Assembly: GCA_002869895.2 (NCBI GenBank)
Contig: NEWP02000021.1
Location: 248,783 to 287,380 of the forward strand
DNA from: Nitrospira sp. CG24E
Lineage (GTDB): Bacteria; Nitrospirota; Nitrospiria; Nitrospirales; Nitrospiraceae
Reading direction: 5' to 3'
Length of the DNA: 38,598 bases
Made by a program: the position numbers and the translations under genes. Each line of letters starts with the position of its first letter. The first letter of the stretch is position 1. Of this stretch, positions 1 through 38,598 are shown piece by piece. Under the pieces are notes generated by a model. That model was not told the DNA's origin, did not search any database, and worked only from the letters and a program-made list of their open reading frames with translations.

Positions 1-142
1 AAGGCCGTCCAGCGAGGTCGCAGCGAGCAAAGAAGCGAGGCGTAGCATTTCTCACCCACCCACCCCAAGCTGCCAAGACAGCTTGTTCTCCGAGTGGGGT
101 ACGTTGAGGATTTGATGAGCCGAGAACGATGCCTGGGAAAAG
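1..142 (+). repeat. Dispersed intergenic repeat, copy 1
   Basis: This stretch upstream of hisH matches, in inverted orientation, the spacer upstream of leuA at 18887-19014. The core at 48-83 agrees with the reverse complement of 18944-18979 at 35 of 36 positions. Weaker matches extend to both sides: AAGGCCG at the left end, GAGGCGTA before the core, and TACGT and GGGAAA after it. The copy may continue left of the window. No reading frame is convincing inside it. It looks like a non-coding dispersed element rather than a gene; its mobility is unknown. Confidence 0.7.
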
Positions 143-213
143 GCGCGTCTCGGCGCGCCTGGGTTGGGCGGGTGAGAAGGGCGAACTTTTTCAGCATCCT
201 GCAGGAATTGGAT

Positions 214-825
214 ATGATCGCGATCATCGACTACGGCATGGGCAATCTCCGCAGTGTCTCCAAAGCCTTCGAGGCGGTGGGACATCAGGCGACGGTGACA
301 CGTGACCCGCGTGTGATTGGAAATGCGAGTCATGTGGTGTTACCGGGCGTCGGGGCCTTTGGGGACTGTATGGCCAACGTTGATCGCTATGGGCTGGCGG
401 AACCGATTCGCACGGCGATTCAATCGGGAAAACCATTTTTGGGAATCTGTTTGGGGCTCCAATTATTGTTCGAGGAGAGTGAGGAATTTGGGGCCCACAA
501 GGGGCTCGGGATCATTCCCGGAAAAGTCAAACGCTTCGCCATCGATCAGAGCCTAAAGGTGCCGCACATGGGGTGGAACAGGGTCTCACTTGAGCGGCGC
601 TGTCCCCTGTTCGATGGGATTCCCAACGAGTCGTACTGGTACTTTGTGCATTCATTCTATGTCGACCCCTCCGACAAGGCCGTTGCAGCAACGACGACGG
701 ATTATGGGGCGACGTTTGTGTCGAGTATTTGGCGGGATAATGTGGTGGCCTGTCAGTTCCATCCCGAAAAGAGCCAGGCCGTCGGGTTGCAGTTGGTCAA
801 AAATTTTGGATCCTGGCTTGGATAG
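214..825 (+). CDS. hisH: Imidazole glycerol phosphate synthase, glutaminase subunit HisH
   Basis: HisH hydrolyses glutamine and passes ammonia to HisF, which makes imidazole glycerol phosphate and AICAR in histidine biosynthesis (cytoplasm). The 203-residue product is a class I glutamine amidotransferase. The nucleophile is Cys79 in GKPFLGICLGLQ, the other triad residues are His183 and Glu185 in QFHPEKSQ, and the oxyanion segment is LPGVGAFGD. The frame is open upstream to 94, but ATG at 214 has an AGGA ribosome site seven bases before it and gives the usual MIAIIDYGMGN start. It leads a same-strand his cluster with hisA, hisF and hisIE; the partner hisF is about 1.6 kb downstream. The 5' region is a dispersed repeat, and no clear promoter was seen. 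Confidence 0.97.
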   Translation: MIAIIDYGMGNLRSVSKAFEAVGHQATVTRDPRVIGNASHVVLPGVGAFGDCMANVDRYGLAEPIRTAIQSGKPFLGICLGLQLLFEESEEFGAHKGLGIIPGKVKRFAIDQSLKVPHMGWNRVSLERRCPLFDGIPNESYWYFVHSFYVDPSDKAVAATTTDYGATFVSSIWRDNVVACQFHPEKSQAVGLQLVKNFGSWLG

Positions 826-900
826 CGGTCAGGGGTTAGGCGTGAGGGGTAAAGTGATGAGAATGCGATACCAGCGAACGGTCGCCTCACGCCTGACGCC
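826..900. repeat. Degenerate inverted repeat of CCTCACGCC type
   Basis: The spacer after hisH reads GGTTAGGCGTGAGG, and the start of the next gene reads CCTCACGCCTGACGCCTCACG, which is largely its reverse complement. The element covers the end of the spacer and the first codons of the lipoprotein signal peptide. Similar short repeats occur before hisF. Function is unknown. Confidence 0.5.
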
Positions 901-1615
901 TCACGCGCTCACGCTGGTGATTCTCGCGCTAGCCGTAGTGGGCTGCAGCGGATCGAAAGTGACGACGAGATCGTCCGCAGAATTGCCGCGCTATCAGGTT
1001 CGTACCATCGCGCTGGTCCCGTTCACGACACTCACGACTCCACAGGTGAGGGATGTCGTCGATCAGACCTTCTCGGTGCCGGCGGGGGTTCGCCGATCTG
1101 ACATCGCATTCGCCATACCGCCGAATACCGAACAGCCCGTCCGGCAAACGGTCATTGTGCCGACTAGTGCCGGGGATACTGTTACCCAATTATTCTGGAG
1201 CAGGTTAAGGACAAGGCAGGGTGTAACGGTGCTGGCGCCGAGCGAAGCAGCTAGAGTGCTGGCATCCCAGCCGGCGACTCAACTTCCAGCCGGTCAATTA
1301 CCGGCGGTCACAGTGATAAAGCAGCTCAAGGTAGATGCTTCACTGATCGGCCAAGTGTTGGTGTATCAGGAGCGAGTCGGTGGTCGCTTTGGCGCCAGCC
1401 CTGCTGCGATGGTGGGCTTTGAAGCTAAGGTTGTCGCGGCTGACGGGCAGGTTTTGTGGGAAGGGAATTACTACGAGAGACAGCGGCCGATGACGGAAGA
1501 TATGATGGGATTTATTCAGCGGCACGGGGTATTTGTCACGGCGGATGAGCTGGCAGCCTACGGAGTTGAACATCTGCTCCTCGAGTTCCCGTTTGGAAAG
1601 GCAGAGGAACGGTAG
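857..1615 (+). CDS. Putative lipoprotein of unknown function inside the his cluster
   Basis: The 252-residue product has an N-terminal hydrophobic stretch ending in a lipobox, VVGC, with Cys30 as the expected lipidated residue. It should therefore be exported and lipid-anchored. The mature part contains an IALVPF segment followed by alternating beta/alpha-like sequence. That resembles the opening of TolB-N/CsgG-type or GNA1162-like lipoproteins, but I cannot assign a family. ATG 857 was chosen because it places the signal peptide correctly; the frame is open further upstream. It sits 31 bases after hisH and ends 5 bases before hisA, so it is probably co-transcribed. The signal-peptide codons overlap a GC-rich inverted repeat of the kind found in spacers here. 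Confidence 0.75.
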   Translation: MRMRYQRTVASRLTPHALTLVILALAVVGCSGSKVTTRSSAELPRYQVRTIALVPFTTLTTPQVRDVVDQTFSVPAGVRRSDIAFAIPPNTEQPVRQTVIVPTSAGDTVTQLFWSRLRTRQGVTVLAPSEAARVLASQPATQLPAGQLPAVTVIKQLKVDASLIGQVLVYQERVGGRFGASPAAMVGFEAKVVAADGQVLWEGNYYERQRPMTEDMMGFIQRHGVFVTADELAAYGVEHLLLEFPFGKAEER

Positions 1616-1620
1616 CAGAT

Positions 1621-2346
1621 ATGCTCGTGATTCCAGCGATCGATCTGAAAGACGGCCGCTGTGTCCGGTTGCGTCAGGGCGACATGGCAGCCGAAACCGT
1701 CTATTCCGACGACGTACCGGCTGTCGCAAGGCAATGGCAACAAGCAGGCGCGTCCCTGATCCATGTTGTAGACCTGAATGGAGCAGTGGATGGGGAGCCC
1801 CGCAATCTTCCCCAGATCGAAGCGATCATTCGTACCGTTACGGTGAAGGTGCAGGTGGGAGGAGGCATCCGGTCGATCGAAACGGTACGTCGTTATCTCG
1901 GCGCAGGCGTGACCAGGCTGGTGCTCGGCACTGCGGCCTTGACCGATCGGTCGTTCCTGGAGAAGGCCTGTCTGGAATTTCCTCACCGGATTCTGTTGGG
2001 GCTTGATGCGAGGGATGGGAAGGTGGCGGTGCGAGGTTGGACGGCACTGTCGGAAACAACAGCGACGGATCTACTCAATCAGCTGGAAGGCCATGCGTTG
2101 GGCGCCGTAATCTATACGGATATTGCCCGCGACGGGATGCTGGGTGGGCCGAATCTGACAGCGTTGCGTGAAGTGGTGGAGTTGTCGTCGTTCCCCGTGA
2201 TCGCCTCCGGCGGGATTTCACGAGTCGAAGACTTGAAGGCCGTGCAGGCGCTTGGCCCACAGATTCAAGGCGCGATTGTGGGGAAGGCGCTCTACGACGG
2301 CAAACTGGATTATCGCGTTGCTCTGGCAGCCCTCGGTGAGGCGTAA
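1621..2346 (+). CDS. hisA: Phosphoribosylformimino-5-aminoimidazole carboxamide ribotide isomerase HisA
   Basis: HisA opens the ribose ring of ProFAR to give PRFAR, the substrate of HisFH. The 241-residue product is a full-length (beta/alpha)8 barrel of the HisA/HisF family. It has the first catalytic Asp8 in [13 protein letters not shown], the phosphate-binding VQVGGGIRS loop, and the second half-barrel signature [13 protein letters not shown] followed by IASGGIS. The start at 1621 lies five bases after the preceding stop, in a tight operon. The next gene, hisF, is paralogous and shares the same barrel architecture. Confidence 0.97.
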
Positions 2347-2382
2347 GGGTTCAGCATGAGAAATTATCTTCCGGCATTTTCG

Positions 2383-2410
2383 TTTCACGTTTCACGTTTC
2401 ACGCTTCACG
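2383..2410. repeat. Tandem TTTCACG heptamers before hisF
   Basis: Three exact TTTCACG units (2383-2403) are followed by one CTTCACG unit (2404-2410), ending seven bases before the hisF start codon. The array replaces the expected ribosome-binding region; no Shine-Dalgarno sequence is visible there. Units of this type are common filler in the spacers of this genome type (inference). Confidence 0.75.
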
Positions 2411-2417
2411 AGTTCGT

Positions 2418-3182
2418 ATGTTGACCAAACGCATAATTCCCTGTCTCGATGTCAAAGACGGCCGCGTCGTCAAAGGCGTGAGTTATGTCAATTTTCGCGA
2501 TGCTGGAGATCCCGTTGAAGCGGCGATACTTTACGACCGCGAAGGAGCCGATGAACTCTGTTTCCTGGACATCACGGCCTCCCATGAGAACCGTAAGACG
2601 ACCATCGATGTGGTCGAGCGGACGGCGGCGAAGGTATTTATGCCCCTGACCGTCGGCGGAGGAGTCAGAACGATTGAGGACATCCGGGCGCTGTTGAACG
2701 CGGGAGCGGATAAGGTGAGTATCAATACGGCGGCAGTCCAACGGCCCGAGTTTGTGAAGGAAGCAGCGGAGCGATTCGGGACGCAATGTATCGTCGTGGC
2801 GATCGATGCCAAACATCGCGCTGCGCCGGCGAGAGGGTGGGAAGTGTTTACTCACGGTGGCCGCAAGTCGACCGGGCTCGACGTTGTCGAATGGGCAAAG
2901 ACAATGGCGCAGTATGGGGCAGGTGAGATCTTGCTGACGAGCATGGATCAAGACGGCCATCAGCATGGCTATGACCTGGCGTTGACTGCCGCCGTATCGG
3001 AGGCTGTCTCGGTTCCGGTCATTGCGTCTGGCGGTGTCGGAAATTTGGATCACCTCTATGATGGATTGGTCAAAGGCAAGGCCGATGCGGTGCTGGCCGC
3101 GTCTATTTTTCACTTCCGGACCCACACGATTCCTGAGGCGAAGGCCTATCTCCGTCAGAAGGGAGTGGCGGTTCGATTATGA
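2418..3182 (+). CDS. hisF: Imidazole glycerol phosphate synthase, cyclase subunit HisF
   Basis: HisF uses PRFAR and ammonia from HisH to form imidazole glycerol phosphate and AICAR. The 254-residue product has the family's usual length. Catalytic Asp11 lies in [13 protein letters not shown] and catalytic Asp130 in VVAIDAK; phosphate-binding loops are LTVGGGVR and VIASGGVGN. The start ATG at 2418 gives the canonical [12 protein letters not shown]. No Shine-Dalgarno sequence precedes it, only a heptamer repeat. Its stop overlaps the hisIE start in an ATGA arrangement, indicating translational coupling. Confidence 0.98.
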
Positions 3183-3832
3183 ATGCCGGGCAATTGAAAT
3201 TCGATGCGCAGGGGCTGATTCCTGCAGTCGTGCAGGATTGGCGGGACGGGACGGTGCTGATGGTGGCTTTTATGAACCAGGAGGCCTTGCAAAAGACCAT
3301 CGAAACCAAGTCCGTGCATTTCTGGAGCCGCTCGCGCCAGGCGCTCTGGGAAAAAGGCGAGACCTCCGGTCACAGGCTGCAGCTCAAGGATCTATTTTTA
3401 GATTGTGACGGCGATGCCCTTCTCGTGCAGGTCGAACCGGTCGGTCCGACCTGCCACACAGGAGAGAGGGCCTGCTTCTTTTCTCGTCTGGACTCCCCCG
3501 GGGAGAAGACCTCCGAGTCCTGGGGAGGAATTCTGGAGCGTCTCTACCAGATGATCCAAGAACGGAAGCGTCAGCCCTCAAGCGAGTCCTATACCTCTAA
3601 ACTGCTGGAAGGCGGTGTCGATCGTATCCTGAAGAAGGTCGTTGAGGAAGCAGGTGAGGTAGCGATTGCGGGAAAGGGTGGGAAGAAGGATGAAATTGTC
3701 TACGAAACGGCGGATCTGCTGTTCCATACACTCGTAGCGCTGGGGTACCACGGCATCACGCCGCAGGAGATCTATCAGGAGTTGGCGACCCGGTTCGGAA
3801 AATCAGGCTTGAGAAAAGAAACGGCCAAATGA
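3179..3832 (+). CDS. hisI: Bifunctional phosphoribosyl-AMP cyclohydrolase / phosphoribosyl-ATP pyrophosphatase HisIE
   Basis: This fused enzyme carries out steps 2 and 3 of histidine synthesis: PR-ATP to PR-AMP, then opening of the purine ring. The HisI domain (about residues 1-115) shows the metal-binding DCDGDALL (residues 75-82) and zinc cysteines Cys76, Cys92 and Cys99. The HisE domain (about 118-217) shows the helical [16 protein letters not shown] and YETADLLFH motifs of MazG-like pyrophosphatases. At 217 residues it matches other HisIE fusions. The start overlaps hisF by four bases, and the stop overlaps the next start in the same ATGA way. Confidence 0.97.
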
Positions 3833-4173
3833 GCGACTGTCTCTTTTGCAAAATTGTCGCGCGGACCATTCCCGCAACGCTGGTCTATGAGGATGAGCTG
3901 GTGGTGGCGTTCGACGATATCAATCCCCAGGCGCCGACACATACCCTCGTCATCCCCCGAAAACATGTCACCTCGATTGCCGAACTACAAGATGGGGATG
4001 TGACGCTACTGGGCCGTCTGCTGCTGGCAGGCAACAAGGTTGCCCGACAGAAGGGGATTGCCGATTCCGGCTACCGCTTCGTCGTCAATACCGGTGCCGA
4101 CGGCGGCCAGAGTGTGTTTCATCTTCATCTCCACATCCTAGGCGGCCGCCACATGGGCTGGCCTCCCGGCTAG
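3829..4173 (+). CDS. HIT family (HINT-like) nucleotide hydrolase
   Basis: The 114-residue protein is a purine nucleoside phosphoramidase-type HIT protein. It has the triad HLHLHILGG at residues 98-106, whose middle His100 is the predicted nucleophile. The N-terminal CLFCKI pair (Cys4, Cys7) marks a zinc-binding HINT subfamily, and it ends with the family's HMGWPPG tail. Its cellular substrate is not known; HINT proteins hydrolyse aminoacyl-AMP and AMP-lysine in vitro (family knowledge). The start overlaps hisIE by four bases, so it belongs to the his transcript. HIT genes often trail his operons. Confidence 0.95.
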   Translation: MSDCLFCKIVARTIPATLVYEDELVVAFDDINPQAPTHTLVIPRKHVTSIAELQDGDVTLLGRLLLAGNKVARQKGIADSGYRFVVNTGADGGQSVFHLHLHILGGRHMGWPPG

Positions 4174-4258
4174 CACTTTTTCACTCATTGACTTCCGTTT
4201 GAATCCGATCACGTTTCATCACGAGGTAGAAGAGGGGATGGGGACTGATTGATCTTCT

Positions 4259-4561
4259 GTGCTCGCGCAACGCGGTCGGGCTTGTCTGTCTGGTTGGCCG
4301 GTCTTTCTGGTTCAGACGGTCTTCGGTAGTCGTGGACCCGCAAATTTTTTGAGCAAGTTTACGGTCGTGGTCGCGGCAGTTTTCATGCTGACATCGCTCG
4401 GCCTTGCTATTCTCGCCAAAGAACAAGCCTTTTCCTCTACGGTCATCGACCTCAAAAAGAAAGAGACTTCCCAGAGCGCCCCAGAAACCCCGCCCGCTAC
4501 GCCGGCAGCTCCGGCTGCTGAGAGCCACGCTCCAGGCGATTCTTCCTCAGGCAAACACTAA
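4259..4561 (+). CDS. secG: Protein translocase subunit SecG, N-terminal helix missing
   Basis: SecG is a two-helix membrane partner of SecYE. The C-terminal half is clear: QTVFGSRGPANFLSKFT leads into the second membrane helix VVVAAVFMLTSLGLAIL, followed by an Ala/Pro/Ser-rich tail common in SecG of this group. The first membrane helix is not recognisable. The only in-frame start is GTG 4259 without a ribosome site. A good start (ATG 4238 behind AGAGGGG) runs into TGA at 4250. Only about 75 bases separate that ATG from the QT motif, where roughly 120 are expected, so a deletion or small indels are likely. This is either a sequence/assembly error or a pseudogene. Confidence 0.7.
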   Translation: MLAQRGRACLSGWPVFLVQTVFGSRGPANFLSKFTVVVAAVFMLTSLGLAILAKEQAFSSTVIDLKKKETSQSAPETPPATPAAPAAESHAPGDSSSGKH

Positions 4562-4610
4562 ATAGAGCGCTGAAAAAATTCGCCAGAACACGAAGACCGT
4601 TATCCGGTTT

Positions 4611-4690
4611 GTCTCGTTCGTGTGGTTGCATGACCAACAAGATGAACCAACCAAACCATATGAACCAGAGCGACCAGCCGGTTCTCAAGG
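4611..4690. repeat. Low-complexity ACCAACCAAACC-type spacer
   Basis: Between the convergent secG and ilvE genes the spacer contains AC-rich, loosely repeated words (GACCAACAAGATGAACC, AACCAAACC, ATGAACCAGAGCGACC). No open frame or strong terminator was seen. It resembles other short-word spacers in this window. Confidence 0.4.
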
Positions 4691-4756
4691 TTCACGGGTG
4701 TCACGGATGCCTTGGAGGGAGTGCGAAGGCGTGAGCTGAAACCCTTCAGCGGCTTA

Positions 4757-5671
4757 CTAAATTCTGGTGAGCCAGGCTTCGTGGGAAGGGTCTTCCCCAC
4801 GCACGATGGAGAAGAAGGTCTTCTGCAGAGACTGTGTAATCGGACCTGGTGTGCCGGTTCCAATGCGCCGGTTGTCGATCTCCCGCACCGGCGTCAATTC
4901 GGCAGCCGTCCCGGTGACGAACACTTCATCCGCGATATACATGTCATCGCGCGTGAAGCGCTCTTCCACCACGGAGATGCGTTGCTCTCTCGCCAAGTCG
5001 ATGACGGAGCTTCTGGTGATGCCGTCGAGGATCGAGGTAAGCGGCGTGGTCTTGATCTGCCCTTTGCGCACGATGAAGATGTTCTCACCGGTTCCTTCGG
5101 ACACGTATCCCTCGGTATCGAGCAAGATAGCTTCATCGTATCCGTCCGCCTTCGCTTCCCGCTTCGCCAAAATTGAGTTCACGTAATAACCGGAAATCTT
5201 TCCTCTGGTCATTGAGATATTGACGTGATGACGAGTGTACGATGACACTCGGGCTCGCATTCCGTTCGCAAGCGCATCGTCTCCCAGGTAAGCGCCCCAG
5301 GTCCAGGCCGCGATAGCCAGCTTGATTGGGTTGTCGCCGGGGTAGACCCCCATCGCTCCGTGCCCGATGTAGAGAAGCGGGCGAATATAGCAGGCGTCCA
5401 GCTTATTGACCCTGACTGTCTCCACGATGGCCGCTGCGACCTGCTTCTTGTCGAAGGGCACCTGCATCATGCCGATATGGGCGGAATCGAACAACCGGTC
5501 GACATGCTCCTGCAACCGAAAAATCGCGGAGCCGGCTCTCCCCTTGTAACAGCGAATCCCTTCGAACGCAGCTAACCCATAATGGAGCGAATGGGTCATC
5601 ACATGGACCTGCGCGTCCGCCCAATTGACGAACGCCCCGTCCATCCAAATTTTTCCTTGCGGCTCAAGCAT
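4757..5671 (-). CDS. ilvE: Branched-chain amino acid aminotransferase
   Basis: IlvE catalyses the last step of Leu, Ile and Val synthesis, transferring the amino group from glutamate with PLP. The 304-residue fold-type IV aminotransferase has the active-site lysine in TRGKISGYYVNSILAK (Lys158 from the chosen start). It also has the phosphate-binding GYVSEGTGENIFIV and the N-terminal HSLHYGLAAFEGIRCY segment. ATG 5671 gives MLEPQGKIWMDG; an upstream in-frame TTG at 5677 is possible. It is transcribed apart from the ilvBNC cluster but belongs to the same pathway. A sigma-70-like promoter lies just upstream. It is convergent with secG. Confidence 0.96.
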   Translation of the reverse strand: MLEPQGKIWMDGAFVNWADAQVHVMTHSLHYGLAAFEGIRCYKGRAGSAIFRLQEHVDRLFDSAHIGMMQVPFDKKQVAAAIVETVRVNKLDACYIRPLLYIGHGAMGVYPGDNPIKLAIAAWTWGAYLGDDALANGMRARVSSYTRHHVNISMTRGKISGYYVNSILAKREAKADGYDEAILLDTEGYVSEGTGENIFIVRKGQIKTTPLTSILDGITRSSVIDLAREQRISVVEERFTRDDMYIADEVFVTGTAAELTPVREIDNRRIGTGTPGPITQSLQKTFFSIVRGEDPSHEAWLTRI

Positions 5672-5715
5672 TGGCAACCAAGACGAGCAGATGAATTATC
5701 GAGCGCCGAAATCGG

Positions 5716-5745
5716 AATATAGCAGCGGGCTTGAAGAAGCGTCAA
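5716..5745 (-). promoter_or_regulatory. Predicted sigma-70 promoter of ilvE
   Basis: On the minus strand TTGACG (5745-5740) and TATATT (5721-5716) are separated by 18 bases, a near-consensus housekeeping promoter. Transcription would begin about 40 bases before the ilvE start. Confidence 0.6.
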
Positions 5746-5791
5746 GCAACGGGATGCGGGGTAGTAGGGGGATAAAAAATGGGAGGGCTGT

Positions 5792-6166
5792 TCAATTCGA
5801 TAACGGCGAGACGCGAATCTGTCGATTCAGGAGATGGGCGATATGCTTTGCAGCAACTGGGCTGATGCGGACAAAGTCCAGACCAAAATCATACCCATCC
5901 ACCCACCGGACCGTTGCTTGTTCGATTTCCACGGTCGGCCCATCATCGGCAAGTGTGAGGCGCAACGCTAAAATGAGGCCTGGTTCAACCTGATGTTCGC
6001 CTTGAATGCGCATTCCCAATTGAGACAGATTGGTCGCAACACCTTTCCCTACGCATTCCTGACTGAGATAGTAGAGGGAACGCCAGAGTGGTACGCGACG
6101 ATAGGGGCGAAACACGAATCGAGCCTGTTTCGGTCTGGAAGGCGAGGACTTCGGTTCGGTGGCCAT
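5792..6166 (-). CDS. PilZ domain protein (predicted c-di-GMP binder)
   Basis: The 124-residue protein consists mainly of one PilZ domain. The two c-di-GMP binding motifs are present: RxxxR as Arg20-Pro-Tyr-Arg-Arg24, and NxSxxG as Asn46-Leu-Ser48-Gln-Leu-Gly51. They are followed by the RWVDGYDFGLDF strand typical of PilZ barrels. No transmembrane or output domain is attached, so it is probably a small adaptor whose partner cannot be read from the sequence. The frame is open 177 bases further upstream, but ATG 6166 has GGAG six bases before it and starts just before the domain. It lies upstream of ilvE on the same strand, about 120 bases away, and diverges from dnaG. Confidence 0.88.
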   Translation of the reverse strand: MATEPKSSPSRPKQARFVFRPYRRVPLWRSLYYLSQECVGKGVATNLSQLGMRIQGEHQVEPGLILALRLTLADDGPTVEIEQATVRWVDGYDFGLDFVRISPVAAKHIAHLLNRQIRVSPLSN

Positions 6167-6327
6167 CAGGAGCTCCAATCTATAAACCGCGCTACGATAG
6201 AAGAGGAGCATACGCTCAAGAGCCAAAGCAGGATAGCCCACGAATAGGCTAACCCGAAGGAGGGGGAACCGGTAGAGCTTATCGGGGATCGGAGGGTGGG
6301 TCTCAAAGAACAGGCTTTCCCACAACA

Positions 6328-6357
6328 TTGACAGATTTCTCATCTGTCTGTTAGCCT
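6328..6357 (+). promoter_or_regulatory. Candidate dnaG promoter with a palindromic operator
   Basis: A perfect TTGACA (6328-6333) is followed after 18 bases by a weak TAGCCT (6352-6357). Between them lies a perfect palindrome, GACAGAT (6330-6336) and ATCTGTC (6342-6348), with a 5-base loop. A repressor bound there would cover the promoter. The site lies in the divergent pilZ/dnaG region and could serve either gene. Confidence 0.4.
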
Positions 6358-6434
6358 AACCGGTCTATTTTACGACCACTTACAGTTACCATTCTCGCCG
6401 GTGTCAGGTGGGAAAAATAGGAGCCGCGACTCCC

Positions 6435-8249
6435 GTGGGCCGAGGTCTGATTTCTGAAGATGTGATCAATCAGGTCAAAGATCGGGTCGATATTGCCGAA
6501 GTGGTGGGACAACATGTGAGCCTCACTCGGGCCGGCCAGAACTTGAAGGGACTCTGTCCCTTCCATCAGGAAAAATCGCCTTCCTTTACGGTCAGTCCGT
6601 CCCGCCAGATTTTTCATTGTTTCGGCTGCGGCGCGGGTGGCAACGTATTTACGTTTCTGATGCGGATAACCGGCGCGAATTTCCCGGAGACGGTTCGCGA
6701 ACTCGGACACAAATTCGGGATCGAGGTGCCGGACAGTGGGCCGATCACAGGGCCGCAGGCGGCGCAGGCGAGTCGCCTTGAGCCGCTCAATCGGGCTGTA
6801 ACGGCATGGTTCCAGCAGAATCTTCGGGATGGCGTGACCGGCGCAACGGCGCGGGACTATTTATCCGGTCGAGGCATTCAGTCTGAAACAATCGAACGCT
6901 TTGCCATCGGCAGTGCGCCGGCTGAGTGGGACGGACTCATCAAGGCGCTGAGTAAGCAGGGGTTCGCACAAAGCGATTTGGCCGCTGCGGGGTTGACGGT
7001 AGCCAGAGAGCATGCATCAGGATCCTATGATCGTTTTCGCGCCCGTGTGATGTTTCCCATCACAGATTTGCGTAAGCGGGTGGTTGGTTTTGGAGGGCGC
7101 ATTCTTGGCGAAGGGACTCCGAAATACCTAAATTCACCGGATACACCCCTGTTTAAAAAGGGGCAGACGCTTTATGCGCTCGACCTCGCGCGGGAAGCGG
7201 TCGCTCGGCTGAAGACCGTGATCGTGGTGGAAGGGTATTTTGATGCGGTCGCGCTTCATCAAGCAGGGTTGACCCATACGGTTGCGACGCTGGGGACCGC
7301 ACTGACAGCGGAACATATTCAGGTGTTGAGACGGTTTGCCTCGAAGGTCGTGCTGTTGTTCGATCCGGATCCGGCGGGGGTCCGCGCTGCACTGCGGGGG
7401 CTCGATCTCTTTGTGAACAGCGGGCTCGGCGTGAAAGTCGTGAGTTTGCCGGACGGAGAGGACCCCGATACCTATGTGCGGAAGGAAGGGCCGGCAGCCT
7501 TTGCTCGGTTGGAAGAGCAGGCTCCGAGTCTCTTGGATTTTGCCCTTGAGCATAGTTTGAGCACGGCGGAGTCCAGTACGATCGAAGGGCGTATCCGCAG
7601 TGTGGACGATGTGCTGCGAATTTTGCAAAAGAGTGAACATCCGATCGAGCGAGAGGAACGGATTCGCGTGGTAGCAGAACGGCTGGGGGTGAGCCAGCAA
7701 CGGTTGATCGAACGATATCCGGTGTTGGTACAGTCGGAGGGGCGGCGACCGGCGACCATTCAATCAACCGGCATGATATCGGCGATGTTCAAGGGTGCGA
7801 GCGAAGAGCGGGATCTGGTGTATTTGCTGCTCCATGGGCACTTGACCCCCGCAGATGTGCATCGACTGAAGCCCGAGGCCTTCTCAGTTCCGGCCTGTCG
7901 ATCCCTCGTCGAGGTGGCGCTGAGGCATCTTGAGCGGGATGGCCGTGTCGGGCTCAGGCCGTTACTGGATGCGGTCGTCGATCATCCGGATTGCGGGTCG
8001 CTGGCAACAGAGCTGTCTATGAGAGAAGACCATTTTGATGATGTGAAAGCCCACGTCGCCGGGTGTTTAGAGACGTTGGATCGCAAGAGAGCCGAGGCCG
8101 CGTTTCGGGATAAAACTGCGCAACTCAAGGCTGCCGAACGAGAAGGCCGTATGGAGGATGCGCGGGTGTTGAATGCACAAGTGAATGAATTGCGAATGCA
8201 CAAGGCCGGTCGGCCTTCCACCGGGCTGATGTCTTTAGTGAAGGAGTAG
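6435..8249 (+). CDS. dnaG: DNA primase DnaG
   Basis: DnaG lays RNA primers for replication. The 604-residue product has the CHC2 zinc ribbon (Cys41, His44, Cys62, Cys65). It also has the TOPRIM core, with [15 protein letters not shown] holding the acidic catalytic residue and LLFDPDPAG the metal-binding aspartates. A C-terminal helical region would bind the DnaB helicase. GTG 6435 gives [16 protein letters not shown], which aligns with the usual start of the family. A GTG at 6408 is also in frame, and an AGGAG lies 11 bases before the chosen start. rpoD follows after two bases, as in the classical macromolecular-synthesis operon, although rpsU is absent here. Confidence 0.97.
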
Positions 8250-8251
8250 TC

Positions 8252-10078
<1,827 letters not shown>

Positions 10079-10103
10079 CGAGTCAAGGAACGTTCCACGG
10101 GAT

Positions 10104-10132
10104 TTGACTCCGCTTTCTGGGCAGCCTAATAT
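10104..10132 (+). promoter_or_regulatory. Sigma-70 promoter of the tRNA gene
   Basis: TTGACT (10104-10109) and TAATAT (10127-10132) have an exact 17-base spacer. The predicted start near 10139 is about 40 bases before the tRNA. This is one of the strongest promoter matches in the window. Confidence 0.75.
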
Positions 10133-10180
10133 TGTGCGTTCGTGTCTGGGGGCAGGCGCGAGAGAGTCATCCGCCTGATC

Positions 10181-10257
10181 GGGCCCATAGCTCAGGTGGT
10201 TAGAGCGGCTGACTCATAATCAGCTGGTCCTAGGTTCAAGTCCTAGTGGGCCCACCA
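10181..10257 (+). tRNA. tRNA with CAT anticodon, probably tRNA-Ile2 (lysidine type), alternatively elongator tRNA-Met
   Basis: The 77-base gene folds as a cloverleaf. The acceptor stem is GGGCCCA/TGGGCCC, with a TAGCTCAGGTGGTTAGAG D arm. The anticodon stem-loop is CTGACTCATAATCAG with CAT in the loop, the T arm contains GGTTCAAGTCC, and the encoded CCA is present. It is not initiator tRNA, because C1 is paired. The acceptor pairs C4-G69 and C5-G68 are those reported as TilS recognition features in tRNA-Ile2 of E. coli. I therefore favour Ile2, in which C34 is modified to lysidine to read AUA, over Met. Confidence 0.93.
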
Positions 10258-10317
10258 GCTCGGTCGTGGAACTCATAGCCCGAGATCGTTGTTCGCAACA
10301 ATAGCAACAGGAGCGAG

Positions 10318-11094
10318 TTGAACCAGAATCTTTTCCCCCTTATCGAACTACAGAAGTTGGATCTCCGCATCGCGGAGATCAAGGACCAGCGCCGAAAAAT
10401 CCCAGACCGGATCCAAGCGATTGAAGCCCCGCTTCGAGAAGCCCAGCACCTACATCAACAGACCAGCGCTTCCGTGGACCTGCTCATCAAAGAGCGGCGT
10501 TCGTACGAACAAGATCTTGAAGCGCATGAAGCGCACACTGAGAAGATGAAGTCGCGGCTGTCCGAGTTGAAATCCAATAAGGAATACCAGGCGCATCTGT
10601 TCGAGATCGAAGTTGCCAACAAGAAGCGGGGGGATATTGAGGAGAAGATCTTGCTGTGTATGGAAAAGATCGAGCAGGTGCAGCGCATGGCGAAAGAGAC
10701 GCAAGAGAAGCTCAGCGCAATCGAAAAGGGCTTTGCGCAGGAAAAACAGGGGCTTGACCAATTGGAGCGCACACTTTCATCTGAGCTGACCGATCTCGAA
10801 GCGCAACAGCAAGCCCGTTCGGTTCATGTCGAAAAGGGGCTTCTTGGCCGTTATAACGCGATTAAGGGGGCGCGGAAGGATCAGGCGCTCGCCGAGATTA
10901 AAGAGGGGATTTGTTCCGGATGCCGTCTTCAGCTTCCTCCGCAACTGATTTCAGAAGTGAAACGCTCGTCTGATATCCAGACCTGCCCCTATTGCCGTCG
11001 GATGTTGTATTGGGATGGGCAAATTCCTGTCGAAACAACGCCGGGTCCCGATCTCGACAAGACGTCGGCTCTTGAGATCGGCGAGTCGGTCTAA
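10318..11094 (+). CDS. C4-type zinc ribbon protein with N-terminal coiled coil
   Basis: The 258-residue protein has a long charged helical part (about residues 5-170) that should form an antiparallel coiled-coil hairpin. A zinc ribbon follows, with Cys199-x2-Cys202 (CSGC) and Cys223-x2-Cys226 (CPYC). This is the CT398-like/zf-RING_7 architecture, found in many bacteria and often described as nucleic-acid associated, but its role is not established. The likely start is TTG 10318 with AGGAG four bases before it. It follows the tRNA gene and converges on rnhC, with the two coding ends overlapping by four bases. Confidence 0.9.
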   Translation: MNQNLFPLIELQKLDLRIAEIKDQRRKIPDRIQAIEAPLREAQHLHQQTSASVDLLIKERRSYEQDLEAHEAHTEKMKSRLSELKSNKEYQAHLFEIEVANKKRGDIEEKILLCMEKIEQVQRMAKETQEKLSAIEKGFAQEKQGLDQLERTLSSELTDLEAQQQARSVHVEKGLLGRYNAIKGARKDQALAEIKEGICSGCRLQLPPQLISEVKRSSDIQTCPYCRRMLYWDGQIPVETTPGPDLDKTSALEIGESV

Positions 11095-11753
11095 TCAGTT
11101 TTTGCCAGCACAGCCTGAGTCGTCTTGAAGTGTAGTTTGGCAACTGATCCCAATCGTTCCTCCCCGTGCTTTTTTACGATCATGCGACCGGCCAGCTCGA
11201 CAGTTGACGACGCGCCTTTGGGCAGCGTCGTACCGACCTCATCCGAGAGACGCTTCAATCGGAGAAGGAACTCCGCGCGGGCCAGGATGGAGGCTGCGGC
11301 CACGGCCAGATCGGACTCGGCCCGATGTTGTTGCTCTAAGACGATCGTGCGCCCTTTCTCCTGCAGGGCATTCAAAATCAACCGCTCGTCGCCAAACTGA
11401 TCCGCAATCGCGTGCCCGCACGAAACCTTTTCCAGCAGAGTTTCCAAGGCTTTGGCATGTCCCCAGGCCAACAGGCGATTTAGGTTCCGGATTTTCGCAT
11501 AGAGTTCGTTGTACCGCTGCGGGCCGATTGCAATGATGCTGTGAGGGCAGATCATCCGGATATCGGGCGCCATGGCGAGAATGCGGCCGTCGGAGATTTT
11601 CTTGCTGTCCCGAACCTGCATGAGAGTCAGTTCACCCTCTGTGATGGCGTCGACGAAGACGGCAGCGATGACCAGCGGGCCGAAATAGTCTCCCTTGCCG
11701 GACTCATCGATGCCGATGCGTTCAATCTGTATTGTCTTAGTGGCTTTGGTCAC
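11091..11753 (-). CDS. rnhC: Ribonuclease HIII, catalytic domain only
   Basis: RNase HIII cleaves the RNA strand of RNA-DNA hybrids. HIII rather than HII is indicated by IGIDESGKGDYFGPLVIAAV (catalytic Asp16 and Glu17; GDYFGP is the HIII signature), RDSKKIS, the YNELYAKIRNLNRLLAWGHA helix, IADQF and ESDLAVAAASILAR. The 220-residue product begins only about 12 residues before the first catalytic motif. It therefore lacks the N-terminal TBP-like substrate-binding domain that brings typical HIII proteins to about 300 residues. The start appears to be GTG 11753; no longer in-frame extension was evident. It is convergent with the zinc-ribbon gene. Confidence 0.88.
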   Translation of the reverse strand: MTKATKTIQIERIGIDESGKGDYFGPLVIAAVFVDAITEGELTLMQVRDSKKISDGRILAMAPDIRMICPHSIIAIGPQRYNELYAKIRNLNRLLAWGHAKALETLLEKVSCGHAIADQFGDERLILNALQEKGRTIVLEQQHRAESDLAVAAASILARAEFLLRLKRLSDEVGTTLPKGASSTVELAGRMIVKKHGEERLGSVAKLHFKTTQAVLAKTD

Positions 11754-11869
11754 AGGTCCATGGACCTAGTAGAGATTCTCGGTGAGGCGCGGTAATCTAA
11801 CAGAGCCTCAGAGGACGGTCAATTTCCCACAAGTAAGCAACTGGTCCTTATTGATAAGGAGGATGGGCG

Positions 11870-12736
11870 ATGCAGGCACGGAGATCGTTCTCGCATGGAC
11901 TGTTATTGTTTGTTGCGGGAATTGGAATGATGATGGTGATGGGTGGGTGCGAAACGAACCCCTACACCGGACGGTCGCAGTTGTTGATGACCTCGGTATC
12001 TCAGGAGATGCAATTAGGCTCCCAGGCCTACAGTCAGGTGAAGAACGATCCCAAGCTCAGGCAATCGCATGATCCTCGAGAAGTCGAACCGGTCAAGCGG
12101 GTCGCTGCCAGAATTATTGAGGCGGCAAAGCGATCGAAATATGCCGAGATGGCGCAGCAGTTTCAGTGGGAAGTGACGGTGATCAAGGATGATAAGACGG
12201 CAAATGCGTTTGCGTTGCCTGGCGGCAAGATGGCAGTCTATACCGGCATCTTCCCTATGGCAAAGACGGAAGCAGGGCTGGCCGCCGTTATGGGACATGA
12301 GGTCGTCCATGCCCTGGCCCGGCACGGTGCAGAACGGATGAGTCAGGGCCAGCTGACGAATGCCGGACTTCAGATCGTCGGTGCAGCGGCCGGTGCTGCC
12401 GGCGGGGGCGGAATGTTGGGGCAAGCAGCGATGGCGGCCCTCGGCGCGGGAGCACAGGTAGGGATATTACTGCCCTTCAGTCGAAAGCATGAATCGGAAG
12501 CAGATTATATCGGGATTCTGCTCGCGGCGGATGCCGGCTATGATCCGCGCGAGGCTGTTGCCCTGTGGGAACGGATGGAGCAGATGTCCGGTGGCGGTGC
12601 GCCGTCAGAATTTATGTCTACGCACCCGAGCCACGAGACCCGCATTGCCCAGCTGAGAAAATGGATGCCCGAGGCCATGGCTATTTACCAAACCAAGCCG
12701 TCAGTTCCTGCAGCGGTGTTGCCGTCGGTGCAGTAG
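11870..12736 (+). CDS. M48 family metalloprotease, lipoprotein (LoiP/YggG or BepA-like)
   Basis: The 288-residue product has an N-terminal signal peptide ending in MGGC, with Cys27 as the predicted lipidated residue, so it should act in the periplasm as a membrane-anchored peptidase. The zinc site is His143-Glu144-x2-His147 in MGHEVVHALARHG, and the third ligand is in ESEADYIGI. A substrate-side region ends with FMSTHPSHETRI, a common M48 motif. Family members degrade misfolded outer-membrane proteins. The start is well supported: AAGGAGG lies seven bases before ATG 11870. It stands alone, with rnpB downstream. Confidence 0.94.
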   Translation: MQARRSFSHGLLLFVAGIGMMMVMGGCETNPYTGRSQLLMTSVSQEMQLGSQAYSQVKNDPKLRQSHDPREVEPVKRVAARIIEAAKRSKYAEMAQQFQWEVTVIKDDKTANAFALPGGKMAVYTGIFPMAKTEAGLAAVMGHEVVHALARHGAERMSQGQLTNAGLQIVGAAAGAAGGGGMLGQAAMAALGAGAQVGILLPFSRKHESEADYIGILLAADAGYDPREAVALWERMEQMSGGGAPSEFMSTHPSHETRIAQLRKWMPEAMAIYQTKPSVPAAVLPSVQ

Positions 12737-12759
12737 ATCGTGGCAGTTCGTGGTGGGTC

Positions 12760-12788
12760 TTGAAAGCGCAGACATCCGGCCCTATAGT
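12760..12788 (+). promoter_or_regulatory. Sigma-70 promoter of rnpB
   Basis: TTGAAA (12760-12765) and TATAGT (12783-12788) are separated by exactly 17 bases. The predicted start near 12795 lies just before the mature 5' end of the RNase P RNA. Confidence 0.75.
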
Positions 12789-12801
12789 ATTCTGGCGCGA
12801 G

Positions 12802-13225
12802 GGAGAAGACCGGGTGATCGCTTGGAGCGGTAACGCTTTAAGAGGAAAGTCCGGACTTCATGGGCAGGGCGCTGGATAATTCCCAGGCGGAGCGATCCGA
12901 CACCAGCACCACAGAAAACAAACCGCCGATGGCCAAGACGACGGGATTCCAATCCGGTCGCCTTGGATCAGGTAAGGGTGAAACGGTGGGGTAAAAGCCC
13001 ACCGCGGTGGTGGCGACATCACCGGCAGGGTAAGCGTCGCCCGATGCAAGGCCAAATAGGAAGACATCAGTCGGCTTTCTTCGGAGAGTCGGCGACCGGC
13101 TGGCCCGGCCGAGGTCTTCGGGTAGGTCGCTTGAGGTTCGAGGCAACTCGAATCCCAGAGAAATGATCATCCCCGTTTGGGAGAAAATCCTAGATGGGAC
13201 AGAATCCGGCTTATAGGTCTTCTCC
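12802..13225 (+). ncRNA. rnpB: RNase P RNA (bacterial class A)
   Basis: This is the catalytic RNA that trims tRNA 5' leaders. The two universally conserved blocks of the P4 core are visible: GAGGAAAGTCCGGACT near 12841 and ACAGAATCCGGCTTAT near 13199. The ends pair as the P1 helix, with GGAGAAGACC at 12802-12811 and GGTCTTCTCC at 13216-13225. The internal GGTAAGGGTGAAACGGTGG segment is also typical. The length of about 424 bases fits class A. A T7 tract at 13233-13239 follows the terminal helix and may end transcription. The last 59 bases are antisense to the 3' end of the thioredoxin-fold gene. Confidence 0.96.
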
Positions 13226-13475
13226 ACCGCGCTTTTTTTATCGCGTGACGTAGTTCTCCTTCCGTCACCGCCCCTACAAAATGTTCAACCCCGTCTAGCA
13301 AGACGACGGGAATTCGCGCCCCATAGCGTTCCATCAAGACTTTGTCGTTATCGATAGACACCTTTTGTACTTCTACGTGCAATTCTGACTGAAGACGTCG
13401 CGCGATTTGGTAGACGATTTCGCAGAGATGGCAGTCATTACGAGAGAGGATGGTCACACGGATAGGTAGATCCAT
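13167..13475 (-). CDS. Glutaredoxin-like thioredoxin-fold protein
   Basis: The 102-residue protein is a small thioredoxin-fold domain (DUF836/glutaredoxin-like). It has the redox pair Cys15-His-Leu-Cys18 after the first strand (IRVTILSRNDCHLCE), a KVSIDNDKVLMERYG segment, and the cis-proline loop ARIPVVLLDG. It is probably cytoplasmic; its substrate is unknown. A lysine/arginine-rich C-terminal tail (from about residue 80) is encoded across the rnpB T-tract and the last 59 bases of rnpB on the opposite strand. The start ATG 13475 has no strong ribosome site. Confidence 0.85.
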   Translation of the reverse strand: MDLPIRVTILSRNDCHLCEIVYQIARRLQSELHVEVQKVSIDNDKVLMERYGARIPVVLLDGVEHFVGAVTEGELRHAIKKARWRRPISRILSHLGFSPKRG

Positions 13476-13568
13476 GGAGCTGTAACCCGCGACAGCGAAC
13501 TTGGATGGTAGAGAGTATCACGCAGGGGGCAGGCTGTCAGGGAGGGAAGCTTCCGGATCCTTCCACTA

Positions 13569-13598
13569 TTGACGTGTTGAAACGCGCGGTGATAGGAT
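13569..13598 (+). promoter_or_regulatory. Possible promoter of the ilvB operon
   Basis: TTGACG (13569-13574) with TAGGAT (13593-13598) 18 bases later gives a moderate sigma-70 match. The resulting leader of about 135 bases holds a small hairpin (CCCGGT 13692-13697, ACCGGG 13704-13709) without a T-tract. No T-box motif or leader peptide rich in Leu/Ile/Val codons was found here. Confidence 0.4.
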
Positions 13599-13740
13599 TA
13601 CATGTCTTTCTCCCTGATTTTTCAGAATGTTCTGATGAAATGTCTCTGTTGAGTCTGCTCCCTCAGGACGAAAGACGGGGTAGTGTATTATCCCGGTTCC
13701 CCTACCGGGGGGTGCCGGTGGTATGGATGGAGGTTCTGTC

Positions 13741-15516
13741 ATGAAACTCACAGGCGCAGAGATTCTCCTCGAATGCCTCAAGCGGGAAGGCGTCAAGACG
13801 ATTTTTGCGCTTCCCGGAGGTGTCGTACTAAAGATTTTCGACATACTTCATCAGCAGAAGGACATTGACGTGGTCCTCACTCGCCATGAGCAGGGCGCCG
13901 GCCATATGGCAGAAGGTTATGCGAAGGCGACCGGTAAAGCTGGTGTCTGTCTTGTGACTTCTGGACCAGGCATGACGAACGTCATCACGGCCTTAGCGGA
14001 TGCCTACATGGATTCTGTGCCATTGGTCTGTTTCAGCGGACAAGTCCCTACCAGCCTTATCGGGAATGATGCATTCCAAGAGGCAGACAATGTCGGCTTG
14101 AGCCGTCCCTGCACCAAGTACAATTTTCTTGTGAAAAATGTGGCAGAGTTGGCAACCACGATCAAGGAAGCTTTCTACATTGCGACAACGGGGCGTCCAG
14201 GCCCTGTGCTCGTGGATATTCCGAAGGACGTTTCCATGGATAAGGCGGAATTTACCTATCCGAGTTCCGTCTCTATCCGTAGCTACAATCCGGTGTATGA
14301 AGGAAATAAGTGGCAAATCAAGCAAGCAGCTGAGGCCATGACGAAGGCGAAGAAGCCGATACTCTACGTCGGCGGCGGCGTCGTCTTTTCCGGCGCATCG
14401 CAGGAATTATTGGAGTTGGCTGAACTGACTCATATGCCGGTCGATATGACATTAATGGGCCTTGGCGCTTTCCCCGGCGAGCATCCGCAATCTCTGGGCA
14501 TGTTGGGGATGCATGGAACCTATTGGGCCAATATGGCGATGCACTACTCCGACCTCGTCATCGCCATCGGTGCGCGATTCGACGATCGGGTGACCGGAAA
14601 GGTCTCTGAATTTTGTCCCCACGCGAAGGTGATCCACATTGATATCGATCCAACCTCGATTCGAAAGAACGTGAATGTCGATATTCCGATCGTCGGCGAT
14701 TGTAAGACTGTGCTTCGTGAGTTGCTCCAGATTCTTCGTGCCACGGTCAACGGCGATCAGAGGGAGCTCCGTAAGTCTTGGTGGAATCAAATCCATGAGT
14801 GGCAACAGGCCAATCCTCTGACCTATCAACAGGAGTCGGATGGGCCGATCAAGCCGCAATATGTCATCAGTCGGCTCTATGAACTCACGAAGGATCGAGA
14901 CCCCATCGTTTCAACCGATGTCGGGCAGCACCAGATGTGGGCGGCCCAGTACTTTAAACTGGCGAAGGCGAATCGCTGGTTGACCTCGGGAGGACTTGGA
15001 ACCATGGGTTTCGGGTTTCCCGCTGCGATGGGAGCGCAGGCTGCGTTTCCGGGTCGTCTGGTCCTCTGCATCGCTGGCGACGGCAGTATCCAGATGAATA
15101 TGCAAGAAATGGCGACGGCAGTGGTGCACAAGTTGCCGGTCAAGATTATCATCCTCAATAACCGCTTCCACGGGATGGTCCGGCAATGGCAGGACCTCTT
15201 TTACGAAGGCCGGTATGCATCGAGTTATCTGGAGACGACGCCGGATTTTGTGAAGTTGGCTGAGGCATACGGAGCGGTCGGACTCAGGGCCAGCAAGCCA
15301 ACGGAGATCGATGCTGTCCTTAAAGAGGCGATTGCGGTGAACAAACCGGTGATTGTCGATGTCCCGACATATCCGTATGAAAATGTCTATCCGATGATTC
15401 CAGCCGGCGGCTGCAATCATGAGATGATTTTGGAAGATCCACCGGCCTTGAAGAGTAAGCAGATTGGAGCGGGGCAGGTGGCTCCGAAAGATTCAGACAC
15501 GATCCTCACGGCCTAA
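13741..15516 (+). CDS. ilvB: Acetolactate synthase large subunit
   Basis: The ThDP- and FAD-dependent enzyme condenses pyruvate with pyruvate or 2-oxobutyrate, the first common step to Val/Leu and Ile. The 591-residue product has the N-terminal pyrimidine-binding domain with catalytic Glu in VVLTRHEQGAGHMAEGYA, and a central FAD-binding domain. The C-terminal pyrophosphate domain carries the ThDP motif starting GDGSIQMNMQEMATA and ending IILNN. ATG 13741 was chosen over the in-frame ATG 13723 because GGAGG lies seven bases upstream and it gives MKLTGAEILLECL. It heads the ilvB-ilvN-ilvC-psd-pssA run. Confidence 0.98.
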   Translation: MKLTGAEILLECLKREGVKTIFALPGGVVLKIFDILHQQKDIDVVLTRHEQGAGHMAEGYAKATGKAGVCLVTSGPGMTNVITALADAYMDSVPLVCFSGQVPTSLIGNDAFQEADNVGLSRPCTKYNFLVKNVAELATTIKEAFYIATTGRPGPVLVDIPKDVSMDKAEFTYPSSVSIRSYNPVYEGNKWQIKQAAEAMTKAKKPILYVGGGVVFSGASQELLELAELTHMPVDMTLMGLGAFPGEHPQSLGMLGMHGTYWANMAMHYSDLVIAIGARFDDRVTGKVSEFCPHAKVIHIDIDPTSIRKNVNVDIPIVGDCKTVLRELLQILRATVNGDQRELRKSWWNQIHEWQQANPLTYQQESDGPIKPQYVISRLYELTKDRDPIVSTDVGQHQMWAAQYFKLAKANRWLTSGGLGTMGFGFPAAMGAQAAFPGRLVLCIAGDGSIQMNMQEMATAVVHKLPVKIIILNNRFHGMVRQWQDLFYEGRYASSYLETTPDFVKLAEAYGAVGLRASKPTEIDAVLKEAIAVNKPVIVDVPTYPYENVYPMIPAGGCNHEMILEDPPALKSKQIGAGQVAPKDSDTILTA

Positions 15517-15545
15517 CCGCCTTGATTCAGGAGTATGCACTTGGT

Positions 15546-16064
15546 ATGGAACACATTATTTCAGTGACCGTGGAGAATAAGTTTGGGTCGTTGTCTCGTG
15601 TCGCCGGCCTGTTTAGCGGTCGGGGGTTCAATATCGAAAGCCTCTCCGTGGCGCCGACGCTTGACCCTTCCATGTCGCAGATGACCATCGTCACGTCCGG
15701 AGATGAACGGATCATCGAGCAGATCGTGAAACAGCTCAATAAACTCATCGATGTTATCAAGGTCGTAGATCTGAACGAGAGCGACTTTGTCTCGCGGGAG
15801 ACCGCGCTCATCAAGGTGCATACGCGGCCGGAAGATCGCGCAGAGGCGTTGCGGATTGCCGATATTTTCCGAGCCAACGTCATCGACTCCACGCCGGCGA
15901 CCTATACGATCGAGGTGACGGGAGATCCACGAAAAATCGAAGCGATCATCAACCTGCTACAGCCTCTAGGAATCAAAGAACTCACCCGTACTGGGCGAGT
16001 TGCGGTTGCTCGCGAATCGATTCGATCGACAGGTATGCAGGCGAAAAAAATTGCCCGCGAATAG
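15546..16064 (+). CDS. ilvN: Acetolactate synthase small (regulatory) subunit
   Basis: The regulatory subunit binds valine and activates IlvB. The 172-residue product has an N-terminal ACT domain (MEHIISVTVENKFGSLSRVA, GLFSGRGFNIESL) and the C-terminal IlvN domain (about residues 80-165). ATG 15546 gives the standard start. It is 12 bases after AGGAG, slightly long, and an in-frame TTG at 15522 cannot be excluded. It follows ilvB after a short gap, so the holoenzyme subunits are co-expressed. Confidence 0.96.
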   Translation: MEHIISVTVENKFGSLSRVAGLFSGRGFNIESLSVAPTLDPSMSQMTIVTSGDERIIEQIVKQLNKLIDVIKVVDLNESDFVSRETALIKVHTRPEDRAEALRIADIFRANVIDSTPATYTIEVTGDPRKIEAIINLLQPLGIKELTRTGRVAVARESIRSTGMQAKKIARE

Positions 16065-17147
<1,083 letters not shown>

Positions 17148-17160
17148 GGTTGAGGAATCT

Positions 17161-17811
17161 GTGGCAGATCGTGCCGTCGGCATCCCGTTTGCCAAAGAAG
17201 GAATTCCCTTCATCGGGGCTGCTGTTGGCGTTACACTGCTGGCAGGATGGCTCGGCTGGATTATCGTAGCCATCGGAGCGGTGATTCTGACGCTCTTTGT
17301 CTCCTGGTTCTTTCGCAATCCACCTCGGGTGGTGCCGCAGGGGCCTCGTCTTGTACTGGCGCCCGGTGACGGGAAAGTCATTGCCATCGAAGAGGAGTTT
17401 GAACCACGATTCATTAAGGACCGCTGCATTCGACTCACGATTTTCTTGAATGTGTTCGATGTGCATATTAATCGGATCCCCTGTGAAGGAGTCGTTGAGG
17501 ACATTCAGTATCAGCCGGGCTTATTCCTCGTGGCCAGCAAGCCGGATGCGACTTTGAGGAACGAGCAAAATGCCTTGATGATTCGGACGGTGCAGGGTAC
17601 CAAGGTGTTGTGTGTGCAGGTAGCCGGGTTGATTGCCAGACGGATTGTCTGTTGGATCTCTTCGGGAGATCGAGCCGTATGCGGTGAACGTTTCGGTTTG
17701 ATTCGATTCGGGTCACGGATGGACACCTTTCTTCCTATCGGAACGGCAGTAAAAGTTGCAGTCGGCGATCGAGTCAAGGGTGGAGAGACCATCGTGGGGG
17801 AATTGCCATGA
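17161..17811 (+). CDS. psd: Phosphatidylserine decarboxylase (short, archaeal-like type)
   Basis: Psd converts phosphatidylserine to phosphatidylethanolamine at the membrane. The 216-residue proenzyme has an N-terminal membrane segment (about 16-50, ending in WFFRNPPR), a conserved FDVHINRIP motif (His102), and the self-cleavage site Gly184-Ser185 in IRFGSRMD. Cleavage there would create the pyruvoyl group. The short length and FGSRMD rather than LGST place it in the type II/archaeal-like subgroup. It starts with GTG and overlaps pssA by four bases, so the two phospholipid steps are coupled. It shares the transcript with ilvBNC, a linkage seen in many bacteria. Confidence 0.94.
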   Translation: MADRAVGIPFAKEGIPFIGAAVGVTLLAGWLGWIIVAIGAVILTLFVSWFFRNPPRVVPQGPRLVLAPGDGKVIAIEEEFEPRFIKDRCIRLTIFLNVFDVHINRIPCEGVVEDIQYQPGLFLVASKPDATLRNEQNALMIRTVQGTKVLCVQVAGLIARRIVCWISSGDRAVCGERFGLIRFGSRMDTFLPIGTAVKVAVGDRVKGGETIVGELP

Positions 17812-18614
17812 AAACCACGGGACTTCGTCAATCGTTTGCAAGAGGTGGGAAACGGCGCAAAGCCGCCATGCACCTGATTCCGAATCTTTTTACGACAGGG
17901 AATCTCTTGTGCGGGGTATTTTCGATGTTGTCCGTGTTCAATGCGGACTATATGGTCGCGGCGGTCGCCATTCTGGTGGCGATGGTCTTCGACGTGCTCG
18001 ATGGAAAGTCGGCGCGGTTGACGAACAGCACTAGCCATTTCGGCTTTGAGTACGACTCTTTGTCCGACGTGGTGTCGTTCGGGGTCGCTCCAGGCCTCTT
18101 GATCTATTCCTGGGCGCTAAGCGGACAAGGTATGTTCGGCATGGCGGTGATGTTCGCCTACGTGGCGATGGGTGCGGTTCGGCTGGCTCGATTTAATTCG
18201 ACTGCAGCCGTGGCGGACGGCAAATACTTTACTGGGTTGGCGATTCCTGCAGCGGCAGGGGTCGTGGCGTCGCTGGTGATCTTCGACCACTATAGCGTCA
18301 GGATTGGAACGGAAGTAAAGCCTATTCTCGTGCTGATCATTACGCTGACCCTTTCGTTCTTGATGGTGAGCACCATCAAGTACCGAAGCTTTAAGGACAT
18401 GAAGTTTCGCGGAGGGCAGCACATTACCTATCTGGTATGGGGAATCTTGGCGCTCATGCTTATCGCCGCCTGGCCTCAAGTGATGCTTTTTGTCGTCTTT
18501 GCCGGGTATGCCTTGCTCGGTCCGGCAGAGCGGCTTGTCGGACTTCTGTTTAAGGTAGTTGGGAAACGTCCGTCGCCTAAGACCGAGCAGTCGGTGAGTG
18601 AATCAAAGTTCTAG
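17808..18614 (+). CDS. pssA: CDP-diacylglycerol-serine O-phosphatidyltransferase
   Basis: PssA makes phosphatidylserine from CDP-diacylglycerol and serine in the inner membrane, supplying the substrate of the upstream Psd. The 268-residue multi-spanning protein has the complete CDP-alcohol phosphotransferase signature D65-G-x2-A-R70-x8-G79-x3-D83-x3-D87. A preceding IPNLFTTGNLLCG segment typifies bacterial PssA. About seven to eight hydrophobic segments follow. Its ATG overlaps the psd stop (ATGA). The T-box leader of leuA begins directly after its stop. Confidence 0.96.
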   Translation: MKTTGLRQSFARGGKRRKAAMHLIPNLFTTGNLLCGVFSMLSVFNADYMVAAVAILVAMVFDVLDGKSARLTNSTSHFGFEYDSLSDVVSFGVAPGLLIYSWALSGQGMFGMAVMFAYVAMGAVRLARFNSTAAVADGKYFTGLAIPAAAGVVASLVIFDHYSVRIGTEVKPILVLIITLTLSFLMVSTIKYRSFKDMKFRGGQHITYLVWGILALMLIAAWPQVMLFVVFAGYALLGPAERLVGLLFKVVGKRPSPKTEQSVSESKF

Positions 18615-18868
18615 TGGCTTCGACGAGGAGTAGTACGCGATTCGTACAGAAGAGAGAGCTGGTGTATGGTGCAAACCAGCCTGTGCGGCGCCGAACTCGC
18701 CTCTGAGCCAGAGTCCGTGAAACCCGAGTAATGGATTCCGCCTCGCCCCCGTGAAGGGCGTAATGAAGGGCTGTGGGCAGCGCAGGTTGTTCATGGCTAG
18801 ATCAGGGTGGTACCACGGAGCTTGTTACAAGCCTCCGTCCCTGGGCGTAGGGATGGAGGCTTTTTTTA
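18615..18868 (+). promoter_or_regulatory. T-box riboswitch leader of leuA (tRNA-Leu sensing)
   Basis: This leader carries the hallmarks of a T-box. A GAGGAGTAGTA S-turn element lies in the 5' part of Stem I (about 18625-18635). A distal stem has the GGTGCAAACCAGC loop. The conserved T-box sequence AGGGTGGTACCACG (18804-18817) has a TGGT that can pair with the ACCA end of an uncharged tRNA. A terminator follows. A candidate specifier codon CTC (Leu) is at 18696-18698 in CCGAACTCGCC. Uncharged tRNA-Leu should stabilise the antiterminator (ACGGAG with CTCCGT, AGGG with CCCT) and allow leuA transcription. The specifier assignment is inference. Confidence 0.93.
18832..18867 (+). terminator. T-box intrinsic terminator
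   Basis: An 11-bp perfect stem, CCTCCGTCCCT (18832-18842) with AGGGATGGAGG (18849-18859), has a 6-base loop and is followed by C and seven T. Its 5' strand is the part that would be taken by the antiterminator. Confidence 0.93.
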
Positions 18869-18886
18869 TTTGAGATTGCTGAAAAT

Positions 18887-19014
18887 GCTTTCCCGCAGCG
18901 CTCTCGGTCGCGTGCCTCCCTGCGACGTACCCATCGGTGACAGAGCTGTCTTGGCAGCTCGGGGTGGGTGGGTGAGAAACGGTACGCCTCAGTCATCCCG
19001 CTTCCTGCGGCCTT
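18887..19014 (-). repeat. Dispersed intergenic repeat, copy 2
   Basis: This is the inverted counterpart of the repeat at 1-142. It occupies most of the spacer between the T-box terminator and the leuA ribosome site, ending about 50 bases before the start codon. The core is 18944-18979. No reading frame is convincing inside it, and no target-site duplication is obvious. Confidence 0.7.
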
Positions 19015-19062
19015 GCTGGAAAGACATTTTGAGGAATCTCACTCAATACGAGAGGTGAAACC

Positions 19063-20610
19063 ATGACACGGATGATCAAGATTTTCGATACGACCTTGCG
19101 TGATGGGGAGCAATCTCCAGGGGCCAGCATGAATGTGGAAGAGAAAATCATGGTGGCGAAGCAGCTGGCGCGTTTGGGCGTCGATATTATCGAAGCCGGA
19201 TTTGCCTATAGTTCGCCAGGAGATTTTGCAGCGGTACAGCGGATCGCGCAGGAAGTCGAGGGACCGACGATTTGCAGTTTGGCACGAGCGCGTCCGGAGG
19301 ATATCGAACGAGCCTGGGAGGCATTGAAAGGAGCCCCGAAGGTCCGTATCCATACGTTTCTTTCGACGTCCGACATCCACTTGAAACATCAGTTCAGAAT
19401 GACGCGGGATGAGGCGAAGAAACGAGCGGTCGAGATGGTGCAACTGGCGAGAGGGTATGTCGACGACGTGGAGTTTTCGCCTATGGATGCCAGTCGCTCC
19501 GATCCCAGCTACCTCTATGAGGTGATCGAGGCGGTGATTGCCGCTGGAGCCGGAACGATCAATATTCCCGACACGGTCGGCTATGCAGTGCCACAAGAAT
19601 TCGGGAGACTCATTCGTGAAATTCTCGAGCGGGTGCCAAACAGCACGAGGGCGGTAATCTCCGTCCATTGCCACAACGATCTCGGCCTCGCGGTGGGAAA
19701 CAGTTTGGCGGCGGTGTTTGAAGGGGCCGGCCAAGTCGAATGCACGATTAACGGAATTGGTGAACGGGCAGGGAACACGGCGCTGGAAGAAGTGGTCATG
19801 GGCCTACGGACTAGGAAAGACTTCTATCAAGCCGACACGAAGATTCGTACTGAAGAGATTTCGAAGACCAGTCGATTGGTGAGCAAGATCACCGGTATGG
19901 TGGTGCAGCCGAACAAGGCAATCGTCGGGGCCAATGCCTTCGCCCATACCTCCGGGATTCACCAAGACGGGTTGCTGAAGGATAAGACGACTTATGAAAT
20001 CATGCGGCCGGAGACGGTTGGCCTGCTTGAAAGCAAGATGATCATGGGGAAACTATCGGGCCGGCACGCGTTTCGTCAGCGGCTGGTGGAGTTGGGATAT
20101 ATGCTCTCGGACGAGGAGGTAAATCATGCCTTCGAACGGTTCAAGAAATTGGCCGATCAGAAAAAGGAAATCTACGAAGAGGACCTCGAAGTGATTGTTT
20201 CCGAAGAGTTGGCCAAAATGCCCGATCGGATTTCGCTGAAGTCATTCCATGTAGCCAGTGGGACGGATCAGGTGCCGACCGCTACGGTCGAACTCGAAAT
20301 AGACGGACGAACGATTGCGCAGACAGGGACAGGCGATGGACCGGTAGATGCGGTCTATCGGACGATTGCGGCAATGACGGAGACAAAGAGCACTCTCCTC
20401 ATGTATGTCGTCAAGGCAATTACCGGTGGAACCGATGCGCAGGGCGAAGTTTCTGTTCGGGTTCAGGAAGATGGACGCACCGTTTCAGGCCATGGCGCCG
20501 ATACGGATATCATCACGGCGTCGGCGCGCGCCTATCTCAATGCGCTGAACAAGTTGTTGTACTTGGCGGGGAAACAGGCGCAGGGCGAGCAGAAGGTGAA
20601 CTTGATTTAA
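19063..20610 (+). CDS. leuA: 2-isopropylmalate synthase
   Basis: LeuA condenses acetyl-CoA with 2-oxoisovalerate, the committed step of leucine synthesis. The 515-residue product has the TIM-barrel opening [17 protein letters not shown] with metal-binding Asp, and the second metal motif [17 protein letters not shown]. The NGIGERAGN loop follows, then a C-terminal leucine-feedback domain (about residues 390-515). The ATG at 19063 has a GAGG seven bases upstream. Expression is expected to be controlled by the T-box leader before it, while the regulatory domain would allow leucine inhibition of the enzyme. Confidence 0.98.
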
Positions 20611-20664
20611 GGAAAGTGGCCACGGTAGAGTCACCAGCTCAGGCCTAGAGTTGGGAAGGTATCG

Positions 20665-21045
20665 TTGACTGTGAGGTGCTCCGTGGTTCATGTCACCGTG
20701 GGAGATCGAGCGGAGTTTCTAGCCGGCGACCATACCGTCCTTCGAGAGCTGCTGCATCCGGCAAGACAATCCCTTGCGCTTGGGTATAGTGTGGCGCATG
20801 GGACATTAGCTCCCGGCAATCGGTCGAAATGGCACAGGCTCACATCCTCAGAGGTTTACTATATTCTTGCCGGTCGGGGACACTTGACTGTAGACGACTC
20901 GGTCATCGCTGTGAATCCAGGCTCTGTTGTCTATGTGCCCCCAGGAAGCAAACAGTCTCTGGAAAACAATGGGCCCATTGCCATTGAGTTCCTCTGCCTG
21001 GTTGATCCCGCTTGGCGGCTAGAGGATGAAGAAGTCTTGGAATAG
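20665..21045 (+). CDS. Small cupin-domain protein with degenerate metal site
   Basis: The 126-residue protein is a single cupin barrel. Motif 1 is [20 protein letters not shown]: the first His and the Glu are present, but the second His of the usual HxH is Leu. Motif 2 is [16 protein letters not shown], where the His expected after PxG is Gln. Two of four typical metal ligands are therefore absent, so a binding role is more likely than catalysis (inference). The start may be TTG 20665 (GGAAGG five bases before) or GTG 20671. It lies between leuA and leuB on the same strand; the substrate is unknown. Confidence 0.85.
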
Positions 21046-21086
21046 AGGTTTCGGCGGTTATCACCTGCAAAGAGGGAGAGTGGTCT

Positions 21087-22160
21087 GTGAAGGCGAAGAT
21101 TGCCGTATTGGCTGGTGATGGAGTGGGTCGGGAGATCGTTCCGGAAGCCGTGAAGGTGCTGAAAGCCGTAGCCGAGAAGTTCCAGCACAGGTTTGAATTC
21201 TTTTCCGGTGATGTGGGCGGGCAGGCGATTGACTCAGTGGGTGTCCCGCTTCCTCAGGAGACACTGAGCCTGGCCAAACAGAGCGATGCGGTCTTGCTCG
21301 GTGCGGTCGGTGGACCCAAGTGGGAAGGGTTGAAGTATGACTTGCGTCCGGAACGCGCGTTGTTGGGATTGCGCGAACACCTGGGTCTCTATGCGAATTT
21401 ACGGCCGGCGAAATTGTATCCGATGTTGTCCGATGCCTCGACGCTGAAACGAGAGGTGATTGAAGGGATCGACATCCTCGTCATTCGTGAACTGACCGGC
21501 GGCATCTATTTCGGAAAACCCAAAGGCATCGAGAAGCTACCGAGCGGGAGCGAACGGGGCATCAATACCGAGGTCTATACCACTGAAGAAATCCAACGCA
21601 TTGCAAAAGTCGCGTTCGATGCGGCAAGAAAGCGTCGAAAGAAAGTGATGTCCGTCGACAAAGCGAACGTGCTGGAGTCATCGGAGCTTTGGCGCCGTGT
21701 CGTCACCGATGTCCATAAGGGCTATCCGGATGTGGAGTTGAGCCATATCTACGTAGACAATGCGGCGATGCAACTCGTGCGTAACCCGCGGCAGTTCGAC
21801 GTGATGCTCTGTAATAATATATTCGGCGACATTTTGAGCGATGAAGCTGCGATGTTGACCGGGTCCATCGGGATGTTGCCGTCGGCCAGTATCGGAGCGC
21901 AGGTGGGACTATTCGAGCCGATCCACGGCAGCGCACCGGATATCGCGGGGAAGAATGTGGCGAATCCAATCGCGACGATTGCCTCAGTTGCCATGATGTT
22001 GTCCTACGCATTCAAGTTGGATAGGGAAGCAGCAGCCATCGAGCAGGCGATTGTGAAGACCCTTGAACTCGGCTATCGTACGAAAGATATTCAGAGTCCT
22101 GGTACTCGGCTAGTCACGACAACAGAAATGGGTGAGGCCATCCTGCAAAATCTGAACTAG
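21087..22160 (+). CDS. leuB: 3-isopropylmalate dehydrogenase
   Basis: LeuB oxidises 3-isopropylmalate with NAD and magnesium in leucine synthesis. The 357-residue product matches the family: [18 protein letters not shown] at the N-terminus, the substrate arginines in [33 protein letters not shown], the catalytic Lys in VDKANVLE, the metal-binding aspartates in [12 protein letters not shown], and the nucleotide-binding [13 protein letters not shown]. The start is GTG 21087. leuC and leuD are not in the window, so isopropylmalate isomerase must be encoded elsewhere. Confidence 0.97.
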
Positions 22161-22178
22161 GCAAGTATTTTGAGACAC

Positions 22179-23384
22179 ATGAGCACAGGTCTTAAAACCG
22201 GATTAATCAAGACGGTTACCGGTACTGGAAACTCCGGCTGGTCGGGTGACGGCGCCCTGGCCCTTGCTGCTTGTCTGAATGAGCCGAAGAGTCTTACCCT
22301 CGATTCAGAGGGGAACCTATTCATTGCCGACTCTGAGAACCATCTCATCCGGAAGATCGACAGGAAGAGCAACTGTATCAGGACGGTGGCGGGACGTATT
22401 CAGGGGGGTGAATCAGGGGCGAAGCCCGCGTCGAACGCCCTGGTGGCTGAGAGAGAGGATGCCGACCCTTTTGCTGAAGGTGAAAGAGCTCATGCTCATC
22501 CCTTTACCCAACAGGCCGACTTGAGTGGGACTGTTCGATATGTTGCAACCGGGACAGCGCCGATTAGACGATTTAGCGGCGACGGCGGCCCTGCCGATCA
22601 AGCCCTCTTAAATTTCCCGACGGCTGTTGTAGTCGATCGGATAGGACATCTCTACATTGCGGATACGCTGAACCATCGGGTGCGGCGAGTGGATGTAGTG
22701 ACAGGAGTGATCACAACGATCGCGGGCCTGGGCCAACCTCGATATTCAGGTGACGGAGGATTGGCCGTGGAGGCTGGTTTGAATGAACCGGCTGCCTTGG
22801 CGGTTAGTGACGGGGGTATCCTCTATATCGCCGACCAGAACAACCACCGTGTGAGGGCGGTAGATTTGGCCACCGGAATGATTCACACAGTCGCAGGGAC
22901 TGGGACGGCTTCATATAATGGAGATGGTATAGTTGGGACAGATACCGGACTGGCTGGTCCTAGTGGAGTGGCGCTTGCGTCAGATGGCACGTTGTTTATT
23001 GCCGATAGCTTCAATGGAAGGATTCGTGCCGTTGATCCTGTCACTGGTCTCATACGAACTGTGGCGGGCGATGGCGGTGAGTATCGGTATCAGGGACCGG
23101 GAGAACCAGCCAGCCCCAGTCTTTCCCGGCCATCGGGAATCGCATTGGACGAAGAGGGGAATCTGTACTTTACCGATTCAGACAACCATCTGGTGCGGCG
23201 CTGGGATCGAATCACCGGGCATATCGAACGTATTGCCGGGGTTGGTCTGGCGCAATATGGAGGCGATGGGGGAGCGGCCCATGAAGCCGGATTGAGTTAT
23301 CCGTTTGGCATTGTCGTGGATTGCAGAGGGCATCTGTTTGTGGCCGATACATTCAATCATCGGATTCGCGAAATCGTGCTGTAA
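22179..23384 (+). CDS. NHL-repeat six-bladed beta-propeller protein
   Basis: The 401-residue product consists of about six blades of 55-60 residues. Each carries a variant of SGDGG-x-A, then a LxxPxG(I/V)AxDxxGxLYIADxxNHRVRxVD strand set, then a TVAG strand. The first and last blades look able to close the ring. A low-complexity insert separates blades 1 and 2 (about residues 80-125). No signal peptide is visible, so it may be cytoplasmic, unlike many NHL proteins. ATG 22179 is preferred, but TTG 22170 is in frame and neither has a good ribosome site. It lies between leuB and the asd fragment. Its binding partner cannot be predicted. Confidence 0.85.
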   Translation: MSTGLKTGLIKTVTGTGNSGWSGDGALALAACLNEPKSLTLDSEGNLFIADSENHLIRKIDRKSNCIRTVAGRIQGGESGAKPASNALVAEREDADPFAEGERAHAHPFTQQADLSGTVRYVATGTAPIRRFSGDGGPADQALLNFPTAVVVDRIGHLYIADTLNHRVRRVDVVTGVITTIAGLGQPRYSGDGGLAVEAGLNEPAALAVSDGGILYIADQNNHRVRAVDLATGMIHTVAGTGTASYNGDGIVGTDTGLAGPSGVALASDGTLFIADSFNGRIRAVDPVTGLIRTVAGDGGEYRYQGPGEPASPSLSRPSGIALDEEGNLYFTDSDNHLVRRWDRITGHIERIAGVGLAQYGGDGGAAHEAGLSYPFGIVVDCRGHLFVADTFNHRIREIVL

Positions 23385-23399
23385 TCAGGATTGACAGCC

Positions 23400-23573
23400 A
23401 TGTTGAAAAAGAAATCAGGATATGTGGTCGCGATCCTCGGTGCGACCGGGGCGGTTGGGAAAGAAACGCTTGAGATCCTTGAAGAGCGCGAGTTTCCCTT
23501 GGCCGCTCTTCGCCTGTTTGCATCGAAACGTTCCCGATATTGCCGTCATTTCGCTCGGCGGAATCGTCTATAG
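23400..23573 (+). pseudogene. asd: Aspartate-semialdehyde dehydrogenase, 5' fragment only
   Basis: The first 45 residues are an intact Asd N-terminus: the Rossmann motif VAILGATGAVGKETLEILEE followed by FPLAALRLFASKRS. ATG 23400 has AGGA nine bases upstream. After about 23534 the homology stops and the frame runs 13 codons through mreB sequence in the wrong frame to a stop at 23573. The catalytic Cys region and the dimerisation domain are missing, so this cannot be functional as read. Asd is needed for Lys, Thr, Met and diaminopimelate synthesis, so either another copy exists or the sequence here is wrong. Confidence 0.88.
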
Positions 23574-24081
23574 CGAGTCTGTCAAGGTCGCGGGCGATCG
23601 CATGGACGACGCGATCATGAATTATATTAAGAAGAAGTATAACCTTCTCATCGGTGAACATATGGCGGAGCGGATCAAGTTCGAAATCGGATCCGCCTAT
23701 CCCTTTGAGGAACGCAAGACCATGATGATCAAGGGGCGCGACTTGATTTCCGGTATTCCCCGTACGTTGGTGGTGGATGACGCGGAAGTCCGTGAAGCGT
23801 TGCAGGAACCGATCGGGACAATCGTCAACGCGATTAAAGTGGCATTGGAAAATACCCCGCCTGAGTTGGCGGGCGACATTATTGACCGAGGCGTCGTACT
23901 TACGGGCGGGGGATCTTTGCTGAAGGGCATGGATACGCGTTTTCGGGAAGAGACGAATCTGCCGATCATCACCGTGGATGATCCCTTGACGTCCGTAGTC
24001 TTGGGGGTCGGGAAAATCCTCGATGAGTTGGATCTGCTCGCCAAGGTGTCGGTGATGTCCCAGGCCAATACCTACCGATAA
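23535..24081 (+). pseudogene. mreB: Rod-shape actin MreB, 3' half only
   Basis: The last 181 residues of MreB are intact: DIAVISLGGIVYSESVKVAGD, RIKFEIGSAYP, IPRTLVV, ALQEPIGTIVNAIKVALE, and the adenosine motif DRGVVLTGGGSLLKGMD, ending in a normal C-terminus. Roughly 165 N-terminal residues are absent, including the phosphate-1 motif and part of the ATP site. The junction with the asd fragment is at about 23534. The coding frame is open back to 23422 only because it reads asd sequence out of frame. mreC, mreD, mrdA and rodA follow normally, so a complete mreB is expected at this place in the real genome. Confidence 0.9.
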
Positions 24082-24105
24082 GGCTCCATCCCTCACTCCC
24101 ATATT

Positions 24106-24984
24106 ATGTGGATGGCTCACTCTCGTTCTTCCTACGGTGCCAGACGCCTGGCGATTGCCTGCTTTGCGCTTCTGCTGGTGGCCCTTTTTCTGCTTCCCAC
24201 TCAAATCCAAGGACTTTTGCAGTATCTGGATGGGCCGGTTGGATACGTCGTGCGTGTCCCACTCGAAGCCATTGCGTCCATCGATGCCGGTATCGCCGAT
24301 CGCTGGGAGCGCTACGTGGCGTTGCAAGGAGTTCAGGAGGAGAACCAACAGCTCCGAAAAGAAATCGAGTGGTTGCGCGGTCAACATAGCCACTTGCGCG
24401 AGTCCGTTGCCGCGACAGAACGATTGACGGACCTGCTGCAATTTAAACAGCAGGCGCTTCCCACAATGGTTGCGGCTCAAGTCATCGGGCGCGATGCCAC
24501 GAACCGGTATCGTGCCATCGTGCTCAATAAGGGCGAAAGTGATGGGATCAAACCGGATATGGGAGTGGTGACGCCCGCCGGTGTCGTCGGGCGTGTTGTG
24601 AAGACGACCGGGGCATCGTCCGTGGTGCTTTTGGTGACAGATCCAAGCAACGCGATCGCGGGTCTCATTCAGCGGACGAGAGACGAAGGTGTGGTGGAGG
24701 GGACTCAACAGGGTTTGGCTCATATGAAGTATATTCCGTTGCTGTCGACGGTTCGAGACGGCGATCGGGTTGTGACTTCAGGTCTTGTTGGAGATTTTCC
24801 CCGAGGGCTCGTGATCGGCACGATTACCCGCATCGATAAACAGGAGGGCGCCCTCTTCCAGTCTGCCGAACTCACGCCGGAAGTCGATGTCGGCCGTGTG
24901 GAGGAAGTGTTGGTGATCCAGACGTCGTATGGGCAGTCCTCGAAGGCGGCGGGAGCGGACCTGCTCGGGAAACCATTGCCGTGA
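24106..24984 (+). CDS. mreC: Rod shape-determining protein MreC
   Basis: MreC is the periplasmic scaffold linking MreB to the elongation machinery. The 292-residue product has one N-terminal membrane helix (about residues 13-33) and a coiled coil (VQEENQQLRKEIEWLRGQ, about 70-105). A double beta-barrel domain follows, with the conserved VIGRDATNRYRAIVLNKG and GVVGRVVKTT segments. It lies 24 bases after mreB and overlaps mreD by four bases, as part of a mreBCD-mrdA-rodA elongasome operon. Confidence 0.96.
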   Translation: MWMAHSRSSYGARRLAIACFALLLVALFLLPTQIQGLLQYLDGPVGYVVRVPLEAIASIDAGIADRWERYVALQGVQEENQQLRKEIEWLRGQHSHLRESVAATERLTDLLQFKQQALPTMVAAQVIGRDATNRYRAIVLNKGESDGIKPDMGVVTPAGVVGRVVKTTGASSVVLLVTDPSNAIAGLIQRTRDEGVVEGTQQGLAHMKYIPLLSTVRDGDRVVTSGLVGDFPRGLVIGTITRIDKQEGALFQSAELTPEVDVGRVEEVLVIQTSYGQSSKAAGADLLGKPLP

Positions 24985-25472
24985 AATTTCTGATCTATCT
25001 GGTTCTCGTATTGCTGCTCGTTCCCCTGCAGACGACGTTGCTGCCCCATCTGAGCGTGTGGGATGTAAAGCCGGATTTAGGCCTTGTGGCGGCGGCGCTT
25101 GTCGGGCTTTTTGCCGGTGAATTGGAAGGCCTTCTCGTGGGACTCGCAATCGGATGGATCCTGAGTATGTTCTCAGCCGGCGAGCTCTGGTTAGTGCTTC
25201 TGACGGACGGGGGTGTCGGGCTCTTGGCAGGATTCCTGGGACGGCAGGGGTCGCAGATGACGGCAATCGCATTAGGTCTGGGGCTTCTGCTGGCGTCCTT
25301 ACTGAGTGGAGTGTTTGCGATAATGAACTTCCAGCACCTCGACGGGTCTCAGATGTGGTGGATGATCGAATCGATCGTCTTTCCGCAAGCGTGTTTTGAC
25401 GGAGTGGTGGGAGCGGGGCTCTATTGGTTGCTCTCTCAACGGTATGATGTCATCCGCCTCAGGGCCGAATAG
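24981..25472 (+). CDS. mreD: Rod shape-determining protein MreD
   Basis: MreD is a small inner-membrane partner of MreC. The 163-residue product is strongly hydrophobic with about five to six membrane segments and the short charged motif WDVKPDLGLV after the first. Family sequence similarity is low, so the assignment rests on topology, length, and position between mreC and the PBP2 gene. The start overlaps mreC by four bases. Confidence 0.9.
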   Translation: MKFLIYLVLVLLLVPLQTTLLPHLSVWDVKPDLGLVAAALVGLFAGELEGLLVGLAIGWILSMFSAGELWLVLLTDGGVGLLAGFLGRQGSQMTAIALGLGLLLASLLSGVFAIMNFQHLDGSQMWWMIESIVFPQACFDGVVGAGLYWLLSQRYDVIRLRAE

Positions 25473-25512
25473 CGGGCCTATGATGGGCGTGGTGGAATGT
25501 TGATTGTGACGC

Positions 25513-27402
25513 ATGGCAACAGCTGGTCTGCAGGATTCTGAACTTGGAGAGCTCCAACGCCGGGTAGTCATCCTCCGTATCGGCTTGTTGCTCGTCGTGG
25601 CATTGCTGGGACTGCGACTCTGGCACTTGCAGATTCGAGAGGGGCCCTACTACCGCGATCTCTCCGAGAATAATCGGACACGCTCCGTCATCGTTGAACC
25701 GGCTCGGGGGCTCATCTATGATCGCAATGGGGTGTTGTTGGCCAATAATGTCCCAAGCTTCACGCTCTACGTTTCGCTCGAGGATGTCAAAGATCGCGAC
25801 CTGCTCGTCGATCAGCTCAGTAATCTCTTAGGATTAGACGCTGCGCTCGTGAGAAGCAAGCTCACGGCTCGCGGGAGCAGGCAACTGCCGCGTAAGGTGA
25901 AGGGTCGCTTGACTCTTCGAGAAGCGACGCTGATTGAGTCTCACCGCCTGGACTTGCCAGGCGTCATGGTGCAAGTTGAATCGCAACGGAACTATCCTGG
26001 CGGGGTCACGGCCTCGCATCTCTTGGGCTATGTCGGGGAAGTGTCGCCCGAGCAGTTAGAGAGACCGGAATATGCCGACCTGCATCAGGGCAGCATCGTC
26101 GGGCAATATGGGGTCGAGAAATTTTTCGATCGGTTCTTGCGTGGTCAGGCCGGGCAGAAAAGTGTAGAAGTCGATGCCGTTGGACATGAAAAACAGACGG
26201 TAGTCGTAGACGAACCCCATGCCGGGGACAACCTCTACCTCACCATTGATGCGCGGCTGCAAAAAGTAGCCGAAAATCTATTGGGGGAGGAGACCGGCGC
26301 GATTGTCGCGCTTGATCCGAGGACAGGTGACGTGCTTGCCATGGCCAGCCGTCCTGGCTTCGATCCGAATATTCTCTCGCGGGAGCTCACACCGAAACAA
26401 TGGACCGAGATCGTGCAAGATGAAGGGCGCCCCTTGAACAATCGAGCCTCGCAAGGGCAGTATCCGCCTGGTTCGGTTTTCAAGGTGATGATGGCTGCGG
26501 CTGCGTTGGAAACCAAGACCGTGACACCGTCGACGACCATTTACTGCAATGGAGGGTATCAATTCGGTCGCCGCTTGTATCATGACTGGAAAGCCGGAGG
26601 GCATGGATCGGTGGATCTCAGGCACGCGCTTGTGCAATCGTGCGATGTCTATTTCTACACCGTTGGACAGCGGATGGGGATCGAGACGATGGCTTCCTTC
26701 GCCCATCAGTTTGGGTTGGGAGAGGAGACGGGGATCGAACTGCCGTCTGAACGGATTGGGATCGTGCCTTCCGAGGCTTGGAAACGGAAAGCCAAGAATG
26801 AGCCATGGCTGCCGGGGGAAACGATCTCGGCATCCATCGGACAGGGTTATGTGAATGTGACCCCGCTGCAGATGGCGAGTCTGATCGGCACCGTTGCAAA
26901 CGACGGTGTGACATTTCGCCCTCGACTGGTCCAGGCAGTGTTGGATCGGGCAACCGGGGAATTACAAAAGAGGGTTGCGGTTCCCAAACGCACGGTGCAG
27001 CTGAGGCCCGAGATCCTACCGATAATTAAGGAGGCGCTGGCCGGAGTGGTCAAAGAGGGGACCGCCACGCGGGCGAAGTCGGCGCTGGTGACGATCGCCG
27101 GGAAGACCGGCACGGCTCAGGTGGCGGCTTTGCGCACAGGCCCAGAGAAGGATATTCCAAAGAAGTTCCGCGATCATGCCTGGTTCGTCGCCTTTGCCCC
27201 GGTCGAAGCGCCTGCGATTGCGGTTGCGGTGCTGGGTGAACATATGGGGCATGGAGGGTCGGCCTCGGCGCCGCTCGCCAAAGAACTCATCGAGGCCTAT
27301 GTGAAGCTAGATCTTCCCGCTTCTACCGGTGTGACGGACGGTGCGAGTGCGAAGAAAGAGGGCGCCGGAGGAAGGGAACCAGATGATCGATCGGGTGATT
27401 AA
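25513..27402 (+). CDS. mrdA: Penicillin-binding protein 2 (elongasome transpeptidase)
   Basis: PBP2 crosslinks peptidoglycan during cell elongation, working with RodA. The 629-residue class B PBP has an N-terminal membrane helix (about 19-38) and a pedestal region with RGLIYDRNGVLLANN. Its transpeptidase domain contains Ser321-x2-Lys324 (GSVFK), Ser376-Cys-Asp378 and Lys531-Thr-Gly533. It sits 40 bases after mreD and its 3' end overlaps the rodA start by 20 bases. An acidic/Gly-rich tail follows the last motif. Confidence 0.97.
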   Translation: MATAGLQDSELGELQRRVVILRIGLLLVVALLGLRLWHLQIREGPYYRDLSENNRTRSVIVEPARGLIYDRNGVLLANNVPSFTLYVSLEDVKDRDLLVDQLSNLLGLDAALVRSKLTARGSRQLPRKVKGRLTLREATLIESHRLDLPGVMVQVESQRNYPGGVTASHLLGYVGEVSPEQLERPEYADLHQGSIVGQYGVEKFFDRFLRGQAGQKSVEVDAVGHEKQTVVVDEPHAGDNLYLTIDARLQKVAENLLGEETGAIVALDPRTGDVLAMASRPGFDPNILSRELTPKQWTEIVQDEGRPLNNRASQGQYPPGSVFKVMMAAAALETKTVTPSTTIYCNGGYQFGRRLYHDWKAGGHGSVDLRHALVQSCDVYFYTVGQRMGIETMASFAHQFGLGEETGIELPSERIGIVPSEAWKRKAKNEPWLPGETISASIGQGYVNVTPLQMASLIGTVANDGVTFRPRLVQAVLDRATGELQKRVAVPKRTVQLRPEILPIIKEALAGVVKEGTATRAKSALVTIAGKTGTAQVAALRTGPEKDIPKKFRDHAWFVAFAPVEAPAIAVAVLGEHMGHGGSASAPLAKELIEAYVKLDLPASTGVTDGASAKKEGAGGREPDDRSGD

Positions 27403-28498
27403 TAGCCGAGGCTTCGACAATTTCGATTTCCGTTTTATCGGACTTGTCTTTGCCATCCTGGGAGTCGGCGTTCTATCGATTTATAGTGTGACGCATGACC
27501 AAGGAGCCGCGTTTCCATTTTATGCGAAACAGCTCGTGTGGATTGTACTCGGTACAGTCGCGTTTCTCGTCATGTGGCTTTCGGACTATCATCGAATCGC
27601 GCGGTTGGCGTATCCTGCCTATGCGATTATCCTCATCCTACTCGCCGTCGTGCTGTTTGAAGGCAGGAGTAGCAGAGGGGCGCAACGATGGATTCCGATG
27701 GGACCATTTGCATTCCAACCATCGGAATTCGCCAAGCTGGTCCTCATTCTGACCTTGGCGCACTACTATTCGGAAAGGCCACGGGTGGGTTGGCTCCAGC
27801 GAGTGGTGCTGCCGGGTCTGCTGGTCCTTCCGGGACTGCTTCTGATTCTGAAACAGCCGGACCTCGGCAGCGGTTTGAGCTTCATGGCGGTGTATGCCGC
27901 AATGCTGCTGATGGTGGGGATGAGGTCGAAGGCGATAGGTGTCATCCTCCTGTTTTCGCTGATGCTGTTCCCCTTCGCCTGGGAGCTGATGTGGGGGTCA
28001 TTGCATGATTATCAACGACAGCGCATTATGACGTTCGTCGATCCGGTCTACGATCCGGGGGGCAAGGGATACCATGCTCTCCAATCCAAGATTGCCATTG
28101 GAGCGGGAGAATTGACAGGGAAGGGGCTTTACGGAGGGACGCAGAGCCAATTGAAATTTTTGCCCGAGGGGCATACAGACTTTGTTTTTTCGGTGTTTGC
28201 CGAGGAATGGGGGTTTCTCGGAGTACTGGCTCTCTTGATATTGTTTGTCACATTGATCTGGCTGTCCTTGGAAATCGTCGGGCGCGCGAAGGATCAGCTG
28301 GGGGCTCTATTGGCGGTCGGTATTATTTGCATGCTGTGTTTTTGCGTCGTCATCAATATCGGCATGACGGTAGGCATGTTCCCGATCGTGGGAATTCCTC
28401 TGCCGCTCATGAGCTACGGCGGGAGTGCGACGGTTATGACCATGGCGTCGCTCGGCCTGCTGTTGAATGTCAAACGGCGTCGATTGAGTTTCTTTTAG
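27383..28498 (+). CDS. rodA: Peptidoglycan glycosyltransferase RodA (SEDS family)
   Basis: RodA polymerises lipid II glycan strands during elongation. The 371-residue SEDS protein has about ten membrane helices and the family signatures RWIPMGPFAFQPSEFAKL, KQPDLGSG, LPEGHTDFVFSVFAEEWGF and GIPLPLMSYGGSA. ATG 27383 follows a GGAAGGG ribosome site and gives a normal N-terminus; the longer open frame to 27341 runs inside mrdA. It overlaps mrdA by 20 bases, consistent with coupled expression of the RodA-PBP2 pair. Confidence 0.97.
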   Translation: MIDRVINSRGFDNFDFRFIGLVFAILGVGVLSIYSVTHDQGAAFPFYAKQLVWIVLGTVAFLVMWLSDYHRIARLAYPAYAIILILLAVVLFEGRSSRGAQRWIPMGPFAFQPSEFAKLVLILTLAHYYSERPRVGWLQRVVLPGLLVLPGLLLILKQPDLGSGLSFMAVYAAMLLMVGMRSKAIGVILLFSLMLFPFAWELMWGSLHDYQRQRIMTFVDPVYDPGGKGYHALQSKIAIGAGELTGKGLYGGTQSQLKFLPEGHTDFVFSVFAEEWGFLGVLALLILFVTLIWLSLEIVGRAKDQLGALLAVGIICMLCFCVVINIGMTVGMFPIVGIPLPLMSYGGSATVMTMASLGLLLNVKRRRLSFF

Positions 28499-28668
28499 TG
28501 CATGCGTGATTGCAGGGTCCCGAGCGATCCGGGATCGAGGCAAGAGGTGTCATGTTATGGCGCAAACCGCCGTGCCGGTGAATAATCGAGTGGAGGCCGG
28601 AACCTGGGGATTCCCCGCGTTCGTCCTGCGCATCGGCGAGGCGGTTTTGCTGAATGGAAGGAGTCGGT

Positions 28669-30189
28669 ATGGGAGTAGAAATTGCCATTACAGTTGCGCG
28701 CGAGGAGACTCGCGTTGCCGTCTTGGACGGCGGAGTCGTCACGGATCTTTTCGGAGATCGCGCAAAGCGCAAGGATTTCGTCGGGAATATTTATAAAGGA
28801 AAAGTGGCGAAGGTGTTGCCTGGCATGCAGGCGGCCTTTGTGGACATCGGTTTGGCCAAGGCGGCCTTCATGCATGTATCGGATTTGTCATTGGACTCCG
28901 AGCCGGGCGACACGCTTGTCGATACCGATGAGGAGGACAAGGATGCCGATAAAGATGGAGACATGCTGGGTCCCCGGCGCCAAAGTTCCAAGCCGATCGA
29001 GCAGCTGCTGAGCGAAGGGCAGGAACTGATGGTGCAGATTTCCAAAGGGCCTATCGGCACAAAAGGCTCGCGGGTTACGACCTATGTGTCGCTTCCTGGA
29101 CGGTATCTCGTGTTCATGCCGAACGTGGAGCATATCGGTGTGTCGCGCCGTATTGCCCGTGACGAAGAACGGGCTCGACTCAAGGATATTATGAAGCGAG
29201 TGCGGAACCCAGGCTGCGGATATATCGTCCGCACGGTGAGTGAAGGGGTCAAAGAAGACGAGCTCCGGTCCGATGTCGACTTTCTACATGTGCTCTGGCA
29301 GGACATCTTGGCAAAACGTGAGCAGAAGGGGTCCCCGGCATTGCTCCATGCCGACTTGAGTCTGAGTTTCCGCGTCGTGCGCGATCTCTTTGGAAAGAAA
29401 GTCGACCGATTATGGATCGACTCGCGTGAGGAATACCAGGCAGTCCGTGACTTCGTGCAGCGATTCTCGCCGGAGCAAACGTCGCGCATTCATTTCTACG
29501 ACAAAGAGGAGAGCCTCTTCGATCATCTGGGAGTAGAGCAGGAAATGGCCCGGGCTCTCAGCCGAAAAGTCTGGCTCAAGTCCGGCGGGCATCTCGTGAT
29601 CGATCATACGGAGGCGATGACCGTCATCGATGTCAACACCGGACGGTTCGTGGGGAAGCGAGATCAGGAGGAGACTATTCTGCGGAACAATCTGGAGGCG
29701 GCGAAAGAAGTGGCCTATCAGATGAAGTTGCGCGGGATCGGAGGAATCATCATCGTCGATTTCATCGATATGGAGCGAGAAAAGAATCGTGACAAGGTCT
29801 ACCACGCGTTACTCGATGCGATGTCGAGCGATAAGGCCCGCACCAGAGTGTCCAGAATCTCCGATCTTGGACTGATCGAGATTTCTCGTGAACGAGTGAG
29901 AGAGGATCTCCTGCGGTCGCTCTCCGAACCCTGTCACTATTGCGAAGGCCGAGGCTATACGAAGTCTCCGACCACGGTGGCCTATGAAATCTTCCGCGAT
30001 GTCCGTCGGATCGGCAGCAGTCCCGAGCCGCAACGCATCGTCATCGGCGCCCATCCCACGGTCGTCGGACTGTTGCAAGATGAAGAACGACCGGGTCTTG
30101 AGGCGGTGGAACGCGAGTGCGCCGCAAAAATCATCGTCATGCCCGATGAGCACTTACATCTGGAACAGTACGATTTGGCCGTTCTCTAG
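28669..30189 (+). CDS. rng: Ribonuclease G/E family endoribonuclease
   Basis: This RNase processes the 16S rRNA 5' end and decays mRNA. The 506-residue length fits RNase G rather than RNase E. It has an S1-containing N-terminal domain (GNIYKGKVAKVLPGMQAAFV, DIGLAKAAFMHVSDL) with an acidic insert of about 25 residues. The catalytic DNase I-like part has metal aspartates in TVIDVNTGRF and IIIVDFIDM. The zinc-link is Cys422-His-Tyr-Cys425. ATG 28669 has AAGGAG five bases before it. It follows rodA after 170 bases with no clear gene between; this mre-rod-rng order is common. Confidence 0.96.
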   Translation: MGVEIAITVAREETRVAVLDGGVVTDLFGDRAKRKDFVGNIYKGKVAKVLPGMQAAFVDIGLAKAAFMHVSDLSLDSEPGDTLVDTDEEDKDADKDGDMLGPRRQSSKPIEQLLSEGQELMVQISKGPIGTKGSRVTTYVSLPGRYLVFMPNVEHIGVSRRIARDEERARLKDIMKRVRNPGCGYIVRTVSEGVKEDELRSDVDFLHVLWQDILAKREQKGSPALLHADLSLSFRVVRDLFGKKVDRLWIDSREEYQAVRDFVQRFSPEQTSRIHFYDKEESLFDHLGVEQEMARALSRKVWLKSGGHLVIDHTEAMTVIDVNTGRFVGKRDQEETILRNNLEAAKEVAYQMKLRGIGGIIIVDFIDMEREKNRDKVYHALLDAMSSDKARTRVSRISDLGLIEISRERVREDLLRSLSEPCHYCEGRGYTKSPTTVAYEIFRDVRRIGSSPEPQRIVIGAHPTVVGLLQDEERPGLEAVERECAAKIIVMPDEHLHLEQYDLAVL

Positions 30190-30216
30190 GGTTCTGTTTT
30201 CTGTGCGGCGAGACCT

Positions 30217-31383
30217 ATGCAGCCTTTCATTCAGCCTGCCGCTGCGCTTTCTCCAGGCCACAGTATGACCTCGACGATGTTAGAGCCGTGGCTCCGTCTG
30301 CGGGCGATCGATGGAGCGGGAGATCTGACGATCGTTCGGTTAATCCGTGCCTGGCGTGGTCCAGAGGCTGTCCTGTCTGCGTCACGGGATGAGTTGATTC
30401 AGCGTGGATGCAGCCCACAGTTGGCAGACGCGATACGACGTGGGCCTGATAGTTCAACCCAGCGAGACATTGAGTCGGAACTCCATGCGATCGAGCGTGG
30501 ACACATTGAAGTCCGAAGCCTGTTGGACCCCACCTATCCGGCGCGATTGAAGATGATTGCGGACCCTCCGCCGCTTCTCTACATCACAGGGACATTGACC
30601 GAGCAGGATGAGCTCGCGGTGGCCATCGTAGGGGCGCGGAATGCGACGATGGCAGGGCGCGCCATGACCGAAGAGTTAAGCCACGACCTGGCGGAAGCGG
30701 GCATGACGGTGGTCAGTGGGCTTGCGCGCGGGGTTGATGCGGCAGCCCATCGAGGCGCGCTCGCGGCGCAGGGGCGTACGATTGCAGTGCTGGGCTGCGG
30801 GATCGATCGGACCTATCCGATGGAACATGAACGATTGCGAAGACAGATTGAGGAGCAGGGAGCCATTCTGTCTGAGACGCCGATGGGCGCGCCACCTCTG
30901 AGCCATCACTTTCCTCGCAGGAATCGCATCATCAGCGGGTTGTCGCTAGGCGTGATTGTGACAGAAGCAGCCATCAATAGTGGATCGTTGATTACCGCGA
31001 GACTGGCTGCCGATCAAGGACGAGAAGTCTTTGCGGTGCCCGGCTTTGTGAAAGACGCCACCAGTCGCGGGACAAACGCGCTGCTCAAAGAGGGCGCAGC
31101 CTTGATCGAGCGCGCGCAGGATGTTATTGACTCGGTCCTTCCTCAACTGGACCAGACGCTGCGCCTCCGCCTGAAGCCTGCCCGAGAAAAAAAAGCGTCT
31201 GCCGCTCCGTTGGGCGACGAGGGGCAGCGGGTGTATGATGTCCTGTCGTATGTTCCACTGACAGTGGACGACGTGGTTGTCGCCACAGGATTGTCGGTGT
31301 CCGCCGTGATGGCTTCGCTTTTGTCCCTTGAGCTTCGACAGCGAGTCAGACAGTTGCCGGGGCAACGTTACCTCCGAGCGTAA
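30217..31383 (+). CDS. dprA: DNA-processing protein DprA
   Basis: DprA loads RecA on incoming single-stranded DNA during transformation. The 388-residue product has an N-terminal SAM/HhH-like region (about 20-85), the Rossmann-like core (VAIVGARNATMAGRAMTEEL, VVSGLARGVDAAAHRGAL, TIAVLGCGIDRTYP, FPRRNRIISGLS, VTEAAINSGSLITARLA), and a C-terminal winged helix (about 325-385). ATG 30217 is used, but ATG 30265 (MTSTMLEPWLRL) is equally plausible because neither has a strong ribosome site. topA follows 75 bases later, a common pairing. No other competence genes are present in the window. Confidence 0.95.
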   Translation: MQPFIQPAAALSPGHSMTSTMLEPWLRLRAIDGAGDLTIVRLIRAWRGPEAVLSASRDELIQRGCSPQLADAIRRGPDSSTQRDIESELHAIERGHIEVRSLLDPTYPARLKMIADPPPLLYITGTLTEQDELAVAIVGARNATMAGRAMTEELSHDLAEAGMTVVSGLARGVDAAAHRGALAAQGRTIAVLGCGIDRTYPMEHERLRRQIEEQGAILSETPMGAPPLSHHFPRRNRIISGLSLGVIVTEAAINSGSLITARLAADQGREVFAVPGFVKDATSRGTNALLKEGAALIERAQDVIDSVLPQLDQTLRLRLKPAREKKASAAPLGDEGQRVYDVLSYVPLTVDDVVVATGLSVSAVMASLLSLELRQRVRQLPGQRYLRA

Positions 31384-31458
31384 TCATCGAACAGTTGCAC
31401 AGATTGTTATTATTTGATACGGATGAGTCGGTAACCCTTGTAACAAACCGGAGTTTTC

Positions 31459-33810
31459 ATGGCCAAGGCACTCATTATTGTCGAGTCCCCGACGAAAGCG
31501 CGCACCATCACCAAGTATCTGGGCCGCGGCTATACCGTCATGGCGTCGGTGGGCCATATCAAGGATCTTCCCACCAGCAAACTTGGGGTGGACCTGGAAC
31601 ACGATTTCGAGCCGCAGTATGTGACGATCAAGGGAAAATCGAAGGTGTTGGCCGAGATTAAGAAGAAGGCGGAAGCAGTCGACAAGGTGTTCCTTGCGCC
31701 GGACCCCGACAGAGAGGGCGAGGCCATCGCGTGGCATCTCGAGCAGGAATTGCTCGGTAAATCAAAGTCCAAGTCCAAGAAAAAGACAGAGGGCAAGGTG
31801 TTCCGGGTGCTCTTCAATGAAATCACGGAATCGGCCATCAAGCGTGCGCTGCAATCGCCGGGGCAGGTCGATATGAAGCTGGTGAATGCACAGCAGGCTC
31901 GCCGTGTGCTTGACCGGATCGTCGGATATCAAGGGAGCCAATTGCTCTGGACCAAGGTGCGTCGAGGTCTCAGCATGGGCCGGGTCCAGTCCGTGGCAAT
32001 GCGATTGATTTGCGAACGAGAGCAGGAACGAGAAGCCTTTCGCGCAGAAGAATATTGGTCGATCGCGGTGACGCTGTCCGGAACCAATCCCCCTCCATTC
32101 GAAGCCAAATTGCACAGTATCAACGGACAGGAGGCATCGATTGCGACGGAGACCGATGCGCAACGCATTGTGGATGCCGTTCAGGGGAAAGAGTTTGTCG
32201 TCGACTCGATCGAACGAAAGGAAAAACGGCGCAATCCTGTCGCGCCCTTCATCACCAGCCGGCTTCAACAGGAAGCAGCGCGCAAGCTGCATTTCTCCTC
32301 GAAGAAAACAATGACCCTCGCGCAGAAACTGTATGAAGGGATCGAGATCGGGGCAGAAGGTCAGACCGGCCTCATTACCTACATGAGGACGGACTCTCCG
32401 CGCATTTCGAATGAGGCGATGGCGGAAGCGCGTCAGGTGATCCAGGACCGGTTTGGAGCCGAATACCTGCCTGCGACACCGAACGTATATAAGACTCAAA
32501 AGGCGGCGCAAGAAGCACACGAAGCGATACGTCCCACGGCGGCGGCCCGTGACCCGGAATCGATCAGACAGTATTTAGAGCCGGATGTCCATAAATTGTA
32601 CCAATTGATTTGGAATCGGTTTATTGCCTCGCAGATGGTTCCGGCGATCCTCGACGTGACTCGGGTCGAGTCGAGTCCCGTCATGACGAATGGGAAGTTT
32701 CTATTTCGATCGACCGGCACCGTGGTGAAGTTTCCCGGCCATACGATTGTCTACATGGAGGGGATCGACAAGGAACTCTTTGCGCAGAAACAAAAGAGTG
32801 AACAGGAGGTCGAAGATGAGGCCGAGCGCCAGCTTCCGCTGCTCAGCGAAGGGGAGCGGTTGCGTCTCGTATCTCAGGAGGGCCAAACCGTTCCCGGCAT
32901 GCTCTCGAAACAACACTTCACCCAGCCTCCGCCACGGTACAACGAGGCCTTGCTGATCAAGGAATTGGAAGAAAAAGGCATCGGCCGCCCATCCACCTAT
33001 GCAAGTATCATTTCGACGATTCAAGATCGCAAATATGCCGAGAAGACAGAAGGTCGTTTTGCTCCCACTGAAACGGGGCGGACCGTGAACGATTTTCTGA
33101 TGAAGGGATTCCCGGACCTGATCAATGTCGACTTCACTTCGCACATGGAAGAGGAGCTGGATGAAGTCGAAGAAGGCAACAAGCCGTGGGTGACGGCGGT
33201 GCGGGAGTTTTACGGGACCTTCACGACGGATCTGGAAAAAGCGAAGACGATTCCCGGGCCCAAGGACACGGTGGAGCCGCCGACCGATGTGCCCTGTGAG
33301 AAGTGCGGCCGGATGATGGAGATTAAGTGGGGGCGTAACGGCAAGTTTCTCGCCTGTCCTGCATACAAGGACAAGCCTCCCTGCAAGAACACGCAGAACT
33401 TTGAGAAGCTCGAGGATGGCACTATTAAAATTGTGCCGAAGATCGAGTTGACGACCGATGAGAAGTGCGAGAAGTGCAGCAGTCCAATGGTAGTGAAGAC
33501 CGGGCGGTTTGGAAAGTTTATTGCCTGCTCCGCCTATCCGGAGTGCAAAACCACCAAGCCTCTCGCGCTGGGTGTGAAGTGCCCTCAACCTGGCTGTGGC
33601 GGCGATCTTGTTCAGAAGCGTACGAGAAAGGGGCGTTCGTTTTTTGCCTGCAGTAAGTATCCGGCTTGCGAATATGCCCTGTGGGATCGCCCCATCAATA
33701 AGACCTGTCCGACTTGCAGCGCCCCGTTCCTCATTGAAAAAGTCAGCAAGCAAGTCGGCCGTAGCGTTCAATGCCGCAGCGAGGAATGCGGCTATCGCGA
33801 AGCAGGATAG
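31459..33810 (+). CDS. topA: DNA topoisomerase I
   Basis: TopA relaxes negative supercoils. The 783-residue type IA enzyme has the TOPRIM domain (ALIIVESPTKARTITKYLG, and the metal triad in LAPDPDREGEAIAWHLE). The active-site Tyr308 lies in GLITYMRTDSPR, and the clamp motif is KGIGRPSTYASIISTIQDR. Four C-terminal zinc ribbons occupy about residues 610-780; the first three show clear paired cysteines and the last has CPTC and CRSEEC. The start at ATG 31459 has GGAG five bases upstream. Confidence 0.98.
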   Translation: MAKALIIVESPTKARTITKYLGRGYTVMASVGHIKDLPTSKLGVDLEHDFEPQYVTIKGKSKVLAEIKKKAEAVDKVFLAPDPDREGEAIAWHLEQELLGKSKSKSKKKTEGKVFRVLFNEITESAIKRALQSPGQVDMKLVNAQQARRVLDRIVGYQGSQLLWTKVRRGLSMGRVQSVAMRLICEREQEREAFRAEEYWSIAVTLSGTNPPPFEAKLHSINGQEASIATETDAQRIVDAVQGKEFVVDSIERKEKRRNPVAPFITSRLQQEAARKLHFSSKKTMTLAQKLYEGIEIGAEGQTGLITYMRTDSPRISNEAMAEARQVIQDRFGAEYLPATPNVYKTQKAAQEAHEAIRPTAAARDPESIRQYLEPDVHKLYQLIWNRFIASQMVPAILDVTRVESSPVMTNGKFLFRSTGTVVKFPGHTIVYMEGIDKELFAQKQKSEQEVEDEAERQLPLLSEGERLRLVSQEGQTVPGMLSKQHFTQPPPRYNEALLIKELEEKGIGRPSTYASIISTIQDRKYAEKTEGRFAPTETGRTVNDFLMKGFPDLINVDFTSHMEEELDEVEEGNKPWVTAVREFYGTFTTDLEKAKTIPGPKDTVEPPTDVPCEKCGRMMEIKWGRNGKFLACPAYKDKPPCKNTQNFEKLEDGTIKIVPKIELTTDEKCEKCSSPMVVKTGRFGKFIACSAYPECKTTKPLALGVKCPQPGCGGDLVQKRTRKGRSFFACSKYPACEYALWDRPINKTCPTCSAPFLIEKVSKQVGRSVQCRSEECGYREAG

Positions 33811-33894
33811 AGTTCGTCACGCATTTCAGAACAGTTGGACCTCGCTCGCCCCTCCCGCCTTCATTCAATCGAAACTGAGAGTCCATGTCATCGG

Positions 33895-33913
33895 CGCCGG
33901 TCCTGTACCGGCG
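33895..33913 (+). other. Small hairpin downstream of topA
   Basis: CGCCGGT (33895-33901) and ACCGGCG (33907-33913) form a GC-rich stem with a 5-base loop. There is no T-tract, so it may only be a 3'-end stabiliser for the topA message. Confidence 0.4.
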
Positions 33914-33931
33914 TTGCCTCGTACTGCTCGG

Positions 33932-33960
33932 TTGACGAACGGGGTGAAGGTGTCGATAAT
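33932..33960 (+). promoter_or_regulatory. Sigma-70 promoter of the bacterioferritin gene
   Basis: TTGACG (33932-33937) and GATAAT (33955-33960) have a 17-base spacer. The predicted start near 33967 gives a leader of about 85 bases. No Fur-box-like palindrome was obvious. Confidence 0.6.
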
Positions 33961-34052
33961 GAATGGAGATTTCTTGATGGATCGTGCCGAACAATGACTA
34001 ACACTGAGTCTCTGAATCTAGGGGCTAGCCCGCAATCGGAAGGGAGGACGCG

Positions 34053-34529
34053 ATGAAAGCAAAAGAAGGGGTGATCAATCTTCTCAACAAGGTTTTGACC
34101 GCCGACCTCACTGCCATCAATCAATACTTCGTCCATGCCAAGATGTGTGAGAATTGGGGGTATGAGCGGCTGCATCATAAGGTGCGGGAGCGCAGTATCG
34201 ACGAGATGAAAGATGCCGATGAACTCATCGGTCACGTCCTCTATCTGGATGGTGTGCCGAACGTGCAACGGATGAATACGGTGCAGGTGGGAGAAACGGT
34301 TCCTGAACAGTTCAAGCTCGACCTCAAGGCGGAACAGGAAATGTTGACGCTACTCAGCGAGGGTGTGGCGCATTGTGCCAAAGTGGGCGATTTTACGACA
34401 CGCCACATGCTCGAAGACATGGCGAAGGACGTCGATATGCACATCGATTGGATTGAGACCCAGATGGAAACGATCAAGCAGGTGGGGTTAGAAAACTATC
34501 TGGCTGAACAGATTAAAAAAGAGTTGTAA
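34053..34529 (+). CDS. bfr: Bacterioferritin subunit with degenerate ferroxidase centre
   Basis: Bacterioferritin forms a 24-subunit iron-storage shell with heme between subunit pairs. The 158-residue product has normal length and aligns without gaps to E. coli Bfr. The heme ligand Met52 (SIDEMKDAD), Tyr25, Glu51, Glu94 and His130 (MHIDW) are kept. The ferroxidase ligands Glu18, His54 and Glu127 are replaced by Asp18, Asp54 and Val127. It should bind heme but oxidise iron poorly, like one partner of two-subunit bacterioferritins (inference). GGGAGG precedes ATG 34053. It has its own promoter and stands apart from topA. Confidence 0.93.
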   Translation: MKAKEGVINLLNKVLTADLTAINQYFVHAKMCENWGYERLHHKVRERSIDEMKDADELIGHVLYLDGVPNVQRMNTVQVGETVPEQFKLDLKAEQEMLTLLSEGVAHCAKVGDFTTRHMLEDMAKDVDMHIDWIETQMETIKQVGLENYLAEQIKKEL

Positions 34530-34622
34530 GGAATTTCTACCCTCTGTTCTGCCGTCGACCAGTTGCGTTTTTGCAGGAACGTCATGGAGGGTCTCAGGAT
34601 GAAGTGAGGTTTGCCTCCCAAG

Positions 34623-34646
34623 AACTGGGAAGACACAGTCCCAGTT
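34623..34646 (+). terminator. Possible terminator between bfr and the HD-GYP gene
   Basis: AACTGGGA (34623-34630) and TCCCAGTT (34639-34646) form a perfect 8-bp stem with an 8-base loop, followed by TCTTGCT. It lies between convergent genes and could end the bfr transcript; the T-tract is weak. Confidence 0.45.
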
Positions 34647-34659
34647 TCTTGCTGATGGG

Positions 34660-35367
34660 TCAGTCACCGTCTGGGCATTGCCTGTTTTTCCGCATGATAC
34701 AGATCCCCGCATTGCTCGTCATGACATCCGCAAGCATATCTACGATCGAGGGGTCGAATTGGGTTCCGGATGAGACGAAGAGAATCTTCAGCGCGATGAC
34801 ATTGCGCAGGATGCGATCGTAAACACCGGGAACCCTGACAGCGTCAAAGGCGTCAGCTACGGCAAGAATCCTCGCTCCGAGCGGGATAAACCTTCCCCTG
34901 ATGCCATAGGGGTAGCCAGATCCGTCCCACCGTTCGTGGTGATGCGCGATGAGGATGGAGGCTTCTCTTAAGAAAGGGAATGGTTCAAGCAAGGTCGCAC
35001 CGAGTCGGGAGTGATTCTGAAGGGCAACGTAGGATTCATGTTCAAGAGGGCTCTTGCCGTTCGAAAGCTGGGCCGGAAGCATTAACAGCCCAATATCATG
35101 AAGGAAGGCGGCGAGCTTCAGATCATGCAGCGCGCTGGGGGGCAGCCCGATCGCTTGTCCGATCAGCCCCGAGATCGATGCTGTGCGGAGGCCGTGGCCT
35201 GCCTGCCAGGGCAGCGCGCGATCGAGTTCTTGGCTGACTTGCCGCACGAGGATACTTTCGACGTCACGGCGTGACGCCAGGGGGAGCTGGAGGCGGTCGA
35301 TTTTTTTGAGCATAGCCTGTATCGTGATGATCCCAGGGTGGATGTGTTCGCAGACACGCCGTCCCAT
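34660..35367 (-). CDS. HD-GYP domain protein (c-di-GMP phosphodiesterase-like)
   Basis: The 235-residue stand-alone HD-GYP protein has the metal-binding residues of the family: an upstream His in WQAGHGLRTA, HD in FLHDIGLL, His in LQNHSRLGATLL, HHE and GYP in HHHERWDGSGYP, and Asp in VADAFDAV. The lysine of the usual HDxGK is Leu, and the DRPYR stretch after FDAL is replaced by VPGVYD. Substrate or activity may therefore differ. No receiver or sensor domain is attached. The start at 35367 follows AGGAGG by six bases; the ATG at 35370 is also possible. The window also encodes a PilZ effector, so c-di-GMP signalling exists in this organism. Confidence 0.88.
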   Translation of the reverse strand: MGRRVCEHIHPGIITIQAMLKKIDRLQLPLASRRDVESILVRQVSQELDRALPWQAGHGLRTASISGLIGQAIGLPPSALHDLKLAAFLHDIGLLMLPAQLSNGKSPLEHESYVALQNHSRLGATLLEPFPFLREASILIAHHHERWDGSGYPYGIRGRFIPLGARILAVADAFDAVRVPGVYDRILRNVIALKILFVSSGTQFDPSIVDMLADVMTSNAGICIMRKNRQCPDGD

Positions 35368-35380
35368 CATATTCCTCCTC

Positions 35381-35533
35381 AGGAGCCTGTCCAATATTTG
35401 CGGCGAACGATGCGCGACCATCTGCCTTGGAAGTTTCGAGTTGTAAGAGGCTGTTCCCCGACAACCTGAAACTCGGAACTAGAAGCCAGAAACTAGAAAC
35501 CAGAGTCACGAACGCAATGTCGGACAGGCTCCT
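35381..35533. repeat. 153-bp intergenic element bounded by 12-bp inverted repeats
   Basis: AGGAGCCTGTCC (35381-35392) is repeated exactly inverted as GGACAGGCTCCT (35522-35533), and similarity continues inward for about ten more bases. Inside lie short near-repeats (GAAACTCGGAACTAGAAG, CCAGAAACTAGAAACCAG). No reading frame was found. The shape resembles a small non-autonomous element, but target duplications were not identified. Its left end abuts the ribosome site of the HD-GYP gene. Confidence 0.55.
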
Positions 35534-35539
35534 AGAAAA

Positions 35540-35578
35540 CCCAGAGCCCAAGACCACATCGTGATCTTGGGCTCTGGG
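35540..35578 (-). terminator. Strong intrinsic terminator of the minus-strand envelope operon
   Basis: CCCAGAGCCCAAGA (35540-35553) and TCTTGGGCTCTGGG (35565-35578) form a perfect 14-bp stem with an 11-base loop. On the minus strand it is followed by TTTTC. It lies 49 bases after the last gene of the 38598-35627 set. Confidence 0.85.
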
Positions 35579-35626
35579 TGAAAAACCTCTGGCCGTTGTC
35601 TATGCCGAGCGTCTGAGCGCGTCAGA

Positions 35627-36145
35627 TCATTCTTCTGCCCCGTGTTTTCCGGCCATCAGCGGTTGTTTCAAGATCCACATCTCATAGAGCGGGATCAGCA
35701 TCATGATCAGAAAACCCACTGTCATGAGGGTATCGCCCGTCAGCATGGTTATGACAAAGATGGGAGAGATGTAGCTGATGAGCCACGGAGAGACCAGATC
35801 CAGTATGACTCCGCCGAATGAGAGCCAGGTTGTGACGACCTTCAGTCGGCCACTGACGTTGGTGAGATACAGGACATGGACCAGAATGATAAACACGACC
35901 GGCATCGTAAAGAGATGGAAGTGGGTGATTTCTGCCAGCTCTCTGAACGACATCGGCTCGCCGAATGTGACATCCGAGCCCCGGTAGTGGTTGGCGATCC
36001 CTTGCGGCGAGAGTCCCGTCATACTGTGGGCCCAGAAAAAAGAAAAGGTGAAGCCAGCCAGCATCAAGAGGAGAAAAAACGTGTAGACCAGTCGGATGTG
36101 CCGATCTGAGTCGCGGAGACGGAAGCGGGTGTTGAAGTTGCGCAT
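35627..36145 (-). CDS. Four-helix membrane protein with conserved-looking histidines, function unknown
   Basis: The 172-residue protein has four predicted membrane segments (about 19-38, 78-96, 103-125, 130-158). A periplasm-side or loop region contains NHYRG, and helix 2 carries His75-Phe-His77 and His90. Similar small proteins with an HFHxFxMP helix occur in environmental bacteria; I know no assigned function. The histidine spacing would permit heme binding as in small b-type cytochromes, but this is inference. It starts 28 bases after the FMN-binding gene on the same strand, suggesting a joint redox role, and ends just before a strong terminator. Confidence 0.72.
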   Translation of the reverse strand: MRNFNTRFRLRDSDRHIRLVYTFFLLLMLAGFTFSFFWAHSMTGLSPQGIANHYRGSDVTFGEPMSFRELAEITHFHLFTMPVVFIILVHVLYLTNVSGRLKVVTTWLSFGGVILDLVSPWLISYISPIFVITMLTGDTLMTVGFLIMMLIPLYEMWILKQPLMAGKHGAEE

Positions 36146-36173
36146 AAGTGAGAAGGCCGTCGGTCCGCTTTCT

Positions 36174-36857
36174 TCAATTCCCGAAGATTGACGTAAGAAA
36201 ACTTTTCTCAGAACTTCGCGTTGCGACGGTATCGCTCCCCATGCCGGCCGGTTTCAAGTAAAACTCATCGACGAGCACCAATACGCGCTTGACGCCGGCA
36301 TTGATCGAGCGGACCGACATCGTGGCCCCGCTAATATTTATAATGTCTTTGTTAATGCGGATCGGGTCTGACACGGTCTTGCCTTCGTACTGGGCATTGA
36401 ACCGCTTCCGTCCTACTTCGCTCCCTTTTGATTCGCGAAAGACCAGCAACTCGACATCGGAACAAACGCCTTTGGCATCCACGCCGACCATGTAGGTCAT
36501 GTGTTTGTGTTTCCCGATGGTGTTCTGGACCATGGCGTAACCGTCGATCTTGTCGCCGGTTTCTCCGATATACACCTCAAACGATTCTTCCGGGAATTTC
36601 CAGCCGATGCGTTGCTCAATCACGCTTTTCTTCTCCTGGCTCATGTGAATCACGTCTTTCCGGACCCGTTCTGATTTCGGAAGCATGATTTTGACCGCAT
36701 CATTCTCAGCCATGAAGACTTCCGCATGTGCCATTTCCTCTTCGGTGAGATGGCGTTTGATGTCATTGTCCCAGATGCGTTCGGTGGCCGACACGTCATT
36801 GGAGAATAGCCAGTATACCGACAGGAAAAGAGCAGTATAACTTAGACGGGTGAACAT
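36174..36857 (-). CDS. Exported FMN-binding domain protein
   Basis: The 227-residue protein has a signal peptide (about residues 1-24, ending VSA) and a C-terminal FMN_bind domain (about 90-200) of the RnfG/NqrC type. The flavinylation motif is Ser176-Gly-Ala-Thr179-Met-Ser181 in NISGATMSVRS; Thr179 would carry FMN, attached by ApbE. The middle part contains GYAMVQNTIGKHKHMTYMVGVD, typical of the fold. No RNF or NQR subunits and no apbE gene are in the window. It overlaps the upstream lipoprotein gene by 16 bases and precedes the four-helix membrane protein, so the three are probably one transcript. Confidence 0.83.
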   Translation of the reverse strand: MFTRLSYTALFLSVYWLFSNDVSATERIWDNDIKRHLTEEEMAHAEVFMAENDAVKIMLPKSERVRKDVIHMSQEKKSVIEQRIGWKFPEESFEVYIGETGDKIDGYAMVQNTIGKHKHMTYMVGVDAKGVCSDVELLVFRESKGSEVGRKRFNAQYEGKTVSDPIRINKDIINISGATMSVRSINAGVKRVLVLVDEFYLKPAGMGSDTVATRSSEKSFLTSIFGN

Positions 36858-37297
36858 CCGTGCTCCTTCAATTTGGCATCCAGGCGGCGTTGGACATCAT
36901 GCTTGACATCGTCAGAAGGGTCGGTTGAGGCCCAACCGAAGAGGCGAGAGCCGCCTCGAAATACCCACTGTTGCCGCTCTTCTACAAAGCTGATTTTTGT
37001 GACGTCGTCGAGTGGTTTTACGATGAGAGTAATGCGGGACCGGTCTTTGCTATCTCCCAAGTCTCGTTGAAGGACGCCAAAGGTCCGTCCCGGCATTGGA
37101 ATCTCCAACCAGCCGGTGACGATCATGCCGGAATTCTTATCTTTCGTGTCGATCGCGCGATCCTTCACCGATCCGAGTGCGGCCTCCCAGGCGTGCTCAT
37201 AGCTACAGACGGCAAATCGTTGTTGCATGCCGCTCAGAGAGGCGCAGGCAGTCAGGAGTAGGATTGTCAGAAAAAGACCAATGTAGCGAAGATACAT
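36842..37297 (-). CDS. Small lipoprotein of unknown function
   Basis: The 151-residue product has a clear lipoprotein signal peptide with lipobox LTAC (Cys18). The mature part has alternating strands (SGMIVTGWLEIP, SRITLIVKPLDDVTKISFVEERQQWVF) and a C-terminal helix (VKHDVQRRLDAKLKEHGC). It resembles small beta-rich outer-membrane lipoproteins, but I do not recognise the family. Its 3' end overlaps the FMN-binding gene by 16 bases, implying translational coupling. It lies 65 bases downstream of the porin gene, separated from it by a palindrome. Confidence 0.75.
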   Translation of the reverse strand: MYLRYIGLFLTILLLTACASLSGMQQRFAVCSYEHAWEAALGSVKDRAIDTKDKNSGMIVTGWLEIPMPGRTFGVLQRDLGDSKDRSRITLIVKPLDDVTKISFVEERQQWVFRGGSRLFGWASTDPSDDVKHDVQRRLDAKLKEHGCSPV

Positions 37298-37317
37298 TCG
37301 TAATAGTCCTGTTGTGC

Positions 37318-37353
37318 CTCAGGTGCGTCCCGCTATGGCAGGACGCACCTGAG
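37318..37353. terminator. Perfect 13-bp palindrome after the porin gene
   Basis: CTCAGGTGCGTCC (37318-37330) and GGACGCACCTGAG (37341-37353) form a perfect stem with a 10-base loop, directly downstream of the porin stop. No T-tract follows on either strand, so it may be an mRNA 3' stabiliser or attenuator within the operon rather than a full terminator. Confidence 0.5.
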
Positions 37354-37362
37354 ACAGGTCAA

Positions 37363-38598
37363 CTAAAAGTACGTCGCGGCTTGAATCAAGAACCCGTTTC
37401 CGTTTAACGGGTTGTTTGCGCCAGCCAGATCTCCTCCATTCACCAGACCTTGGGCATTCTTTTGGGTGTTGAACTGCCAGTCGAATTTGAACACGGTGTC
37501 TTCGATCGGCCGGAAGTTCACCCCGAGCGTCAGTCGCTCCAGCTCCCGTCTGTTCCCTAGAGTATTGGCCTTCGTACGATCGTCGGTGTCGGTGTCCACT
37601 TGCTCCCAGCGCACGACCGCAGTGAAGGTCGAGGCATCTGTAAAGTGGCTCGGCGCCCATTTCTTCAGAAGTTCCGGCATGAAGTGATAGTTCCCCTGAA
37701 TGTAGTAGCCTTGCATGCCTGCTGGCCCGATGGGGTTACCGGTCACTCCGGTCGCATCATTGTTAGTGATTCTGGACCAGGCGGACTCTCCAATAATTTC
37801 GAATGGGCCTCGCTGGAGGGTCCAGTCCAGTGCAAATATGCTGATACGCCCGGTTCCGACTGCCCCCGCTGAGGGTTTGTACGTGCCATGATAACCGGAC
37901 CCTGCGACTTCGATGCCCAGGATCGGGCTGAAGGCGACGCGTCCGACAACGGCCTTGTTATCGTCACGGTCACGGGAGACGCTGCCTCGAGCGCTTCGCA
38001 CTCCCGCATCAGTGATTGCGCCTGCAGTTTGGTTCATGCCGTTGACTGCGTAGACTTCATAGTCCAGTTTGGACTGAGAGGAAGGATAGAGGCTGCCGTA
38101 GATGCCGGCGCCCGCTTCGAACCAGGTGCTGGGTATGATGATTCTGGAGACCATCGGGCGATCCACAAGGTCGTTCAAGGGCGAGTCGTGCAGCAAGTTA
38201 AACTTGCCGACCGGCATCAGAAGGAGACCAGCGCGGGCGTTGATGGTCTCGTTGACCAGATAGTCTATTTGTGCGAACTCGACATTAATCGAGCCATCAC
38301 CAGTTTGAGGAGCATTGGTTCCCCCGCGTTCAAACTCGATTTCCGTTGCGAACTTGATATGGTCGGTGATGTCCGCATAGATGAAGGGCACCAGCCGTTG
38401 TTGACCGAATGAGTGTCGACTTGGATTGTCCAGATTTTGGCGAGAGAGATTGTTGTACATGACGTCGGCATAGCCACCGACGATGGCTTTCGGCGCACTC
38501 AAAAACGGTTTGGCGTAGATCAGTTTCCCCGATCCAGTAGAGCCGAATCCCAATGGGAATTTCTCTTCGCCGTGCCGTTCTACCCTGATATCAGTGAT
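37363..38598 (-). CDS. OprO/OprP-like outer-membrane porin, 5' end outside the window
   Basis: The visible part (about 410 residues) is a beta-barrel. It shows alternating amphipathic strands, many aromatic belts, short turns and longer loops, and ends in a C-terminal aromatic (AATYF) for BAM recognition. Segments such as VPFIYADITDHIKFATEIEFERG, a plug-like FNLLHDSPLNDLVDRP and FEIIGESAWSRI are typical of the phosphate-selective porin O/P group or related porins. The frame is open through 38598, so the signal peptide lies beyond the window. The transported solute cannot be told. It is the first visible gene of a minus-strand set leading to the lipoprotein and FMN-binding genes. Confidence 0.75.
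   Translation of the reverse strand: MTDIRVERHGEEKFPLGFGSTGSGKLIYAKPFLSAPKAIVGGYADVMYNNLSRQNLDNPSRHSFGQQRLVPFIYADITDHIKFATEIEFERGGTNAPQTGDGSINVEFAQIDYLVNETINARAGLLLMPVGKFNLLHDSPLNDLVDRPMVSRIIIPSTWFEAGAGIYGSLYPSSQSKLDYEVYAVNGMNQTAGAITDAGVRSARGSVSRDRDDNKAVVGRVAFSPILGIEVAGSGYHGTYKPSAGAVGTGRISIFALDWTLQRGPFEIIGESAWSRITNNDATGVTGNPIGPAGMQGYYIQGNYHFMPELLKKWAPSHFTDASTFTAVVRWEQVDTDTDDRTKANTLGNRRELERLTLGVNFRPIEDTVFKFDWQFNTQKNAQGLVNGGDLAGANNPLNGNGFLIQAATYF

Follow-up and report, generated by a model that had tools for sequence, protein, structure and literature searches.

A leucine T-box leader at the pssA-leuA junction of a Nitrospira operon and its distribution in the Nitrospirota

A complete T-box leader in the pssA-leuA interval

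A complete T-box leader was found between pssA and leuA of a Nitrospirota genome, at positions 18611-18867 of the window (the whole 38,598-nucleotide stretch of Nitrospira sp. CG24E DNA that was analysed). We regard it with high confidence as a class I (transcription-attenuating) T-box specific for tRNA-Leu(GAG), which would gate leuA, a cupin gene and leuB after ilvBNC-psd-pssA. An earlier note on this DNA had proposed a T-box controlling leuA; the covariance model, the covariation, the leucine specifier and the cognate tRNA all speak for this. The element is a genuine, standard leucine T-box of the type known from Geobacter; the new points are its apparently vertical spread through the Nitrospirota and its tight placement inside an operon.

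A permissive cmscan search matched the full length of the RF00230 model (1-219) to positions 18611-18845 of the plus strand with 84.6 bits and E 7.7e-19, a significant match though below the Rfam gathering cut-off of 93 bits, which is a curation threshold and not a biological feature. Because the window sequence scores below this cut-off, the T-box was missed by the Rfam scan at the default gathering threshold, which did not list it. Orthologues at the same junction pass the 93-bit cut-off, one of them congeneric, and 58 of the 197 genomes of the order reach or exceed it, including the same-genus genome G032 (93.1 bits). The window T-box was the only one detected in the 3.45 Mb assembly by the RF00230 search.

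All the hallmark parts named in the earlier note (AGTAGTA, T-box sequence, CUC specifier and a paired terminator with T7) were present, all on the plus strand. Stem I (18616-18709; covariance-model alignment, with pair counts for helices 1-5) comprises a basal helix, the AGTAGTA element (18629-18635), the AGAGAGC...GGTG apical region and the specifier strand, on which the alignment of relatives places the codon CUC at 18696-18698 in the context GAA-CUC-G-CC. Stem II (18711-18738), the Stem IIA/B pseudoknot region (18739-18759) and Stem III (18769-18798) were delimited by pair counts. The T-box sequence AGGGTGGTACCACG (18804-18817) lies within the T-box and antiterminator region (18804-18842; relatives and pair counts), where the bulge UGGU (18808-18811) is complementary to tRNA ACCA. 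The intrinsic terminator with its T7 tail (18829-18867), recognized by pairing and covariation, has positions 18829-18842 in common with the antiterminator; its stem (18829-18862) is paired at all positions, one of the pairs being G-U, and seven T come after it. It was the strongest terminator-like site in 13150-21200, with 15 stem pairs as scored and 10 or fewer in any other. The leader thus shares with class I of RF00230 the full-length match, specifier, T-box sequence, antiterminator and terminator, and differs in scoring 84.6 bits against the 93-bit cut-off.

Covariation and the two rival hairpins

Sixty-one distinct T-boxes of the window's family were aligned, and pairs were counted for a structure drawn up on the basis of the Rfam alignment and the window sequence. 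Paired cells amounted to 91.1%; shuffling the columns gave 82.9%, and sliding the partners by 1-3 columns gave 35-46%; the shuffles leave relatedness in, and the slid-partner controls are the weightier ones. Changes on both sides were seen in 32 of the 58 pairs, the covariation score was 0.330 versus 0.182 in shuffles (none of 500 reached the observed value), and compensatory changes occupied 334 cells versus the 106 expected from shuffles. These compensatory cells, together with the occurrence of matches in 131 of the 197 genomes of the order, establish that the window T-box is not a chance match.

The middle and apical helices of Stem I, Stem II (six pairs, five with both-side changes; 99.5% of cells paired) and Stem III (13 pairs, 10 with both-side changes) had good covariation support. 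About six sequences were misaligned at their 5' ends, which lowered the scores of helices 1-3 in basal Stem I. Stem IIA was 99.2% paired and nearly invariant, and Stem IIB was 70.8% paired; this poor support for Stem IIB and the score under the gathering cut-off are among the points against our explanation.

The antiterminator helices were paired in 99.5-100% of cells and the terminator in 96.3%. One antiterminator pair appeared as GC in 24, AU in 23 and GU in 14 of the 61 T-boxes. Its partner column takes part in the terminator as well and varies together with its partner in each hairpin (24 sequences have G-C-G, 14 have A-U-A, and those beyond these triples have one or two G-U pairs). Such a three-way covarying column is the expected trace of a switch between two rival hairpins.

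Leucine specificity

The specifier was CUC in 58 of the 61 aligned relatives and CUG in three, none reading an amino acid other than leucine; a significant covariance-model hit and a leucine codon were both found, the reverse of the two outcomes that the earlier note had set against its proposal. The bulge was UGGU in all 61. A single tRNA-Leu(GAG) is encoded in the genome; it ends in ACCA, with discriminator A73 complementary to the UGGU bulge. Since the leucine tRNAs tag, cag and caa of this genome also carry A73, the specifier alone separates the leucine isoacceptors. CUC is also the specifier of Firmicutes leucine T-boxes and accounts for 74% of the leucine T-boxes in TBDB (PMC7778990); unlike those of the Firmicutes, the window's T-box belongs to a Gram-negative phylum, is the only one in its genome and lies within an operon, downstream of lipid genes.

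The three CUG specifiers (L015, L020 and L130, in genomes G121, G086 and G160) run contrary to the preferred third-position C. Loss of tRNA-Leu(GAG) was considered for them and rejected, as G086 and G121 retain both the GAG and CAG isoacceptors.

Operon position and proposed mechanism

The placement downstream of ilvBNC-psd-pssA given in the earlier note was confirmed by NCBIfam gene identities, all on the plus strand: ilvB (13723-15516), ilvN (15522-16064), ilvC (16077-17147), psd (17161-17811) and pssA (17808-18614, stop TAG at 18612-18614; TIGR00473 over cut-off, CDP-OH_P_transf). The regulated gene leuA (19063-20610; TIGR00973 over cut-off, PF08502) retains its allosteric LeuA_dimer domain, and is followed by a cupin-domain gene (20665-21045; Pfam) and leuB (21087-22160; NCBIfam). 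The ilvB-ilvN-ilvC-psd order is conserved in relatives, and these four genes presumably form the upstream part of the T-box/leuA transcription unit; the leuA-cupin-leuB order is retained in many Nitrospiraceae, and the cupin gene and leuB are probably co-transcribed with leuA.

Only 1 nt separates the pssA stop from the first Stem I pair in the window, and the gap was at most about 8 nt in 47 of 72 Nitrospiraceae loci and 50-170 nt in some others of the family. No consensus sigma-70-like promoter was found on the plus strand from 15152 to the T-box, in a scan that is weak in this phylum and whose count equalled the shuffled expectation; the same weak scan, with its total count at the shuffled expectation, gave a consensus promoter-like site at 13569-13598, upstream of ilvB. 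As the earlier note had it, there is no strong terminator between pssA and the T-box, nor was any found upstream of the T-box within 13150-21200. Because both a consensus promoter from 15152 to the T-box and a strong upstream terminator are missing, the best reading is that read-through from ilvBNC-psd-pssA is most likely under the control of the T-box as a gate. The earlier note had suggested such gating as a possibility; the 1-nt gap, the lack of a promoter-like site and the presence of the only strong terminator lend it support, and it is still something that we infer from sequence.

Two other features were observed near ilvB. A class A RNase P RNA (RF00010, 293.8 bits) occupies positions 12802-13229, immediately ahead of the ilvB leader region, and a short open reading frame, MSFSLIFQNVLMKCLC (13602-13652), upstream of ilvB, encodes several branched-chain residues without a clear adjoining attenuator.

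The main competing explanation, which we consider unlikely though deserving of attention, is that the T-box is functional and owes most of its transcription to a promoter of its own within pssA, with no gating of operon read-through; a non-consensus promoter there could drive leuA alone. Room for a promoter exists in the Desulfuromonadales, where the median distance from pssA to the T-box is about 110 nt (range 20-190 in 34 loci among the matches listed by a pattern scan, nearly all non-Nitrospirota), and in those Nitrospiraceae with gaps of 50-170 nt. The Nitrospiraceae T-box, however, usually abuts the pssA stop, as it does in the window, where no sigma-70-like site was seen, and the fourfold-degenerate sites at the pssA 3' end, examined for a hidden promoter, lacked extra conservation within the genus.

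Under read-through gating, transcription would start mainly at a promoter upstream of ilvB, and RNA polymerase leaving ilvBNC-psd-pssA would enter the leader directly. With tRNA-Leu charged, the terminator at 18829-18862 would form and transcription would stop before leuA. Uncharged tRNA-Leu(GAG) would pair through its anticodon with CUC in Stem I and through its ACCA with the UGGU bulge, and the tRNA-bound leader would adopt the antiterminator, with transcription of leuA, the cupin gene and leuB. A shortage of leucine would thereby open the leucine-specific branch of a unit whose upstream part makes membrane lipid and the precursor shared by valine and leucine. That the T-box has instead decayed and lost its response to tRNA, its hairpin being merely an operon terminator or polarity element, is highly improbable: the score below the Rfam cut-off would fit decay, but congeners exceed that cut-off, every major stem has compensatory changes, the UGGU is invariant and the family's specifiers are all for leucine.

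Distribution and inheritance

Matches to RF00230 were found in 131 of the 197 genomes of the order, all of them within the window's family, the Nitrospiraceae. Five members of the family gave no match; leuA was cut at a contig end in three and had no match in two. All the readable Nitrospiraceae loci carried the T-box at the pssA-leuA junction. A search of the phylum added matches in 15 genomes of five other families, so that the comparison of leuA leaders across the Nitrospirota proposed in the earlier note placed the T-box at the same junction in the Nitrospiraceae and in deeper families. The order psd-pssA-[T-box]-leuA was seen in nearly every matching locus.

Three further matches were dismissed. 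A second T-box in G181:C132 (L027, about 258-523, minus strand) is a different T-box on a short contig that is possibly contamination; it precedes a gene that, judged by eye, resembles ileS (isoleucyl-tRNA synthetase). The two matches in G145 represent one broken T-box, with the pssA and leuA sides on different contigs. A second T-box in G185:C115 (L096), at a second pssA-leuA junction, was weaker (48.8 bits) and without a canonical core, and is either a duplicate strain contig or a decayed copy.

A pattern scan of named genomes yielded at least 118 stretches, at least 64 of them with leuA within 800 nt. The matches listed were mainly from Desulfuromonadales, and also from Omnitrophota and Hinthialibacterota; among them, the Desulfuromonadales mostly had the psd-pssA-[T-box]-leuA order where the locus extended far enough, the same junction as in the Nitrospirota. 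The leuA T-boxes of Geobacter and Pelobacter have already been published (PMC2494555, PMC2700814); like the window's element, they lie upstream of leuA with tRNA-Leu(GAG) as the predicted effector. The Nitrospirota leaders differ from these in that the bulge is mostly followed by ACCACG rather than ACCGCG. The description of T-boxes in the earlier note as mostly a Firmicutes device needs qualifying, given that leuA T-boxes are widespread at this junction in Desulfuromonadales and Nitrospirota. A search confined to published papers, with tbdb.io and the Rfam species lists outside it, brought up no earlier description of a leuA T-box from the Nitrospirota.

In the LeuA tree the Nitrospirota sequences were grouped (SH-aLRT 80), with the T-box lineages at the base of the group. 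On this account vertical inheritance of the leuA T-box within the Nitrospirota is favoured, with moderate support, together with its loss or replacement in three families of the same order (f2, f3 and f4). The leucine T-box would thus reach a further Gram-negative phylum, where it would be an old and apparently vertical trait instead of a recent acquisition from Firmicutes.

A possible sensor exchange in sister families

Families f2, f3 and f4 retain psd-pssA-leuA, and no T-box remnants were detected in them at E values up to 10. In f2 there was a plain terminator-like hairpin or almost no pssA-leuA interval. In the f3 genera g22 and g26 the interval contained a small open reading frame such as MDQWQGKGRAPLLLGDATLTLASLLKIAVTP, adjoining a terminator and including three adjacent leucine codons in synonymous variants (CTT CTT TTA, CTT CTC TTA, CTC CTT TTA and CTC CTC CTA). 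The LLL run followed by a terminator was noted at L280, L293, L298, L299 and L300 (g22) and L278 (g26), and was absent from L282, L295, L296 and L303. A run of three leucines would arise by chance within 31 codons with a probability of about 0.03; hence its conservation, not its presence, is the argument for a leader peptide. In g22 a strand just past the stop of the reading frame, ACCCCGAA, can pair with the terminator loop and 3' half, as in a simple ribosome-mediated attenuator. The junction in these two genera therefore likely carries a predicted leucine leader-peptide attenuator in place of the T-box.

Leucine-rich leader-peptide attenuators (for example in S. aureus, PMC5794164) perform the same regulatory task, but they sense a stalled ribosome and not the tRNA directly. 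That such attenuation controls leuA in the window too, as it apparently does in f3 with its Leu-rich small reading frames and terminators, is hardly credible, since Stem I begins 1 nt past the pssA stop, leaving no room there for a reading frame with leucine codons (these were seen in f3 only), and the T-box fold, with its covariation, takes up the entire interval.

We tentatively suggest, as a possible history, that the Nitrospiraceae T-box is a promoterless internal valve splitting a branched-chain/lipid operon, and that f3 swapped the tRNA sensor for a leucine leader peptide at the pssA-leuA junction, perhaps keeping the ancestral terminator. Exchange between T-boxes and leader peptides has been described in general (PMC2965389), so what is gained would be a clear-cut instance of a principle already known. 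A single operon junction offers a natural series (T-box, leader peptide, plain hairpin, nothing) for tracing sensor exchange, and the features of most interest are how closely the T-box is joined to the pssA end and the putative exchange in the sister family.

The spacer between the terminator and leuA

The spacer that follows the terminator (18868-19050, plus strand) lies outside the T-box. It is a palindromic sequence of about 180-190 nt with 33 partial matches elsewhere in the genome, folds into one long hairpin (z -3.3) and is probably a REP/MITE-like dispersed repeat. A second riboswitch in this spacer was considered and rejected, because the sequence is a dispersed repeat with 33 partial copies. 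The length of the spacer varied widely in relatives; at L082 (G104) an insert of about 1.1 kb, with a run of N, separated the T-box terminator from leuA. This insert, which may be an assembly join, included an open reading frame whose product resembles a repeat-rich (photosystem II stability factor-like) protein.
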